From: Flavobacterium eburneipallidum
Lineage (GTDB): Bacteria; Bacteroidota; Bacteroidia; Flavobacteriales; Flavobacteriaceae
DNA: 64,000 nt
Direction of reading: 5' to 3'
NCBI RefSeq assembly: GCF_027111355.2
Contig: NZ_CP114291.2
Coordinates: 1,054,001-1,118,000, forward strand
The position numbers and the translations under genes are program-made. Below the pieces are notes generated by a model, which had not been told where the DNA came from, searched no databases, and saw only the letters and a program-made list of their open reading frames with translations. Positions 1 to 64,000 of the stretch are shown one piece after another. Positions within the stretch are counted from its first letter, which is position 1. The number at the start of each line of letters is the position of its first letter.

Positions 1-603
1 CGATTTTTCTATGGCAGCATCAATTTTAGTTTCTATTTTAGATCTAAAAAGTTTTACAGCAGGATTGATAAGATAAGTAACAGGTGCATTTTTTCCAAAA
101 ACAGTCATCGTTGGACTTTCGTTCCAATCCAACGATTTAAGTTCGGTTTTAGAATGCAGTTTCCAATTGGTCAAACCTACGTCACTTAACAAAGTTACTA
201 CGCCATTCAAATTGAATTCTTTTACATTGTACATGTTAACTCCCATGGTTTTAGTGCCTATTCTATATTTAACCAAGGCTTTAAGTGGTAAAACAGTTTT
301 TAATTTTCCGTTTTCGTTGCTGATGGAAATGGGTGCTAATTTCCAAACTTTCATTTCAATATCATCGTCCTCAATGGTGTTGTCTTCATAAATTAATCCA
401 TTCAAAAGCGTGTTAGTCTGGTTTTCTATATCTTTGATTTTTACACTAATAGGTAAATTGATAAAAGAAGCTACGTTGTCATAAAGTAGCGGACTAGCAT
501 CATCAGGTTCGGGTTTTAATGCTGCAATTTTATTGGAAGTAGAACAGCTAGAAAGAGAAAAAATGATTAGAAAAGTAAGAAACGTAGAGGCGGTTTTTAG
601 CAT
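1..603 (-). CDS. DUF4403-like lipoprotein, 3' end cut by window edge
   Basis: Reading leftward from an ATG at 601-603, the frame stays open for 201 codons to the window edge, so the C-terminal part lies outside. The N-terminus is a lipoprotein signal peptide: a short basic start, a hydrophobic run, then the lipobox LSSC with Cys near residue 20. The mature part begins with an acidic/Pro linker and then LPISVKIKDIENQTN, which resembles the opening of DUF4403 proteins (envelope lipoproteins of unknown function, usually about 450 residues). The DUF4403 call is from memory of the family pattern. It is divergent from the efflux operon at 776. Confidence 0.7.
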   Translation of the reverse strand, partial: MLKTASTFLTFLIIFSLSSCSTSNKIAALKPEPDDASPLLYDNVASFINLPISVKIKDIENQTNTLLNGLIYEDNTIEDDDIEMKVWKLAPISISNENGKLKTVLPLKALVKYRIGTKTMGVNMYNVKEFNLNGVVTLLSDVGLTNWKLHSKTELKSLDWNESPTMTVFGKNAPVTYLINPAVKLFRSKIETKIDAAIEKS

Positions 604-775
604 TTTGATATAGTTTGAAAGTGTAAAATTAGCAAAACAAATATATTTTAGGATGAAACTGTAACATTTTCATCAGCAATAAGTCTTATTCGTTGTGGAA
701 GTGTTCTAGGTATTAACATTTCCTTATTACAAATTATTTTTCAAAAGAATTAATATTGTTTCAAAATTAGCCAAT

Positions 776-1477
776 ATGATTGAAATTAAAAACTTACACA
801 AATCCTATAAAGTCGGTGGTTCTGAATTGCACGTGCTAAAAGGAATAAATTTCAATATCAAAGAAGGAGAATTGGTAGCCATTATGGGTTCTTCAGGCTC
901 TGGGAAATCCACTTTATTGAATATTCTAGGCATTCTTGATGAAGCTGATTCGGGCGATTATATTTTGGATAATGTACCCATCAAAAAACTCAACGAAACC
1001 ATAGCGTCCAAATACCGAAATCAATTTCTGGGTTTCGTTTTCCAATCGTTCAATCTAATCAATTATAAATCGGCTCTCGATAATGTAGCCATGCCTTTGT
1101 ATTATCAAGGTGTAAAACGTAAAGAGCGCAACGAAATAGCCTTGCGTTATCTGGAGAAAGTAGGTTTGGCTTCGCATTCGCATCATTTACCCAATGAACT
1201 TTCTGGAGGTCAAAAGCAAAGAGTAGCCATTGCTAGAGCTTTGGCTTCTAATCCGAAAGTGCTTTTGGCCGATGAGCCTACTGGTGCTTTGGATACACTA
1301 ACGTCTTATGAAGTAATGGAATTGATTCAAGGGATTAACGACGAAGGAAAAACGATTTTGATTGTCACTCACGAACCTGATATTGCCGCTATGTGCAAAA
1401 GAAATGTGGTTTTGAAAGACGGTTTAATCATCGATGATAAAATAGTAGAACAAGTTAGAGCTTCGTCTTATGTTTAA
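776..1477 (+). CDS. MacB/LolD-type ABC transporter ATP-binding protein
   Basis: 233-residue nucleotide-binding subunit. Visible motifs are Walker A GSSGSGKST (38-46), Q-loop Gln90, signature LSGGQKQR (142-149), Walker B VLLADEP (162-168) and H-loop His199. This spacing is typical of the LolD/MacB subfamily, whose ATPases drive FtsX-like permeases to move substrates across or out of the inner membrane. Its 3' end overlaps the first permease by 8 nt, so it belongs to a six-gene efflux operon (776-7871). The substrate cannot be read from sequence. Confidence 0.95.
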   Translation: MIEIKNLHKSYKVGGSELHVLKGINFNIKEGELVAIMGSSGSGKSTLLNILGILDEADSGDYILDNVPIKKLNETIASKYRNQFLGFVFQSFNLINYKSALDNVAMPLYYQGVKRKERNEIALRYLEKVGLASHSHHLPNELSGGQKQRVAIARALASNPKVLLADEPTGALDTLTSYEVMELIQGINDEGKTILIVTHEPDIAAMCKRNVVLKDGLIIDDKIVEQVRASSYV

Positions 1478-2714
1478 TATAGAACGCTGGCAGGAAATCT
1501 TCGAGGCAATAGCCAAAAACAAGTTGAGAACCTTTCTCACGGGGATTTCTGTGGCGTCTGGAATCTTTATTTTAGTTATTCTTTTAGGCGTTGGAAAAGG
1601 ACTCCAAAACGGAATTGAAAAACAATTCGAACGTGATGCTGAAGGAATTATTGAAGTTTGGTCTGGAGTTACGACCAAAGAATATAAAGGTTTAAATCCA
1701 GGCAGACAAATCCAGTTCAGGGATAGCGATTACAATCTTTCGGTTCAAAAATTTGGCGATCAGTTAGACAAAAAAGCATCTTCCTACAATCAATGGAATG
1801 GAGCGGTTGTCTATGGAAAAGAAACTGGAAATTACCAATACCGTGGTGTAAAACCAGATTACCAAGCCATAGAAAACGCTACTATGGTAGAAGGTAGATT
1901 TATCAATGAAAATGACTTGGCAAACGATGAAAAAGTAGGCGTTATTGGTCAGAAAATAAAAATTGATTTGTTTAAAAACAAAAGTCCATTAGGTAAATAT
2001 ATTACTATCAACGGAATTAATTTTAAAGTAGTTGGCGTGTTCACGGATCCTGCTGGAGAAAGAGAGGAAAATAGAATTTATTTGCCCTTGACCACCACAC
2101 AAAAAACGTATGGAGCTGGAGATAAGATCAGTAATCTCTTTTATACTCTTCAAAAAAAGGCTACCTATGAGGAAGCATTAGCCCAATCTACTAAATTTTC
2201 TAAAGAATTAGAACAGCTGTTAAAAAGCAAAAATGTCATTGCTCCCGATGATAGTGGAGGAATAGGAATTCACAATTCCGTAGAAAATGCCAAACAATTT
2301 TATGATTTGAATCTTTATATCAGACTGTTTTTTTGGTGGGTGGGTATTTGTACCATTATAGCAGGAGTCGTTGGTGTGAGTAATATCATGTTGATTATTG
2401 TTAAAGAACGAACCAAAGAAATTGGTATTCGAAAAGCATTGGGTGCAAGCCCCATTTCTATTATCGGAATGATTTTGCACGAATCGATTTTTATTACCAC
2501 AATTGCTGGTTTTATGGGACTTTTGTCCAGTTTGTTGCTGTTAGAATTCGTTGGTCCTTATGTTAAAAGTGAGTATTTCCAGAACCCCGAAGTCGATTTT
2601 AGTATTGCCTTAACCACCTTATTATTGTTAGTGTTTGCAGGAGCTATGGCGGGATTTTTTCCAGCTTATCGTGCGGCTAAAATTAAACCAATTGTTGCAC
2701 TTAGAGACGAATAA
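1470..2714 (+). CDS. MacB-like ABC transporter permease 1
   Basis: 414 residues with the MacB layout: an N-terminal amphipathic start and TM1 (about 20-42), a large periplasmic MacB_PCD-type domain (about 43-275), then three C-terminal helices forming an FtsX domain. The segment NIMLIIVKERTKEIGIRKALGA is the conserved FtsX signature after TM2. Unlike E. coli MacB, the ATPase is a separate polypeptide. The gene starts inside the end of the ATPase gene and is followed 2 nt later by a second, similar permease, so the two probably form a heterodimer. Confidence 0.92.
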   Translation: MFNIERWQEIFEAIAKNKLRTFLTGISVASGIFILVILLGVGKGLQNGIEKQFERDAEGIIEVWSGVTTKEYKGLNPGRQIQFRDSDYNLSVQKFGDQLDKKASSYNQWNGAVVYGKETGNYQYRGVKPDYQAIENATMVEGRFINENDLANDEKVGVIGQKIKIDLFKNKSPLGKYITINGINFKVVGVFTDPAGEREENRIYLPLTTTQKTYGAGDKISNLFYTLQKKATYEEALAQSTKFSKELEQLLKSKNVIAPDDSGGIGIHNSVENAKQFYDLNLYIRLFFWWVGICTIIAGVVGVSNIMLIIVKERTKEIGIRKALGASPISIIGMILHESIFITTIAGFMGLLSSLLLLEFVGPYVKSEYFQNPEVDFSIALTTLLLLVFAGAMAGFFPAYRAAKIKPIVALRDE

Positions 2715-2716
2715 TT

Positions 2717-3979
2717 ATGTTAGATAGAGACAGTTGGGACGAAATTTTAGAAGCGCTTACCGCCAATACCTTCAGGACATTATTGACGGCTTTTGGAGTG
2801 TTTTGGGGTATTTTTATATTGGTAATTTTACTCGCTGCAGGTAAAGGATTAGAAAATGGAGTCAAAAAAGGTTTTGATGGAATAGCAACCAACACGATGT
2901 TTATGTGGACGCAACAAACATCAAAACCCTACAAAGGATTGCCGCAAACTAGAAATTTTGAGTTCAAAAACAGAGATGTGGATGCTTTAAAACAAAGTTT
3001 TCCTGACTTGTTGTATGTTTCTCCACGCAATCAATTGGGCGGTTTTGAAGGTTCAAATAATGTAATTCGTGGTACAAAAACCGGAGCTTTTACCGTTTAT
3101 GGCGATTACCCAGAATTGATTAAACAAGAATCAATGGAGATTACCAAAGGGCGTTTTGTGAATCAACAAGATATTTTCTTAAAACGAAAGGTAGCTGTTA
3201 TTGGACAAGGAGCAATTAAAGATTTATACGATAAGACCGAAGAAGTGCTCGGAACCTATATCAAAGTAAATGGAGTGAATTTTATGGTGGTTGGCGTTTA
3301 TAATTCTAAATCGAATGATGGGAATGCCGAATCGAATCAGAAGAATATTTTCATGCCTTTTACTACTTTCCAGCAAGCTTTTAATTATGGAGATACTGTG
3401 GGTTGGATGGCTTTGACGGCTAATGATGGTGCTTCAATAACCAAGTTGAAGCCCCAAATTTTGGAATTCATGCGAGCCAGACATTCCATTCATCCACAAG
3501 ATGAAAGAGCTATTGGAAAATTCGATTTGTTCGAAGAATATAGCAAAGTGCAGGATTTGTTTGCCATATTAAAGTTCATTGCCTTTTTTGTGGGAACATT
3601 AGTTTTGGTTTCGGGAGTTATTGGAATCTCGAATATTATGCTAATTGTAGTTAAAGAACGCACCAAAGAAATTGGAATTCGTAGAGCTTTAGGAGCAACA
3701 CCAGGAGCTATTCGTTCGCAAATATTATTAGAATCCATCTTCTTGACTTTTTCGGCAGGAATGTTGGGGATTGCAGTAGCAACAGGGGTTTTAGTAATTG
3801 TAAACAACGTTTTAGAAGGAATGCCTAAAGAAGGAATGATGTTCGCCAACCCGAGTGTGGATTTATCAGTAGTGTTTTTTGCTTTAATAATATTGGTTGG
3901 TTCTGGATTATTAGCAGGATTTATCCCAGCGCAAACCGCTATAAAAGTAAAACCCGTTGACGCATTACGAACAGAATAA
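2717..3979 (+). CDS. MacB-like ABC transporter permease 2
   Basis: 420-residue paralogue of the preceding permease with the same topology: TM1 near 20-42, a periplasmic MacB_PCD domain, three C-terminal helices and the FtsX signature KERTKEIGIRRALGA. The two proteins are clearly homologous but divergent, which fits a heteromeric permease pair rather than a recent tandem duplication. It lies 2 nt after permease 1 and 40 nt before the adaptor gene. The large antisense frame over its 3' end is a shadow. Confidence 0.92.
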   Translation: MLDRDSWDEILEALTANTFRTLLTAFGVFWGIFILVILLAAGKGLENGVKKGFDGIATNTMFMWTQQTSKPYKGLPQTRNFEFKNRDVDALKQSFPDLLYVSPRNQLGGFEGSNNVIRGTKTGAFTVYGDYPELIKQESMEITKGRFVNQQDIFLKRKVAVIGQGAIKDLYDKTEEVLGTYIKVNGVNFMVVGVYNSKSNDGNAESNQKNIFMPFTTFQQAFNYGDTVGWMALTANDGASITKLKPQILEFMRARHSIHPQDERAIGKFDLFEEYSKVQDLFAILKFIAFFVGTLVLVSGVIGISNIMLIVVKERTKEIGIRRALGATPGAIRSQILLESIFLTFSAGMLGIAVATGVLVIVNNVLEGMPKEGMMFANPSVDLSVVFFALIILVGSGLLAGFIPAQTAIKVKPVDALRTE

Positions 3980-4019
3980 AATAGCAATCAAAAAATAATC
4001 GAATCAAATAAATAGTAAA

Positions 4020-5135
4020 ATGAAAAAAGGAGTAACCGTAGCCATCTTAATTATAATCGCATTGGTTTTTGTCGGTGCGTTGTATTATTTGTATGCCAAA
4101 AACCAACATCCGCCAGTAGTTTTTCAAACAGAAAAAGCAGAAATCAAAACGATAATTAAAAACACAATTGCCACAGGAAATATCGTTCCTGATGAAGAAG
4201 TATTGATAAAACCCAATATTTCGGGGATAATTGAAGCAGTTTATATCAAAGCGGGAGAAACTATCAAAGCAGGTGATTTGATTGCTAAAATAAAAGTGGT
4301 TGCCAATGTTTCGAATTTGAGCAATACACAAAATCAGGTTCGAACAGCTAAAATAAACTTGGACAACCAAGAAAAATTGTTTCAAAGACAAAAAACCTTA
4401 TTCGACAAAGGTGTTATTTCTGCCAATGATTTTGATGCGGCGCAACTGGCTTATAAACAAGCCAAACAAGATTATGCCGCTTCCAAACAAGGTTATGATA
4501 TTGTAAAAACAGGAACTACTTCGGGTCTTGGGAATTATGCTAATACTTTGATTCGCTCTACCGTCAACGGAATGGTGTTGGATGTTCCTGTGAAAGTAGG
4601 AAATCAGGTTATCGAAAGTAATAATTTCAACGAAGGAACGACTATTGCTAGCGTTGCCGATGTGGGCAAAATGATATTTGTGGGCAAAATAGATGAATCG
4701 GAAGTTGGGAAAATAACCGAAAATTTACCCATCGAAATTACAGTTGGAGCTATCGAAAACAAAAAATTCGATGCCGTTTTAACCTATATTGCTCCCAAAG
4801 GAAAAACCGAAAATGGAGCGATTCAATTTGAAATAAAAGCTTCGATGTCTAACAAGGACAATACTTTTATTCGTGCAGGATTGAGCGCCAATGCTTCTAT
4901 CATTTTAGAAAAAGCCGACAAGGTTTTGGCTATAAAAGAATCCTTAATTCAGTTTGATGCCAAAACCCAAAAACCTTTTGTAGAAGTTGAATCGGGTAGT
5001 CAAAAGTTTGTTAGAAAAGAGTTGGTTCTTGGTGTAAGCGATGGAATTTATGTAGAAATAAAAAGCGGTGTCAAAGCTTCCGATAAAATAAAAGTTTGGA
5101 ATCAAGGCTTGAAAACCGAAGAGCCGAAACCATAA
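4020..5135 (+). CDS. HlyD/MacA-family periplasmic adaptor 1
   Basis: 371 residues. It has an N-terminal signal anchor (about 5-25), then the split lipoyl/barrel-sandwich hybrid pattern (PNISGIIEAVYIKAGETIKAGD, about 63-85, and its partner GMVLDVPVKVGNQV after the hairpin), a coiled-coil hairpin (about 100-160) and a beta-barrel plus membrane-proximal part. Such membrane-fusion proteins link an inner-membrane pump to a TolC channel across the periplasm. Its position between the permeases and the TolC-like gene assigns it to this pump. Confidence 0.92.
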   Translation: MKKGVTVAILIIIALVFVGALYYLYAKNQHPPVVFQTEKAEIKTIIKNTIATGNIVPDEEVLIKPNISGIIEAVYIKAGETIKAGDLIAKIKVVANVSNLSNTQNQVRTAKINLDNQEKLFQRQKTLFDKGVISANDFDAAQLAYKQAKQDYAASKQGYDIVKTGTTSGLGNYANTLIRSTVNGMVLDVPVKVGNQVIESNNFNEGTTIASVADVGKMIFVGKIDESEVGKITENLPIEITVGAIENKKFDAVLTYIAPKGKTENGAIQFEIKASMSNKDNTFIRAGLSANASIILEKADKVLAIKESLIQFDAKTQKPFVEVESGSQKFVRKELVLGVSDGIYVEIKSGVKASDKIKVWNQGLKTEEPKP

Positions 5136-5216
5136 ATTTATCTCAAAAAAGAAATTCAATTTTAAAATAAATGTAAAATAGGTGTAGTATCTTTGCTACG
5201 CTTTCATTCAAAAGAT

Positions 5217-6575
5217 ATGAAGAAAATTAATTGTATTCCACTGGTTATTATCCTGCTGTTTGGCTTGTCGATTCAGGCGCAAACCAAAAAATGGACGTTA
5301 GAAGAATGCGTGAAATACGCCATTGATAACAATATCTCGATCAAACAAACCGAATTAGATACTCAAACAGCTGCTATTGACAAAAAAGGAGCGATTGGAA
5401 ATTTTATTCCTTCGGTAAATTCGAATGCTTCTCACTCTTGGAATGTTGGTTTGAATCAAGATCCAACTACGGGACTTTTGCGAAATCAAACGACTCAATA
5501 TTCTTCTTTTGGAGCAGGTGTTGGAATTGATATTTACAAAGGTTTACAGAATCAAAATACACTTCGAAGAGCCAATCTTTCGATTCTTGCTGCCAAATAT
5601 CAATTGACCAAAATGCAGGAAGATATTGCATTGAATGTAGCCAATGCTTTTTTACAAGTGCTTTTTAATAAAGAAAACCTGAAAGTACAACAACAACAAA
5701 AAGATATTGACCAAAAACAATTGGCGCGTTCAGAAGAATTAGTCAAAGCAGGTTCGGTACCAAGAGGCGATTTGTTAGACATCAAAGCGACTGTAGCCTC
5801 TGATGGACAAAAAGTCGTTGCTGCCGAAAATGCGTTGTTAATATCTAAATTAGCATTAGCTCAATTACTACAGCTCAAGGATTTTTATGATTTTGATGTA
5901 GCCGATGAAACCACCGTTCAAGACGAAAATAATATTCTGGCTCAAACTCCAGTTAGTATTTATGAAAAAGCCAAAGAGCAAAGAACAGAATTAAAAATCG
6001 CTAAAACTAATTTAGAAATTGCTCAAAAAAATGTAGCCATTGCTAAAGGCGCTTTTCAGCCAACGTTACAAGGTTTTTATAATATTAACACGAGAATTTC
6101 GTATGCAGATAGTTATGATTTTCTTACAGGAACATCTCAACCTGCTGCGCCTTTTGGACAACAATTTACCGATAATAGAGGGCAAGCTTTTGGTGCACAA
6201 TTATCGATTCCAATTTTTAACGGTTGGTCAGTCAAAAATAATGTGGAGCGTTCTAAAGTCAGTTTAGAAAAATCTAAAATCGCTGTAGAACAAGAAGAAT
6301 TAACGTTGGAAAGAAATGTTTATACTGCTTTTACCGATGCAAAAGGAGGTTTGAATGCCTATGAATCTTCGCTTTCTGCATTAGAAGCTAGACAAGAAGC
6401 GTATAATTATGCCAAAGAAAAATATGCAGTAGGAATGATGAATTCTTTCGATTTCAATCAGGCGCAAACATTGCTTACTAACGCTCAATCCGAAGTTTTG
6501 AGAACCAAATACGATTACATCTTTAAAATAAAAATACTCGAATTCTATTTTGGAATTCCAATCATAAAAAACTAA
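5217..6575 (+). CDS. TolC-family outer-membrane channel
   Basis: 452 residues from ATG 5217. I prefer this over a TTG eight codons upstream because ATG gives a clean signal peptide (MKKINCIPLVIILLFGLSIQAQ). The mature protein begins KKWTLEECVKYAIDNN, the typical opening of Bacteroidota TolC/OEP proteins, and has two long helical repeats rich in AEN/KAN-type coiled-coil segments. It forms the outer-membrane exit duct of the tripartite pump. It lies 81 nt after adaptor 1 and 6 nt before adaptor 2. Confidence 0.92.
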   Translation: MKKINCIPLVIILLFGLSIQAQTKKWTLEECVKYAIDNNISIKQTELDTQTAAIDKKGAIGNFIPSVNSNASHSWNVGLNQDPTTGLLRNQTTQYSSFGAGVGIDIYKGLQNQNTLRRANLSILAAKYQLTKMQEDIALNVANAFLQVLFNKENLKVQQQQKDIDQKQLARSEELVKAGSVPRGDLLDIKATVASDGQKVVAAENALLISKLALAQLLQLKDFYDFDVADETTVQDENNILAQTPVSIYEKAKEQRTELKIAKTNLEIAQKNVAIAKGAFQPTLQGFYNINTRISYADSYDFLTGTSQPAAPFGQQFTDNRGQAFGAQLSIPIFNGWSVKNNVERSKVSLEKSKIAVEQEELTLERNVYTAFTDAKGGLNAYESSLSALEARQEAYNYAKEKYAVGMMNSFDFNQAQTLLTNAQSEVLRTKYDYIFKIKILEFYFGIPIIKN

Positions 6576-6581
6576 TTCATT

Positions 6582-7871
6582 ATGTCTAAAAAAACTATTT
6601 ATATATTAGTAGGTGCTGCGATTGCCATTATAGGATTATTGATTGTACTTTCAAAAACAGGAGTTATTGGCGATAAAGACAAAGGGAAATCAGTAGAAAT
6701 TGCCAATGTCAATGCCACAACAATTGTTGAAACCGTTTCGGCAACCGGAAAAATCCAACCCGAAATTGAAGTGAAAATTTCTTCGGAAGTTTCAGGCGAA
6801 ATTATTGCCTTGAATGTCAAAGAAGGACAAGTAGTCAAAAAAGGCGATTTGTTGGTTAAGATAAACCCTGATTTATATACTTCGGGTTACAATCGTACAC
6901 TTTCTAATTTATCAGGAACCAAAGCAGGTTTGAGTCAAGCCGATGCTTCGTTTAAAGAGGCTAAAGCCAATTATGAAAGAAACAAAACCTTATTCGAAAA
7001 AGGAATTATTTCTAAATCGGATTGGGATAAAGCAATTTCTTCATTTGAAGTGGCAAAAGCCAATAAACAATCCGCTTATTTCAGTGTGCAAAGTGCTTCA
7101 GCAACGGTTAATGAAGCCAAAGACAATTTGGGTCGAACCACTATTTATGCACCAGCCGATGGAACGATTTCAGTACTGAATGTTGAATTGGGTGAAAGAG
7201 TTTTAGGAACGCAACAAATGGCAGGAACCGAATTACTTCGCGTAGCCAATTTGAACAACATGGAAGTTGAAGTAGATGTAAACGAAAATGACATTGTAAA
7301 AATAAAAGTAGGCGACGAAGCCAATGTGGAAGTGGATGCTTATTTGAAAAAACAATTCAAAGGAACGGTAACGAGTATTTCCAACTCGGCTAGTTCTACT
7401 TTGACAGCGGATCAAGTGACTAATTTTAAAGTAAAAGTTAGAATTCTGAAAGAATCCTACCAAGATTTATTGGAAGGAAAACCAGCCACTTATTCGCCAT
7501 TCAGACCTGGAATGACTGCAACCGTGGATATAATTACTAAAACCAAATCGAATGTTTTGGCAGTGCCAATAAGTTCGGTTGTAGTAAAATCGGACACTAC
7601 AGCGGTTAAAGATTTTAAAGTGGAAGACAAAGAGGAAAAAAATAAAGCGCCTGCTCCAAAAAGTGATAAAAAACTAGAATGTGTGTTTGTGAAAGTAGGT
7701 GATAAAGCCAAAATCCGAATCATCAAAACTGGAATTCAAGACGACACTAATATTGAAGTACTTTCTGGACTCAAAAAAGGCGATGTCGTCATCACTGGCC
7801 CATACACAACTGTTTCAAAAGAATTGAATTCTGGAGATAAAGTCACTCTGGAAAAAGAAGAGAAGAAGTAG
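6582..7871 (+). CDS. HlyD-family periplasmic adaptor 2
   Basis: 429 residues. An N-terminal anchor (about 5-25) is followed by the first biotinyl-lipoyl half (EVSGEIIALNVKEGQVVKKGD, about 67-87), a helical hairpin (about 100-175), the second lipoyl half (GTISVLNVELGERV) and a HlyD_D23/beta-barrel region. A Lys/Glu-rich insert (about 345-370) lies before the C-terminal domain. A second adaptor in the same operon is unusual for a simple MacAB-TolC pump and may serve the second permease. Confidence 0.9.
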   Translation: MSKKTIYILVGAAIAIIGLLIVLSKTGVIGDKDKGKSVEIANVNATTIVETVSATGKIQPEIEVKISSEVSGEIIALNVKEGQVVKKGDLLVKINPDLYTSGYNRTLSNLSGTKAGLSQADASFKEAKANYERNKTLFEKGIISKSDWDKAISSFEVAKANKQSAYFSVQSASATVNEAKDNLGRTTIYAPADGTISVLNVELGERVLGTQQMAGTELLRVANLNNMEVEVDVNENDIVKIKVGDEANVEVDAYLKKQFKGTVTSISNSASSTLTADQVTNFKVKVRILKESYQDLLEGKPATYSPFRPGMTATVDIITKTKSNVLAVPISSVVVKSDTTAVKDFKVEDKEEKNKAPAPKSDKKLECVFVKVGDKAKIRIIKTGIQDDTNIEVLSGLKKGDVVITGPYTTVSKELNSGDKVTLEKEEKK

Positions 7872-7980
7872 TGTTCAGTTTGCAGTAACCAGTATTCAGA
7901 TTTCAGTTTGCAGTAATTAGCAAACAAGTTGTAAGTTTCAAAAGAAACTCATAATTCATAACTCATAATTCATAATTATT
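7872..7980. repeat. Low-complexity direct repeats between efflux operon and tsaB
   Basis: The spacer has two copies of TTCAGTTTGCAGTAA (7874-7920 region) and then tandem variants of CATAATTCATAACTCATAATT up to the tsaB start. No promoter or terminator hairpin is clear. Such short duplications are common in Flavobacterium spacers. Confidence 0.6.
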
Positions 7981-8649
7981 TTGTCCTACATTTTAAACAT
8001 CGAAACCGCGACCAAGAATTGTTCTGTTGCATTAGCAAAAGAAGGAACAACTATTTTATGCAAAGAAATTGCCGAAGAAGGCTATTCTCACGCAGAACGT
8101 TTGCACGTTTTTATAGAAGAAATTATCAAAGAATCGGGGATTACTTTTCAAGAAGTAGTAGCTATTGCCGTCAGTCAAGGGCCAGGTTCTTATACAGGAT
8201 TACGCATAGGAGTTTCTGCGGCTAAAGGCTTGTGTTATGCTTTGGGCGTTCCGTTAATTGCGGTAGATACTTTACAGGTTTTAGCTTCGCAAGCCAAGGT
8301 TTCTGATGGATTGATAATTCCAATGCTAGACGCAAGACGAATGGAAGTCTATAGTGCTATTTTTTCGCCAACATTCGAAACTAAAAGAGCTGTTCAAGCG
8401 GAAATTATCACTGAAAACTCTTTCGAAGATTTCCAAGAAACCCTTTGTTTCGTAGGCGATTGTGCAGAAAAATGTAAAACAGTTCTAACAAAAGAAAACC
8501 ATGTTTTTTTAGAAGAAATTAAATATCCATCAGCAAAAGAAATGAGTTTGTTGAGTTTCAAAAAATATCAAAAAAACGAAACAGTCGATGTTGCTTATTT
8601 TGAGCCTTATTATTTAAAGGATTTTATGATGACAGTTTCGAAGAAGTAA
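7981..8649 (+). CDS. tsaB: tRNA threonylcarbamoyladenosine biosynthesis protein TsaB
   Basis: 222 residues, the usual TsaB length. The ASKHA-type N-terminus (LNIETATKNCSVAL) and the conserved QGPGSYTGLRIGVSAAKGL segment (about 64-82) identify it. TsaB partners TsaD and TsaE to install t6A37 on ANN-decoding tRNAs. The only plausible start is TTG at 7981, because no in-frame ATG lies between it and the upstream repeat DNA. It is convergent with the DUF4377 gene, with a shared terminator at 8700-8726. Confidence 0.93.
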   Translation: MSYILNIETATKNCSVALAKEGTTILCKEIAEEGYSHAERLHVFIEEIIKESGITFQEVVAIAVSQGPGSYTGLRIGVSAAKGLCYALGVPLIAVDTLQVLASQAKVSDGLIIPMLDARRMEVYSAIFSPTFETKRAVQAEIITENSFEDFQETLCFVGDCAEKCKTVLTKENHVFLEEIKYPSAKEMSLLSFKKYQKNETVDVAYFEPYYLKDFMMTVSKK

Positions 8650-8699
8650 TTGTCTATATTACAGAAGAATTTAATCAAGTAATTTATTAATTTAGAAGT

Positions 8700-8726
8700 A
8701 AAAACCTCGCAAACTGAGAGGTTTTT
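8700..8726. terminator. Bidirectional terminator between tsaB and DUF4377 gene
   Basis: Perfect 9-bp stem AAAAACCTC / GAGGTTTTT around a 9-nt loop. The T-run serves tsaB on the plus strand, and the A-run becomes a T-run for the convergent minus-strand gene. Confidence 0.85.
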
Positions 8727-8744
8727 ACTTTTGATTTAGCAGCT

Positions 8745-9287
8745 TTATTTTACATCAATCAACTGTATTTTAGTATTAGAAACTCTTTTGAATGTTCCAA
8801 TTACAAAATTTTGATTCTGTATAGCAGCATCAAGTTTGTTGCATAGCGTATTGCAATCAATTTCAATTTGATCTAGTAATTGATAACCTGCTTTTTTTGT
8901 AACAAAACTTTCTCCATTTTTCTTTAAATCAATGTCAAATGGAGTTTCATTACTTACTTCTTGAATAGAATTAATTTTTAATAATTTATATTTCAATGAG
9001 CTACCGTCAGCAGGAGGATTTTTGATTTGTTCTACACTTACTGAAAGGTTATAAATTTTTCCAGGAACATAATTAAAACCTTCGATATTTTCATAAAATC
9101 TCTGCCAATTAGCTGTTCCAATAGCATTTCCTTCTTGAACGATTAAAGTCAAAACAGGACCTACGGCTACACCTGTGTTTTGATAATGATTAATTCGCAT
9201 GTCAATAGTTTGTAATTTGTTTTCATCTTCATTGGAACAAGAGAATGAAATGACAATAGTAATTAAAAGTAGAATTAGTTTTTTCAT
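8745..9287 (-). CDS. DUF4377 domain lipoprotein
   Basis: 180 residues. The signal peptide ends with lipobox SFSC (Cys17), so this is a lipoprotein. The segment WQRFYENIEGFNYVPGKIYNLSV and the following PPADGSSLKYKLLKI match the DUF4377 pattern, a small domain often found in secreted HslJ/META-type lipoproteins. Its function is unknown. A Cys pair (DCNTLCNK, about 143-149) in the C-terminal half may form a disulfide. It is a single gene between two terminators. Confidence 0.75.
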   Translation of the reverse strand: MKKLILLLITIVISFSCSNEDENKLQTIDMRINHYQNTGVAVGPVLTLIVQEGNAIGTANWQRFYENIEGFNYVPGKIYNLSVSVEQIKNPPADGSSLKYKLLKINSIQEVSNETPFDIDLKKNGESFVTKKAGYQLLDQIEIDCNTLCNKLDAAIQNQNFVIGTFKRVSNTKIQLIDVK

Positions 9288-9457
9288 AATTTATTTGTTA
9301 GCTGTTTTAAAGTAGATACTTGATTTTGCATTTGGTTGCGTTGGATTGTTGCTAATTTGTATAAAAATGAAAAATAATTTTATTGTAAGCAATATGAAAT
9401 TTGTTTTTTGTGGTGTTTTATATCCTCTTTAAATTCAATAAATTATAATTTCTAACC

Positions 9458-9486
9458 AAAAAACCTCGCAATTTGCGAGGTTTTTT
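9458..9486. terminator. Rho-independent terminator for mscS-like gene
   Basis: Perfect 13-bp stem AAAAAACCTCGCA / TGCGAGGTTTTTT with a 3-nt loop, 22 nt past the stop codon of the minus-strand MscS gene. Confidence 0.88.
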
Positions 9487-9507
9487 GTTATATTTTTCTT
9501 TGTAATA

Positions 9508-10326
9508 TTACTTATTCTCCTCTTTCAAATAAGGTTGAATGGCAATTCCTGCAGCGTCAAAAGCTAATTTGCAACCCTCTAAAGTATCCGACGAAACTAC
9601 TCCAAAATCAGCATTGGTTGCCCATGGTCTAACGGCTAATTGAATTGAACTGTCCGTCAATAATTTTACAGAAACTTCGGCTTCAGGTGTTTTTAGAACT
9701 TTTGGATTCTTGTTTAAAACTTCAGTTATTAAGTCTTTAGCCTTTTTGATATCCGTGTCATAAGAAATAGAAAAAGTCAAATCGGATCTGCGGATTCCTT
9801 CTAAAGAGTAATTGATAATCGTTCCGTTCGACAACGAACCATTTGGAATAAAAATCGTTTGATTGTTACTATTGATTAATTTCGTTACAAATATCTGTAT
9901 TTCGCTTACGGTTCCTGAAACTCCCTGCGCTTCGATAGTATCACCTACTTTGAAGGGTTTGAAAAGAATAATCAACATTCCGCCAGCAAAATTAGATAGC
10001 GATCCTTGTAGTGACAAACCTACAGCAAGCCCAATGGCTCCAAGGATAGCAACAAAAGAAGAGGTTCCTATTCCTAATTTGTCGATAATAGTAACAAATA
10101 ACAATACTCTTAAAACCCAAAGTAAAATATCAGCTAAAAATTTGGTCAGAGTAGGATCTAAATCCCTTTTGACCATGATTTTTCGAATCAATCTGTTAAT
10201 TACACGAATGGTGTAAAGTCCAACAAAAAGAATAAAAAAGGCTGAAATTAATTTTGGTGAATAGTCAATAAATGTTTTGATGATAGTACCGGCATAACCA
10301 GTCAAATAGTTAGGATCTAGTGTCAT
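9508..10326 (-). CDS. MscS-family small-conductance mechanosensitive channel
   Basis: 272 residues, close to E. coli MscS (286). Three TM helices are visible (about 22-44, 66-88, 92-125). The third contains the Gly/Ala-rich pore lining GAIGLAVGLSLQGSLSNFAGG, followed by the beta domain start (KPFKVGDTIEAQGVSGTV). This channel releases osmolytes on hypo-osmotic shock. It lies 21 nt downstream of the Nfu gene on the same strand, so the two may be co-transcribed. Confidence 0.95.
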   Translation of the reverse strand: MTLDPNYLTGYAGTIIKTFIDYSPKLISAFFILFVGLYTIRVINRLIRKIMVKRDLDPTLTKFLADILLWVLRVLLFVTIIDKLGIGTSSFVAILGAIGLAVGLSLQGSLSNFAGGMLIILFKPFKVGDTIEAQGVSGTVSEIQIFVTKLINSNNQTIFIPNGSLSNGTIINYSLEGIRRSDLTFSISYDTDIKKAKDLITEVLNKNPKVLKTPEAEVSVKLLTDSSIQLAVRPWATNADFGVVSSDTLEGCKLAFDAAGIAIQPYLKEENK

Positions 10327-10347
10327 TTGAATAAATAGTAATTTGTT

Positions 10348-11247
10348 TTATGCGTTTGCAGCTTCTACTTGAATGGCATTGTCATTCAACATGCTTTTGA
10401 GCATATTTTCGATACCACTTTTCAAAGTAAACGTAGAAGATGGACAACCACTACAAGCACCTTGAAGAATTACTTTTACCACTTTCGAATTTTCATCATA
10501 CGATTCAAAAGCAATGTTTCCACCATCGGCTTGAACAGCTGGTTTTACATATTCTTCGAGTATGTTGATGATTTGTTGTGAAGTCACATCCAGATTGTCG
10601 AAGTTTTCGTTTTTGCTTTTTTCAGATTCAGTATGTGCTACAATCAAACTTTCGTCGAGAACAGTTCCGCCATTTTCGATAAATTGTTTGATAAAAGTTC
10701 GCACTTCTAATGTAATTTCTTGCCAGTCGTTGATTTCATATTTAGTCACCGAAATATAATTTTCGTCAATAAATATTTCTTTTACATAAGGGAATTTGAA
10801 TAATTCTTGTGCCAAAGGAGAAGCAGCAGTCTCATCGATATTTTTAAATTCGACAGGGCTTTTGGTCAGCATTTTATTGACTACAAATTTCAAGGCTGAT
10901 GGATTTGGAGTCGTTTCGCCATAAACCGTTACTGGCTGTTTTTTTGTTTTTTCGTCAGATGGAGTGATGATAATTCCACCATCGGCTATAAATTTTTCGA
11001 TTTGTTCCGCTACAGCATCCTGAACGTCTTCCCATTCCACGATACTAAATCTTTCGATTCCGATGAAATTTCCAGAAATGTAAACCGTTTTTACAAAAGG
11101 TAAATAAAATAATTTTTGAGCCAACGGAGAATTCTTGGCTTCATCAATGTTTTTGAATTCAAAACTTTCGTTTTGGGTAATAAAATCTTCTAATTCAAAC
11201 TTTAGAATAGTAGGGTTCTGTGTTTCTTTTATTGTTATTTTTGACAT
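10348..11247 (-). CDS. NifU-family Fe-S scaffold/carrier with duplicated N-terminal domain
   Basis: 299 residues from ATG 11247 (MSKITIKETQNP), preferred over an extension seven codons upstream. Two tandem Nfu_N-type domains are visible: about 8-95, with PTILKFELED and NSPLAQKLFYLPFVK, and about 105-195, with PSALKFVVNK and ASPLAQELFKFPYVK. A C-terminal NifU domain (about 215-295) carries the cluster-binding GACSGCPSS (CxxC) motif. Nfu proteins hold and deliver 4Fe-4S clusters. Most family members carry one N domain, while this has two. Confidence 0.92.
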   Translation of the reverse strand: MSKITIKETQNPTILKFELEDFITQNESFEFKNIDEAKNSPLAQKLFYLPFVKTVYISGNFIGIERFSIVEWEDVQDAVAEQIEKFIADGGIIITPSDEKTKKQPVTVYGETTPNPSALKFVVNKMLTKSPVEFKNIDETAASPLAQELFKFPYVKEIFIDENYISVTKYEINDWQEITLEVRTFIKQFIENGGTVLDESLIVAHTESEKSKNENFDNLDVTSQQIINILEEYVKPAVQADGGNIAFESYDENSKVVKVILQGACSGCPSSTFTLKSGIENMLKSMLNDNAIQVEAANA

Positions 11248-11408
11248 GATAGTATTATTTTTTTGCAAATTTAACGAAGTTATTTTCTACTAATACCTAT
11301 ATTTGATTTTTTAATGAATAAATTAACTTTATCGCTGTTTTGTTTGAGGTTTTAGTTCTTTTTTCACCGTTTACTAACCCCAAGTTTCATAAATATAATC
11401 CTTTTTTG

Positions 11409-12377
11409 ATGTATCATAAAATTAAGTTTATCATAGTCCTTTTACTAGTTAGTCAGTTTTCTTTTTCGCAAGAGGGAATACCTGTTTATTCGGATTATTT
11501 ATCGGATAATTATTACTTGATACATCCTTCGATGGCTGGTGCTGCAAATTGTGATAAAATCAGGGTTACTGCTCGCAAGCAATGGTTTGGGCAAGAAGAT
11601 GCGCCTGCACTTCAAACGGCAAGCTACAATGGCAGAGTAGGGGAAAGATCAGGAGCTGGAATTATTCTTTTTAATGATAAAAACGGGTATCATTCGCAAA
11701 AAGGAATGAAGTTGACTTACGCACATCATTTGATGTTTTCTAGAGATGAGGTCGATTTGAACCAATTGTCTTTTGGAGTAAATGCTGGTTTTTTTCAAAG
11801 TCAATTGGATGAAACAGCTTTTTTGCAATCTGGCGATTGGGATCCTATTATCAATGGAACAATTGTTCAAAAAGATGCTTATTTTAATATAGATATTGGT
11901 GCATCTTATAACTTCTTGGATTTTTATGCCCATTTAACGGTTAAAAATGTGGTAGAAACGCGAAGAGAGATTTACACCGAATATGAGAGTGATAATTTAA
12001 GAAAGGTTTTGTTGAGTGGAGGTTATGTTTTTGGTGATTTAGACAGAATATTATGGGAGCCATCTGTACTGTTACAATATACAGATAAGACCAAAGAGAA
12101 AGCTATTGATCTTAATATAAAAGCCTATAAAAATCTAAATTTCGGAAAAGTTTGGGGTGCTTTATCGTATCGCCGAACTGGTTTTTCTGCTCAAAGTTTA
12201 CAATACATTACGCCAATTATTGGAGTTAATATTGACAAGTTTATGTTGGCTTACACTTATTCTCATCTTAGGGGTAATGTCAATTTTGATACTGGTGGTT
12301 TTCATCAAATAACACTAGGAATTGATTTGTTTTGCAAACGAGAAAAATACGATTGTAATTGTCCAGCCATTAATTAA
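11409..12377 (+). CDS. PorP/SprF-family type IX secretion membrane protein
   Basis: 322 residues from ATG 11409, which gives a signal peptide (about 1-21, ending FSFSQ). The mature start EGIPVYSDYLSDNYYLIHPSMAG is characteristic of PorP/SprF proteins: an early Y, then a P-S/A-M/L-A-G motif. The rest is an alternating beta-barrel-like sequence. In gliding Flavobacteria, SprF-like proteins sit at the outer membrane and support export of partner SprB-type adhesins. No adhesin gene is adjacent, so its partner is unknown. It is 8 nt upstream of the gamma-CA gene. Confidence 0.88.
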   Translation: MYHKIKFIIVLLLVSQFSFSQEGIPVYSDYLSDNYYLIHPSMAGAANCDKIRVTARKQWFGQEDAPALQTASYNGRVGERSGAGIILFNDKNGYHSQKGMKLTYAHHLMFSRDEVDLNQLSFGVNAGFFQSQLDETAFLQSGDWDPIINGTIVQKDAYFNIDIGASYNFLDFYAHLTVKNVVETRREIYTEYESDNLRKVLLSGGYVFGDLDRILWEPSVLLQYTDKTKEKAIDLNIKAYKNLNFGKVWGALSYRRTGFSAQSLQYITPIIGVNIDKFMLAYTYSHLRGNVNFDTGGFHQITLGIDLFCKREKYDCNCPAIN

Positions 12378-12385
12378 TTTATCTA

Positions 12386-12904
12386 ATGTTAATCAAATCA
12401 TTAAACGGAAAAACGCCATCTATTCCTGAAGATTGCTATGTGGCTGAAAATGCAACTATTATTGGTGATGTTAGTTTCGGCAATTCTTGTAGTGTGTGGT
12501 TTAATGCTGTTATAAGAGGTGATGTCAATTTTATTCGTATTGGAAATAAAGTCAATATTCAAGACGGTGCGATTATTCATTGTACATATCAAAAGCATCC
12601 CACAATTATTGGAAATAATGTTTCTATAGGTCACAATGCCATGGTTCACGGCTGTGTGATTCATGACAATGTATTAATTGGAATGGGGGCTATTGTGATG
12701 GATAATTGTGTAGTCGAAAGTAATTCTATTATTGCAGCTGGTGCCGTTGTTACTCAAAACACGGTAGTCGAAGCAGGAAGTATTTATGCTGGTGTTCCTG
12801 CAAAGAAAGTAAAAGAAATTAGTCAATCTGATTTTGCTGGAGAAATTGAACGTATTGCTAATAACTATGTAATGTATTCAGGTTGGTATAAAACTGAAGA
12901 ATGA
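12386..12904 (+). CDS. Gamma carbonic anhydrase-like hexapeptide-repeat protein
   Basis: 172 residues folding as a left-handed beta helix, with many hexapeptide units (VWFNAVIRGDVNFIRIGN onward). Three candidate zinc-ligand histidines occur in IIHCTYQKHP and SIGHNAMVHGC, matching the H-x(n)-HxxxxH layout of gamma-CA/PaaY/YrdA proteins. The family includes true carbonic anhydrases and uncharacterised metalloproteins, so activity is uncertain. The stop is 3 nt from that of the convergent murI. Confidence 0.88.
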   Translation: MLIKSLNGKTPSIPEDCYVAENATIIGDVSFGNSCSVWFNAVIRGDVNFIRIGNKVNIQDGAIIHCTYQKHPTIIGNNVSIGHNAMVHGCVIHDNVLIGMGAIVMDNCVVESNSIIAAGAVVTQNTVVEAGSIYAGVPAKKVKEISQSDFAGEIERIANNYVMYSGWYKTEE

Positions 12905-12907
12905 TTG

Positions 12908-13681
12908 CTAGAAATCTTTTTCCAAAACCTTGTATTGATTGCCTAAAATTTCCGAAAGTACTTTAGAATTGGAATTGGTGTAAAATACAGGTTCTCCATT
13001 TCTTTTCGATGAAAAGCCTACATTTTCTAAAACCTTTTGAGTTTGTCTAGCCACGGCTTCTCCTGAATCGATAATTTTGATGTGTTCTGGAAGTATTTTT
13101 TTGATTTGAGGAATCAAATAGGGGTAATGACTGCAACCCAAAACAAGATAATCAATATTAGCATCAATCATAGGAACGAGATAAGAATACAAAAGCTGTT
13201 TCATCTCCACCGAATCAATTTCTCCATTTTCAATGAGTTGTACTAATCCGTGACCGATTTGTTCTATTATTTTTATGTCTTGATACTTCTCGGCGGTTTT
13301 ATTGAAAAGTTCACTGTTAAGCGTGCCTTTTGTAGCCAAGATTCCTATGGTCTGTGTTCTTGAATTTGTTGCTGCTGGTTTTATGGCGGGTTCTATTCCT
13401 ATAAACGGAACATCATATTTTGCTCTTAATTCCAGAATAGCATTGGTTGTAGCAGTGTTGCAGGCAACAACAATTAATTTACAGTCCATTTCAAGCAGGA
13501 AGTCAGTGTTCTTCATGCTCAAAGCTACAATTTCGGCTTTTGATTTTTGACCATAAGGTGCATTTTTACTATCGGCCAAATAGATGGTTTTTTCGTTAGG
13601 AAGCAATTGATGAATGGCTGACCAAATGGATGTTCCTCCGATTCCCGAGTCAAATATTCCGATAGGTTTGTTGTTCTCCAT
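12908..13681 (-). CDS. murI: Glutamate racemase
   Basis: 257 residues from ATG 13681, preferred to a TTG three codons earlier. It interconverts L- and D-glutamate for peptidoglycan. The two catalytic cysteines are present: Cys74 in VACNTATTN and Cys183 in LGCSHYPYL. The N-terminal IGIFDSGIGG (about 7-16) supplies the catalytic Asp. It is a single gene, separated from ompH by a terminator. Confidence 0.97.
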   Translation of the reverse strand: MENNKPIGIFDSGIGGTSIWSAIHQLLPNEKTIYLADSKNAPYGQKSKAEIVALSMKNTDFLLEMDCKLIVVACNTATTNAILELRAKYDVPFIGIEPAIKPAATNSRTQTIGILATKGTLNSELFNKTAEKYQDIKIIEQIGHGLVQLIENGEIDSVEMKQLLYSYLVPMIDANIDYLVLGCSHYPYLIPQIKKILPEHIKIIDSGEAVARQTQKVLENVGFSSKRNGEPVFYTNSNSKVLSEILGNQYKVLEKDF

Positions 13682-13720
13682 AAGTATCAATTACGAATTA
13701 AAAATTACGAATTACGATGA
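13682..13720. repeat. AATTACGAATTA short dispersed repeat
   Basis: Contains the string AATTACGAATTAAAAATTAC, which recurs with small variations near 32675-32700 and in both orientations at 49877-50003. It is a spacer-only repeat of unknown role. Confidence 0.6.
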
Positions 13721-13824
13721 AAATGAATCGATTGCGTTGTGCGAAGTGATTGATGAGTAATTGCAATTATTTAAAAACAAATTTAGGTACTAGCAGTTGA
13801 TTTACCTAAAAATCGCAGCACAAA

Positions 13825-13860
13825 AAAACCGCTCGATTCCATATCTGGAGGAGCGGTTTT
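13825..13860. terminator. Terminator downstream of ompH
   Basis: 10-bp stem AAAACCGCTC / GAGCGGTTTT with an inner TCCA/TGGA pairing, 21 nt past the ompH stop on the minus strand. Confidence 0.85.
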
Positions 13861-13880
13861 AAATAATTAGTTTAGGTTTA

Positions 13881-14381
13881 TTAGAACCCTAAATCTTTTT
13901 TCACATCTGCAGTCAAGTTAGGACCATCAGCTAGCAAAAGTGTAGATCCGTCAAGAACATATTGAAAACCTTTAGCTTTACCTACTTTTTGAATAGAAAG
14001 TCTTACTTTTTCGTAGATTGGTTTTGTAATATCTTCTTGTTTTTGTTGCAATTCTTTTTGTGCATTTTGTCCAAATTCTTGGATTCTTTTTTGCATGTCT
14101 TGCACTTCTTTTTGACGTTCAGCATTTACAGCATCAGTTACTTTTGTAGCATCAGCATCGTATGTTTTTAATTTTGCTTGAAATTCTTCTGCCATTTTTT
14201 TATAATCTGCATCATAAGTAGCGCTCAATTTTTCTAATTGTTTTTGAGCATCCAGCATTGCAGGCATTTTTGTCATAATTTCACTTACATCAACATGTGC
14301 TGTTTTTGCTTGTGCATTCATAGTTTGGCTGGCTCCTAAAACTAGTATTGCAGCAATTAGTAAAGTTTTGATTTGTTTCAT
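13881..14381 (-). CDS. OmpH/Skp-family periplasmic chaperone
   Basis: 166 residues, the usual Skp/OmpH length, with a signal peptide (about 1-24, ending MNAQA). The KTAHVDVSEIMTKMPAMLDAQKQLEKL start is followed by a long charged coiled coil (about 45-125), the tentacle region that cages unfolded outer-membrane proteins. It is the last gene of the bamA-ompH-ompH block and presumably hands barrel proteins to BAM. Confidence 0.92.
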   Translation of the reverse strand: MKQIKTLLIAAILVLGASQTMNAQAKTAHVDVSEIMTKMPAMLDAQKQLEKLSATYDADYKKMAEEFQAKLKTYDADATKVTDAVNAERQKEVQDMQKRIQEFGQNAQKELQQKQEDITKPIYEKVRLSIQKVGKAKGFQYVLDGSTLLLADGPNLTADVKKDLGF

Positions 14382-14414
14382 TGTTTTAAGTATTAATTAA
14401 TTATTGGTTGTATT

Positions 14415-15638
14415 CTATTTTGTTGTTTTAACTTTTTCTTCGGCTGCTTTTTTGGCTGCTTCTCTTGCTTCTAGCACTTTTTGTTTTCTTTCTTCTAGTG
14501 CTTTTTTGCGATCTTCAATTATTTTTTTGCGTTCTTCTAATGTTTTTGCTCTTGCTTCTGCTTGTTTTTCTTTGGCTTCTTCTGCCGCTGTTTTTGTTGT
14601 GTCTTTAACTGTTTCGGTTGTTTTAGCCTCGGTCTTTGTTTCCTCTTTTACTGTACTTTCAGAAACCGTGCCAGTTTTTTTGGCTTCTCTATCAGCTAAA
14701 ATTTGCTTTCTTTTTTCTTCCTGTGCTTTTTTGTTGTCTTCGGCAGCTTTTTTGCGTGCTTCGAGTATGGCAGCTCTTTCTTCTAATTGTTTTTGTCTAG
14801 CATCGGCGGCGGCTGTTTTTGCAGCTTCTTTTTGAACTGAATTGTCTGTTGTTACAGCTGTTTTAGCTGTGGTAACTGTTCCGTTTTTCTTGGCCTCTCT
14901 ATCAGCAGCAATTTGTAATTTTCTTTCTTCTGCAGCTTGTTTTCTTTGTTCTTGAACTAGAATTCTATCGGCTATGATTTTGTCTCTAGCTGCTTTTTTA
15001 GCATCTAATGCTTTTTGTCTTTCTGCTAATCCTGGGTTTTCATCCAGTGCATCTTCTTTGGCTTCTCTTTCCTCTTCTTCTTTAAGCTGTTTTTTAGTGA
15101 GTTGTTCTCTTTTTTCGGTTCTATTTAAAACACGAATAATTTGGTCGCTAATATCAAATCTTTTGGCAGCAAATAGCATTGTTAAATCGGAAGTTTTGTC
15201 AAATATGAAATCGTATTTTTTGGCTTCGGCAATGTCTTGTACAGCGGTAAAAACTTGGTCTTGTATTGGTTTTGTTAAACCTGCTTTTTGAGTCATCAAA
15301 TCGCCATTAGGACCAAAACGTTTTTGTTGGTACTCTAAATTTTCATTTTCAAGGAACGTGATTTCGGCAATTCTTTCTTCTATAAGACCTTTTGTTAATA
15401 AGGCTTTCTCTGCTTTTAGGGCTTCTTTTAATTTATTGATTTCATTTTTTTTGGCTTCAATTTCTTGCTTCCATTTTTGTGCTTTTTGTTCTAATTGGTT
15501 TTGAGCTTCGGTATAATCTGGAACGTTTTGTAAAATGTATTCCATATCGATATACCCCACTTTTGTGCCTTTAGTTTGTGCTTGAATCGAAGAAAATCCA
15601 ATCAGGGATAAAAATAGAATTAAAAATTGTTTTTTCAT
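14415..15638 (-). CDS. Long OmpH/Skp-family protein with charged coiled-coil extension
   Basis: 407 residues, more than twice the usual OmpH size. The signal peptide ends SSIQAQ (about 20), and a normal OmpH domain follows (about 25-180: VGYIDMEYILQNVPDYTEAQNQLE). The C-terminal 220 residues are repetitive, rich in Ala, Lys and Glu, with units such as AEERKLQIAADREAKKNGTV and KRKQILADREAKKTGTV. They predict a long continuous coiled coil. It lies between bamA and the short ompH and may act as an extended periplasmic chaperone or tether. Confidence 0.88.
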   Translation of the reverse strand: MKKQFLILFLSLIGFSSIQAQTKGTKVGYIDMEYILQNVPDYTEAQNQLEQKAQKWKQEIEAKKNEINKLKEALKAEKALLTKGLIEERIAEITFLENENLEYQQKRFGPNGDLMTQKAGLTKPIQDQVFTAVQDIAEAKKYDFIFDKTSDLTMLFAAKRFDISDQIIRVLNRTEKREQLTKKQLKEEEEREAKEDALDENPGLAERQKALDAKKAARDKIIADRILVQEQRKQAAEERKLQIAADREAKKNGTVTTAKTAVTTDNSVQKEAAKTAAADARQKQLEERAAILEARKKAAEDNKKAQEEKRKQILADREAKKTGTVSESTVKEETKTEAKTTETVKDTTKTAAEEAKEKQAEARAKTLEERKKIIEDRKKALEERKQKVLEAREAAKKAAEEKVKTTK

Positions 15639-15673
15639 AACTTTACTATATTAGAAAAATGTAGTGTCTGTTT

Positions 15674-18355
15674 TTAAAATTGTTGTCCAATGATAAAATG
15701 GGTTTCCCAGCCATTGGCTTTAGATCCAAGTGTTCCGTCGCCTTGTGGTAATCCATCAAAACCATAACCAAAATCAATTCCTAATAATCCAAAGGCAGGC
15801 ATAAATACTCTCAATCCTACACCCGCTGAACGACTTAATGAAAATGGATTGTAGTTAGAGAATTTGTCAAAAGAGGAACCTGCTTCAAGGAAACTTAGTG
15901 CATAAATCGACGCTGCTGCTTTTAAGGTTATTGGATAACGCAATTCTAATGAATATTTGTTGTATATCGTTGCTCCAATTGGTTCTCCTAAACTATTTAC
16001 AGGTGTTAAAGCACTGTTTGGGTATCCTCTCAAAGCAATGGTTTCTCTACCATCCATAGAAAAGTTTTGCATACCATCACCTCCTAAAAAGTATCTTTCA
16101 AACGGAATGTCGCCTCTGTCTTTGTTATAAGATCCCAAGAATCCGTATTCAACTAATGATCGAAGAACTAGTTTTCCATAGACTTTGGTGTACCAATCGG
16201 CTTTGAATTTGATTTTGTAATATTCTAACCAGTTGTATTTCTTTTGATCTACTTTTGCAGGGTCGGCTACTGCATCTTGGTAATTCGTAACACTGTTAGG
16301 TGTTGGGTTAGTGGTACTAGGTAAGCTTTCAAGATAATCGCCATTGTTTACCATTGTACCATTCGAACCTTCATATTGCGCTCCTGAATATACATATTTA
16401 TATTCTTTTTGATTGCCTAAATTAGCATAATCTACTCCGTTAAACAAAGAGTAAGGCAAGGTGAATTTTCCAGTCAAACTGAATTCAGCACCATAAGTCG
16501 GGAAAATCGGGTTTACACCTTTGTTACTTCTAGTTAATCCTATAGTGTATGCCAAGTTTCTTGAGGCTCCATCTCCAAAGGTAAATAGGCCTGTGTTGTA
16601 ATTGTGCAAATCATAGTGTTGATAACTGATAGTTTGAGATAATCCAAAATAATCATCAGGTACACTCAATCTTTTGTAAATTCCTGCTGATAATGTCAAG
16701 ATATTAAAGCTTCTACTTTTATCAACTCTTTGGGTTCTAAAATCATTATAAAATTGACTTGTATAGGATATAGAAGTGTTTAATTGCACTGGTTTTTGTC
16801 TGCCAAACCATGGTTCAGAAAACGAGGCACTATAGGTTCTGTAAAAAGAACTGGCTTGCAATCGCAACGATACTTTTTGTCCGTCTCCCATCGGAAGTGG
16901 TTTGTAAGCTTCTTTTTTGAATAAATTTCTAGCCGAAAAATTGTTGAATGACAGTCCTAACGTTCCAATAAAACCACCACCGCCATAACCTCCTTGAAGT
17001 TCGATTTGGCTAGCTCCTTTTTCAGTCAAAGGATAATTAATATCTACTGTTCCTGCAGCTGCATCCACATTTTTGAACTGTGGCTCAATTGTTTCTGGGT
17101 CAAAAAATCCCAATTGTCCAATTTCACGAATGGTTCTTATTAATAATTCTTTGTTGTATTTTTCGCCTGGTTTGGTTCTTAATTCTCTATAAATTACATG
17201 GTCATTCGTTTTATCATTTCCGGTAACTGTAATTTTGTTGAAATAAGCAATAGGACCTTCGGTGATTCTAATTTCAAAATCGATAGAATCATTGGCTGTT
17301 CTGGTTTCTACAGTGTTGATGGTCGAGAATAAATACCCGTTGTTTTGGTATAAATTGGTAATATCTTCTCCATCAGGTTTTGTTTTGTCGGCAATTCTTT
17401 TTTCAAGAAGGACACCATTGTAAGTATCTCCTTTTTTGATGCCTAACATTGCTGAAAGTCCTTCATCTGAATAAACAGTGTTTCCAAGAAATTTGATGTT
17501 TCCAAAACGGTATTTGTTTCCTTCTTCAACTTTTACTTTTACCATCAAAGCTTTGGCATCTTTGTCATACGAAACAGTGTCTGATAGTATTCTAGCATCG
17601 CGGTATCCTTTTTCTTTGTAGGCTGCAATAACTTTATCCAAATCGTCTTTGTATTTTTCTTTGATGAATTTAGAGCTTTTGAGGGTTAGCAATTTTTTCT
17701 GTTTGGTATCTTTCATGGCACCACGCAAGGTTTTGTCATTCAATTCCTTGTTGCCTTCAAAATCAATTTCTTTGATTTTTATTTTTGAACCTTTGTCAAT
17801 TTTTACCAACATGTTTACCATATTCACTTCTGCAGTGTCTATAACGGTATTGATGGTAACTTTGGTATTAAAAAAACCGTCTTTTTTATATTTATTTTCA
17901 ATATAATTTTTGGTGGTTGTAATTAAGTTTTCGTTGACTACTTTGGTCTTGGTCAGTCCATTATCTTTAATTAAACCTTCCATTTTGCTTTTAGAAACTC
18001 CAACTATTTTTACTTCATTTAGTTTAGGAAGTTCTTCTACGTTCAAGTCAAGATAGATACTGTCATTTTCGATTCGGTTTACATAAAATGAAATTTCGTC
18101 AAATAAACCTAGTTTGCCTAATTTTTTTATAGCGTTACTAATTTCTTCGCCAGGAACTGTAATTTCTTGTCCTTTTTCAAGACCTGCAAAAGTGACTACG
18201 GTATTTTCGTTGAAACTGATTTTTCCAACTACATCTACTTTGGCTAAAATGTATTTTTTTCCTTGGTCAAAAGGAACTCTTTCTTGGGCTTTCATTTGGC
18301 TAAAACTACCAAGAATTAAAAGACCAAAAACTATTTTTATGCTTTTTTGTAACAC
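15674..18355 (-). CDS. bamA: Outer-membrane protein assembly factor BamA
   Basis: 893 residues from GTG at 18355, seven nt after the uppS stop. The open frame extends further upstream but would overlap uppS by about 100 nt and bury the signal peptide, so GTG (then LQKSIKIVFGLLILGSFSQMKAQ) is the better start. Five POTRA-like repeats (about 30-440) precede a 16-strand Omp85 barrel that ends in Phe (IIGQQF), a beta-signal. The barrel includes the conserved GGDGMQNF and AGVGLRVFMPAFG segments. It inserts outer-membrane beta-barrels. Confidence 0.95.
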   Translation of the reverse strand: MLQKSIKIVFGLLILGSFSQMKAQERVPFDQGKKYILAKVDVVGKISFNENTVVTFAGLEKGQEITVPGEEISNAIKKLGKLGLFDEISFYVNRIENDSIYLDLNVEELPKLNEVKIVGVSKSKMEGLIKDNGLTKTKVVNENLITTTKNYIENKYKKDGFFNTKVTINTVIDTAEVNMVNMLVKIDKGSKIKIKEIDFEGNKELNDKTLRGAMKDTKQKKLLTLKSSKFIKEKYKDDLDKVIAAYKEKGYRDARILSDTVSYDKDAKALMVKVKVEEGNKYRFGNIKFLGNTVYSDEGLSAMLGIKKGDTYNGVLLEKRIADKTKPDGEDITNLYQNNGYLFSTINTVETRTANDSIDFEIRITEGPIAYFNKITVTGNDKTNDHVIYRELRTKPGEKYNKELLIRTIREIGQLGFFDPETIEPQFKNVDAAAGTVDINYPLTEKGASQIELQGGYGGGGFIGTLGLSFNNFSARNLFKKEAYKPLPMGDGQKVSLRLQASSFYRTYSASFSEPWFGRQKPVQLNTSISYTSQFYNDFRTQRVDKSRSFNILTLSAGIYKRLSVPDDYFGLSQTISYQHYDLHNYNTGLFTFGDGASRNLAYTIGLTRSNKGVNPIFPTYGAEFSLTGKFTLPYSLFNGVDYANLGNQKEYKYVYSGAQYEGSNGTMVNNGDYLESLPSTTNPTPNSVTNYQDAVADPAKVDQKKYNWLEYYKIKFKADWYTKVYGKLVLRSLVEYGFLGSYNKDRGDIPFERYFLGGDGMQNFSMDGRETIALRGYPNSALTPVNSLGEPIGATIYNKYSLELRYPITLKAAASIYALSFLEAGSSFDKFSNYNPFSLSRSAGVGLRVFMPAFGLLGIDFGYGFDGLPQGDGTLGSKANGWETHFIIGQQF

Positions 18356-18362
18356 TAAAAAA

Positions 18363-19103
18363 TTATTTAATTTGTTCACTTGTTTTTCCAAATCTACGCT
18401 CTCTTTTTTGATAACTAATGATAGCCTCATACAAATCTTGTTCTTTAAAGTCTGGCCATAATACATCAGTAAAATATAATTCTGCGTAGGCTATTTGCCA
18501 TAACAAAAAGTTACTTATTCTATGCTCTCCACTTGTTCGTATTAATAAATCTACCTCGGGTAAATTTTGCGTGTAAAGATGCTCATTTATAATTGAATCG
18601 TCAATAGAGTCTATTGAAATTATATTATTTTTAACTTTATCGCTTATGTTTCTTACAGCATTTACGATTTCCTCTCTAGCGCCATAACTTAAGGCTAATG
18701 TGAGGGTCATTTTAGTACTGTCTTTGGTCTTTTCTATAGCCTCAAATACTACTTTTCTAACCTTTTCTGGTAGTTTTTCTAAATTACCAATAGCGTTTAG
18801 CTTGATGTTGTTTTTTTGAAGCATTTTGATGTCCTTGGTCAAAGTCTTTACTAATATCTTCATTAGTATTTCGACTTCAATTTTGGGTCTGCTCCAGTTT
18901 TCGCTTGAAAAAGTATATAAAGTAAGATTTTCTATGCCTAAATTAGAACAGGTTTCTATGATGTCTTTTACGGATTGTGATCCGTTTTCATGACCCATAG
19001 CACGTAAATATCCTTGTTGTTTTGCCCAACGACCATTGCCATCCATGATAATAGCTAAATGCTTGGGTAAGTGGTTTGTGTCTATTTTTTCTAGTAAATT
19101 CAT
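18363..19103 (-). CDS. uppS: Undecaprenyl diphosphate synthase
   Basis: 246 residues from ATG 19103 (MNLLEKIDTNHLPKH), chosen because it starts 2 nt after the stop of the upstream gene. Motifs are AIIMDGNGRWAKQQG (catalytic Asp, about 18-32), the SxENW region (FSSENWSRP) and RTSGEHRISNFLLWQ (IPP-binding Arg). It makes the C55 lipid carrier for peptidoglycan and O-antigen. It is sandwiched between DUF6089 and bamA in a tight operon. Confidence 0.97.
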   Translation of the reverse strand: MNLLEKIDTNHLPKHLAIIMDGNGRWAKQQGYLRAMGHENGSQSVKDIIETCSNLGIENLTLYTFSSENWSRPKIEVEILMKILVKTLTKDIKMLQKNNIKLNAIGNLEKLPEKVRKVVFEAIEKTKDSTKMTLTLALSYGAREEIVNAVRNISDKVKNNIISIDSIDDSIINEHLYTQNLPEVDLLIRTSGEHRISNFLLWQIAYAELYFTDVLWPDFKEQDLYEAIISYQKRERRFGKTSEQIK

Positions 19104-19105
19104 TT

Positions 19106-19780
19106 CTATTGTGCGCAATAGCAAGGTTTGTCTCCAAAGGTGTAGGTTAGCGTTACTCCCGAAAAAACATACCAATCATTGTTATTTAAGTTTCCAAATT
19201 TAGTAAATCTATTGTCTTCTGGATTGCTTCCGTCTAAATTATCGGTAAATGTATATCTAGCTCCAACTTCAATTCCTAATATAAAATGAGGTAAGACATT
19301 AGATTTTAATCCTAAAGTCATTGGGATTGCAAACGAACCTACATGTTTATCACCCCGATTTTCTCCAGGAACAACTGAAAAATCACGGTATCTCAAATAA
19401 TTTAATCCAGAATGTACATAAGGTGTGATTTTAGCTTTGTAATCATGTAGATTAAAATCAAAAAAATTAAATTCGATTCCTGCCGAAGCTTCACTGATGC
19501 CTTTTCTAAAGGTATAGCCTCTTTGTTCTCTGCTGGGTTCATCTGAATTTGCATCATGACCAGTAATAAAAGCACCAGCCAAGGAAAAACGATAAGAAAG
19601 CCTCGGACTTTTGTTCCATTTGTATAAAAAACCAATGGCTGGATCGTTAGGGTTGATGTAAGTAGTTTCTCCTACATCACCTACATAATTGCTCCCGCCA
19701 ACAAACACACCTAATTCATGAATTTGGGCATTGATAGTACAAAAAGACAATACGAAAAACAGGTTGAAAAGTTTATTCAT
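19106..19780 (-). CDS. DUF6089-like outer-membrane beta-barrel protein
   Basis: 224 residues. The signal peptide ends TINAQ (about 19), followed by IHELGVFVGGSNYVGDVG and alternating beta strands with many aromatic residues, ending in YTFGDKPCYCAQ. This fits DUF6089, a family conserved next to uppS-bamA in Bacteroidota. Its function is unknown, but the constant position beside bamA suggests a structural outer-membrane role. Confidence 0.82.
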   Translation of the reverse strand: MNKLFNLFFVLSFCTINAQIHELGVFVGGSNYVGDVGETTYINPNDPAIGFLYKWNKSPRLSYRFSLAGAFITGHDANSDEPSREQRGYTFRKGISEASAGIEFNFFDFNLHDYKAKITPYVHSGLNYLRYRDFSVVPGENRGDKHVGSFAIPMTLGLKSNVLPHFILGIEVGARYTFTDNLDGSNPEDNRFTKFGNLNNNDWYVFSGVTLTYTFGDKPCYCAQ

Positions 19781-19952
19781 TTAGTTAAAATTGCGTGCAA
19801 ATATAATAATTATCGACACGAATCAATGCGCATTAGATTAAATGTGCTTTTTATTAAAAAAAATGACACTTAAAACGAACGAAATTATTGATTCGAAAAC
19901 ACTTAAACGAATAAAATAAAGGTATTCGTATTTTAAAAAATAAAAAAAAAAG

Positions 19953-20837
19953 TTAATTTCTTCGGTCTTCTCCCCAAAATAATTTGCCACGAAGTGTTTT
20001 CAAAAAAGTTTCATTAGGAATTTCAATCATATTGATTTGAAAAGGGGTTTTCTTTATGGTTAATATAGTTTCGTTTTTTACGGAAGTAATTCTAGAATCC
20101 AGCGAAACTAAATAATGTTCTTCTCGCCCTGAAACTTTTAGTTTGATTTCGGTTTCATCAGGAATTACCAGTGGGCGTGCATTTAAGTTGTGAGGTGCAA
20201 TGGGTGTCACTACAAGACTTTTTACATCTGGAGTTAAAATAGGTCCGCCACAACTCATGGAATATCCTGTAGATCCTGTTGGGGTTGCTATTATTAAACC
20301 GTCAGCCCAATACGAATTCAAAAATTCGTCGTTAAGATAGGTTTCTACCGTAATCATTGAGGTGGAATCTTTTCGACTCACTGAAATTTCGTTTAAAGCA
20401 AAATTAATTTCTTCAATAGCATCATTTTTCAGAGAAGTCGAAAGACTTAATAGTGTTCTTTTTGAAATGGTATATTTCTTTTCGATGATGAATTGCATGA
20501 ATTCATCAATGTTTTCTTTTTGAACTGTTGCCAAAAATCCCAATCGTCCAGCATTTATTCCTAAAATAGGAACACCAGAATCACGAACCAATGCAGCAGC
20601 CCGCAAGATTGTTCCGTCACCGCCAATGCTGATAAGCATATCAAAACTACTGTCTAATTCGGTGTGAGATGAAAATGTTTTGTATTCTTTATCGATGATT
20701 TTTTTTTCGTACAAAACGCTTAAAAAATAGGATTCGATAACCATTTCGACATTGTTATTGGTGAAAAATTCAAAAATGTCGTTTATAATAGGTTCGGTGC
20801 TATTAAGATAGTATTTTCCGTAAATGGCTACTTTCAT
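19953..20837 (-). CDS. nadK: NAD kinase
   Basis: 294 residues. The GGDGT motif (72-76) and the Gly-rich TPTGSTGYSMSCGGP segment (about 190-204) define the NAD kinase fold, which phosphorylates NAD to NADP. Length is normal. It lies 44 nt downstream of the CBS-domain gene on the same strand. The 170-nt gap to DUF6089 is AT-rich with no clear terminator, so the operon may continue into DUF6089-uppS-bamA. Confidence 0.97.
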   Translation of the reverse strand: MKVAIYGKYYLNSTEPIINDIFEFFTNNNVEMVIESYFLSVLYEKKIIDKEYKTFSSHTELDSSFDMLISIGGDGTILRAAALVRDSGVPILGINAGRLGFLATVQKENIDEFMQFIIEKKYTISKRTLLSLSTSLKNDAIEEINFALNEISVSRKDSTSMITVETYLNDEFLNSYWADGLIIATPTGSTGYSMSCGGPILTPDVKSLVVTPIAPHNLNARPLVIPDETEIKLKVSGREEHYLVSLDSRITSVKNETILTIKKTPFQINMIEIPNETFLKTLRGKLFWGEDRRN

Positions 20838-20881
20838 TTTCTGTGTAATTTTCTCCCTCTCTAAAGGGGTGTGGTGAGGCT

Positions 20882-21541
20882 TTATATATTAAGGTATTTG
20901 TCTAGATAATCCGATCGTTCTTTTAAAGTGGTAATATAGCTATCTTCATTATGGTCTGATATTATTTCGTAATCATATCTTCTAAAGGCTTGAATGATTT
21001 CGTTTACTGGTCCAATGCTTATTTTTAGTGTTATTTCAATGCTGTCTGCATCGGTTGCTGATACAAATAACCCTAATAATTTTCCATCGTTGCTTTCTAC
21101 AATTTGGGAAATTTGACTTGCTGAATAATCAATGTCTTTTTTTCTGATAATAATAATTTTTCCTTGTTCGCTCAAAAAAGGAGTTTCATTAAAAAATTTA
21201 ATGATGTCACTCATTTCATAATACCCAATGTATTTGTTCTTTTCGTCTAAAACGGGAATTAAATTAGTGTTGTTTTTGGCAAAAACTTCCAAAACATCAA
21301 GCCAAATCATGTTGTTTCTGGCAAAAAAACCTTCTAGGGAGTATTTGTAATCAGATACTTTTTTGTTGCTATCAAAAGTTTCAATATCATTCGAAGCGAT
21401 GCTGCCAATGTATATTTCTTCTTCAATTATGGGAAAATGAGAAAAAGTCAAATCATCAAAAAATTCTTGAACCGCCCCGATAGTTTCTTGGCTGTCAATT
21501 GCTTTAAAATCATTGGTAATATAGTTTGTGATTTCAGTCAT
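20882..21541 (-). CDS. CBS-domain pair protein
   Basis: 219 residues with two CBS domains (about 1-70 and 75-135: DVLEVFAKNNTNLIPVLDEKNKYIGYYEM) and a C-terminal ACT-like region (about 140-205). CBS pairs bind adenine nucleotides and regulate a partner. This family is found upstream of nadK in flavobacteria, which suggests a link to NAD(P) or ATP sensing, though that is inference. The gene is divergent from pdxJ. Confidence 0.85.
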   Translation of the reverse strand: MTEITNYITNDFKAIDSQETIGAVQEFFDDLTFSHFPIIEEEIYIGSIASNDIETFDSNKKVSDYKYSLEGFFARNNMIWLDVLEVFAKNNTNLIPVLDEKNKYIGYYEMSDIIKFFNETPFLSEQGKIIIIRKKDIDYSASQISQIVESNDGKLLGLFVSATDADSIEITLKISIGPVNEIIQAFRRYDYEIISDHNEDSYITTLKERSDYLDKYLNI

Positions 21542-21604
21542 AATCCTTCTAAAATATTTCTTGCAAAATAATCAAAAATATGCAAAACAGCTAGGTTTAC
21601 TTTG

Positions 21605-21612
21605 TATTTTTG
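21605..21612 (+). promoter_or_regulatory. Candidate -7 element for pdxJ
   Basis: TATTTTTG fits the Bacteroidota housekeeping -7 consensus TAnnTTTG and lies 38 nt before the pdxJ ATG. No TTTG-type -33 box is at ideal spacing, so confidence is moderate. Confidence 0.4.
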
Positions 21613-21650
21613 CATTTCAAGTTTTACAAATATTCTTAAATAGTTTTCTA

Positions 21651-22364
21651 ATGACAAAGTTAAGTGTAAATATTAACAAAATAGCAACTTTACGCAACGC
21701 TCGTGGCGGAAATGTACCTGATTTATTAAAAGTAGCCGCCGATATTCAAAAATTTGGGGGTCAAGGAATTACAATTCATCCAAGACCAGACGAAAGACAC
21801 ATTCGCTATCAGGATGCTCGTGATTTGAAAGCTATTGTTTGCACTGAATATAATATTGAGGGAAATCCGCAACATAATTTTATCGATTTGGTGTTGGAAT
21901 GTAAACCAGAACAAGTGACTTTAGTTCCTGATGCTATTGGAGCAATTACTTCTTCAGCTGGTTGGGATACTGTGAAAAATCAAGCCTATTTAGCCGAAGT
22001 GATTCAGGAATTTCAACGCAACGGAATCCGAACTTCTATTTTTGTAGATCCCATTGCTGAAATGATTGAAGGCGCTAAAAAAACAGGAACAGATAGAATT
22101 GAATTGTACACCGAAGCTTTTGCGCATCAATACAGTTTAGGAAACAAAAACGGAATAGATCCTTATGTGAAATCGGCAATTTTGGCTAATGAATTGGAAT
22201 TAGGAATCAATGCGGGTCACGATTTGAGTTTAGATAATATTCAGTTTTTTAAACAAAATATACCTGGTTTATTAGAAGTTTCTATTGGTCATGCCTTGAT
22301 TGCGGAAGCTTTGTATCTCGGATTGGAGAATGTAGTGAATATGTATTTGCAAAAACTGAAATAA
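21651..22364 (+). CDS. pdxJ: Pyridoxine 5'-phosphate synthase
   Basis: 237 residues from ATG 21651. The longer frame upstream has no homologous sequence. MTKLSVNINKIATLRNARGG, the TIHPRPDERHI phosphate-binding segment, and the C-terminal AGHDLSLDN and EVSIGHALIAEAL motifs are typical of PdxJ. It condenses 1-deoxyxylulose 5-phosphate with 3-amino-1-hydroxyacetone phosphate in DXP-dependent vitamin B6 synthesis. It is followed by a large hairpin. Confidence 0.97.
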   Translation: MTKLSVNINKIATLRNARGGNVPDLLKVAADIQKFGGQGITIHPRPDERHIRYQDARDLKAIVCTEYNIEGNPQHNFIDLVLECKPEQVTLVPDAIGAITSSAGWDTVKNQAYLAEVIQEFQRNGIRTSIFVDPIAEMIEGAKKTGTDRIELYTEAFAHQYSLGNKNGIDPYVKSAILANELELGINAGHDLSLDNIQFFKQNIPGLLEVSIGHALIAEALYLGLENVVNMYLQKLK

Positions 22365-22368
22365 ATCA

Positions 22369-22443
22369 ACCATATAAGTTATATAAGTTCATTTAAGATT
22401 TTAAATATCCCAAACTTAAATGAACTTATATGACTTATATGGT
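22369..22443. repeat. 29-bp inverted repeat, large hairpin after pdxJ
   Basis: Arms at 22369-22397 and 22415-22443 pair over 29 bp with a single mismatch around a 17-nt AT-rich loop, and an A-run follows. It could terminate pdxJ or be a palindromic MITE-like element. The start of the next gene lies 17 nt beyond. Confidence 0.85.
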
Positions 22444-22460
22444 AAAAAAATATAATCTAA

Positions 22461-23222
22461 ATGTTGTACTCAAAAATAGAAGGCGAGGGCAAGCCACTTT
22501 TAATCATTCATGGATTTCTAGGAATGTCTGACAATTGGAAAACAATGGGAACGCAATTTGCTACCGATGGATTTCAGGCGCATTTATTGGATTTGCGCAA
22601 TCATGGTAAAAGTTTTCATTCGGATGAGTTCAATTACGAACTAATGGCTCAAGATGTTTTGGATTATTGCCAAGCTAATAATCTCGAAAAAGTTAGCATA
22701 ATTGGACATTCGATGGGAGGGAAAACAGCCATGCTTTTTGCAACAAAATATCCCGCAATGGTCGAAAAATTAATAGTTGCTGATATTGGTCCAAAATTTT
22801 ATCCGCAACACCATCAAGTTATTTTTGATGCGTTGAATGCGGTCGATTTTTCTAAAAAACCAAGTCGAAATGAAGTCGAAGCAATTATGTCGCAATACAT
22901 CACCGATTTTGGAACCCGACAATTTCTATTAAAAAGTTTGTACTGGCAAGAGCCAGGACAATTAGCCTTCCGCTTTAATTTAGCAGTTTTTAATGCTAAT
23001 AAAGACGAAATAGGAAAACCACTTCCCGAAAATGCGATTTTCAATAATCCAACACTTTTTATTCGTGGCGGCAATTCGAATTATATTTTAGATGAAGATT
23101 TCGAGAATATTCAACAGCATTTTCCAGATTCAAAACTAGAAACTATCCCGAATGTTGGGCATTGGCTTCACGCCGAAAACCCAAAACTCTTTTATGAAAT
23201 ATCGAGTTCGTTTTTGAAATAA
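22461..23222 (+). CDS. Alpha/beta-hydrolase, YbfF-esterase-like
   Basis: 253 residues. It has oxyanion-hole IIHGFLGMSDNW (about 15-26), nucleophile elbow GHSMGG (Ser84), and C-terminal NVGHWLHAENP supplying the catalytic His, with an acid likely in the preceding strand. The layout matches YbfF-type acyl esterases. The physiological substrate is unknown. Confidence 0.9.
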   Translation: MLYSKIEGEGKPLLIIHGFLGMSDNWKTMGTQFATDGFQAHLLDLRNHGKSFHSDEFNYELMAQDVLDYCQANNLEKVSIIGHSMGGKTAMLFATKYPAMVEKLIVADIGPKFYPQHHQVIFDALNAVDFSKKPSRNEVEAIMSQYITDFGTRQFLLKSLYWQEPGQLAFRFNLAVFNANKDEIGKPLPENAIFNNPTLFIRGGNSNYILDEDFENIQQHFPDSKLETIPNVGHWLHAENPKLFYEISSSFLK

Positions 23223-23249
23223 TTATTATACATTTGAAATAAAAAGACT

Positions 23250-23594
23250 ATGAAACTACTTATCCGAATTATTATCACATCAATTTTAGTGTTGCTTATT
23301 GCTCATTTTATGACTGGTGTTCATATCAAAGATTTTGTTACTGCGCTACTTGTTGCGGTTGTTTTAGGATTGCTTAACTTGTTTATAAAACCAATATTTG
23401 TAGTATTGACACTGCCTTTTACCATTTTTACATTGGGCTTGTTTTTACTGGTGATTAATGCTATAATTATTTTGTTATGCACCTATATTGTTGGCGGATT
23501 TAAGGTTGATTCCTTTTTTACGGCACTGATTTTCAGTGTGGTATTGTCGTTGTCGCAGTCCATTTTATTTGCTATTGTAGGTAAAGATAAATAG
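23250..23594 (+). CDS. Four-helix membrane protein of the phage_holin_4_2 family
   Basis: 114 residues, almost entirely hydrophobic, with four predicted TM helices (about 4-22, 28-46, 52-76, 86-108). The pattern GLLNLFIKPIFVVLTLPFTIFTLGLF is diagnostic of PF04020 proteins, which are named phage holins but are widespread chromosomal membrane proteins. No phage genes are nearby, so a lysis role is unlikely. Confidence 0.85.
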   Translation: MKLLIRIIITSILVLLIAHFMTGVHIKDFVTALLVAVVLGLLNLFIKPIFVVLTLPFTIFTLGLFLLVINAIIILLCTYIVGGFKVDSFFTALIFSVVLSLSQSILFAIVGKDK

Positions 23595-23653
23595 AAAAAT
23601 AAAGGGAATTGAGGGGCAAATAAGCGACTAAAATTCAATAGATTAAAAACTTG

Positions 23654-23681
23654 TTTGGGTTGTAAAATTTTTATAATTTTG
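23654..23681 (+). promoter_or_regulatory. Candidate promoter for tig
   Basis: TTTG at 23654-23657 and TAATTTTG at 23674-23681, separated by 16 bp, match the Bacteroidota primary sigma pattern TTTG / TAnnTTTG. The tig ATG follows 34 nt later. Confidence 0.6.
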
Positions 23682-23715
23682 CGACCCAATTTTATTATGT
23701 AAATAAACGAAGAAG

Positions 23716-25041
23716 ATGGATATTAAAAGAGTAGCAGTAGACGCAGTAAACGAAACAATTGTAATGACAGTTGTTCACATGGATTACAAAGGTCAAGTAG
23801 CCAAAAGAATAAACGAAAAAATGCCTTTGGCACAAGTAAAAGGTTTTAGAAAAGGAGCTGTGCCTAAAGATCTTGTTGAAAAACAATATGGTAGAGAAAT
23901 TAAGAAAGAAGAAGTTAAAAAAGTAGTTGATTTAGCTTTAGAGCGTTACATTCAATCGGAAAGATTAAATCTTTTGGGAACTCCTTTAGCTAAAGAAAAT
24001 GAAGAATTAGATTGGTCAGCAGAAGAATTGACTTTCGAGTTTGAAATCGGTTTGGTGCCTAATTTCGAAATTGATTTAGATGCTAAAAATGACATCGTAA
24101 AATATGTAGTTACGGCCGATGATAAATTAATCGACGGACAAGTGGAGCGCATCCAAAAACAATTTGGAAATGCAATTCCTCAAGAAGTGGTTGTTGAAGG
24201 ATCTGATATTAAAGGTATTTTTACTAATGAAGCAGAAGGAATCGGAAACGAAACTACTATTTCATTATCAGTTTTCAAAGACAAAGCTACTGCTGATAAA
24301 TTTATTGGTAAAAAAGTAGGTGATGTTGTAACGGTAAACACAAGTGGTTTATTCGAAGACGATCATCAATTGATGGATTATTTGAAAGTAGGTCACGATA
24401 ACGTTCACGGTTTAGCAATTGATGTTGATTTCACTATCGAAGCCATTACTGTTTCAGAGCCAGCGGAATTGAACCAAGAATTATTTGACAAATTATTTGG
24501 CGCTGGAAATGTAGCTTCACTAGAAGACTTGAAAGCAAAAATCAAAGAAGATGCCGAGTCTCAATTTGCTCAACAAGCGGATCAAAAATTATTAGGTGAT
24601 GTAACGGAGTTTTTAATCGAAAACACCAAATTCGATTTACCAGCTGAATTCCTTAAAAAATGGTTGCAAACTGTAGGTGAAAAAAAATTATCTCCAGAAG
24701 AAGCTGAAGTAGAATATGCGCGTTCTGAAAAAGGATTGCGTTTTCAATTGATAGAAGGAAAAGCATTGGCTCAAAATGACATCAAAATCACTTTTGACGA
24801 TTTGAAAACTTTTACTTCAAAAAACATCCGTCAGCAAATGGCACAATTCGGGCAAACTAATCCTACTGACGAAGAAGTTCAAGGAATTGTAGCAAGAGTT
24901 TTGTCTAATCAAGAAGAAGTGAAAAGACTTTCAGACCAAGTAGTTGCAGAAAAATTATTGGAAATCTTCAAAGAGAAAGCAAATCCAACAACTAAAGAAG
25001 TGACTTACGAAGAATTTATTGCTGCGTCTTACGGAGAATAA
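23716..25041 (+). CDS. tig: Trigger factor
   Basis: 441 residues. The N-terminal ribosome-binding domain has the GFRKGAVP signature (about 43-50). A reduced FKBP-like PPIase domain (about 150-245) and a long helical SurA-like chaperone domain (about 250-430) follow. It is a ribosome-associated folding chaperone. The tig-clpP-clpX order is conserved across bacteria. Confidence 0.96.
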   Translation: MDIKRVAVDAVNETIVMTVVHMDYKGQVAKRINEKMPLAQVKGFRKGAVPKDLVEKQYGREIKKEEVKKVVDLALERYIQSERLNLLGTPLAKENEELDWSAEELTFEFEIGLVPNFEIDLDAKNDIVKYVVTADDKLIDGQVERIQKQFGNAIPQEVVVEGSDIKGIFTNEAEGIGNETTISLSVFKDKATADKFIGKKVGDVVTVNTSGLFEDDHQLMDYLKVGHDNVHGLAIDVDFTIEAITVSEPAELNQELFDKLFGAGNVASLEDLKAKIKEDAESQFAQQADQKLLGDVTEFLIENTKFDLPAEFLKKWLQTVGEKKLSPEEAEVEYARSEKGLRFQLIEGKALAQNDIKITFDDLKTFTSKNIRQQMAQFGQTNPTDEEVQGIVARVLSNQEEVKRLSDQVVAEKLLEIFKEKANPTTKEVTYEEFIAASYGE

Positions 25042-25085
25042 TTTGGAAAGTTGGGAGATTGAAGTGGGAAGTTTGAAGTCGAGAG
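25042..25085. repeat. GGAAGT-type degenerate spacer repeat
   Basis: Tandem variants of GGGAAGTTTGAAGT directly follow the tig stop. The same repeat vocabulary appears at 25951-26015, 47942-48050 and 48495-48547, and as CTTCCCA units inside prmC. Confidence 0.6.
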
Positions 25086-25165
25086 TTTATTGGATTAAGT
25101 CCAAAAAATTCAAATAACTTTATGATTTTTTTACAAAGTCTAAACCATAAAAAATAGTTATATTT

Positions 25166-25193
25166 GAGCGTCAAAAATATTTTTTTGGCGCTC
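25166..25193. terminator. Terminator after tig
   Basis: Stem GAGCGTC / GGCGCTC (one G-T pair), extended by A-rich/T-rich pairing and followed by CTTTTG. It separates tig from clpP. Confidence 0.6.
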
Positions 25194-25273
25194 TTTTGTT
25201 TGAATCGTTTAGGGTTAAATAATTATAAACCATTAAACCATTTTAAGCTTTTAAACTTTTAAACTTTTAAAAA

Positions 25274-25945
25274 ATGAACTACGGTAAAGAATTTAAAAAA
25301 TTTGCTACAAAACACCAAGGTGTAAACGCAATGTACTACGACAAAATCGTAGCGGCAATGAATCCAACTAATATGACCCCTTATATTATTGAAGAGCGTC
25401 AGTTGAATATTTCTCAATTGGATGTTTTTTCAAGATTGATGATGGACAGAATTATCTTCTTGGGAACAGGAATCGATGATCAAATTGCCAACATCGTTCA
25501 AGCGCAGTTATTATTTTTGGAAAGTGCCGATGCTTCTAAAGACATTCAAATTTACTTGAATTCTCCAGGAGGAAGCGTTTACGCAGGATTGGGAATTTAT
25601 GATACCATGCAATACATCAAACCAGATGTAGCTACCATTTGTACAGGAATGGCAGCTTCTATGGGAGCAGTGCTGTTATGTGCTGGAGCAGCTGGAAAAC
25701 GTTCAGCATTGCCGCATTCAAGAGTAATGATTCACCAACCATCAGGCGGAGCACAAGGTGTGGCGACTGATATGGAAATCAACTTGCGTGAAATGTTGAA
25801 ACTAAAAGATGAATTGTACCATATTATTTCACAACATTCAGGACAAACTTTTGATAAAGTACATAAAGACAGCGAGCGCGATTATTGGATGATTGCTGAC
25901 GAAGCCAAAGAATACGGAATGATTGATGAAGTGTTAAGAAGATAA
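25274..25945 (+). CDS. clpP: ATP-dependent Clp protease proteolytic subunit
   Basis: 223 residues with the Ser-His-Asp triad at Ser129 (GMAASMGA), His154 (MIHQP) and Asp203 (ERDYW region), at the spacing of the family (25 and 49 residues). The N-terminus is about 30 residues longer than the E. coli mature form and probably contains a processed propeptide. It forms the tetradecameric protease used with ClpX, encoded next. Confidence 0.97.
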   Translation: MNYGKEFKKFATKHQGVNAMYYDKIVAAMNPTNMTPYIIEERQLNISQLDVFSRLMMDRIIFLGTGIDDQIANIVQAQLLFLESADASKDIQIYLNSPGGSVYAGLGIYDTMQYIKPDVATICTGMAASMGAVLLCAGAAGKRSALPHSRVMIHQPSGGAQGVATDMEINLREMLKLKDELYHIISQHSGQTFDKVHKDSERDYWMIADEAKEYGMIDEVLRR

Positions 25946-25950
25946 ATTAA

Positions 25951-26015
25951 AGTTAGAGGTTAGAAGTTAGAGGTACGATTGGGACTTCTAACTTCTAACT
26001 TCTGACCTCCAACCT
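25951..26015. repeat. Inverted AAGTTAGA repeat between clpP and clpX
   Basis: Left arm 25951-25974 (AGTTAGAGGTTAGAAGTTAG) is partly complementary to 25984-26015 (ACTTCTAACTTCTAACTTCT). It forms a hairpin within a transcript that probably spans clpP-clpX. It could attenuate or process the mRNA, but may be only spacer repeat. Confidence 0.7.
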
Positions 26016-26021
26016 CAAAAG

Positions 26022-27257
26022 ATGGCAAAACCAAAATTAGAATGTTCATTCTGTGGAAGAAAAAAACCAGAAACCAGTTTGCTGATTGCTGGAATTGATG
26101 CGCACATTTGTGATAAATGTATCGAACAAGCCCACGGAATTGTATTAGAAGAATTAAAATCAAGCGGCAAAGCAAATCATTTGCCAACCGACTTGGTATT
26201 GAGAAAACCAAAAGAAATCAGGGCTTTCCTAGATCAATATGTTATTGGTCAGGATCAAACCAAAAAAGTAATGTCGGTGGCGGTTTACAATCACTACAAA
26301 CGTTTGATGCAACAAGAATTGCACGACGAGGTAGAGATTGAAAAAAGCAATATCATCATGGTAGGTCAAACTGGAACTGGGAAAACATTGGTGGCTAAAA
26401 CCATTGCTAAAATGTTAGACGTTCCTTTGGCGATTGTTGATGCAACGGTATTAACAGAAGCTGGTTATGTGGGAGAAGATGTCGAAAGTATTTTGACGCG
26501 TCTTTTGCAGGCTGCTGATTATGATGTAACCAAAGCTGAAAGAGGAATTGTTTTCATTGATGAAATTGATAAAATTGCTCGCAAAAGCGACAATCCATCC
26601 ATCACTCGTGATGTATCAGGAGAAGGGGTGCAACAGGCTTTATTGAAATTATTGGAAGGAACGGTTGTCAATGTTCCACCAAAAGGAGGAAGAAAACATC
26701 CAGACCAAAAATTTGTTGAGGTAAACACCCAAAACATTTTGTTTATCGCTGGTGGTGCATTTGATGGAGTAGAACGTATAATTTCTAAACGTTTGAACCG
26801 TCAAGCGGTTGGTTATTCGACTTCTAAAAATGCTGACAATATAGATAAAGATAATTTACTACAATATATTATTCCAAAAGACATCAAAGATTTTGGATTG
26901 ATTCCGGAGATTATTGGTCGTTTACCAGTTTTAACGCACATGGATCCTTTGGACAGAGCCACTTTGAGAGCGATTTTGACCCAACCTAAAAATGCTTTAA
27001 TCAAACAATATCAAAAGTTGTTTTTGATGGATGAGGTGGAATTCAATATCACAGACGAGGCCTTGGATTTCATTGTAGATAAGGCTTTGGAATACAAATT
27101 AGGAGCTCGTGGATTACGTTCGTTATGCGAAGCTATCTTGACCGATGCGATGTATGAATTGCCAAGTTCTGATGATAAAGTATTAGAAATCGACGTAGAT
27201 TACGCCAAAGAAACTTTGAATAGAAATTTATTGAAACGATTAGAAATTGCTTCGTAA
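26022..27257 (+). CDS. clpX: Clp protease ATPase ClpX
   Basis: 411 residues. It has an N-terminal C4 zinc finger (CSFC near 8-11 and CDKC near 36-39), Walker A GQTGTGKT, Walker [10 protein letters not shown], and sensor 2 in GARGLRS. The ClpP-docking loop, IGF in E. coli, reads AVGY here ([11 protein letters not shown]). It unfolds tagged proteins and feeds them to ClpP. Its last ten codons plus stop are duplicated 1.2 kb downstream, beyond the fic gene. Confidence 0.97.
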
Positions 27258-27259
27258 TT
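27227..27259. repeat. Direct repeat, left copy, inside clpX 3' end
   Basis: 33 bp covering the last codons and stop of clpX. It matches 28421-28453 at 32 of 33 positions, the one change (TTA to TTG) being synonymous in the clpX frame. The pair brackets the fic gene. Confidence 0.9.
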
Positions 27260-27284
27260 CAATTTCAAGCTCAATAAAAAATGA

Positions 27285-27320
27285 AATAAAGCTCAAAAAC
27301 GGATGTTTTTGAGCTTTATT
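27285..27320. terminator. Terminator after clpX
   Basis: Perfect 16-bp stem (27285-27300 with 27305-27320) around loop GGAT. It ends the clpP-clpX transcript and insulates fic. Confidence 0.88.
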
Positions 27321-27350
27321 CGTTAAATTTGTGAGCTCAAAGTGTTTTTT

Positions 27351-28400
27351 ATGGCAAAGTTTAAATTAGATTTAGAAAAAGGAATACTGGATTATATCCA
27401 AAAGCATCCCAATAGTTCCTCAAGAGAAATTTATGATGGATTGGGAAATGTTGTAGCACTTGCGACCGTAAAAAGGACAATTGCAACATTATTAGATAAA
27501 AATTTTGTTACTACAATTGGAAAAGGAAAAGCTACGAAGTACTTTATTGGCAAAGGTTTAGATGTTTTATTTCCAATAGATGTAGCAGTTTATTTTGAAA
27601 AAGAGATTGATGAACGAGAAATAAAAGAAGGATTTAGCTTTGATCTTATCAAAGAAATATTGAGCGTAATTTCGCTGTTTACTGATGAGGAAATGGAAAA
27701 ACTGTCCAATCTTCAAAATAGTTTCACAGAAAATACCTCAAGACTTACGAAAACCGAATATATTAAAGAGTTTGAGCGGTTAGCGATTGATTTGAGTTGG
27801 AAATCTTCTCAAATTGAGGGTAATACTTATTCTTTATTAGAAACTGAAAAATTATTAAAAGAAAAAGAAACGGCGTCAGGTAAGACTAAAGATGAGGCTG
27901 TTATGTTATTGAATCATAAAACCGCATTGGATTTTATTTTGGAGAATCCAGATTATGTAAATCCTCTTTCTGTTTCACGAATTGAAGATATTCACAGTTT
28001 GCTTATTGAAGGTTTGGGTATTGATAGAAACATTCGAAATCGAAGAGTTGGTATTTCAGGAACAAATTACAAACCTTTAGATAATGCCTTTCAAATAAAA
28101 GAAGCATTGGATGATATGTGTATTCTTATCAACAGTAGAGAAAATATTTTTGAGAAGGGATTATTGGCTTTGGTTTTACTTTCTTATATTCAACCTTTTT
28201 CTGATGGGAATAAGAGAACTGCAAGAATTATGAGCAATGCCATTTTAATTCATTATCAGTATTGTCCACTATCTTTTAGGACAGTTGATTCTATTGATTA
28301 TAAAAAAGCGATGCTTGTTTTTTATGAGCAAAATAATATTAGTGTTTTTAAGAATATTTTTGTGGAGCAGTTTGAATTTGCAGTTAAAACGTATTTTTGA
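27351..28400 (+). CDS. Fic-family protein, catalytic His replaced by Gln
   Basis: 349 residues from ATG 27351. An N-terminal winged-helix-like region (about 10-75) and an inhibitory helix with SSQIEGN (152-158, fitting SxxxEGN of class II Fic proteins) come first. The Fic core reads QPFSDGNKRTAR at 281-292. The consensus is HxFxDGNxRxxR, and the base that normally starts AMP transfer is His, so position 281 (CAA, Gln) is a change in a key residue. The rest of the phosphate-binding loop is intact. It may be inactive, regulatory or use another chemistry. It is flanked by a 33-bp duplication of the clpX end. Confidence 0.9.
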   Translation: MAKFKLDLEKGILDYIQKHPNSSSREIYDGLGNVVALATVKRTIATLLDKNFVTTIGKGKATKYFIGKGLDVLFPIDVAVYFEKEIDEREIKEGFSFDLIKEILSVISLFTDEEMEKLSNLQNSFTENTSRLTKTEYIKEFERLAIDLSWKSSQIEGNTYSLLETEKLLKEKETASGKTKDEAVMLLNHKTALDFILENPDYVNPLSVSRIEDIHSLLIEGLGIDRNIRNRRVGISGTNYKPLDNAFQIKEALDDMCILINSRENIFEKGLLALVLLSYIQPFSDGNKRTARIMSNAILIHYQYCPLSFRTVDSIDYKKAMLVFYEQNNISVFKNIFVEQFEFAVKTYF

Positions 28401-28420
28401 TTTAAAACCTTAAATGGAAT

Positions 28421-28453
28421 TTTATTGAAACGATTGGAAATTGCTTCGTAATT
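28421..28453. repeat. Direct repeat, right copy, clpX-end duplicate
   Basis: Non-coding copy of the clpX terminal codons and stop, 20 nt after the fic stop. See the left copy at 27227-27259. Confidence 0.9.
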
Positions 28454-28467
28454 TTTAGTGAAATTAC

Positions 28468-28497
28468 CTTTGTCAAAGTTTTAAAACTTTGACAAAG
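28468..28497. repeat. CTTTGTCAAAG palindrome, copy 1
   Basis: Perfect 30-bp palindrome with half-site CTTTGTCAAAGTTTT. It is the cleanest of six copies in the window. Confidence 0.92.
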
Positions 28498-28524
28498 ATT
28501 AAAGTTTATAGAATTTTAAACCCG

Positions 28525-28552
28525 ACAGTTTTTAAAACCTGTCGGGTTTTTT
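28525..28552. terminator. Possible terminator upstream of serB
   Basis: AACCCGACAG ... CTGTCGGGTT hairpin (around 28519-28549) followed by a T-run. It ends transcription from the fic side and lies about 100 nt before the serB start. Confidence 0.75.
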
Positions 28553-28645
28553 GTTTTTTCTCTCTTTGTGAAAAAATGCAACATATCCTTTTTTATCTAC
28601 AATAGATTGTCGATTTTTGCCCCTCGTAAATCAAAACCAATAAAA

Positions 28646-29881
28646 ATGGCAACAGTAGATAAAGAGATTATTTTATTAAAAGTTTCTGGTCAGGACAAAC
28701 CTGGGGTAACTGCGGGTTTAACATCGATATTAGCTACTTATGATGCCGTTATTTTGGATATAGGTCAAGCAGATATTCACGATACCTTGTCACTGGGAAT
28801 TTTGTTTGAGATACAAGCAGGCTCTAGCTCGGCACCAGTGTTGAAAGATTTATTGTTCAAGGCGTATGAACTTGGAATCAAAGTAAAATTTATTCCAATC
28901 ACTATTCCTGATTACGAAATTTGGGTCAAAGCACAAAGCAAGCAAAAGTATATTATCAATATTTTGGGCGAAAGACTGACTGCCGTGCAATTGGCAGCGG
29001 TAACCAAAATAATGTCCGATCAAGACTTGAATATCGATTCTATCACGCGATTAACGGGCAGAACTTCGGTGGTCGAGAAAGAAGAATATCCTCGTTCTTG
29101 CGTGCAATTATCCGTAACGGGTAATGTGGTCGATAAAACGATGATGACGGCTAATTTTATGGATATTTCTAGAGAATTAGACGTAGATATTTCGTTCCAA
29201 GAGGATAATATGTACCGAAGAAACCGCCGTTTGGTGTGTTTTGATATGGATTCTACTTTAATTCAAACGGAAGTAATTGATGAATTAGCAGAATTAGCTG
29301 GTGTAGGCGAACAAGTGAGAGCCATCACCGAATCAGCGATGAACGGCGAGATCGATTTTAGCGAAAGTTTCAAAAAACGTATGGCTTTGCTGGAAGGTTT
29401 GAGCGAAGAGGTACTGCATAATGTGGCGATTAATTTACCGATAACAAAAGGCGCTCACCGCTTGATGAAAGCTCTGAAATATTACGGTTATAAAACCGCT
29501 ATTCTTTCTGGAGGGTTTACTTATTTTGGTCATTATTTGCAAAAAGAGTTAGGGATTGATTATGTTCACGCCAATGAATTGGAGATTATAGACGGTAAGT
29601 TGACCGGAAATTATATAGGCGAAATTGTAGATGGCGCAAAAAAAGCCGAATACCTACAAGCCATTGCCGAAAAAGAAGGCATTCACATCAACCAAACCAT
29701 TGCTGTGGGAGATGGTGCCAATGATTTGCCAATGATAAACCTAGCAGGTTTAGGAATTGCTTTTCACGCCAAACCCAAAGTAAAAGAAAGTGCAGCGACT
29801 TCTATTTCTAGTTTAGGTCTTGATGGAGTTTTATATTTATTAGGCTATCACGACAGACATATTGATATGATGCAGGAGTAA
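28646..29881 (+). CDS. serB: Phosphoserine phosphatase
   Basis: 411 residues from ATG 28646. Two ACT domains (about 8-85 and 100-180) precede a HAD phosphatase. The HAD motif I is DMDST (Asp200, Asp202), motif III/IV is GDGANDLPM (about 357-365), and SGGFTYF is motif II. It performs the last step of serine synthesis. An ACT-ACT-HAD layout is a known long SerB type, and the ACT domains may sense serine. Confidence 0.95.
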   Translation: MATVDKEIILLKVSGQDKPGVTAGLTSILATYDAVILDIGQADIHDTLSLGILFEIQAGSSSAPVLKDLLFKAYELGIKVKFIPITIPDYEIWVKAQSKQKYIINILGERLTAVQLAAVTKIMSDQDLNIDSITRLTGRTSVVEKEEYPRSCVQLSVTGNVVDKTMMTANFMDISRELDVDISFQEDNMYRRNRRLVCFDMDSTLIQTEVIDELAELAGVGEQVRAITESAMNGEIDFSESFKKRMALLEGLSEEVLHNVAINLPITKGAHRLMKALKYYGYKTAILSGGFTYFGHYLQKELGIDYVHANELEIIDGKLTGNYIGEIVDGAKKAEYLQAIAEKEGIHINQTIAVGDGANDLPMINLAGLGIAFHAKPKVKESAATSISSLGLDGVLYLLGYHDRHIDMMQE

Positions 29882-29902
29882 TTTTAGCTTCATTATAAAA
29901 TC

Positions 29903-29943
29903 AAAAAAAGCTCAAAAAACAGATTTGTTTTTTGAGCTTTTTT
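29903..29943. terminator. Terminator after serB
   Basis: Long stem (29903-29920 with 29927-29943) with GCTC/GAGC core inside A/T runs. It faces the convergent GNAT gene. Confidence 0.85.
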
Positions 29944-30011
29944 GATTGAGATATTCTTGTTATAGTTCGTGTTTTACCTTCCTTAAAAGAGTAGAATAAA
30001 TAATGTTTTAC

Positions 30012-30527
30012 CTAAAATTTAGCCAGCACTTTTTCATACGCTTTTCTTTGTCCACCTCTAAAATAAACGTGACCGCAGAAACTGTAACCCATTTTTTCAA
30101 AGATTTTCATCATGGCAAAATTATCAAAATTGGTGTCTGCTTTTACGCTGTAGATGTTGTTCTGAAGGGCAAAATCTTCGATACAGCCCATTATTTTTTG
30201 AGCTAAACCTTTGCCCAAATACTTTTCGGAAATAGCCACTCGATGAAACACCACAAAATCTTCGTTAGTTAGCCAGTTTCCTTCAATTTTGGCATATTCA
30301 GGTTCGTCATTGATTAATACAGCACAATATCCTACGATGGATTCTCCGTCGGTCAACACAAATCCTGCTTCTTTTTCAATGTCTTTTTGCACCACTTCAA
30401 TGTTTGGATAACCATCTTGCCATTGATTACTGCCGTTTTCTTTTCTTCGTAAAATCGCTTGTTCTAAAATCTCCCATATTGGAGTGATTTCAGTGGTTTT
30501 TGCTTTTCTGAAATGGTAATTGGTCAT
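30012..30527 (-). CDS. GNAT-family N-acetyltransferase
   Basis: 171 residues with the GNAT fold: the acetyl-CoA-binding segment VAISEKYLGKGLAQKIM (about 108-124) follows a beta strand containing VVFHRV, and the C-terminal KMGYSFCGHVYFRGGQRKAYEKV is typical. The substrate is unknown. It is a single gene convergent with serB. Confidence 0.9.
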   Translation of the reverse strand: MTNYHFRKAKTTEITPIWEILEQAILRRKENGSNQWQDGYPNIEVVQKDIEKEAGFVLTDGESIVGYCAVLINDEPEYAKIEGNWLTNEDFVVFHRVAISEKYLGKGLAQKIMGCIEDFALQNNIYSVKADTNFDNFAMMKIFEKMGYSFCGHVYFRGGQRKAYEKVLAKF

Positions 30528-30597
30528 TGGGATTTGTGTTTTATCGAGTTATGATAACCTTTTGAAGTCAAAGAGATAATTTATTTTTTTGGTTTCT

Positions 30598-30715
30598 GCT
30601 AGCGCGAGCGTCCCGCTCGTGCCCACAAATTTGTCACGTCCTAAAATAAGTTTACATTTTGAATTATTATTTAATTGCTTTTGATTGACGGCACGAGCGG
30701 GACGCTCGCGCTAGC
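30598..30715. repeat. REP/BIME-like pair, 26-bp perfect inverted repeat
   Basis: Arms 30598-30623 and 30690-30715 are perfect reverse complements, are GC-rich (GCTAGCGCGAGCGTCC...) and stand out from the AT-rich context. Each arm holds its own small hairpin, GAGCG/CGCTC. Two REP units in opposite orientation around a 66-bp spacer resemble BIMEs mobilised by RAYT transposases. No transposase gene is in the window. The stretch 30528-30874 holds nothing else that I can identify. Confidence 0.85.
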
Positions 30716-30874
30716 TGGGTTTTATTTATATTTATGACTTTAGATATTAATACATTTAGGATGTTGGATAAAAAAAATCGGAACAAAAATTATGTTCCGA
30801 TTTAAATAATTTACATTATTGATATATTGTCATCATTTTTTTGGCATAAATACAAAATCATTACAAGATGAATT

Positions 30875-31366
30875 TTATGGATTATTAATCAATTTCTGAA
30901 TTTCAATTTCAAGTTTCTTTTTTTCAAGTGTAAGTATTTCATCATCTAATTTTTTTGTTCGATTCCATTTAATAAATCCAAACAAAATTAAAAAAATACC
31001 AACTGGAAAAAATATCCAAAAAATTATACTATAAATTTTTGTGTATGAATTTCTAGATATCAATTCATTGTATTTGTTTTCACAAGAAATTTGATTTATC
31101 TCATTTTCAAGATGATTTTTCTTGACGATTAATAAATCAGTATCGGTTGCAGTTTGGAGATTAGAATTTATCTTATCTGCTTCTTTTTTGTTACTTTCTA
31201 TTTTATAATTTAAAATACTTAACTCATTTTTTATCTTAATTGAAAGTACTTCTAATTCTTGCTTTTCTTTTAAGGGATAATAAACCGTCATAACAATAAG
31301 TAAAATACCTACTGTAACTAAATATTTATATAAATTTTCTGAACCTGAAAAGAAACTATTTTCCAT
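30875..31366 (-). CDS. Unrecognised two-TM coiled-coil protein
   Basis: 163 residues that I do not recognise. TM1 lies at about 15-32 and TM2 at about 111-132. A charged coiled coil (about 35-100) between them is on one side of the membrane, and a second charged helix (about 140-160) follows. There is no signal peptidase site. The ATG overlaps the stop of the upstream gene by 11 nt, so translation is probably coupled and the two proteins likely work together. Base composition is more AT-rich than neighbouring housekeeping genes. Confidence 0.75.
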   Translation of the reverse strand: MENSFFSGSENLYKYLVTVGILLIVMTVYYPLKEKQELEVLSIKIKNELSILNYKIESNKKEADKINSNLQTATDTDLLIVKKNHLENEINQISCENKYNELISRNSYTKIYSIIFWIFFPVGIFLILFGFIKWNRTKKLDDEILTLEKKKLEIEIQKLINNP

Positions 31367-32288
31367 TTGAAAAGGGTTTTAAAAGTTCATTAGGATTAAT
31401 TTTTAAAGTATCAAGACCTATTGCTGTTTGGTCTAAAACTCGTCTGTTTTTATCAATTAATTTACGAATTTGTGGGTCTTGTTGATTATCAAGATTACCG
31501 CAGGAAGCTACACTCAATAAGAATGCCAAAATTGCTAATGATTTACCAGCTTTAATTAATTCAATACTCCCTCTTGATTGTAAACTAATTTTGACGAAAA
31601 AATCTTCTAAATTATCGTCAAACTTCAATTCTTTGTTAATATCATGTATTAAAGTATCAATGTTATCCATTAAACTTCTAATATCTTCAAAATTTATATT
31701 TTCATCTTTTAATATATTTAAAACAAAGTGAGTCTCTTCACCTTTTTTAAATAAATTCCCTATTTCTTTGTCAATAAAAGGTGCAAATCTATTAATGTTA
31801 CTAATTGAATGTTGATTTGATTTGACTTGAAAAAAAACTGGATTTAAGCTTCTAATATTTTTAATTGTAAGCCATTCTATTCGTCTTCTTTTAAAATGTG
31901 TTCCGTTACCTATTAATTCTGGCACTTCATAAGCTTCGTCATCTGCTACTCTCCCAAATGCTAATCGATCTGAATTTCGGCTAGGCACAACTACAATGTC
32001 ATTCTTTTTTAATGTTAAAAAAGTATTGATTTTATTGTAAGCAGCTGTTACTTTACCCTTGTTTTTACTTACACTTCTATCTAACTTATCTGTTATTGCA
32101 ATTTTTTCAGTTATATAGCCTTTATTGTTTTTTTTTAGTTCATCTAATGTAAAATAATCCCAACCAATGGCTATATAATCTCCCTTTGTAAATTCATCAA
32201 AATGCTCACCATATGTTGTCCTTACGAACCAATAGTTGACACCATTACCAACATTATTTACTCTACCTAATATTTCGTTAACTGTCAT
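31356..32288 (-). CDS. Unrecognised protein with N-terminal EVE/PUA-like domain
   Basis: 310 residues. The first 130 or so contain NYWFVRTTYGEHFDEFTKGDYIAIGW and later KKNDIVVVPSRNSDRLAFGRV. This resembles the EVE/PUA-like domain at the N-terminus of some restriction-system proteins, an assignment made by pattern memory. The middle (about 190-245) is helical and charged. A hydrophobic stretch SLAILAFLLSVASC (about 262-275) may be a TM helix. It is the first gene of a two-gene operon with the coiled-coil membrane protein. A TATTTTTG -7-like element lies at 32316-32323 on the minus strand. Confidence 0.7.
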   Translation of the reverse strand: MTVNEILGRVNNVGNGVNYWFVRTTYGEHFDEFTKGDYIAIGWDYFTLDELKKNNKGYITEKIAITDKLDRSVSKNKGKVTAAYNKINTFLTLKKNDIVVVPSRNSDRLAFGRVADDEAYEVPELIGNGTHFKRRRIEWLTIKNIRSLNPVFFQVKSNQHSISNINRFAPFIDKEIGNLFKKGEETHFVLNILKDENINFEDIRSLMDNIDTLIHDINKELKFDDNLEDFFVKISLQSRGSIELIKAGKSLAILAFLLSVASCGNLDNQQDPQIRKLIDKNRRVLDQTAIGLDTLKINPNELLKPFSNGK

Positions 32289-32464
32289 TATGTTGTTAAT
32301 TAAGGATAAATTTTACAAAAATAAAACAATATTAAGTTAAATAATCTTAATATTTACAAAGTTACAAAAAAATAAAAGCAAAATTTTGAATCTAAATTTG
32401 TTATCTTATAAATTACAATTTAAAAAGGCAATGTTATTGAAATATACAATCGTCATTGTTATAG

Positions 32465-32570
32465 GAGTTTGCGTGAGGGATGGAAGCGGCATCCTTTTGT
32501 GGAGTGCTAACGGAACAAAAGATACAGCGGACAGCCCGACCCGTAGTTTTTCACGGAGGGTCACGCCCCA
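32465..32570. ncRNA. Candidate structured RNA, conserved flavobacterial type
   Basis: Outer stem GCGTGA (32471-32476) with TCACGC (32561-32566), then GACCC with GGGTC, and inner CTTTTGT with ACAAAAG. The text GCGTGAGGGATGGAAGCGG and the AGCGGACAGCCCG segment resemble a spacer element I recall from many Flavobacteriia, of the flavo-1 or 6S-like kind. Strand and class are uncertain. GC is much higher than the flanks. The remaining gap (32289-32464, 32571-32761) holds only AT-rich spacer and short AATTACGAATTA repeats near 32675. Confidence 0.5.
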
Positions 32571-32761
32571 ATAATCAATAACGAATCGTCACTCTTTTGC
32601 CTATTTTCGTTTCATTTTTTTATCTCTTTTCTTAAATTTCCCAAAAAAGTATATCTTTAGCCAACTAAAAACAATTACGAATTAGAAATTACGAATTACG
32701 TGGGTAGAAATGTTTTATAATTAAAAACCAATAATTCAGATTACTTAAACTAAACCCAAAG

Positions 32762-34171
32762 ATGGAAGACAATAACCAAGAAGATTTTAAAAGAGAACTC
32801 GGATTACTAGACGGAACGATGCTTGTGGTGGGTTCGATGATCGGTTCGGGAATATTTATAGTAAGTTCGGACATTGCCAGACAAGTAGGTTCGGCAGGAT
32901 GGCTTACAGTGATTTGGCTTTTGGCGGGACTCATCACGATGATTGCTGCTGTGAGTTATGGCGAGTTGAGTGCAATGTTTCCCAAAGCGGGCGGGCAATA
33001 TGTGTACCTTAAAGAAGCTTACAATAAATTAATTGCTTTTCTGTACGGTTGGAGCTTTTTTGCTGTAATCCAAACGGGAACGATTGCTGCGGTGGGAGTG
33101 GGTTTTTCGAAATTTGCGGCTTATTTGTATGCGCCTTTGAGCAATGAAAATATTCTGTATGAAATAGGTACTTTCCAATTGAATGCTGCCCAAATTGTTT
33201 CGATTATTACCATTGTTTTGCTAACGTATGTCAACAGTCGTGGGGTGAAAAACAGTAAAACGATGCAAACGGTTTTGACTGTGGTTAAGATTTTGTCTTT
33301 GTTTGGATTGATCGTTTTTGGCTTTCTTTTGGCAGCCAAAGCCGATGTTTGGAACGCCAACTGGACGGATGCTTGGACGCCTCGTTCTTATAATGTGGAC
33401 AGCAGTTCGTGGATGTCTATCAGCGGAACGGCTTTGATTGCTGGAATTTCGGCAGCCATGGTGGGTTCTTTGTTTTCGAACGATGCTTGGGTTGGGGTAA
33501 CATTTATTGCTGGTGAAATCAAAAATCCAAAACGCAATGTGGGATTGAGTTTGTTTCTAGGAACTTTCTTGGTGACCATTATTTATCTTTTGGCTAATAT
33601 GATGTATTTGGCGGTAATGCCGTTGGAAGAAATTGCCACTGTTCCTTATGATAGGGTAGCGGTGGCGGCTTCGCAACATACTTTTGGCGATACGGGAACC
33701 TATATTATTGCGGTAATGATTATGATTTCGACTTTTGCTTGCAACAACGGATTAATTATGGCGGGTGCGAGAGTGTATTATACCATGGCAAAAGACGGTT
33801 TGTTCCTCAAAAAAGCAGCAACTTTAAATGATGCTAGCGTTCCGGCTTGGGCTTTGTGGATGCAGTGTATTTGGGCTTCGTTCTTATGTTTGACTGGAAA
33901 ATATGGCGATTTGCTGGATTATGTGGTGATTATTGTAATGATTTTTTACATCTTGACCATCTACGGAATTTTTATTCTCCGCAAGAAAATGCCCGAAGCT
34001 GAAAGACCTTATAAAGCTTTTGGTTATCCTTTTTTGCCTTTTCTTTATATTATTTTGGCTTCGGCAGTTTGTATTTCTTTGTTGCTCACTAAATTCTCGA
34101 CTTGTGGCTGGGGAGTTTTGATTATGCTAACAGGAATTCCGGTATATTACTTTACCAAACCGAAAGAGTAG
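32762..34171 (+). CDS. APC-family amino-acid permease
   Basis: 469 residues with about 12 TM helices. The N-terminal DGTMLVVGSMIGSGIFIVSSDIARQVG (about 18-44) carries the GSGIF substrate-binding motif of APC transporters. The C-terminal RPYKAFGYPFLPFLYI is also typical. It is probably a cation-amino-acid symporter or exchanger. The substrate is not readable. It is a single gene with a promoter region rich in short repeats. Confidence 0.93.
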   Translation: MEDNNQEDFKRELGLLDGTMLVVGSMIGSGIFIVSSDIARQVGSAGWLTVIWLLAGLITMIAAVSYGELSAMFPKAGGQYVYLKEAYNKLIAFLYGWSFFAVIQTGTIAAVGVGFSKFAAYLYAPLSNENILYEIGTFQLNAAQIVSIITIVLLTYVNSRGVKNSKTMQTVLTVVKILSLFGLIVFGFLLAAKADVWNANWTDAWTPRSYNVDSSSWMSISGTALIAGISAAMVGSLFSNDAWVGVTFIAGEIKNPKRNVGLSLFLGTFLVTIIYLLANMMYLAVMPLEEIATVPYDRVAVAASQHTFGDTGTYIIAVMIMISTFACNNGLIMAGARVYYTMAKDGLFLKKAATLNDASVPAWALWMQCIWASFLCLTGKYGDLLDYVVIIVMIFYILTIYGIFILRKKMPEAERPYKAFGYPFLPFLYIILASAVCISLLLTKFSTCGWGVLIMLTGIPVYYFTKPKE

Positions 34172-34180
34172 TGAATTTGG

Positions 34181-34332
34181 AACGCGGATAACACGGATCA
34201 AACGGATTTTCGCTGATAGCTTAAAATTTTTACTTTTTGAAACCTTTGTCAAAGTTCAAAACTTTGACAAAGTTGATTGGTAATAAATAAAAAAATCCGC
34301 GGCAATCCGTTTAATCCGTGTCATCTGTGGCT
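34181..34332. repeat. Imperfect inverted repeat of the ACACGGAT type
   Basis: Left 34181-34220 (CGCGGATAACACGGATCAAA) and right 34293-34332 pair imperfectly over about 35 bp. A CTTTGTCAAAG palindrome lies between them. It is a known style of Bacteroidota spacer repeat. Confidence 0.7.
34244..34272. repeat. CTTTGTCAAAG palindrome, copy 2
   Basis: 13-bp perfect arms around a 3-nt centre, inside the larger inverted repeat at 34181-34332. Confidence 0.9.
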
Positions 34333-34343
34333 AACCATAAAAA

Positions 34344-34374
34344 AAAACCGTTCTAAATTAATCAGAACGGTTTT
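34344..34374. terminator. Terminator of the DegP-like gene
   Basis: 11-bp stem AAAACCGTTCT / AGAACGGTTTT, 17 nt past the minus-strand stop, with an A-run on the plus strand that reads as a T-run. Confidence 0.88.
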
Positions 34375-34390
34375 CTTGTTTTTGGATGAC

Positions 34391-35785
34391 TTAAATAATA
34401 ATTCGGATTATTTCTCCTCGTTTGTTAATCATTTCCATTTGGATGCTTTGATTTTCGGCTTTGTTGTTCAAAATTTTCGAAGCCGATTCGATGTCTTTGA
34501 TTTTTACGTTGTCGATGCTCAAGATGATGTTTCCTCTTAAGTCTTCTTCATACTGTTTTAAGTTTTCGTTGGTGATGGCTTTTATTTTTACGCCACTTTC
34601 CAAATGAAATCTTTTCTTGTCGTTGGCATCTATGTTTTCCAACTCTAAACCTTTAAATTCAGTATTGAAGAACTCATTTTTACTTAAAATTACAGGAACA
34701 GTTTTGTTTTTTCCTTCTCTGATAAATGTTACTTCTACTTTGTCATTCGGTCTTTTGGTATTAATATAACCCGAAAGATCGGCAAAAGTAGCAATGTTTT
34801 GATTGTCTAATTTAACGATGATGTCGCCTTTTTGCAATCCTGCTTTTTCGGCTCCTGATTTTTTCACCACTTTATTGATATAAAAACCTTGGGTTTCTTT
34901 GATACCTAATTCTTTAGAAGCTTGTGCGTTCAATTCGCCTCCTTCAACACCCAAAACGCCTCTTTGTACATTTCCAAATTCAATTAAATCATCAATTATT
35001 TTTTTGGCATTATTAGATGGAATTGCAAACGAATAGCCGGTATAAGAACCTGTTGGAGACGAAATCATCGTGTTGATTCCTATCAATTCGCCACGAGTGT
35101 TGACTAATGCACCACCACTATTTCCTGGGTTTACAGCCGCATCAGTTTGTATGAACGATTGAATACCGCTCGTGTCCAAGTTTCTGGCTTTGGCCGAAAT
35201 AATTCCAGCCGTAACAGTCGAAGTTAAATTATACGGATTTCCAACGGCCAAAACCCATTCACCAATTTTTACCGAATCCGAATTGGCGAAAGCGGTGTAA
35301 GGTAATTTTTCGTCGGCAGTAATTTTCAGCAAAGCAATATCCATCTTGGAATCCGTTCCAATGAGTTTGGCTTTGTACGATTTTTTATTGTTTAAGGTGA
35401 TTTCTATTTCGGATGCGTCTTTGATGACGTGGTTGTTGGTTACAATATAACCATCTTCCGAAATAATTACACCCGAACCTGTTCCTACTTGTTCTTGTTG
35501 TTGTCCACCTCTAAAACCATAAAAATATTCTAATAACGGATTAGAAACAGTGGTTCTAGAAACATTTTTTACGTGAACCACCGTGTGAATTGTTTTGTCG
35601 GCTGCTTCGGTAAAATCAACGGCTTCTGCAGATAAACCAACAGTTCTTCCGTACGAATTGGGAGCTTGGGTTACAATTGATTTTTTCGAAAAATAGCCAT
35701 TGTCGTCAAATAACAATTTATAAGAGCCCAAGGTTACGGCTCCGCTCAACAATGATACTAAAAATAGGCTTGAAAATCGTTTCAT
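34391..35785 (-). CDS. DegP/HtrA-family periplasmic serine protease
   Basis: 464 residues from ATG 35785. The much longer upstream frame would overlap dapF and has no export signal. The signal peptide or anchor is about 1-22. The trypsin-like triad is His119 (NNHV), Asp149 (KMDIALLK) and Ser223 (GNSGG), and two PDZ domains follow (about 265-355 and 375-460). It degrades or refolds misfolded envelope proteins, and fits the BAM and OmpH genes elsewhere in this window. Confidence 0.95.
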   Translation of the reverse strand: MKRFSSLFLVSLLSGAVTLGSYKLLFDDNGYFSKKSIVTQAPNSYGRTVGLSAEAVDFTEAADKTIHTVVHVKNVSRTTVSNPLLEYFYGFRGGQQQEQVGTGSGVIISEDGYIVTNNHVIKDASEIEITLNNKKSYKAKLIGTDSKMDIALLKITADEKLPYTAFANSDSVKIGEWVLAVGNPYNLTSTVTAGIISAKARNLDTSGIQSFIQTDAAVNPGNSGGALVNTRGELIGINTMISSPTGSYTGYSFAIPSNNAKKIIDDLIEFGNVQRGVLGVEGGELNAQASKELGIKETQGFYINKVVKKSGAEKAGLQKGDIIVKLDNQNIATFADLSGYINTKRPNDKVEVTFIREGKNKTVPVILSKNEFFNTEFKGLELENIDANDKKRFHLESGVKIKAITNENLKQYEEDLRGNIILSIDNVKIKDIESASKILNNKAENQSIQMEMINKRGEIIRIII

Positions 35786-35967
35786 AGTTTTATAGTTATT
35801 TAAGAATTTACGCTGTAAAATTATAAATTTTAGTATTTCAAAAAAACAGTTTAACGCTCGGTTAACAATCTTTAACGTATCATTAATATTTGCATTTTTG
35901 ACGGTATAATTTAACCTAATGTTTTGAAATCTAATTTGTACTTTTGTAACTCTTAATACATACTGTA

Positions 35968-36750
35968 ATGCAATTAGAATTCTATAAATATCAGGGAACA
36001 GGAAACGATTTTGTAATGATTGACAATCGTTCGGGATTTTTCCCAAAAGAAGATGTACAACTCGTTGCCCGTTTGTGTGATCGCCGTTTCGGAATTGGTG
36101 CTGACGGATTGATTTTGTTGGAAAATGACACCGAAACCGATTTCAAAATGGTTTACTACAATTCCGATGGGAATACCAGTTCGATGTGTGGAAATGGTGG
36201 TCGTTGTTTGGTGGCTTTTGCCAAAGATTTAAACGTGATTGCCGATAAAACAACATTCATAGCCACCGATGGCTTGCATCACGCAACTGTTGCTAGTGAC
36301 GGAATCGTTTCTTTACAGATGATTGACGTTGCTGATATCAAAAAAGAAACCGATTATACTTTTATGAATACTGGTTCGCCACATCACGTACAATTGGTGG
36401 ACGATTTAGAACATTATAATGTAAAAGAAAAAGGAGCAGCGTTGCGTTATGGTTCTTTATATGGAGCAGCAGGTAGCAACATCAATTTCGTAAAAAAAAT
36501 CAATGAAGATACGTTTTCACTTCGCACCTATGAAAGAGGAGTTGAAGATGAAACTTTGGCCTGCGGAACTGGTGCAACAGCGGTTGCCATCGCCATGAAT
36601 GCCACAGGACAAACCAATGCTTCTTCTATTAATTTGAATGTAGAAGGCGGAAAATTAGCCGTTTCTTTTGATAAAATAGGTGATTTGTTTACCAATGTTT
36701 TTCTGATTGGGCCTGCGGAATTTGTTTTTAAAGGCGTTATTGAAATATAA
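35968..36750 (+). CDS. dapF: Diaminopimelate epimerase
   Basis: 260 residues. The catalytic cysteines are Cys74 (SSMCGNGGRC) and Cys199 (ACGTGATA). It converts LL-DAP to meso-DAP for peptidoglycan and lysine. The N-terminal YKYQGTGNDFVMID is typical. A TACTTTTG -7-like element lies at 35939-35946, 21 nt before the start. Its stop overlaps the next start by 1 nt. Confidence 0.97.
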   Translation: MQLEFYKYQGTGNDFVMIDNRSGFFPKEDVQLVARLCDRRFGIGADGLILLENDTETDFKMVYYNSDGNTSSMCGNGGRCLVAFAKDLNVIADKTTFIATDGLHHATVASDGIVSLQMIDVADIKKETDYTFMNTGSPHHVQLVDDLEHYNVKEKGAALRYGSLYGAAGSNINFVKKINEDTFSLRTYERGVEDETLACGTGATAVAIAMNATGQTNASSINLNVEGGKLAVSFDKIGDLFTNVFLIGPAEFVFKGVIEI

Positions 36751-37283
36751 TGATTACTCTCAAAGGCGAAAATATCTACCTCCGAGCACTCGAACCCAAT
36801 GATTTGGAGTTTGTCTATGCTATGGAAAATGACCAAAGCATTTGGGAAGTAAGCAATACACAAACACCTTACAGTCGGTTTTTGGTGAAGCAATACCTCG
36901 AAAATGCCCATCAGGATATATATGAAGCCAAGCAATTGCGATTGGCGATTTGTCAGGATGAAGATTTTCCAGCCCTTGGATTAATCGATTTATTTGATTT
37001 TGACCCAAAGAATAACAGGGCGGGAATTGGTATCGTTATTCAGTCAGTAGAAAACAGAAAACAAAACATCGGTTCCGAAGCTTTGGAGTTGTTAGTCAAC
37101 TATGCTTTTTATCATTTGAATCTACATCAATTATATGCAAATATAGCTGTAGAAAATGTTGCGAGTGTGGCTCTTTTTTCTAAATTTGGATTCCAGAAAA
37201 TAGGCACAAAAAAAGATTGGACTTTAGTCAATGGAGTGTATAAAGACGAGGCTATTTTTCAATTAATAAATCATCAACTTTAA
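36750..37283 (+). CDS. RimJ/RimL-like GNAT acetyltransferase
   Basis: 177 residues. The opening ITLKGENIYLRALEPNDLEFVYAMEN, the acetyl-CoA segment NRKQNIGSEALELLVNYAF and the YANIAVENVASVALFSKFGF motif are typical of ribosomal-protein-type or small-molecule N-acetyltransferases. Translation is coupled to dapF by an ATGA-type overlap (TAATG). Confidence 0.92.
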   Translation: MITLKGENIYLRALEPNDLEFVYAMENDQSIWEVSNTQTPYSRFLVKQYLENAHQDIYEAKQLRLAICQDEDFPALGLIDLFDFDPKNNRAGIGIVIQSVENRKQNIGSEALELLVNYAFYHLNLHQLYANIAVENVASVALFSKFGFQKIGTKKDWTLVNGVYKDEAIFQLINHQL

Positions 37284-37294
37284 AAATTTCAATT

Positions 37295-38335
37295 TTGAAC
37301 TTAAAGAAAATCATAACAATAGCATCTGTAGTACTAATATCAGGATTACTGATTTACGGAGGAATACTAGCCAATCAGGTTTTTTCTAAAAACACCAAAT
37401 TTTCACAATCTGAAGTTTTTGTTTTTGTACCAACAGACGCTACTTATGAAGATGTTAAGAAAATATTAGAACCTTTTGTAGAAAACATGAACCGTTTTGA
37501 AATGGTGGCTAGTAAAAGAAGCTATCCCGAAAATGTAAAATCAGGACGTTTTTTATTGACCAAAGGAATGAATAGTTACGATTTGGTGAAAGCTATGCGA
37601 AGCAATGTTCCCGTGAAATTGGCTTTCAACAACCAAGAACGATTGGAAGATTTTGCCACTCGAGTGAGTTCACAAATAGAACCCGATAGTTTGACTTTGA
37701 TGAAAATCTTCAAAGATTCCATCTTCCTGAAAGAGAATGGTTTTACAGAAGAGAATGTTTTTGCCATGTTTATCCCGAATACTTACGAAGTCTATTGGAA
37801 CATTACTGCCGAAAAATTCCGTGATAAAATGATTAAGGAATACCATAATTTTTGGAATGAAGAGCGAATTGCAAAAGCCAAAAAGCAAGGTTTAACCCCT
37901 GTTGAAGCTACTATTTTAGCTTCAATCGTACACAAAGAATCCGTTAAAAAAGACGAAAGACCAAGAATTGCTGGTGTGTATTTGAATCGTTTAAAAATTG
38001 AAATGCCATTGCAAGCTGATCCAACCGTAATTTATGCCTTGAAAAAGAAAGACAACGATTTCAATCAAGTAATCAAAAGGGTTTTGTATAATGATTTGTT
38101 TTTGACTTCACCTTACAATACGTATAAAGTGATTGGTTTGCCTCCAGGACCTATTGCAATGCCTGATATTACAGCCTTGGAAGCTGTTTTGAATCCAGAA
38201 AAAAATGATTTTATTTATTTCTGTGCCAGCGTAGATCGTTTTGGCTACCACGAATTTGCGGTAACCTTACCAGAACATAATATAAATGCCAAGAAATACG
38301 CAGATTGGATCAACAGTCAAGGAGTAAAAAGATAG
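37295..38335 (+). CDS. mltG: Endolytic murein transglycosylase MltG
   Basis: 346 residues starting at TTG 37295, since no in-frame ATG is available upstream. An N-terminal anchor (about 6-26) is followed by a LysM-like part and the YceG domain with catalytic Glu in ASIVHKES (about 209-216), LQADPTVIYAL and PYNTYKVIGLPPGPI. It cuts nascent glycan strands and sets their length. It is tightly downstream of the GNAT gene. Confidence 0.95.
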   Translation: MNLKKIITIASVVLISGLLIYGGILANQVFSKNTKFSQSEVFVFVPTDATYEDVKKILEPFVENMNRFEMVASKRSYPENVKSGRFLLTKGMNSYDLVKAMRSNVPVKLAFNNQERLEDFATRVSSQIEPDSLTLMKIFKDSIFLKENGFTEENVFAMFIPNTYEVYWNITAEKFRDKMIKEYHNFWNEERIAKAKKQGLTPVEATILASIVHKESVKKDERPRIAGVYLNRLKIEMPLQADPTVIYALKKKDNDFNQVIKRVLYNDLFLTSPYNTYKVIGLPPGPIAMPDITALEAVLNPEKNDFIYFCASVDRFGYHEFAVTLPEHNINAKKYADWINSQGVKR

Positions 38336-38337
38336 TT

Positions 38338-39252
38338 TTGAATTACAAAAAGCAGTTTTATTTTTTGTTGCTGTTGGCGTTCCAAAGCGTTTTAGGGCAA
38401 AATTCATTCGATACTTTTCTTAAACCTTCTGATTCTTTAAATAAAAAGAGGCAGAATGCTGTATTCGTTACCGAAGCCGTTTTAGCCTCTGGTGCTTTGA
38501 TTGGCTTGAACCAACTTTGGTATGCGGATTATCCCAAATCCGATTTTCATTTCATCAATGATAATTCCGATTGGATGCAAATGGATAAAATAGGACATCT
38601 TTATTCTTCTTACCATATTGGACGATTGGGAGCTGAAACTCTGAATTGGAGTGGAGCCAACCAAAAAAACCAATTGATTTATGGAGCTAGTTTAGGATTT
38701 GTGTTCTTAACCGCTGTTGAGGTTATGGATGGATTTTCTGCCGAATGGGGAGCATCGATAGGTGATGTTGTTGCCAATGCTTCGGGAACGGCTTTATATG
38801 TTTCGCAAGAACTAATTTGGAACGAACAACGCATCATTCCAAAATTCTCTTTTCACACTACAAAGTATGCTGATTACAGACCCAATTTGTTGGGTAATTC
38901 TTTGCAAGAACAAATCTTAAAAGATTATAACGGACAAACCTATTGGCTTTCGGCAAATTTGCATTCTTTTGCCAAAAATTCTAAAATACCGAAGTGGTTG
39001 AACCTTGCTTTGGGTTATGGAGCAGAGGGAATGATTGGCAAAAATGATGATAAAAATCAGATTATTTTTCCTGCAAATATGGAAAAATTTAGAAAATTTC
39101 ACATAAGTTTGGATTTAGATTTGACAAAAATCAACACAAAATCGCAGTTTTTGAAGACCGTTTTTTCGGTTTTAAATACGGTCAAAATCCCCGCCCCGAC
39201 CCTTGAATACTCGCCTCAACGGGGATTCAAATTTCACACTCTCTATTTTTAG
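38338..39252 (+). CDS. DUF2279-family protein
   Basis: 304 residues. TTG at 38338, two nt after the mltG stop, gives a start MNYKKQFYFLLLLAFQSVLGQ with signal peptide. A conserved MDKIGHLYSSYHIGRLGAE (about 83-101) and the membrane-embedded EVMDGFSAEWGASIGDVVANASG segment are DUF2279 traits. Its function is unknown. The position after mltG suggests an envelope role. Confidence 0.82.
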   Translation: MNYKKQFYFLLLLAFQSVLGQNSFDTFLKPSDSLNKKRQNAVFVTEAVLASGALIGLNQLWYADYPKSDFHFINDNSDWMQMDKIGHLYSSYHIGRLGAETLNWSGANQKNQLIYGASLGFVFLTAVEVMDGFSAEWGASIGDVVANASGTALYVSQELIWNEQRIIPKFSFHTTKYADYRPNLLGNSLQEQILKDYNGQTYWLSANLHSFAKNSKIPKWLNLALGYGAEGMIGKNDDKNQIIFPANMEKFRKFHISLDLDLTKINTKSQFLKTVFSVLNTVKIPAPTLEYSPQRGFKFHTLYF

Positions 39253-39295
39253 AAAATCTTAACTTGTTGATTTTCAGACTTACTATTTTTTATTG

Positions 39296-39303
39296 TATAT
39301 TTG
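39296..39303 (+). promoter_or_regulatory. Candidate -7 element for lysozyme-like gene
   Basis: TATATTTG matches TAnnTTTG, 48 nt before the ATG at 39352. TTG triplets at 39264-39269 are about 26 bp upstream, slightly far for a -33 box. Confidence 0.5.
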
Positions 39304-39351
39304 CACCGTAGAAATTTCAAGATGGGACAGCGTTTTGAAGAAAAATAATTT

Positions 39352-39990
39352 ATGATAAACAAATGGTCTTTTTACACAACTTTGACTATTATTGTAGCTT
39401 TTTTAAGCTCGGGCTTTAAGCCTTTTGATCTAGAAACCAATCAGTGGTTTTTTACTGATGAAAAAGATGGTGCACACTACTTATTTCCATCTCAAAAACA
39501 AAATGAATATACTAATTTGAGTGTGCCTTTTACTGGTAAATTTTTTGTCGGTTATAAAGAAGCAATTGCTTTCAAGGAATCCCAAGGGAAGTACAAAAAA
39601 ATTAATTCGTTAGGGTATATGGGCAAATACCAGTTTGGCACCGAAACCCTAAAAACAGTTGGAATTCACGATAGCAGTCGCTTTTTGAATAGTCCAAAAA
39701 TGCAGGAAAAAGCTTTTGTAGCACTTCTGGCAAAAAACAAATCCGAATTAAAGAACGTTATCGAAAAATACGAAGGAAAAGTGGTAGCAGGTATTCTAGT
39801 TACTGAATCTGGAATATTAGCTGCAGCACATCTTGGTGGAGTAGGTTCGGTAAAAAAGTTTTTTAGAAACAACGGAAATCGCTATTACAAAGATGCTTAC
39901 GGAACTTCGATACGAACGTATATGAGAGATTTTGGAGGCTATGAAACCTCTGGAATTGTAGCCAATAGTAATGCTAAAGTAAGCCTGTAA
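39352..39990 (+). CDS. Secreted lysozyme-like (SLT-fold) protein
   Basis: 212 residues. The signal sequence is about 1-20. The catalytic-site pattern IAFKESQGKYKKINSLGYMGKYQFG (about 72-96), with Glu after FK and the GxYQFG motif, is like soluble lytic transglycosylases and gamma-phage-type lysozymes. It probably cleaves glycan strands or binds peptidoglycan. It is a single gene with its own promoter and terminator. Confidence 0.75.
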   Translation: MINKWSFYTTLTIIVAFLSSGFKPFDLETNQWFFTDEKDGAHYLFPSQKQNEYTNLSVPFTGKFFVGYKEAIAFKESQGKYKKINSLGYMGKYQFGTETLKTVGIHDSSRFLNSPKMQEKAFVALLAKNKSELKNVIEKYEGKVVAGILVTESGILAAAHLGGVGSVKKFFRNNGNRYYKDAYGTSIRTYMRDFGGYETSGIVANSNAKVSL

Positions 39991-40008
39991 TTATTGCTGT
40001 ATAAATTT

Positions 40009-40037
40009 AAAACCACGTCGATTGACGTGGTTTTTTT
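40009..40037. terminator. Terminator after lysozyme-like gene
   Basis: 11-bp stem AAAACCACGTC / GACGTGGTTTT with loop GATT and a seven-T tail, 18 nt after the stop. It is also usable by the convergent toxin gene. Confidence 0.9.
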
Positions 40038-40071
40038 ATGTAAAATAAATACTTTCTAGATGAATATCGTG

Positions 40072-40485
40072 TTATTGGATGCTACTCAAATACTCATCGG
40101 CTGTCATAATTGGAATTGTAGCGTTCTTAAAGTCTTTCCCGTTTCGAGTGATGATAATCGAACAATTAGCTTGTAAGGCAGTAAAATATTGAACTGCATC
40201 TTCAAAATCTTTAAAATTCGAATTCAATCCTTTTTCAATTGTTTCTTCATCAACTTCACAAACCTCACAGATTATTTTAAATTTTCGTAATTTATTCAAG
40301 ACAGATTCCGATGTTTCGAATTTATTTAAAACGTAATCTACTGTTGTAAACGAAAGAGGAGAGACAACTAAAGTGAGCTTTTTTTGATCCGCCAAGGTTG
40401 CAATTTTTGCAATTGAATCAAAAAAAGGAATTCTTTCTCCCAGCAAATCCAATATAACATTAGTGTCTAAAAATAGTCTGGTCAT
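40072..40485 (-). CDS. VapC-like PIN-domain toxin
   Basis: 137 residues. The PIN core has FLDTNVILDLL (first Asp), acidic residues in the EVDEETIEKGLNSNFKDFEDAVQYFTA segment, and IITRNGKDF near the end. PIN toxins are Mg-dependent RNases. The start overlaps the antitoxin stop by 4 nt, as expected for a toxin-antitoxin pair. Confidence 0.9.
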   Translation of the reverse strand: MTRLFLDTNVILDLLGERIPFFDSIAKIATLADQKKLTLVVSPLSFTTVDYVLNKFETSESVLNKLRKFKIICEVCEVDEETIEKGLNSNFKDFEDAVQYFTALQANCSIIITRNGKDFKNATIPIMTADEYLSSIQ

Positions 40486-40730
40486 TTGTGTTTTTGTTCT
40501 AAATAATCAGCACGGTCTTTTTTATAATCATAATCAGCTGGAATTTTAACTCCTGATGAAAGACTTTTTACAAAGGGAGAAATCTGCAAGTCGTTATTCG
40601 ATTGATCAGTAGTTAAAGAATTGAAATAGTTTTCTATTAGTCGAGACAAACTTATTTTTTTTTCAGAGGCATAATTTTTAGCTTTTTCAATTATCTCTTG
40701 ATCTAACTTTAAAGTAAGTTTAGCGTCCAT
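40482..40730 (-). CDS. DUF6364/ribbon-helix-helix-type antitoxin
   Basis: 82 residues. KLTLKLDQEIIEKAKNYASEKK followed by ISLSRLIENYF is the ribbon-helix-helix DNA-binding layout of antitoxins paired with PIN toxins in Bacteroidota. The C-terminal half would neutralise the toxin. It precedes the toxin and probably autoregulates the pair. Confidence 0.85.
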   Translation of the reverse strand: MDAKLTLKLDQEIIEKAKNYASEKKISLSRLIENYFNSLTTDQSNNDLQISPFVKSLSSGVKIPADYDYKKDRADYLEQKHK

Positions 40731-40838
40731 GATTCAAATGTTTTTATACGTACAAATATACAAATTTAAAACGTGTTAAAATATAGTTACTCGTTTTTTT
40801 GATTTAAACTGATTTTGTGAATGGATTGAAATACGTAA

Positions 40839-41564
40839 TTACATTTTATGAATGATAAAAATAGTTGGGCGGTTGTGTAAATCAACTTTGATTTTTTTCC
40901 ATTCAGAAGCTCTCATTGTTTTGATGAATTCCGTTGGCATAGTAATGTCAGTAGCCACACAAATATAAGTGGATGGATTCAAGGCTTGAATAATATCTTC
41001 CAGCATTTTATTGTTTCGATAAGGAGTTTCAATAAAAAGTTGCGATTGATTTTTATCTTGCGATAATTTTTCTAGATTTTTTAATGCTGATTTTTTTTCA
41101 CTTTTATCGATTGGAAGATATCCATTAAAAGCAAAACTTTGACCGTTCATTCCAGAAGCCATAATCGCTAATAAAATAGATGAAGGACCTACTAGCGGGA
41201 CAACTTGAATTCCTTTTTCGTGAGCCAATTTTACAATAACAGCTCCAGGATCGGCAACTCCGGGGCAGCCGGCTTCACTCATGAGTCCCACGTTTTTTCC
41301 TTCTAAACAAGCTTGGAGCATCTTGGAATGTTCCGAAACTTCGGTGTGTTTGTTTAAGGAACTTAATCGTAACGAAGCTTGCACTTTTGTTGGTTGAATG
41401 CTTTTGATGAATTTTCGAGCCGTTTTTTCGTTTTCTACAATAAAATCGTCAATAAAATCGATGCTTCTTTTTATAGTTTGAGGCAATACATCATTTGGGT
41501 CACCTTCTTCACCTAAAGTAGTTGGGATTAAATATAGTTTTCCTAAAGTAAGATTTGGCTTCAT
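40839..41564 (-). CDS. RsmI-like SAM-dependent methyltransferase
   Basis: 241 residues of the tetrapyrrole-methylase fold. KLYLIPTTLGE, GLMSEAGCPGVADPGA and VVPLVGPSSILLAIMASGMNGQSFAFNGYLP are typical. Canonical RsmI (16S C1402 2'-O) is about 280 residues with a C-terminal extension. This shorter form is common in Bacteroidota and may have a different target. It lies just downstream of dnaA and the phosphatase. Confidence 0.85.
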   Translation of the reverse strand: MKPNLTLGKLYLIPTTLGEEGDPNDVLPQTIKRSIDFIDDFIVENEKTARKFIKSIQPTKVQASLRLSSLNKHTEVSEHSKMLQACLEGKNVGLMSEAGCPGVADPGAVIVKLAHEKGIQVVPLVGPSSILLAIMASGMNGQSFAFNGYLPIDKSEKKSALKNLEKLSQDKNQSQLFIETPYRNNKMLEDIIQALNPSTYICVATDITMPTEFIKTMRASEWKKIKVDLHNRPTIFIIHKM

Positions 41565-41620
41565 TATATTTTATTTAGATAGGTGAAAACCTTCGAGTTC
41601 TTGATTTGTAATTAAAGAAA

Positions 41621-42088
41621 TCAAGGGTGCTTCTCTATCAGTTTTTTAGCAATAACATCACAGGCATCGTTGAGCATTTGATAAACCGCTTCAAATCCGT
41701 TTGGCAAACCGTAGTAAGGATCTGGCACATCTACATTTTCGTTAGGAAATAATTCGTTCAAAATGAGTTGTACTTTTTCTCGGTGTTCTGGATTTTTAGT
41801 CATTAATATTACATCGTCATAATTGGAATTATCCATTACGTATATGTAATCAAATGCCTCAAAATCGTTCATAGAGAATTGTCTTCCTCTTTGATTTGAA
41901 ATGTCTAAATGATGTTTTTGGGCAACAGCTATAGAACGTTCGTCAGGTTTTCGACCAATGTGCCATGAGCCTGTTCCTGCCGAATCTACACTGAATTTAT
42001 TTTTAGGAAGTTTGGAGGCTAATATCCCTTCGGCTAGTGGTGACCGGCAAATATTACCTAAACAAACCATCAAAATTTTTACCGGCAT
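41621..42088 (-). CDS. Low-molecular-weight protein-tyrosine phosphatase
   Basis: 155 residues. The CX5R loop is VCLGNICRS (Cys9, Arg15), and the general acid Asp123 lies in PDPYYG. The fold is complete. It dephosphorylates tyrosine or arginine on proteins, target unknown. It sits 7 nt after dnaA, so it is probably co-transcribed. Confidence 0.94.
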   Translation of the reverse strand: MPVKILMVCLGNICRSPLAEGILASKLPKNKFSVDSAGTGSWHIGRKPDERSIAVAQKHHLDISNQRGRQFSMNDFEAFDYIYVMDNSNYDDVILMTKNPEHREKVQLILNELFPNENVDVPDPYYGLPNGFEAVYQMLNDACDVIAKKLIEKHP

Positions 42089-42095
42089 AATGCGA

Positions 42096-43523
42096 TTATA
42101 ACGTTAGTTTTTTGTTGATATCTTCAACAAATTTCTTGAATTGTTTGTCGGTTGCTACTAAATTGTCAACCGTTTTGCAAGCGTGTAAAACGGTAGCGTG
42201 GTCTCGATCTCCTATTTGAGAACCGATGTTAGCTAATGAAGCTTTGGTGAATTTTTTGGCAAAAAACATGGCTAATTGGCGTGCCTGAACAATATGTCTT
42301 TTTCTAGTTTTGGATTGGAGCGTTTCCACGTCCAATTGGAAATAATCCGAAACAATTTTTTGAATGTAATCGATAGAAATTTCTCTTTTTACATTTTTAA
42401 CGAATTTTTCGACAACACTTTTGGCCAGTTCGAGGGTTACTTCTTTTTTATTGAAAGAAGATTGTGCGATTAAGGAAATAATGGCGCCTTCCAGTTCTCT
42501 TACGTTCGATTTGATATTCCGGGCAACATATTCTATAATTTCTTCTGGAATTTCTACTCCGTCACGGTATAAAATATTCTTTAGGATTGAAATTCTAGTT
42601 TCGTAATCGGGTTGGTGTAATTCGGCAGATAATCCCCATTTGAAACGAGATAACAGTCGTTGTTCGATATCTTGCATGTCAACAGGAGCTTTGTCCGAAG
42701 TCAAAATGACTTGTTTTCCGTTTTGGTGCAAGTAATTGAAAATATGGAAAAATACATCTTGAGTTCCTGACTTCCCTGATAAAAATTGAACATCATCAAT
42801 AATCAAAACATCGATTAGTTGGTAGAAATGAATAAAATCATTTCTGTTGTTCTTCTTGACCGAATCGATATATTGTTGTGTAAAAATTTCGGCAGAAATG
42901 TATAAAACTGTCTTTTCTGGATATTTGTCTTTGATTTCAACACCAATAGCGTGGGCCAAATGGGTTTTTCCTAAACCAACTCCACCAAAAATCAATAGGG
43001 GATTGAATGAAGTTCCACCAGGTTTATTGGCCACAGCCATACCTGCAGAACGGGCTAATCTATTCGAATCGCCTTCCAAGAAATTATCAAAACTGTAATT
43101 TGGATTCAATTGTGATTCGATTTTTAAATTTCGAATACCTGGAATCACAAAAGGGTTTTTTAATTCTGGATTGAGGTTTTTGTAAGGAGCATCAACATCC
43201 TGTGCTTTCATTGGCGAACGATTGGCACTTGGTAATTGTTCTGTAAACGGTTGTTTGTTACCATAAGTGTTCTCCATTTTAATTTTATAGAGTAACTTTG
43301 CATTTTTTCCGAGTTCTTTGGTCAATGCTACTTTTAATAATTTAACGTAGTGTTCTTCTAGCCATTCGTAGAAAAATTTACTTGGAACCTGAATATAAAG
43401 TGCGTTATCGGTAAGTTCAACTGACTTGATTGGTTCAAACCAAGTTTTATAGGCTTGATCTTGAATGTTGTCTTTAATAAAAGACAGGCAGTTTTCCCAT
43501 ACTGATTGTGCAGTCTTGTTCAT
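42096..43523 (-). CDS. dnaA: Chromosomal replication initiator DnaA
   Basis: 475 residues. Domain I is about 1-85, a short linker about 85-125, the AAA+ domain has Walker A GVGLGKT (181-187) and Walker B IIDD (241-244), and the C-terminal DNA-binding domain has GDRDHATVLHACKTV (about 445-459). It melts the origin and loads helicase. A DnaA box lies at 43611-43619. Divergent from the YbgC gene. Confidence 0.97.
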   Translation of the reverse strand: MNKTAQSVWENCLSFIKDNIQDQAYKTWFEPIKSVELTDNALYIQVPSKFFYEWLEEHYVKLLKVALTKELGKNAKLLYKIKMENTYGNKQPFTEQLPSANRSPMKAQDVDAPYKNLNPELKNPFVIPGIRNLKIESQLNPNYSFDNFLEGDSNRLARSAGMAVANKPGGTSFNPLLIFGGVGLGKTHLAHAIGVEIKDKYPEKTVLYISAEIFTQQYIDSVKKNNRNDFIHFYQLIDVLIIDDVQFLSGKSGTQDVFFHIFNYLHQNGKQVILTSDKAPVDMQDIEQRLLSRFKWGLSAELHQPDYETRISILKNILYRDGVEIPEEIIEYVARNIKSNVRELEGAIISLIAQSSFNKKEVTLELAKSVVEKFVKNVKREISIDYIQKIVSDYFQLDVETLQSKTRKRHIVQARQLAMFFAKKFTKASLANIGSQIGDRDHATVLHACKTVDNLVATDKQFKKFVEDINKKLTL

Positions 43524-43610
43524 ATATTTGGTTAAATTATTCTTGTTTTGGTAATCGTTATTTGATAAAAAAGTGGTTGATTTTTTATCCGTTTTTCAGG
43601 GTAACAAATA

Positions 43611-43619
43611 TGTGAATAA
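43611..43619 (-). promoter_or_regulatory. DnaA box upstream of dnaA
   Basis: TGTGAATAA is the complement of TTATTCACA and matches consensus TTATNCACA. It lies 88 nt upstream of dnaA in an AT-rich stretch (43620-43680). One box suits autoregulation, and an origin would need more. Confidence 0.55.
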
Positions 43620-43699
43620 AAATCTCTTAAAAAAAATATTTAGCCCATAATTTTTATAAAAAAATGTTGTATGTACATTAGAATTTTAAAAAATAAGCA

Positions 43700-44104
43700 A
43701 TGAATTATCATCAAACACAAATACGCGTTCGCTATTCAGAAACAGACCAAATGGGGGTTGTTTATCATGGGAATTATGCTCCTTATTTTGAGATTGGAAG
43801 GGTCGAATGGTTGAGAAACAAAGGGATTTCATATAAATCAATGGAAGAAAACGGAATTATGCTTCCCGTGGTTTCGTTGACTATGAATTACAAAAAATCA
43901 GCTCGTTATGACGAACTTTTGACTTTGAAAACAATACTAAAAAAACAGACTACTGTTAAGATTGAATTTGAGTACGAACTCTATAATGAAGGAGGTGAGT
44001 TATTAACAACGGGCAGTTCAATATTGGTTTTTGTGGACATAAAAACAGGAAGACCAATTGCTCCTCCGCAGTATATTTCAGAAGTTTTAAATAGAACGGA
44101 ATAG
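43700..44104 (+). CDS. ybgC: YbgC-type acyl-CoA thioesterase
   Basis: 134 residues of the hot-dog fold. IRVRYSETDQMGVVYHGNYAPYFEIGRVEWLR (about 7-38) carries the catalytic Asp and YHxNY motif of the 4-hydroxybenzoyl-CoA thioesterase/YbgC group. It hydrolyses acyl-CoA, probably linked to lipid metabolism or the Tol-Pal area in other bacteria. Its position beside dnaA is seen in other flavobacteria (from memory). Confidence 0.9.
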   Translation: MNYHQTQIRVRYSETDQMGVVYHGNYAPYFEIGRVEWLRNKGISYKSMEENGIMLPVVSLTMNYKKSARYDELLTLKTILKKQTTVKIEFEYELYNEGGELLTTGSSILVFVDIKTGRPIAPPQYISEVLNRTE

Positions 44105-44153
44105 ACTTGCTGATTCATTGCGAAATAATGAAAAAACAGTGTCTTTTTTGGCA

Positions 44154-44762
44154 TTATGAAAAGTTGGGTTTAATCTCAATTTCAAACATAGAATTGAAGA
44201 TGTCGAATATCATTTCGGCATTTTTTTTTCGGGTTAGGATTTCAATTTCGCAACTCATTTCCATTTTTTGGTTTACAATTTCGATATTTTTTTCCTTGAT
44301 AACCCGCATCACTTTGTTGATATTTTTATAACCGAACGAAATCAAGTAATGAACATCGATTGTTTTTTCGATGATTTCCGATGATTCGAGCGTGAGTTGC
44401 GCTGTGGTTTTATAAGCAGCAATCAATCCGCCAACGCCCAATTTTATGCCACCAAAAATTCGTACGACTACAATTAACACATTGGTCAAGTCAAAAGACT
44501 GAATTTGTCCATAAATAGGCATTCCTGCCGAATTGCTGGGTTCGCCATCATCATTGGCGCGGTACATTATTTTATCTGTCCCAATTTGATAGGCATAACA
44601 ATAATGCACGGCATGAGGATGCTGCTTGCGTAAGTCGTCAATAATAGGCTTTACTGCTGTTTCTGATTGGATAGGGAAGGCGTAACCAAAGAATTTGCTA
44701 TTTTTTTCTTTAAATAAAATCTCCGTTGAATGAACGGAGATTGTTTTATAGGTGTCTTTCAT
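44154..44762 (-). CDS. YigZ/IMPACT-family protein
   Basis: 202 residues. The N-terminal half has NSKFFGYAFPIQSE and the DDGEPSNSAGMPIYGQI motif of the IMPACT/UPF0029 fold, and the C-terminal DUF1949-type half (about 135-200) is ferredoxin-like. Function is unclear, perhaps translation-related. It is convergent with ybgC. Confidence 0.9.
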   Translation of the reverse strand: MKDTYKTISVHSTEILFKEKNSKFFGYAFPIQSETAVKPIIDDLRKQHPHAVHYCYAYQIGTDKIMYRANDDGEPSNSAGMPIYGQIQSFDLTNVLIVVVRIFGGIKLGVGGLIAAYKTTAQLTLESSEIIEKTIDVHYLISFGYKNINKVMRVIKEKNIEIVNQKMEMSCEIEILTRKKNAEMIFDIFNSMFEIEIKPNFS

Positions 44763-44780
44763 TTTTCAATGGCAATGCGA

Positions 44781-44963
44781 GGTATTCGCTTTTAAAAGTT
44801 TTCGCCACGAATTACACTAATAAACACGAATTACAATTCGTTTTTAATTGCACGAATTCTTAAAACATACAGAATTCGTGCAATTCAATTTTAAATTTTG
44901 AGAAAAATTAGTGATGATTGGTGCAATTCGTGGCTAATTTTTTCTTTTTTTAAAGCGAATGCC
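44781..44963. repeat. Nested inverted repeats between yigZ and HAD genes
   Basis: Outer arms GGTATTCGCTTTTAAA (44781) and TTTAAAGCGAATGCC (44949-44963), middle arms GCCACGAATT (44804) and AATTCGTGGC (44925), and a perfect 15-bp inner hairpin (44846-44860 with 44871-44885). This is a typical Bacteroidota ACGAATT element. Confidence 0.8.
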
Positions 44964-44980
44964 CTGATGGCAATGACAAT

Positions 44981-45592
44981 TTACTGTATATTCAATTCAG
45001 TTTTTGAAAATAAATCTACGACATCTTCCTTGCCTACTTGAAGATTCCAAACATTAATCCCCAATGAAGCTGCAGAATCTGTGTTTTCTTTCTTGTCATC
45101 AACAAATAAAGTATGTTTAGCAATCAATCCGTGTTGTGCCAATACATAATTGTAAATTTCGGCATCGGGTTTACGCATTCCCATTTCAAAAGAGAAATAC
45201 ACTTTTTCGAAACATTGGTAAAAATCACTGTAAAAAGAAGTACCCGTTTTATTTTCGAAAGTATTGATGTGAATAGAATCTGTATTGCTTAATAAAAACA
45301 AACGGTACTTGGTAGCTAATTTTTGTAAAAACTCCAATCTTTTCAAGGGAAAATCCAATAAAATAGCATTCCAGGCTTCTTCAATTTCTTCAATAGAAGC
45401 TTTGGGCATTTGTTTTTGAAAGCCAAGCAAGAAGTTTTCTCTAGAAATTTCTCCTTTTTCGAATTGAATGTTCAAATTATCTAAATCCGTGTTCCATTGC
45501 GATAAACCTAATTTTTTAAGTCCATCCATAGTGGCTTGTTTATCTAAATTGATAAAAACATCGCCAAAATCAAAAATGATAGTATCAATCAT
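44981..45592 (-). CDS. HAD-superfamily phosphatase
   Basis: 203 residues. Motif I IIFDFGDVFINLD (about 5-17; the first Asp is at 8, and the usual second acidic residue is at +2, FDFGDV), motif II LLSNTDSIH, and motif IV VDDKKENTDSAA (about 162-173). It resembles YihX-type alpha-D-glucose-1-phosphatase-like HAD proteins. Its ATG overlaps the ribD stop by 8 nt. Confidence 0.88.
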   Translation of the reverse strand: MIDTIIFDFGDVFINLDKQATMDGLKKLGLSQWNTDLDNLNIQFEKGEISRENFLLGFQKQMPKASIEEIEEAWNAILLDFPLKRLEFLQKLATKYRLFLLSNTDSIHINTFENKTGTSFYSDFYQCFEKVYFSFEMGMRKPDAEIYNYVLAQHGLIAKHTLFVDDKKENTDSAASLGINVWNLQVGKEDVVDLFSKTELNIQ

Positions 45593-46628
45593 AGTTTCTT
45601 GTTATTATAAGTGTGTCGTTTCCGACCGCTTGTTTTTCAATATTTTTAAAAGCTAGTGTTGGTGCTTGGGTTCCGTTTTCGAAGGAGTTGTTTCCTGTGA
45701 ATATTCGTGCTTCATCCCAAAGATTTTCGTCAATAAAAGTCTGCAATGTTTGTCGTCCACCTTCAATAATCATGGATTGGATTTGGTGTTGGTGTAATCT
45801 GTCAACGATTTGTTGCGCCATATTTTTTCCAAAATCAATTCCCTCAAAGGTATCGATTTCTTTAGGATTTGAAGTGTCAGATTTCGAAAAAACAATCGTT
45901 TTAGCTTGATTATTAAAGATGCTGCTGTCTTTCGGAATGCGATTGTTTTGATCCAAAACAATTCGGATAGGATTGTTTCCTGTCCAATCTCTCACGTCTA
46001 GTTTTGGATTGTCGTCAATAACAGTTTGTGTTCCCACAAGAATAGCCTGTTCTTCGCTTCGCCATTTGTGAACCAACTGTCGTGAAAATTCATTGGTTAT
46101 CCAAACTGGTTTTTGTTCTGCTTTGGATGAAGGAGCAATAAATCCATCCTGACTTTCGGCCCATTTCAAAATGATATAAGGTCTTTTCTTTTCGTGAAAT
46201 GTAAAAAAGCGTTTGTTCAACTCGTTGCATTCTGTTTCGAGAACACCAACGGTTACTTTTATTCCAGCTTCAATTAGTTTTTTGATGCCGTTTCCAGCGA
46301 CTTTTATGTTAGGGTCAACTGTTCCGATAACGACATTCGGAATCTCGTTTTCGATAATCAAATTGCAACAAGGCGGTGTTTTTCCGAAATGACTACAAGG
46401 TTCCAGACTGACGTAAATAGTCGATTTTTTTAACAACGATTTGTCTTTTACGGAATTCACAGCATTGACTTCGGCGTGTGGCTCTCCTGCTTTTTTGTGC
46501 CAGCCTTCGCCAATGATTTTGCCCTCACACACAATAACACTTCCCACCATCGGATTAGGATAGGTTGTTCCTAAACCATTTTGTGCTAATTCAATGCAGC
46601 GACGGATGTATTTTTTGTTGGTTTTCAC
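45585..46628 (-). CDS. ribD: Bifunctional riboflavin biosynthesis protein RibD
   Basis: 347 residues from GTG 46628 (then KTNKKYIRRCIELAQNG). The longer ATG-start frame adds 15 residues with no homology. The deaminase domain has zinc motif HAEVNAV (about 51-57) and PCSHFGKTPPCC, and the C-terminal reductase has QDGFIA and MIIEGGRQTLQTF. It catalyses steps 2 and 3 of riboflavin synthesis. No FMN riboswitch is visible upstream. Confidence 0.95.
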   Translation of the reverse strand: MKTNKKYIRRCIELAQNGLGTTYPNPMVGSVIVCEGKIIGEGWHKKAGEPHAEVNAVNSVKDKSLLKKSTIYVSLEPCSHFGKTPPCCNLIIENEIPNVVIGTVDPNIKVAGNGIKKLIEAGIKVTVGVLETECNELNKRFFTFHEKKRPYIILKWAESQDGFIAPSSKAEQKPVWITNEFSRQLVHKWRSEEQAILVGTQTVIDDNPKLDVRDWTGNNPIRIVLDQNNRIPKDSSIFNNQAKTIVFSKSDTSNPKEIDTFEGIDFGKNMAQQIVDRLHQHQIQSMIIEGGRQTLQTFIDENLWDEARIFTGNNSFENGTQAPTLAFKNIEKQAVGNDTLIITRNYD

Positions 46629-46752
46629 AGATACAAAAGTAGTGATTTCTGCCGCAAAGACGCAAATCCACAAAGTTTATTAAGTACGCTTTTTTTATTT
46701 TACATGAAAAATAATATCTCACAGAGCAATGTTATTGAGATAAGCTTTTTGC

Positions 46753-46894
46753 CGTCACTTCGAGTGATTTTGAATAGTAATGCGACAGCTTTACTATTCA
46801 AAATTGTATCGAGAAGCCTTTTGAAATAGAAAGTTCTCGATACATTTTATTAAAAAAAGCTATCGCATTTTTTAATAAAACACTCGAACAGACG
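46753..46894. repeat. Cloverleaf-like palindromic element, copy 1
   Basis: 142 bp. Outer stem CGTCACTTCGAGTG with CACTCGAACAGACG, then three inner hairpins: AATAGTAA/TTTACTATT with loop GCGACAGC, TGTATCGAGAA with TTCTCGATACA, and TTTTATTAAAA with loop GCTATCGC. It occupies most of the gap between ribD and prmC, which holds nothing else but AT-rich spacer. Confidence 0.9.
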
Positions 46895-47013
46895 AGAATG
46901 AATACTTAGCTTAATAACACTGCTTTGAAAGGTTTTTTTTAATTTGAAAATGCAAGTTTTTTTCTTTGTGCCTTCGTTGCAATTTTGTTTTATTTTTTTG
47001 TGGTAAAATCCAC

Positions 47014-47041
47014 TTGAGCAGAATAACAATAGCTATTTTTG
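47014..47041 (+). promoter_or_regulatory. Candidate promoter for prmC
   Basis: TTG at 47014-47016 and TATTTTTG at 47034-47041, spaced by 17 bp, fit the Bacteroidota pattern. The prmC ATG follows 22 nt later. Confidence 0.55.
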
Positions 47042-47063
47042 TATCCTAAATTTTGCATTTCCT

Positions 47064-47948
47064 ATGAAAATCAAAGAATACCGAACCCAATTTATTCAAG
47101 AACTTTCCACCATTTATGATGCTGGCGAAGCAGAAAGTTTTTTCTATTTGATTTTAGAAGATAAAAAACAGTTGAAAAGAATTGATTTGGCATTAACTCC
47201 CGATTTGACTTTTTCAGACGATGAAATTCAACTTTGGAATTCAATTTTAGAACAATTGAAACTAGAAAATCCAATTCAATATCTTTTAGGAAAAACGAGT
47301 TTTTATGGTTTGGATTTTGAAGTCAATGAAAATGTACTAATTCCTAGACCAGAAACTGAAGAACTAGTAGAATGGGTCATAACGAATCAACAAATCAACG
47401 AATCAACAAATCAACTAAAAATTCTAGATATTGGAACGGGGAGTGGTTGTATCGCCATTTCATTGGCAAAAAATATTCCGAATGCACAAGTTTTTACGAT
47501 TGATGTTTCGGAAAAAGCTTTGGCTACAGCCCAAAAAAATGCGACAATGAATCAAGTGGAGGTTAATTTTATTAAAACTGATATTTTAAAAACCGACGAT
47601 TTAGGAAAACTTCCCACTTCCCACTTCCCACTTCCCACTTCTTTTGATATTATTGTTTCGAATCCGCCTTATGTTCGGGAACTCGAAAAAATAGAGATCA
47701 AGAAAAATGTGTTGGACAACGAACCGCATTTGGCATTATTTGTTGCTGATAATGATGCGCTTGTTTTTTACAGAAAAATAGCCGAATTGGCTCAAAAAAA
47801 TTTATCTCCAAACGGACAATTATTTTTTGAAATCAATCAATATTTAGGAAAAGAAATGTTGGAATTACTTGAAAATATGGGTTTTAAAAATATTGAATTG
47901 CGTAAGGATATTTACGGTAATGATAGAATGATTCGAGGTACGAGGTAA
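47064..47948 (+). CDS. prmC: Peptide chain release factor glutamine methyltransferase
   Basis: 294 residues. The SAM-binding motif is LDIGTGSGC (about 121-129) and the catalytic NPPY is at 200-203. PrmC methylates the GGQ glutamine of release factors. Two repeat runs lie in the reading frame: CGAATCAACAAATCAA twice (47383-47414, residues about 107-117) and four CTTCCCA heptamers (47610-47641, residues about 183-194). The second is only six residues before NPPY. Because the unit is 7 bp, a change of one unit shifts the frame. Confidence 0.93.
   Translation: MKIKEYRTQFIQELSTIYDAGEAESFFYLILEDKKQLKRIDLALTPDLTFSDDEIQLWNSILEQLKLENPIQYLLGKTSFYGLDFEVNENVLIPRPETEELVEWVITNQQINESTNQLKILDIGTGSGCIAISLAKNIPNAQVFTIDVSEKALATAQKNATMNQVEVNFIKTDILKTDDLGKLPTSHFPLPTSFDIIVSNPPYVRELEKIEIKKNVLDNEPHLALFVADNDALVFYRKIAELAQKNLSPNGQLFFEINQYLGKEMLELLENMGFKNIELRKDIYGNDRMIRGTR
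47383..47414 (+). repeat. 16-bp tandem repeat within prmC
   Basis: Two exact copies of CGAATCAACAAATCAA. They encode polar linker residues in the interdomain region. Confidence 0.85.
47610..47641 (+). repeat. Heptamer CTTCCCA tandem repeat within prmC
   Basis: Four exact units and a four-base partial unit in the coding sequence. The same heptamer occurs at 48501-48511 beside the four-helix-bundle gene. Confidence 0.9.
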
Positions 47949-47959
47949 GAAGTACGAGA

Positions 47960-47984
47960 TACGAGGTGGGAAGTGCGAGGTAGG
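47960..47984. repeat. Left inverted-repeat arm near four-helix-bundle gene
   Basis: TACGAGGTGGGAAGT followed by GCGAGGTAGG. Its reverse complement, with two differences, lies at 48495-48519. A longer tandem of degenerate TACGAAGTACGAGGT units fills 47942-48050. Confidence 0.85.
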
Positions 47985-48069
47985 AAATACGAAGTACGAC
48001 ATTCGAGGTATGAGGTACGAAGTGCTAGGCAAGAGATACGAAGTACGAAGTGTAAAAGTAACTAAAGTT

Positions 48070-48432
48070 TCACTTCTTGTCCAAGTTGTTTCTGGCTGTT
48101 TTTATTGACGCTACAACAATTGCTAAAATTTCATTTGATTCTTTCAAAAGTTTTTCAATTTCAATTTTAAGGTCTTGGTTTTTATTTATCTCAAGTATTA
48201 TTTCAAGAAAAAAGCAACTTTCATCAGCTTCTTCCTCCACAATTTTTAACTTATTAATGAAATCTGCAGTCGATTTTGCTCTTTGTGATGCTCTGTAATT
48301 CGCTCCAACAGAACTTGAATACCTAATTAACTGATTGACATAAGCATTAAGCTCCCGAGAAACTGGCAATTTCGAACATAAAAAAGAACTATCGATAGTA
48401 AACTTTTTAGTTCTTGCTTTCATATCTATCAT
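48070..48432 (-). CDS. Four-helix-bundle protein (S23/IVP, Avd-like)
   Basis: 120 residues, all helical. ELNAYVNQLIRYSSSVGANYRASQRAKS (about 32-58) and EEEADESCFFLEII (about 78-91) match the family first seen as the 23S rRNA intervening-sequence protein and related to Avd of diversity-generating retroelements. No reverse transcriptase or rRNA is nearby. The first or second ATG (48432 or 48423) may be used. It sits between inverted copies of a TACGAGGT repeat. Confidence 0.88.
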   Translation of the reverse strand: MIDMKARTKKFTIDSSFLCSKLPVSRELNAYVNQLIRYSSSVGANYRASQRAKSTADFINKLKIVEEEADESCFFLEIILEINKNQDLKIEIEKLLKESNEILAIVVASIKTARNNLDKK

Positions 48433-48494
48433 AATCTATAATTTAATTTTACTCTGTTTAACTCCTTGATTTTTTCCTTTTTTACCTAGCATAT

Positions 48495-48519
48495 CCTACC
48501 TCTGACTTCCCACCTCGTA
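48495..48519. repeat. Right inverted-repeat arm near four-helix-bundle gene
   Basis: Reverse complement of 47960-47984 apart from two bases. A further run of CGTACTTCGTAC-type units follows to 48547. Confidence 0.85.
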
Positions 48520-48547
48520 CTTCGTACTTACTATCTCGTACCTCGAA

Positions 48548-49786
48548 CTATTCATAGCGCAACGCTTCAATCGGATCGAGTTTCGAAGCCTTAATCGCTG
48601 GATACAAACCAGAAATGATGGCTACCGTAAAACTGGTCAAAAAAGCTGCAGAAATAGCGCCCCAAGGAATAACAAACACAAAATCTATAGCTGTAGCTAT
48701 GGCATAACCTATTGCGATTCCTAAAATAATTCCAACCAAACCTCCTAATTGTCCAATGAGTAGAGTTTCTATAAAAAATTGGAAAGCAACGGTAGTTTTT
48801 TTGGCTCCTAATGCTTTTCGAACGCCAATTTCACGAGTACGTTCCGTGACTGAAACAATCATAATATTCATCAAAGCGATAGACGAACCCAAAATGGTAA
48901 TGATGCCAATAACCCAAGAAGCCAATCCCAGATATTGTGTAATGCTCAATATTTTGTTGATTAAATCGTCACTTCGAACAATGGCAAAATTGTTGTCTTT
49001 TACAGGACTCAATTTGCGTACTCTTCGCATCGTACTATTGGCATTGTCAATGGCTTGATCCAAGAGTTCTTTTTTGGAAACCATAATGCTCATCGTGTAA
49101 TTGATGTTGGGAGCTGTAAACAAAGAACGGGCAACTTGAATCGGAATTAAAACCCTTAAATCTTGGCTGTTGCCAAAGGTGGATCCTTTTTCTTTTAAAA
49201 CTCCAATGACTTTAAATTTGGCACCACGAATGGAGATTATTTTATCAATTGGATTGACATCTTTCAATAATCCTTTTTCAAAATCGGAACCTACGATGCA
49301 ATTATACGTATTGTTTTTAATGTCGAATTCGGTGAAATTTCTACCCGAACTGGTTTCTAAACCCGAGTTGGCCATAAAATATTCATCCACTCCTACGATT
49401 TTGTTTTCGGGATCAGTTTTAGTGGCTTCAAATTTAATTTCGGCGGTAGAAGTAGCTGTAAAAGAAATAGAAGTTTGAGTCAGAGGATAGCTGTATTTGT
49501 TCTTGAAAGCGACCGCTTGTGGATAGGAAATAATAGGATTGATAATTTCTCTTTCGCCGCCACGTTGTCGGGTATTGCTTTCGTATCGATTGATGTTGAA
49601 CGTATTGGCTCCCATCGAAGCAAAATCCGAAGATAATGTATTTTCGAGAGCCGAAACTACTGTCAGAATTCCGACCAAAGCCGTGATTCCTATAGCAATA
49701 ATCAACACAGTAAGGATGGTACGCAATAACTGGGTTCGGATAGAACCAATTGCAATTCGGACGTTTTCTCGAAATAGTTTAAACAT
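48548..49786 (-). CDS. MacB-like ABC transporter permease (orphan)
   Basis: 412 residues: TM1 (about 20-43), a MacB_PCD periplasmic domain, three C-terminal helices, FtsX signature TERTREIGVRKALGA (about 315-329). No ATPase gene is beside it, so it must pair with one elsewhere. It is related to the permeases at 1470-3979 but distinct. Confidence 0.92.
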   Translation of the reverse strand: MFKLFRENVRIAIGSIRTQLLRTILTVLIIAIGITALVGILTVVSALENTLSSDFASMGANTFNINRYESNTRQRGGEREIINPIISYPQAVAFKNKYSYPLTQTSISFTATSTAEIKFEATKTDPENKIVGVDEYFMANSGLETSSGRNFTEFDIKNNTYNCIVGSDFEKGLLKDVNPIDKIISIRGAKFKVIGVLKEKGSTFGNSQDLRVLIPIQVARSLFTAPNINYTMSIMVSKKELLDQAIDNANSTMRRVRKLSPVKDNNFAIVRSDDLINKILSITQYLGLASWVIGIITILGSSIALMNIMIVSVTERTREIGVRKALGAKKTTVAFQFFIETLLIGQLGGLVGIILGIAIGYAIATAIDFVFVIPWGAISAAFLTSFTVAIISGLYPAIKASKLDPIEALRYE

Positions 49787-49876
49787 AGTGGCTATTTGAC
49801 ACGAAATTACAATTTTTGTTACAAGTTTGCTTTAGATGATGGGATATTTATTTTAAAAACAAGATATTTGCATTGA

Positions 49877-50003
49877 GAATTAAAAATTACGAATTAAAAA
49901 TTAAAAATCATACTCGAGAGCTCTGCTCGTAAACGCGAAGCAATTGGGTTTGAAGGAATTTTAATTCGTAATTTTTAATTTTTAATTTTTAATTCGTAAT
50001 TTA
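49877..50003. repeat. Inverted AATTAAAAATTACG repeat upstream of hisS
   Basis: Left arm 49877-49908 and right arm about 49960-50003 are AT-rich and complementary, with multiple AATTACGAATTA units. The hairpin covers the region just before the hisS start, so it could affect initiation. Confidence 0.75.
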
Positions 50004-50008
50004 TTAAA

Positions 50009-51379
50009 ATGGCATCAAAACCAAGTATTCCAAAAGGAACAAGAGATTTTTCACCTGCCGAGGTGGCAAAACGTCAATATATTATAGCAACCATAAAAAG
50101 TAATTTCGAGAAATTTGGTTTCCAACCGATAGAAACACCTTCGTTCGAAAACTCTGAAACCCTGATGGGAAAATACGGAGAAGAAGGCGACCGATTGATT
50201 TTTAAGATTTTGAATTCGGGAGATTATTTGGCGAAAGCTGATACTACTTTATTAGAAAATAAAGAAAGTAATAAATTGACTTCTAGTATTTCCGAGAAAG
50301 CATTGCGTTACGATTTAACAGTTCCATTTGCAAGATATGTGGTGCAACACCAAAGTGAGATTGAATTTCCATTCAAAAGATACCAAATTCAACCGGTTTG
50401 GCGTGCTGATCGTCCGCAGAAAGGGCGTTTCAGAGAATTTTTTCAATGTGATGCCGATGTGGTAGGTTCAAAATCGTTGTGGCAGGAAGTAGAATTAGTG
50501 CAGTTGTACGATTCGGTTTTTACACAATTAGGTTTGGAAGGCGTAACGATTAAAATCAATAACCGAAAAATTCTTTCGGGAATTGCAGAAGTCATTGGTG
50601 CTAAAGATAAATTAATCGATTTTACAGTCGCTTTAGACAAACTCGACAAAATAGGCGAGGACGGAGTAAAAACGGAAATGATGGAGAAAGGTATTGCAGC
50701 ATCGGCAATCGAAAAAGTACAACCGTTATTCAATTTTACTGGAACCATTTCAGAGAAAATAGAAAAACTTTCAACATTATTAACGGAATCTCAAGAAGGA
50801 TTAAAAGGAGTAGAAGAGTTGCGATTTATTTGTGACAACGTTGCTAATTTGGGTTTGAATAAAGCGGTTTTAGATTTAGATGTGACTCTCGCTCGTGGAT
50901 TGAATTATTACACAGGTGCTATTTTTGAAGTGGCTGCGCCTAAAACTGTTTCGATGGGGTCTATCGGTGGCGGTGGGCGATATGATGATTTGACTGGGAT
51001 TTTCGGTTTGAAGGATATGAGTGGAGTAGGAATTTCTTTTGGTTTAGACCGAATTTATTTGGTTATCGAAGAGTTGAATTTATTCCCGGAAACGGTGACT
51101 TCGACATCCAAAGCGTTGTTCATTAATTATGGAGAAAAAGAAGCTTTCTATTCGATGCAAGCTATTAGTCAATTGAGAAGTTTTGGGGTGAAAGTCGAAT
51201 TGTATCCTGATAATGTAAAAGTGGGAAAACAATTTCAACACGCTGATAAGCGAGGAATTCCTTATGCAGTAATTGTTGGAGAATCAGAAATGAAAGAAGG
51301 GAAATTTGCTTTGAAAAATTTAGTTTCTGGCGAGCAGGTTTTAGTTGATTTTGAAGGACTCAAAGAGGCTTTGTTGTAA
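50009..51379 (+). CDS. hisS: Histidyl-tRNA synthetase
   Basis: 456 residues. Class II motif 1 is in the N-terminal part (GTRDFSPAE onward), motif 2 is [16 protein letters not shown], and [14 protein letters not shown] (HisA motif) and [14 protein letters not shown] follow. The C-terminal anticodon domain is about 365-456. Length is normal. It is followed by a CTTTGTCAAAG palindrome and a strong terminator. Confidence 0.97.
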
Positions 51380-51395
51380 TTTAGATATTGATAAA

Positions 51396-51424
51396 CTTTG
51401 TCAAAGTTTTGAACTTTGACAAAG
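51396..51424. repeat. CTTTGTCAAAG palindrome, copy 3
   Basis: 29 bp, near-perfect, 17 nt after the hisS stop. Confidence 0.9.
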
Positions 51425-51434
51425 TTTTTAAACG

Positions 51435-51464
51435 AAAAACGTCCCGAGAAATCGGGACGTTTTT
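51435..51464. terminator. Terminator after hisS
   Basis: 13-bp stem AAAAACGTCCCGA / TCGGGACGTTTTT with a GAAA tetraloop and a T-run. It lies 22 nt before the end of the convergent small gene. Confidence 0.92.
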
Positions 51465-51485
51465 TTGCTTTTGTAAGAATGTGTT

Positions 51486-51689
51486 TTATTTTTTGGTACA
51501 ACAACTTTTTGATTTTGTTTTGTCTTCAGTTTTGCTTTTTGCTTCACATTTTTTAGTTTCGTCTGCGCTCATTTTTTTAGAGCAACAAGATTCTTTTTTT
51601 GTAGTTTTTTTTGTGGTTGTTTTGGTTTCATTTGCTCCAGCATTGATAGAGAATAAAACAACTGCTACTGCGATGATTATTTTTTTCAT
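51486..51689 (-). CDS. Small secreted Cys/Lys-rich protein
   Basis: 67 residues from ATG 51689 (MKKIIIAVAVVLFSINAGANE signal peptide, then about 47 residues). The mature part is Lys-, Thr- and Glu-rich with two CC pairs (ESCCSKK and KSCCTKK) and one further Cys. It could bind metal or form disulfides. I do not recognise a family. It is a single gene. Confidence 0.65.
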   Translation of the reverse strand: MKKIIIAVAVVLFSINAGANETKTTTKKTTKKESCCSKKMSADETKKCEAKSKTEDKTKSKSCCTKK

Positions 51690-51831
51690 TATTTTGATTT
51701 TTAATTTGTCTTTAAAGTGTGGTTCAAATTTAGGCAAGAATATTTTATTTCCAATAAGGAAACGAGTTAATGTTTGCTTAAGGTTGTGTATGACGAAACT
51801 TTAAACGTTGTAAAGAAGTTAATGGTTTTTC

Positions 51832-51971
51832 CGTCTCTTCGAGTGGTTTTCAATAGTAATGCGACAGCTTTACTATTAAAAATTGTATCGAGAAGTCTTT
51901 GGTAGTAGTGTTCTCGATACATTTTATTGAAAAAAGCGGTCGCATTTTTCAATAAAACACTCGAACAGACG
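51832..51971. repeat. Cloverleaf-like palindromic element, copy 2
   Basis: 140 bp, same orientation as copy 1, with compensating changes: loop 3 is GCGGTCGC here, and the arm sequences differ but still pair. It fills the gap before the large adhesin gene. Confidence 0.9.
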
Positions 51972-52037
51972 AGTACTAATCTTTTAACTTTCTTATTTCA
52001 ATAAAATGTTTGCAATAATTTTAGTAAAACCTTTCTT

Positions 52038-55000
52038 TTAGTTTACTATAATTTTCTTGCTGCTTTCGCCTTTAGCTGTTTTTACTTTTATGATATATAC
52101 TCCAGCACTAACATTTGTCAGAGGGACTTGAATGTTTTGTTGGTCTAGATTATCCAGTTTCCAACTATTCATTTCTTGACCCAAGAGGTTGAATAAAGTC
52201 AGTTTTTCAACAGTAATGTCTTGTAAGTCGTTTTTGATTTCAACAATATTTCCGTTTTGTATGTGAGATACTCTGATATCATTAACAGTGTTTTGAGTCA
52301 CATTTAATGTTTTGTCAATAAAACGCAAACTGAATCTAGAGTTATTTGTACCTGCTGGCAAAGTCACTTCATAATTTTGGGTTCTAATATCATGATAGGT
52401 ATCTGTTAGATTATCATGAATAAACACTGGTTGTTGAGGGTCAAAGTTTTCTATTTCATCTATAGTGAAATTTACTTTTCCTTCGGTATTTGTTTTCACT
52501 CCAATTGGATAAGTCATATTGGTATTGAAATAACCTTCTCCTTGAATGACCAGTTGTTTACCACTGTTTAAGAAATACATATCGTTAGGAAAATCATCCA
52601 TAATTTCGCCATCATAACCATTGTCAAAACCGTTAGTGGCTTTGTCATCCATAAAGCCAATCAATACCTGACGGTGGTAATTGTCTTTGTTGTTGTAACC
52701 CAAACGTATTTTTTTGTAAGCTACCGTCGTGTTGCTATTGATTACTTGAGGGATTTTACTTGTTCCTTTGGTTCTAAATAGGGTAGTTGAGGTTGCATCT
52801 GTTTCTTTGACAAAAGCTCTTTGTCCGTTGTTAAAATTAACTGCTCCACCAGTTCCGTTTCCATATACAAAGAAACCTTGACCCACCGGAATGTATTGTT
52901 TTGGAGTTTTAGAACTTGTTCCTACACCATTAATACCAGCAGGAGCCACAGGAGGTAAACCTCCAGTTAAATTAAGTACTCCATAGCCTCCAGCATATTC
53001 CCATAAGGTATGAGAGTTATTGCTTGGTGCGTGTTCCCAGAAATATAATGTTCCGTCAGTTGCTACACCATTACCATTACCTTTGTTAATATTGGCATTG
53101 TCATTGATAAATTGATAACCATCTATTGCTGATGGATAAGGATTACCTACCAGTAATAATTGGTTGGCGCTAACACTATTGCCAGTTATGGTGCCATTAT
53201 TTGGTTTACCCACAAAAGTGAAATTAGTTGCTGTACCAGCTCCTTTTAAGGTGTATCCTTGCCCCACACGAAGTGAAAAGCTTTCGCTTATTGATTGCCA
53301 GTTAGCGTAAGAATCGGGTAAATTATCAAATGTGTATAACCAATAGCGAGCTAAACTTACAGGAGTGCCAGCATTTCCTGCCACACCATCATAAGTTGTG
53401 TTCCAAGTGATGTTTCTTGGAGTGGTATTAAACCCATCTTTCATAACACCAGTTACTGTATAATTCGTGTTGTTAGCAGTGCCATTAATTGGGCTAACAG
53501 GAGAACTCCAATAGTTGTAATTGTATTTGCTGGCTTGTCCTTGTTGGTCTCTTTCGATAGATCCTGCGCTGGTTACATCCAAGTCACTTCCTTGGGTTTG
53601 CACCAATTGTGACATTCCTACTAAATCTATTTTTCCGTCTAATTTTAGGTAATGCGACACTTCAATTTTAGTATTGTTGGTTGCGCTTATAGTACCGCTA
53701 TTGACAAATAGTCCTAGTACAGTTTTGTCTGTAGTAGAGCTGATGTTATGAGTTGATCTTACGATATTCCAGTTAATTTTTGTCCCATTTTCTATAGAGT
53801 TACTGTTCGGAATGTACTGTAATGTACTATTAGTCCAAGTTCCTGCACTTTCCCACGGCGCATTTGCCGCTGATATATAGGGTAGAGGAGCGGTTTGTCT
53901 GTCAACGGTTACTACATTTCTTAATGCAGCCGTATAGTTGTTGTTGGATATGTCTTTGGCATTAGTATAAGTATAAGTTGACATTGGGTAATAAGCCATA
54001 AGATTTGCCCAAGGAATACTGCTAATTTCGTTTAACGTAATGGTATTTGGAACAATAGCACCATTTGTAGCGGTTCCGTTTCTCAAAATTTCTTGATTCA
54101 TTACATATCGGAATTGAGCATCGTTTAGGGCTACATTCCATACTCGAACTTCGTCTATTGATCCATTAAAGTATGAAGTTGGAGCTACGCCATCTGCTGC
54201 TGCAATCAAGAACGATTGGTTGGTAGCCGCTGTTGGAGTTCCTGCTAGATTTGTACTAACGGCATTTATTCCGTCAATATAGATTTTAGCAGTTGTACCG
54301 TCAAAGCTTACACCAATATGATGCCAGATACCCACAGGAATTACTGCTGATGAGGTAATTGTTTTTTTACTAGCTCCTACAAACCAGCTCATTTCTGCTC
54401 TTCCTGCTGCATTGATACTTAAATCATAACCTTCGGTAAAAGTACTGTTTCTTTTAGAAAAAATGGTTCTGTTGGCAGTAGTACGATTTACCCAAGCCGA
54501 AACGGTAAAAGCAGGAGTTAAGTCTAATACTTTTCCAGCATCTAAATAATCGGAAGTACCGTTAAACTTGATACAACGTTCGAATGTTCTTTCTGGAGCA
54601 TACCCAAAAGTGATGTATTTTGTTCCGTCAAAGTCATAAGAAGTTTCTAGATTGGATCCGTTTACGCTCATTACCCTGTATTCTGCAGTTGGGTTAAAAA
54701 CTGGAGTATCAGATATAAACATCAAGAAATCGCCAGGAGGTGTTATGGTAGCAGTAAGCATGATAGAAGGGATGGATACTCTAGCTGTAGGAACATTTCC
54801 TCCAACTTCTACAACTTTCCATGTTCTTCCTACTGATACAAATTCAACGTTTGTGGTTAATGTAGGAGTTATTCCTGTACTCATATCGACAATAACAGGT
54901 GCTTGGGCCGCTAAAGTGCCTTGATTGTTACCCCAAACCAAGAAGTTTCTGTTGTTACAGGTGTTAGGGTTTAGATTATTTGTTGCTGCTATCGTGTTTA

Positions 55001-58000
55001 ATCCAATAGTAATATCGTCAGTGGTATTAACTGTTTTAGATTGTTTTTGGTACAATTGGGAGTCATCATCTCTACCAATACCGGCAACGTCATAATTGTA
55101 TCCTGTATTTCCAATAGTATTCCAGATTATATTTCCAGCTGAATCTATGTAATTTACATCATTAAGTCGAGTAGTAAGACTTACCCCTGATACATTACTA
55201 CTGTTTGTTGCATGTAGCGTTATTCCGTATTTAAGACCTAAATAACTTTGTATTTTTTGTTGGTTTAAAGCACTGTTTGGAGCAGTGTAAACTACTACTT
55301 CTGAAAGTCTTCCGTTTAGAGCAGAAAAAGCTCTACCACTGATACCACTTCGTCCTGTTCCTAGATAAAAAGGGAGGTTTTTATACTCATAGAAGTTTAA
55401 TAAGCTACCTGTTCCAGTGTCTCCAGTTCTACCGTCAAGATTGTCTATTTTAATTCCGTTTTTATAAATTTCTGTTGTAGTGCCACTTGAGTTAGTTTTT
55501 ACGTTTATAATAAGCGGTTCGTTGTAAGTAACAGTTGTAGATGAAAATGATTTTCCATAGGAGTCAACACCTGGGGTAGGTGAGCCTGATCCAGGAGCAT
55601 AAGCACCTACGTTGTGTGCTATAACTTCTGGTGTACTGTATCTTGCTGTTGTGTTTCCTAATCCTAATCCAGTAGGATCTTCGTGAAAACTTTGTTCATC
55701 ACTTTTTCCACCCAGAGGAATTTGTCTTCCGTTAGTTCCCATGGTGTTTTGTGTTACATCATCAGGATAAACCACCACAAAATAATCTTGAGAGTACAAG
55801 CCTCCTTTACCATTCATATAGTCTTTATTAGCTGCATTAAAATCAACTACGGGATTAAAATTTAAGTTTCTCGCAGCATTATCTCTATATGTTGGAGCAT
55901 CTGTAGTCAATGCTTTTACATTTTCTTTATTAATTAAGTCGGCTCTACTAGTATCATAAGCTTGGTCTTCCCATGCCGTTAATGGTGATCCATCTGTAGC
56001 AGCTATTCCTGCATTACTTTTGAACCATAGTCTTAAATTTTGATTGATGTTGGCAGGAGCAATAGGAGAATCAGCTAGCGCTACAATAGCATCTCCTTCT
56101 ACTCCTACATTGTCAAAGGCAACTCCATTGTCAGTAGTTGAACCATTGGATCTAAATTCTACTTTGAAACGTACGTTTGATTGATTTCTAAAAGTTCCGT
56201 CTGCTAATAGAGTAGTAGCTCTGATAAATCGATTTGGACCAACTCCTACAGGTGTAAAAGCTAAAGCTGCAGTTGCATTGTTATCGCTCCACCCATTACT
56301 TCCTAGTGCGGATACAGATGTAGAATTGTACCAATTTATTCCGCTACCAGAAGCTCCTAATTGTACAAAGGCTCCATTGTTGATAGAATATAGTATGCGC
56401 ATACCATCTACATTTGTTTCCGTGTCGTAACGTACATCTATATTGAATAACATATTTTCATACCCTGTAAAATTATAAACAGGACTGGTAATTTCTATAA
56501 CGGCATTATTCGCATAATCATTAAAGTTATTGGTTCTCCAAAATGAATTTTCTCCAATTTCGGCTACCCCAGTGAATGTGTCTGTTCTTGTCCATGAGCC
56601 ATTAGTGTTGGTTGTGTTTGTCCAACCTCCATCTGTAGCGTCAAAATCTTCATAGAATAAAGTGTAATCTCTGTGGTAGTTGGCATCAAGATAGGTAACA
56701 GAGATGTCTGCTGAAGTTGTTCCGCAAGAATTGTTTACTGTCCATCTAAAAACATAAGTTCCAATAGTAGGTACTGTAGCCGTTGACGAACCATTGGATG
56801 CGTTGCTAAAAGTAACTGTTCCTGAAGGTCCCGAAATTTTAGTCCAAGTCCCAGAGGCTGGGCTTCCTCCTAATGCTGGTGAAGTTAGCGAACCGTTAAC
56901 TGTTATAGCACTACTGGCTACAGTTGCAAAAACACCAGTAGTTACAACCTGTGTTTTAGATGCTGTAGTAGTTCCACAACTACCACCAGCTGTGGTAAGT
57001 GTTAGCGTTGCTGTTCCTGTATAAGCAACAGGTGCTGTCCAAGTGGTTGTGTTTGGCGTGCTTCCAGTATTGTTAGTAAATGTTCCGCCTACACCACCGT
57101 CAGACCAAACTGCACTCGTAGCACCTCCTCCGAATGATCCACCTAATGCTACTGTTGTAGCACCTGAACAAATGGTTGTTAAAGCACTTCCTGCTGCGGC
57201 TGTTGGTGAGTTTGATGTTACTCCTAATGTTTGAGCAGTTCCATTACCACAACTATTAGACGGAGTAACACTTACAGTTCCTGAATTTCCGTTAGTAGTG
57301 ACAGTAATTGAGTTTGTAGTTCCTCCAGCAGTTTGAGACCATCCAGCAGGGAAAGACCAAGTATAAGTAGTTCCAAGAACATTGGTTACACTATAACTTT
57401 GAGATGTTCCACCACAAAAAGAAGTACTTCCTGTTATTGCACTAGGTTGTGCTGGCACAGCGGTTAGCGTAACGTTAGCTGTATTATTAACTGTTATTGC
57501 ATTGCTACAATTGTCTGGCGATACACCACTCGAAAGATTGGTAATCTGTATGTTAGTTAAACCAATATTATTTAAAGTACTAGTTGTAAAACTCCCTGTA
57601 CCTGCTGATGTTACACTCATTGTAGCTGTAGCATTTGTAGCAGTATTTGCTCCAGTAAGGCTATAAGTTACGGTGTAATTTCCGGTTGGTAATCCAGTTC
57701 CTCCTGTAAGTGTAACTGTAGCTCCATTACCTGTACACAAAGGCGAAGCTATAGCGGTACTCGTTAAACTATAAGTTGGACAAGTCCAAGTAAGGATTAC
57801 TTGACCGTTGGCTCCTGAACCACCATTTCGAGTGCCTGAAGTCCTTACAGCTCCCGAACCACCACCACCAAATGTATTCCCATTTAGTCCATTTGTGTTT
57901 CCTGAAACACCAGCTGCTCCATTGCCACCACCACCAGCACCACCAGCACCACCAACGGCTAATAATGCAGATAAACCATTACCTCCACTGCCAGCTCCAC

Positions 58001-58484
58001 CACCACCAGCACCAGAACTTAAAGCACCACCAGCTGCACCATTACCACCATCACGTGTTATAGTACCCGTAGATGCTCCTGCTGTACCACCAGTACCAGC
58101 TGCAGTAGAGTTATTTGTTCCTCCGTTACCACCATCAGCTATGACTAAAGTAGCAAATGAAGAGTTTCCACCAGATGTATTCGCACCACCCCCTGTTCCA
58201 ACGGTTATAGAGTATGCACCAGATAAAGCAGATACAGGAGTTGTTGGATTTGCTGCAAAAGCACCACCACCACCACCACCGCCTCTTCCATTTGAGCCAG
58301 ATCTTGATCCACCACCACCACCAGCTCCCCAAGCTTCTACTCCTACTGTAGTAACTCCTGCGGGAACTGTAAAAGTCCCCGAAGCGGAATACGTTTTAGG
58401 TGATTGTGCTAAACCTGAAAAAGGAATAGCTATAAATAGCAGTAGCGTAAATAAGCTAATAAGAGGTAAAGTAGTTTTCTTCAT
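52038..58484 (-). CDS. Giant T9SS-secreted adhesin-like protein
   Basis: 2148 residues. Signal peptide about 1-26. A Gly-rich beta region (about 30-240) has long runs of Gly. PKD/Ig-like repeats follow (about 240-640, with PSAITGSTSFCGG and similar units). A jelly-roll-like region (about 640-820) and a LamG-like sugar or Ca-binding domain (about 1300-1480; WHHIGVSFDGTTAKIYIDG) come next. The C-terminal T9SS type A sorting domain has VEKLTLFNLLGQEMNSW and ends AKGESSKKIIVN. It is probably a surface protein. Its gene is markedly richer in G/C-type codons in the Gly-rich part. Confidence 0.9.
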   Translation of the reverse strand: MKKTTLPLISLFTLLLFIAIPFSGLAQSPKTYSASGTFTVPAGVTTVGVEAWGAGGGGGSRSGSNGRGGGGGGGAFAANPTTPVSALSGAYSITVGTGGGANTSGGNSSFATLVIADGGNGGTNNSTAAGTGGTAGASTGTITRDGGNGAAGGALSSGAGGGGAGSGGNGLSALLAVGGAGGAGGGGNGAAGVSGNTNGLNGNTFGGGGSGAVRTSGTRNGGSGANGQVILTWTCPTYSLTSTAIASPLCTGNGATVTLTGGTGLPTGNYTVTYSLTGANTATNATATMSVTSAGTGSFTTSTLNNIGLTNIQITNLSSGVSPDNCSNAITVNNTANVTLTAVPAQPSAITGSTSFCGGTSQSYSVTNVLGTTYTWSFPAGWSQTAGGTTNSITVTTNGNSGTVSVTPSNSCGNGTAQTLGVTSNSPTAAAGSALTTICSGATTVALGGSFGGGATSAVWSDGGVGGTFTNNTGSTPNTTTWTAPVAYTGTATLTLTTAGGSCGTTTASKTQVVTTGVFATVASSAITVNGSLTSPALGGSPASGTWTKISGPSGTVTFSNASNGSSTATVPTIGTYVFRWTVNNSCGTTSADISVTYLDANYHRDYTLFYEDFDATDGGWTNTTNTNGSWTRTDTFTGVAEIGENSFWRTNNFNDYANNAVIEITSPVYNFTGYENMLFNIDVRYDTETNVDGMRILYSINNGAFVQLGASGSGINWYNSTSVSALGSNGWSDNNATAALAFTPVGVGPNRFIRATTLLADGTFRNQSNVRFKVEFRSNGSTTDNGVAFDNVGVEGDAIVALADSPIAPANINQNLRLWFKSNAGIAATDGSPLTAWEDQAYDTSRADLINKENVKALTTDAPTYRDNAARNLNFNPVVDFNAANKDYMNGKGGLYSQDYFVVVYPDDVTQNTMGTNGRQIPLGGKSDEQSFHEDPTGLGLGNTTARYSTPEVIAHNVGAYAPGSGSPTPGVDSYGKSFSSTTVTYNEPLIINVKTNSSGTTTEIYKNGIKIDNLDGRTGDTGTGSLLNFYEYKNLPFYLGTGRSGISGRAFSALNGRLSEVVVYTAPNSALNQQKIQSYLGLKYGITLHATNSSNVSGVSLTTRLNDVNYIDSAGNIIWNTIGNTGYNYDVAGIGRDDDSQLYQKQSKTVNTTDDITIGLNTIAATNNLNPNTCNNRNFLVWGNNQGTLAAQAPVIVDMSTGITPTLTTNVEFVSVGRTWKVVEVGGNVPTARVSIPSIMLTATITPPGDFLMFISDTPVFNPTAEYRVMSVNGSNLETSYDFDGTKYITFGYAPERTFERCIKFNGTSDYLDAGKVLDLTPAFTVSAWVNRTTANRTIFSKRNSTFTEGYDLSINAAGRAEMSWFVGASKKTITSSAVIPVGIWHHIGVSFDGTTAKIYIDGINAVSTNLAGTPTAATNQSFLIAAADGVAPTSYFNGSIDEVRVWNVALNDAQFRYVMNQEILRNGTATNGAIVPNTITLNEISSIPWANLMAYYPMSTYTYTNAKDISNNNYTAALRNVVTVDRQTAPLPYISAANAPWESAGTWTNSTLQYIPNSNSIENGTKINWNIVRSTHNISSTTDKTVLGLFVNSGTISATNNTKIEVSHYLKLDGKIDLVGMSQLVQTQGSDLDVTSAGSIERDQQGQASKYNYNYWSSPVSPINGTANNTNYTVTGVMKDGFNTTPRNITWNTTYDGVAGNAGTPVSLARYWLYTFDNLPDSYANWQSISESFSLRVGQGYTLKGAGTATNFTFVGKPNNGTITGNSVSANQLLLVGNPYPSAIDGYQFINDNANINKGNGNGVATDGTLYFWEHAPSNNSHTLWEYAGGYGVLNLTGGLPPVAPAGINGVGTSSKTPKQYIPVGQGFFVYGNGTGGAVNFNNGQRAFVKETDATSTTLFRTKGTSKIPQVINSNTTVAYKKIRLGYNNKDNYHRQVLIGFMDDKATNGFDNGYDGEIMDDFPNDMYFLNSGKQLVIQGEGYFNTNMTYPIGVKTNTEGKVNFTIDEIENFDPQQPVFIHDNLTDTYHDIRTQNYEVTLPAGTNNSRFSLRFIDKTLNVTQNTVNDIRVSHIQNGNIVEIKNDLQDITVEKLTLFNLLGQEMNSWKLDNLDQQNIQVPLTNVSAGVYIIKVKTAKGESSKKIIVN

Positions 58485-58788
58485 GGTAATACAGTTTAAT
58501 GATTCTCTGTTTTTGTTTTAAAATAGAGTCTTAAAATTGTTTTTCATGAATTAAAGGTATTTGTTTTTTGTCTAAAACATAGATTAAGTGCATATAAAAT
58601 CGATGAAATACACAAATTAACAAAATAATGTAGGAAAAAAGAATTTATTTAAAATAAATAACTAACTGCTTTTTTTGATTTTTTATCAAAAAAAAGAAGA
58701 CTGTTGCATTTGTTTTTTTAAGTTAATAAGCAAAGGGGAGAAGAGTGGTTTGTTTATGTTGATTTGCTGTTTTTTTTTATACTGTTAC

Positions 58789-58817
58789 CTTTGTCAAAGT
58801 TTTAAAATTTGACAAAG
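58789..58817. repeat. CTTTGTCAAAG palindrome, copy 4
   Basis: 29 bp with a single change from the consensus (AAATTTGACAAAG arm). Confidence 0.88.
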
Positions 58818-58881
58818 GTTGCTATCTCCTGATAGATTTTATTACACCAAGCTACATATCGGTAATTGAAGAATTCGTCCC

Positions 58882-59016
58882 CGTCTGTTCGTTTTAAAGG
58901 AAAATGCGATAGCTTTTTCTTTAAAATGTATCGAGAACTTTAGGTTTAAAGGCTTCTCGATACAATTTCGAATAGTAAAGCTGTCGCATTACTATTCGAA
59001 ATCACTCGAAGAGACG
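58882..59016. repeat. Cloverleaf-like palindromic element, copy 3, inverted
   Basis: 135 bp. Its reverse complement aligns to copies 1 and 2, including the outer CGTC...GACG stem and the TGTATCGAGAA hairpin. Loops read GCGATAGC and GCTGTCGC. Confidence 0.9.
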
Positions 59017-59136
59017 TTCATTAAAATCAGAATTAAAACGGTGTGAAATCCTTGTTATCCGTGTGCCATTGTATCATACAAATAGTTAAAAAAAACCTCT
59101 TATTTCACAATGAGAATAAGAGGTCTTGCTATCTGA

Positions 59137-59355
59137 TTAATTGTTGATACTGTGTTTGATATTGTTTTTTAATTTCCAAAAAACAAAGGACAAGCCTACA
59201 ATAGCTAAAATCCATAGATAATCATCAATAGGTAATGGGGTATCTGTTTCTTCTAAAGTTCCAGTATCGTCAGTTGTTCCTGGGTCGGCCATCATTACAT
59301 AAGTAGCACAAAAATATAAGACTAGGGCGTAGATTTTTATTATATTATTTTTCAT
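59137..59355 (-). CDS. Small PID-CTERM-like sorted membrane protein
   Basis: 72 residues from ATG 59355 (or 75 from 59364). The signal peptide (about 1-22) leaves an acidic Thr/Asp-rich stretch (GTTDDTGTLEETDTPLP), followed by PIDDYLWILAIVGLSFVF and a Lys-rich tail. The PID motif, TM helix and basic tail match the PID-CTERM sorting signature of Flavobacteriia, processed in a way like exosortase substrates (from memory of the family name). It lies between two T9SS cargo genes. Confidence 0.7.
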   Translation of the reverse strand: MKNNIIKIYALVLYFCATYVMMADPGTTDDTGTLEETDTPLPIDDYLWILAIVGLSFVFWKLKNNIKHSINN

Positions 59356-59413
59356 TTGTATCATTTTTTATTGGGGTTAAAAATGGGCATTAGTAGGCTT
59401 TTTTATTGAGTAG

Positions 59414-59442
59414 CTTTGTCAAAGTTTTAAACTTTTATAAAG
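59414..59442. repeat. CTTTGTCAAAG palindrome, copy 5 (degenerate)
   Basis: The left arm is intact. The right arm has three changes, ACTTTTATAAAG. Confidence 0.75.
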
Positions 59443-59467
59443 CTTGATTTTTTTGTGCTAGGTTTAT

Positions 59468-59496
59468 CTTTGTCAAAGTTCAAAACTTTGACAAAG
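59468..59496. repeat. CTTTGTCAAAG palindrome, copy 6
   Basis: 29 bp with perfect 13-bp arms, 18 nt downstream of the M14 gene stop. It may help end that transcript. Confidence 0.9.
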
Positions 59497-59514
59497 ATTT
59501 TCCTGACTGACAGT

Positions 59515-62500
59515 TTAATTCACTATTTTCTTACTGATTACTTTTTTGCTGCTTGCTGTTACTTTTACAATCAAAACCTGATTAGCGATTTTGGCAGTAT
59601 CGATGCTAAATTCTTTGGCATTGATATTGTTTTTTTCGATTAGCAAACTTCCTTTGGTATCAAATAGTTGAATGCTTTCAATATTTTCAGCATCGGATTT
59701 GATGTGAATTGCAGCTTTAGATTTGTATATAGTTACATTATTGTCATTCAATTCTGGATTAACAATTCCTAGCGTTTTTTGATATTTCAAAGCAAATCTA
59801 GTATTGTCTGTTCCAGCAGTGGCAGAGAATGAGTAAGAGCTTGTTTTCAAATCGGTTTCAGCACCTGTGTTATTGTCTTTCAAGATGATGTCTTGATTTC
59901 CAGAGAACAAACCATCTACATGGTCAATAGTTATTTCAAAATTCCCAGCTGTTTCTGCTTTGAATGCAAGAGGAACAATATCTGTATAGTCAAAAGGAAT
60001 GGCTCTACCTTGGATTACAAATTCTTCGTTTTCGACTAATGAGGTCAATGCGGTAGGATTATCGTTAAAGTATCTTCCGTCTATTGTAGCATCAATTCCA
60101 GCAGTAGCTCCAGTCATATAGGCAACCATCATTTGGTTAACAGGTTCGCTGTTTTTAGAAAGGTTCAGCCAAATTCTGTTTTTTTCGATAGCTTTAGTTC
60201 TTAAAAACTGATTGGCATTATTGCCTATACGCATGCCATTGTTGAAAATGAGGTTAGACAAAGTTGCTTTGTAGATAAATCCTTGCCCTACTTGGATGAT
60301 ACCATTAGGGATGATGCTACTACCGCCTCCGCCATTGGCTACTCCACCAGCAGTGGTGTATGTGGCATAAGAACTGGTGGCTGCATTATTGGTTTTTCTC
60401 CAAAAGTATAATGCTTCTATAACGCTGTTGGCACCTATAAAATCATCGGCATCAATAGTAGATGGATAAGGGTTTCCTGTGGCGTAATACCTGTTTGGAG
60501 TAATCCCTATACCAAAGCTTCCGTTGTTTGGCACACCTTGAAATTGACCTTCCCAAATGGTTGCTGTAGTTGGGTGATTGTTTGGCATACGAATTAAATA
60601 CCCAGTTGTTGGCGTAAAATTAGTCGCAGCTGGTGTAGGAACTACATTGTAAAGATTGGTTACTGGATTGTAAGTATAGAAACGGCTGGCCAATGTTTGA
60701 GCCGAGAACGATTGCAGTTGTTGACTCGCTACAGGAGAAGACCATAATACATAATCCAAATATTTTAATGCACTAGTTTGTCTTTTTACAATGATGTTTC
60801 CAGTGTTTACAGCATTGGTAGTTTGAATTAAGTTGGCATTATTGTTCAAAGTAAAGCTACCTGAACTTACCGTTATAGCACCTGTTAATGTTACATTAAA
60901 TCCAGACGGAATAGTAACTACAGCATTGTTGTTTACTGTTAGCGTGCAAGCGGTAATATTAGCAGCAACACTATAAGGTCCGGCAATAATTGCAGCTTTG
61001 CTAGCTGTTGGCGTTCCGTTAGACCAAGTTGCTCCATTCCAAGTGGTACTTTCGATAATTACATTTTGATTGGCAGTTATGCTCTGACCATTTCCATCGT
61101 TAAATGTCCAAGTGATAACAGTAGTTCCTGGAGTTGTAATTGGGAATACAGTAGGAGTAGTTCCTGTTATAGTTCCTGCGCAGGCATCTGTAGTTGTTGG
61201 TGCTGTTGGAGTTACCGAACACTGTCCTGTTATGTTTGCCAATGTTGGAGTTACTGGCGCAACGGTATCATCTATAATGATGTTTTGATCGGCAGTTGTA
61301 GTATTTCCGTTTCCGTCATTAAAAGACCAAGTCACTATCGTTGTTCCTTGAGTTGTAATTGGGAAAGTAGTTGATGTTGTACCTGTGATTGTACCAGCAC
61401 AAGTGTCAGTAGTTGTTGGTGCAGTAGGGGTTACGGAACATTGCGCAGTAACATTGGCTAATGTTGGAGTAACAGGTGGTGTTACATCATTGATTGTTAC
61501 GTTTGCAGTACAAGTACTGGTTTGTCCGTCAGCATCAGTAACAGTAAGGGTTACTGCTTGAACTGTGTTGGCATGAGTACAGTTGAAGGTATTTGGAGAA
61601 ACTGAAATACTTGTAATTCCGATATCATCTGTTGAACCATTATTTACATCAGTTGTCAATACGGTTAATGAACCACTACTGTTTAATGATAGCGTAGCAT
61701 CTTTGCAAATGGCTACAGGAGGAGAAGATATGATTTCTAATACTTTGAAATTGTCAAATCGAAACCCTTTGAAAGTTGTGTTGTAGCCGTGATTTCTATT
61801 GTTAGAATCGGTTCTTAATATGAATCGGAACTTTACACTTGCTTTATTGAATAATCCTGCATTTTCGGTTGCACTAATGTAATATTCCTCTAATACCCAT
61901 TTGTCAAATTTATCTCCGTCATACAAAGCTTGTCCGTCAGGTTGGAAACCTTTATCGGCTGTTGTTTTTGATGTTGTTGAAAGGGTAGTGGAGTAATCGG
62001 TTACAGAAGTTGTTGTACCAGGTTTTGTGTATTTTCCATTCATTGTAATCCAAGTGGTTCCACCATCTGGTGATCCTTGTAATTGCACATAGTCAAAACT
62101 TCTTTCTAAATCCCATTTAGCGTTAAATTGAATGGCAACTTGTTGTTTTCCAGCTAATGAAATAGCATTTGTTTGCGTTAGATTTGCAGTAGTTATTGCG
62201 TTGGCGTAAGATGCAGCAGTATTTGTTGTAATACCAGCAGTTCCTCCAAAACCATCTGTAGTAGTTATGGCCCAAGAAGCAGTTCCTGAAGCAGTCCAAC
62301 CAGCCAAAGCCAGTGTGGTTGGGTTAGCTAATGAGGTAAAAATGCTTGTTGGATTGTAATATTTTTCTATTCGAGTTTTATAAATGATGTAAGACCCGTT
62401 TGAAAGCGTAACTTCAAATTCAATTTTCTCTTTATTCGCAATAGTTGGGCTAAGAGTAAAATTTACATCTAGATTTCTTTGTTGTAAAACTGTCATTCCT

Positions 62501-64000
62501 GTTTGAACGGCAACATTAGTAACGGATAGAATATTTGAAGAAATAGGAGTAACCGTTAGAGTGAAATCTCCATCCGTTTGTCCTACTCTTTCAAGTCCAA
62601 AGTTTAAAGTCCCACTAGTACTTGTAATATCTGATTTAGTTAAATCGTGTAATTTTGCATATACCCCGCTGTAATAAGCAGCAATGAAATTCATTCTTAC
62701 TGCTCTTTTTGCTATTGGTGTTATTTGGGTTGGTGTTGGCCAAAAACCACCTTCACCTGTTGGGGCTCCATTTTCAGGCGTCCAGCATAAAGTGTTTTTT
62801 CCAGAACCTTCACTCATCCAATCATTACAGTTACCATTGTTCCAATAGCTGATATTAGGACTTGATCCGTAAGCATATCTGCTGAATTGGGTCATGTCGT
62901 GAGAATATTGATAGTATTCATTTTCTCTTCCTGTGGGTACTCCTGGATTTGTAGCTAGATTATTGGTTCTATAAAAAGCAGCTCTACCATGAAGGGCGGC
63001 ATTTTTGTAGGCGTGATGGTTTACAGATGTTTTGAAATTATGTAATAAGAAAAAATCTCTTATTATTGAAGTTTCAGCTTCAGAGAATCCAGCAGTTCCT
63101 CTGTAAGTGTCGTCACATCCATCAGGAGAAGATCCTTCATCGTCATAACCCCAATACGTTCCCCAGTTTCTGTTCAGGTCAATACCATCTAAATAAGTAG
63201 TACAAGCTCCAGTTTCTCTTCTGTTTTTTCTTTGCATTCCTCCACCATTTGGTGATTGTGTTTGGTTGTAAGCCAAACCGTCAGGATTTACGATTGGAAT
63301 AAAATAGAGGTCGTGATGATCTACTAAATTCTTAACATCTGGATCAGTTGCATAGTTTTCTAGTAGATACCACATGTAGTAAGTTAGGTTCATTAAACTA
63401 GAAACTTCTCTAGAATGTGTCATTCCAGTATATAAGGTTTCAGGTTTGCTTCCTGTAATAGCTGAATTTGAAATTTTAACAACATAAATAGGTCTGCCTT
63501 CAATTGTTCGTTGGTCTGTTGGTGATGCATTTACTTTTGCAGTGATTAAGTTTGGGTACAAACTTCTCATCAAATCTAGTTGAGCATTGGTTTCGTCAAC
63601 CGTTAAACAGCCTCCAAAAGAAGCTCCTAATTGAAAGTTAGCTGGAACCGTCCAGTCAATTTCTGTGTTTTCAAAACGATGGGTTATGTTGCCATAAGTA
63701 GTCGATTTTAAACTTGTGGTTCTAGCATTATTTTTACTTTTATTTTTAGCTGATGCTTTCAAAGTTCTCAAGTTGGTTTTGGCTTGAGGTAAATCTTTCA
63801 CTGCTCGTTTTGCATAAAATGCTTCCATATCGGTAACAACAACTTGATAAGCTGTTACTGTTTTTACTTTTGATTCTTCACGAGTAGATAGCTCTATCAG
63901 TAAATTACCATCTGTATCAATTTGTGAACCACAATCTAAATCAAGTCCAAGTCTTCCCAACTTGTTCATTAATTCTGGTGTAGGGTTAGCTATTTTAATT
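59515..64000 (-). CDS. T9SS-secreted M14 zinc carboxypeptidase, 5' end cut by window edge
   Basis: At least 1495 residues. The frame is open to 64000, so the signal peptide lies outside. An ATG at 63969 is internal. The M14 domain shows zinc ligands in GMTHSREVSS (HxxE) and NHHAYKN (His), GIDLNRNWGTYW, and the catalytic Glu region CWTPENG. It is followed by a jelly-roll CBM-like region, then two HYR-type repeats of 73 residues each (DNA period 219 bp; 61066-61475), a beta-sandwich domain, and a T9SS type A sorting domain ending KKVISKKIVN. It probably trims extracellular peptides. Confidence 0.9.
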   Translation of the reverse strand, partial: IKIANPTPELMNKLGRLGLDLDCGSQIDTDGNLLIELSTREESKVKTVTAYQVVVTDMEAFYAKRAVKDLPQAKTNLRTLKASAKNKSKNNARTTSLKSTTYGNITHRFENTEIDWTVPANFQLGASFGGCLTVDETNAQLDLMRSLYPNLITAKVNASPTDQRTIEGRPIYVVKISNSAITGSKPETLYTGMTHSREVSSLMNLTYYMWYLLENYATDPDVKNLVDHHDLYFIPIVNPDGLAYNQTQSPNGGGMQRKNRRETGACTTYLDGIDLNRNWGTYWGYDDEGSSPDGCDDTYRGTAGFSEAETSIIRDFFLLHNFKTSVNHHAYKNAALHGRAAFYRTNNLATNPGVPTGRENEYYQYSHDMTQFSRYAYGSSPNISYWNNGNCNDWMSEGSGKNTLCWTPENGAPTGEGGFWPTPTQITPIAKRAVRMNFIAAYYSGVYAKLHDLTKSDITSTSGTLNFGLERVGQTDGDFTLTVTPISSNILSVTNVAVQTGMTVLQQRNLDVNFTLSPTIANKEKIEFEVTLSNGSYIIYKTRIEKYYNPTSIFTSLANPTTLALAGWTASGTASWAITTTDGFGGTAGITTNTAASYANAITTANLTQTNAISLAGKQQVAIQFNAKWDLERSFDYVQLQGSPDGGTTWITMNGKYTKPGTTTSVTDYSTTLSTTSKTTADKGFQPDGQALYDGDKFDKWVLEEYYISATENAGLFNKASVKFRFILRTDSNNRNHGYNTTFKGFRFDNFKVLEIISSPPVAICKDATLSLNSSGSLTVLTTDVNNGSTDDIGITSISVSPNTFNCTHANTVQAVTLTVTDADGQTSTCTANVTINDVTPPVTPTLANVTAQCSVTPTAPTTTDTCAGTITGTTSTTFPITTQGTTIVTWSFNDGNGNTTTADQNIIIDDTVAPVTPTLANITGQCSVTPTAPTTTDACAGTITGTTPTVFPITTPGTTVITWTFNDGNGQSITANQNVIIESTTWNGATWSNGTPTASKAAIIAGPYSVAANITACTLTVNNNAVVTIPSGFNVTLTGAITVSSGSFTLNNNANLIQTTNAVNTGNIIVKRQTSALKYLDYVLWSSPVASQQLQSFSAQTLASRFYTYNPVTNLYNVVPTPAATNFTPTTGYLIRMPNNHPTTATIWEGQFQGVPNNGSFGIGITPNRYYATGNPYPSTIDADDFIGANSVIEALYFWRKTNNAATSSYATYTTAGGVANGGGGSSIIPNGIIQVGQGFIYKATLSNLIFNNGMRIGNNANQFLRTKAIEKNRIWLNLSKNSEPVNQMMVAYMTGATAGIDATIDGRYFNDNPTALTSLVENEEFVIQGRAIPFDYTDIVPLAFKAETAGNFEITIDHVDGLFSGNQDIILKDNNTGAETDLKTSSYSFSATAGTDNTRFALKYQKTLGIVNPELNDNNVTIYKSKAAIHIKSDAENIESIQLFDTKGSLLIEKNNINAKEFSIDTAKIANQVLIVKVTASSKKVISKKIVN
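61066..61475 (-). repeat. Tandem HYR-domain repeat in M14 gene
   Basis: Two copies with period 219 bp (73 codons) and strong nucleotide similarity, including TTGTTGGTGC blocks at 61194 and 61413. It suggests recent duplication or recombination between units. Confidence 0.8.

Follow-up and report, generated by a model that had tools for sequence, protein, structure and literature searches.

A fic gene enclosed by two copies of the clpX 3′ end in Flavobacterium eburneipallidum, probably inserted as a single-gene cassette

We analysed a window of 64,000 nucleotides from Flavobacterium eburneipallidum (contig NZ_CP114291.2), in which a fic gene lies directly behind clpX. All genes and features of this locus are read on the plus strand. 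The intact clpX reading frame (26022–27257, 411 aa; Pfam AAA_2, zf-C4_ClpX and ClpB_D2-small) runs into the proximal copy (P, 27211–27259) of a 49-nt direct repeat, which forms the clpX end now in use. P is followed by a putative fic control block of boxes and a hairpin (27268–27340), by fic itself (27351–28400, 349 aa, Pfam Fic) and by the distal copy of the clpX 3′ end (D, 28405–28453), recognized both as a direct repeat and by alignment of its native flank; its last 43 bp up to the stop occupy 28409–28451. Behind D lies the native clpX–serB spacer (28452–28645), which matches the empty sites of two relatives (G139 and G002) and has a dispersed palindrome at about 28460–28503 as an addition within it. 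A serB-like gene with ACT domains and a HAD hydrolase domain comes next (28646–29881).

The initial annotation had reported that the 33 bases ending clpX recur 1,194 bp downstream with one synonymous change and that fic lies between the copies, and both observations held. Positions 27227–27259 and 28421–28453 are identical at 32 of 33 sites, the sole mismatch being a silent TTA to TTG change (Leu). This is the one further occurrence of the 33-mer in the window, and no copy with three or fewer mismatches turned up in 100 dinucleotide-shuffled versions of the window. Read from its ATG, fic is the only ORF of at least 60 aa between the copies. The extent of the repeat had to be revised: the 33-mer does include the clpX stop (27255–27257) but runs two bases past it, and ungapped extension to the left yields the 49-nt repeat, with 90% identity. 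Two of the differences added by this extension would be residue changes in the clpX frame (R to G and N to I). When positions 27000–28700 were searched against the whole genome, a full-length match was found at the locus itself only, and the 77 other matches were mostly short bits of two dispersed palindromic sequences behind D. These palindromes (28460–28503 and 28515–28560) have dozens of matches across the genome.

The Fic protein matched the Pfam Fic domain (2.2e-13) and, weakly, Penicillinase_R (1.3e-5). It comprises an N-terminal winged-helix-like region, an SSQIEGN motif and a Fic domain with QPFSDGNKRTAR (residues 281–292, window 28191–28226). An AlphaFold2 model built with 31 sequences had a pLDDT of 86.5, and its best Foldseek matches were FICD (8.7e-9) and other Fic structures. 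The Fic motif is HPFx(D/E)GN and includes the catalytic histidine. Here, all 81 relatives of at least 60% identity carry QxFxDGN(K/Q)R, and alignment with FICD places a Gln at the catalytic His position in each of the 81, while the inhibitory-type motif SSQIEGN is present in 80 of them. The protein has the Fic fold and an inhibitory-type motif before the Fic domain in common with the class II Fic protein FICD, but differs from it in the Gln that replaces the catalytic His and in the winged-helix-like N-terminal region. This points to a distinct, well conserved subfamily of Gln-for-His Fic proteins, of which a different activity or a function in regulation would be expected. Residues 142–343 also matched the PADLOC PDC-S04 profiles, which carry no curated cut-off (best 3.2e-20). 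Toxicity, regulation and defence are presumed properties of this Fic. Among the ORFs of at least 60 aa between the repeats there is no separate antitoxin gene.

Comparison of the clpX–serB region in relatives with and without fic, which the initial annotation had proposed, revealed single-copy empty sites. G139 and G002, which are closest to the window by clpX, carry one clpX end, no fic and 148–153 bp from clpX to serB; like all the empty-site genomes used here, they are other species rather than strains of the carrier species. The DNA behind D in the window aligned with the empty sites of G139 and G002 (z 25.3 and 14.4, respectively, over shuffled sequence), whereas that behind P did not match their spacer (z 0.9 and −0.6). 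The same was true for G169 (z 32.3 and 23.0 behind D, 0 and −1.4 behind P) and for F. xanthum compared with three relatives (z 40.0–42.5 behind D, −1.0 to 0.2 behind P); single-copy empty sites were also present in relatives of F. xanthum. Since only the DNA behind D aligns with empty sites, D stands at the native boundary and is preceded by the cassette. From these sequence comparisons, the arrangement at clpX is an insertion that left the gene end on both sides, as originally suggested.

Two findings that had been named as evidence against insertion, fic in all relatives and both repeat copies in relatives without fic, did not materialize in the genus, strong distal copies being confined to loci with an insert. 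Five of 199 genus genomes carry fic at E 1e-40 (those of the window, G169, G156, G028 and G132), the G132 gene being 58% identical and located away from clpX; in the family sample it was found at E 1e-60 in 7 of 299 genomes, the window's own included. It lies directly behind clpX in six genomes, namely the window's, G169, G156, G028, G592 and G611, and G611 and F. xanthum have identical fic genes. A D copy is present in five of these six, G156 being without one. The clpX repeat measures from 43 to about 78 bp across carriers, several of which may share one junction, with matches of 43/43 in G592 and 47/47 in G611, and a D copy in G028 that is longer than the others (74–78 bp). One clpX position is used in six genomes, a pattern that common descent would likewise give. 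We also surveyed 99 genus clpX loci from 98 genomes (G165 was entered twice) for distal copies, taking a score of at least 40 as strong; the reversed-sequence control reached at most 14.5. Strong copies occurred at three of the four fic-bearing loci and at one of the 95 fic-less loci, always behind an insert (scores: G146, 114.5; G028, 58; F. xanthum, 47; G169, 40.5). The insert in G146 (L014, clpX-oriented 1578–5854) is unrelated cargo at the same site: between clpX and a distal copy of 152 bp stands a gene for a leucine-rich-repeat protein of 1,276 aa that carries a secretion sorting tail. The next score (21.5, L030) fell short of the gene end, and all others were 16 or lower, with L191 and L043 among them touching the gene end.

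Upstream of fic, boxes reading AGCTCAA or TTGAGCT stand at −83, −61, −42 and −17 from the ATG, and a hairpin (TAAAGCTCAAAAA-loop-TTTTTGAGCTTTA) occupies 27287–27318. GCTCAAA was found on either strand within 160 bp upstream of fic in 63 of 81 family members, a count in which three members have less than 70 bp of upstream DNA, and the box layout is alike at clpX and non-clpX fic sites. These boxes probably allow the Fic protein to regulate its own promoter. The exact hairpin occurs in 22 of 398 genus genomes, once per genome, and lies behind clpX in 20 of the 22. Eight of these genomes have fic within 1.5 kb of the hairpin; the remaining 14 do not, and in all 14 the hairpin is at clpX (seven of the 14 are without fic genome-wide at E 1e-40, and the other seven were judged by neighbourhood). 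Its start lies 28 or 29 bp past the clpX stop in 8 of 11 surveyed hairpin loci, with or without fic. On the simplest reading, the 14 fic-less hairpins are apparent relics from which fic was lost and the control block left behind, perhaps retained since the hairpin now ends clpX transcripts. In G678 and G666 hairpin and fic lie together away from clpX, one behind a putative gpmI and the other 187 bp from a tRNA-Thr gene; in G666 the exact hairpin is 3′ of fic and an imperfect one in front. On a short named contig (L054), fic stands between fragments of a clpX end, with no clpX gene upstream, and another hairpin is located at the far end of the contig.

Hairpin-like sequences stand on both sides of fic at the non-clpX sites L056, L057, L058, L229 and L230, and L057 and L230 have a tRNA-Thr gene 187 bp upstream. 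At L225 (G609) and L181 (G106), small reading frames that on visual inspection resemble toxin-antitoxin genes are found behind clpX, close to the hairpin. In G609, which has the hairpin but no fic, two of them look like a toxin-antitoxin pair and are followed by a weak clpX-end match (score 17, control 12), which may be what is left of a distal copy beyond a different cassette.

Across Bacteroidota, we tested the 500-bp flanks of 74 of 80 named fic loci for direct repeats, using 242 other genes on the same contigs as control; L121 (same region as L123) and L054, L074, L075, L087 and L112 (short flanks) were left out. Repeats scoring at least 30 were found at 12 of the 74 fic loci and at none of the 242 control genes, and at a score of at least 20 the numbers were 15 and 5, respectively (Fisher p 6e-7). 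Six of the 12 high scorers are the clpX loci L053, L055 and L060, the hairpin repeats L057 and L058, and the multi-copy L116. The others have two-copy repeats, which duplicate the 3′ end of leuS (L088, 92 bp), the 3′ end of a lysR-type gene (L098, 98 bp) and the 5′ end of a gene for a sugar-binding regulator (L129, 110 bp), or lie in unassigned stretches (L126, L123 and L070). Outside these 12, a pdxH-like gene has its 5′ end duplicated at L077 (score 20.5), and L091 has an 85-bp repeat with P beyond 500 bp and a third partial copy. Repeat length at targets other than clpX is 37–110 bp. The repeats of L100, L116 and L079 have more than two copies within their contigs. G321, considered as a second empty-site case, was dropped as a target duplication because its 71-bp flanking repeat has further copies in the G321 genome. 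At this locus (L212), repeat copies of about 61–71 bp at 9763, 10467 and 11762 separate fic and small genes in an array-like manner.

Within the 43-bp core, P and D differ at no position in G592, at one in G611/F. xanthum and in G028, and at five in the window and in G169, while between species P copies differ at 4–8 positions and D copies at 3–9. The D copies of G592 and G611 show three differences, all three of which also separate their P copies. D, which completes no gene, follows the host clpX in G592, G611 and G028, which points either to homogenisation of the copies or to their renewed formation in every lineage. The likeness of D to the host's own clpX is limited to the core in G028, where the adjoining 31 bp on the left have six mismatches with its own clpX and two with that of another species. 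Over 49 positions, D of G169 has two differences to the clpX of other species versus five to its own, and D of the window has seven to its own P versus six or seven to several other species. These comparisons allow no firm choice between long target duplication and one-sided homologous recombination. The idea that freely variable right junctions prove an illegitimate join was weakened, because four carriers (the window's genome, G169, G592 and G611) allow D to be read as beginning at about one and the same codon of clpX, with the D of G028 being longer. Leaving out the identical pair, fourfold-site identity between carriers was 0.38–0.69 for fic and 0.40–0.58 for clpX; this about equal divergence fits long residence with repeated loss. 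Silent-site dating was abandoned in favour of relative statements, as fic and clpX are both saturated between species. The fic protein tree of the six genomes is compatible with the clpX tree, with five of eight inner forks open. When placed on a larger clpX tree, the fic and solo labels required a minimum of four and five changes, respectively, no fewer than shuffled labels, a tally that does not discriminate between rare gain with frequent loss and frequent gain.

Carriage by phage or plasmid was also considered and rejected. No fic relatives were found in the viral contigs searched, four partial matches in phages were all below 60% identity, and among 26 plasmid records with fic matches one exceeded 60% (Bacteroides finegoldii, 63%). 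An integron-like reading was discarded as well, since the 25-bp motif common to the G146 insert and L054 falls within an Rfam DUF805 RNA match. This RNA motif (RF03081) lies in the inserted stretch near clpX ends at both L014 and L054.

We consider it rather probable that control block and fic form a single-gene cassette that was inserted with a long target duplication and has been repeatedly lost, its clpX ends being homogenised or renewed. The cassette lies just behind the clpX stop, with about 43–49 bp of the clpX 3′ end duplicated on its far side, and would have entered by a target-duplicating recombination for which it brings no enzyme; the route could be either long target duplication or clpX homology on one side with an illegitimate join on the other. 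At clpX it would be an old resident of the species group, with ends kept alike by mutual recombination or renewed by re-insertion, and crossing over between these ends could delete it cleanly. Fic itself would be kept for its effect on the cell or on phages. Speaking for this account are the empty sites of G139 and G002, the native flank behind D, the recurrence of fic behind clpX with a D copy in five of six genomes, the hairpins without fic, the host-like D copies, the about equal fourfold divergence of fic and clpX, and the excess of flanking repeats at fic loci. Counting against it, the genomes include no same-species pair with and without fic, G156 has no D, the D copies of G169 and the window are not closest to their own clpX, six of the 12 high-scoring family loci are clpX cases, hairpin repeats or multi-copy, the tally on the clpX tree fits few or many gains, and the D start that four carriers appear to share also fits a site-specific enzyme. 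Such an enzyme, a recombinase supplied in trans, would join a small fic circle at a fixed clpX core of about 43 bp, the copies being attL and attR. The identical left junction, the similar D start in several species and a repeat spanning the 3′ end of a gene, a classic place for integration sites, speak for it, and the use of one clpX position by several species keeps it conceivable. However, the integrase attachment site that the initial annotation had envisaged found no backing at the locus: between the copies there is fic alone and no integrase, and a search of the genome for tyrosine-recombinase domains (PF00589) had its nearest match about 147 kb away. Moreover, both copies track the host sequence in G592, G611 and G028, other family targets are flanked by unrelated repeats of 37–110 bp, and the viral contigs hold no relative, so that we regard site-specific integration as quite unlikely.

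Recombination from a donor species that already had clpX, hairpin and fic in a row, with a crossover in clpX on the left and an illegitimate join into the recipient clpX end on the right, would account for the duplication as well as for the unvarying left side, with no enzyme involved. It would also suit G169, where P looks foreign and D native, and the 74–78-bp D of G028. We nevertheless give it a low probability: P matches D in G592, G611 and G028, the alike fourfold divergence of fic and clpX between carriers means that no recent donor is visible, and on its own it leaves the first arrival at clpX, as well as leuS and the other targets, unexplained. A different question is whether the hairpin is a native clpX terminator behind which fic settled later, rather than a fic relic. 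Its terminator-like shape, its intact state in 14 genomes without fic nearby (14/14 at clpX) and a similar hairpin 3′ of serB in this genome and in G002 speak for this origin, but fic has these boxes in front of it also at sites other than clpX and in relatives that are more distant, several solo sites (e.g., G153) retain more of the fic promoter, and the hairpin is rare (22/398) and scattered over the clpX tree, all of which makes a native terminator unlikely. Returning to the cassette reading, it could be generalized in that winged-helix Gln Fic genes would make up a class of selfish single-gene cassettes across Bacteroidota, inserting with long target duplications and no transposase or integrase of their own, persisting at a hot spot through homogenisation of their own target copies or re-entry between them, and using the operator hairpin for both recombination and control. 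We put this forward as a long shot.

Insertion with long target duplication was reportedly described for restriction-modification genes by Nobusato and co-workers in 2000. Long, variable target duplications around such genes have been described by Kobayashi's group (PMC3031569). The locus described here shares with them a small toxin-type unit, no visible mobility enzyme, long and possibly variable duplications of the target and a single copy at empty sites (here in other species), and differs in consisting of one fic gene, in the recurrent clpX position in several species and in the hairpin relics. Integrative elements sit at the 3′ ends of tRNA or protein genes and, as here, have the gene end on both sides of the insert; unlike them, the fic insert has no integrase, holds one gene only and has other targets elsewhere. 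Homology-facilitated illegitimate recombination is defined in PMC3240628 and is the model proposed for type VI effector arrays in PMC5361080. As outlined there, these arrays likewise gain a new gene next to a conserved anchor, with the former 3′ piece remaining downstream, but the piece that they keep is an immunity gene, whereas here it is a clpX fragment. The literature searched, with most subscription papers outside it, contained no description of fic behind clpX, of a Fic protein with Gln for the catalytic histidine and a winged helix, or of direct repeats around a family of fic genes. As a single genus still has sites that are empty, sites that are filled and bear a duplication matching the host, and sites with nothing but the control block, the entry and exit of a lone toxin-type gene without a visible mobility enzyme could be tested in culturable strains.

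Elsewhere in the window, the ORF at 30875–31366 had no match in the PADLOC search, and its neighbour on the minus strand (31356–32288) matched the defence candidate PDC-S02 (4.7e-15, residues 18–143). The sole Rfam match above cut-off in the window was a Flavo-1 RNA (RF01705, 49.2 bits) at 32466–32545.
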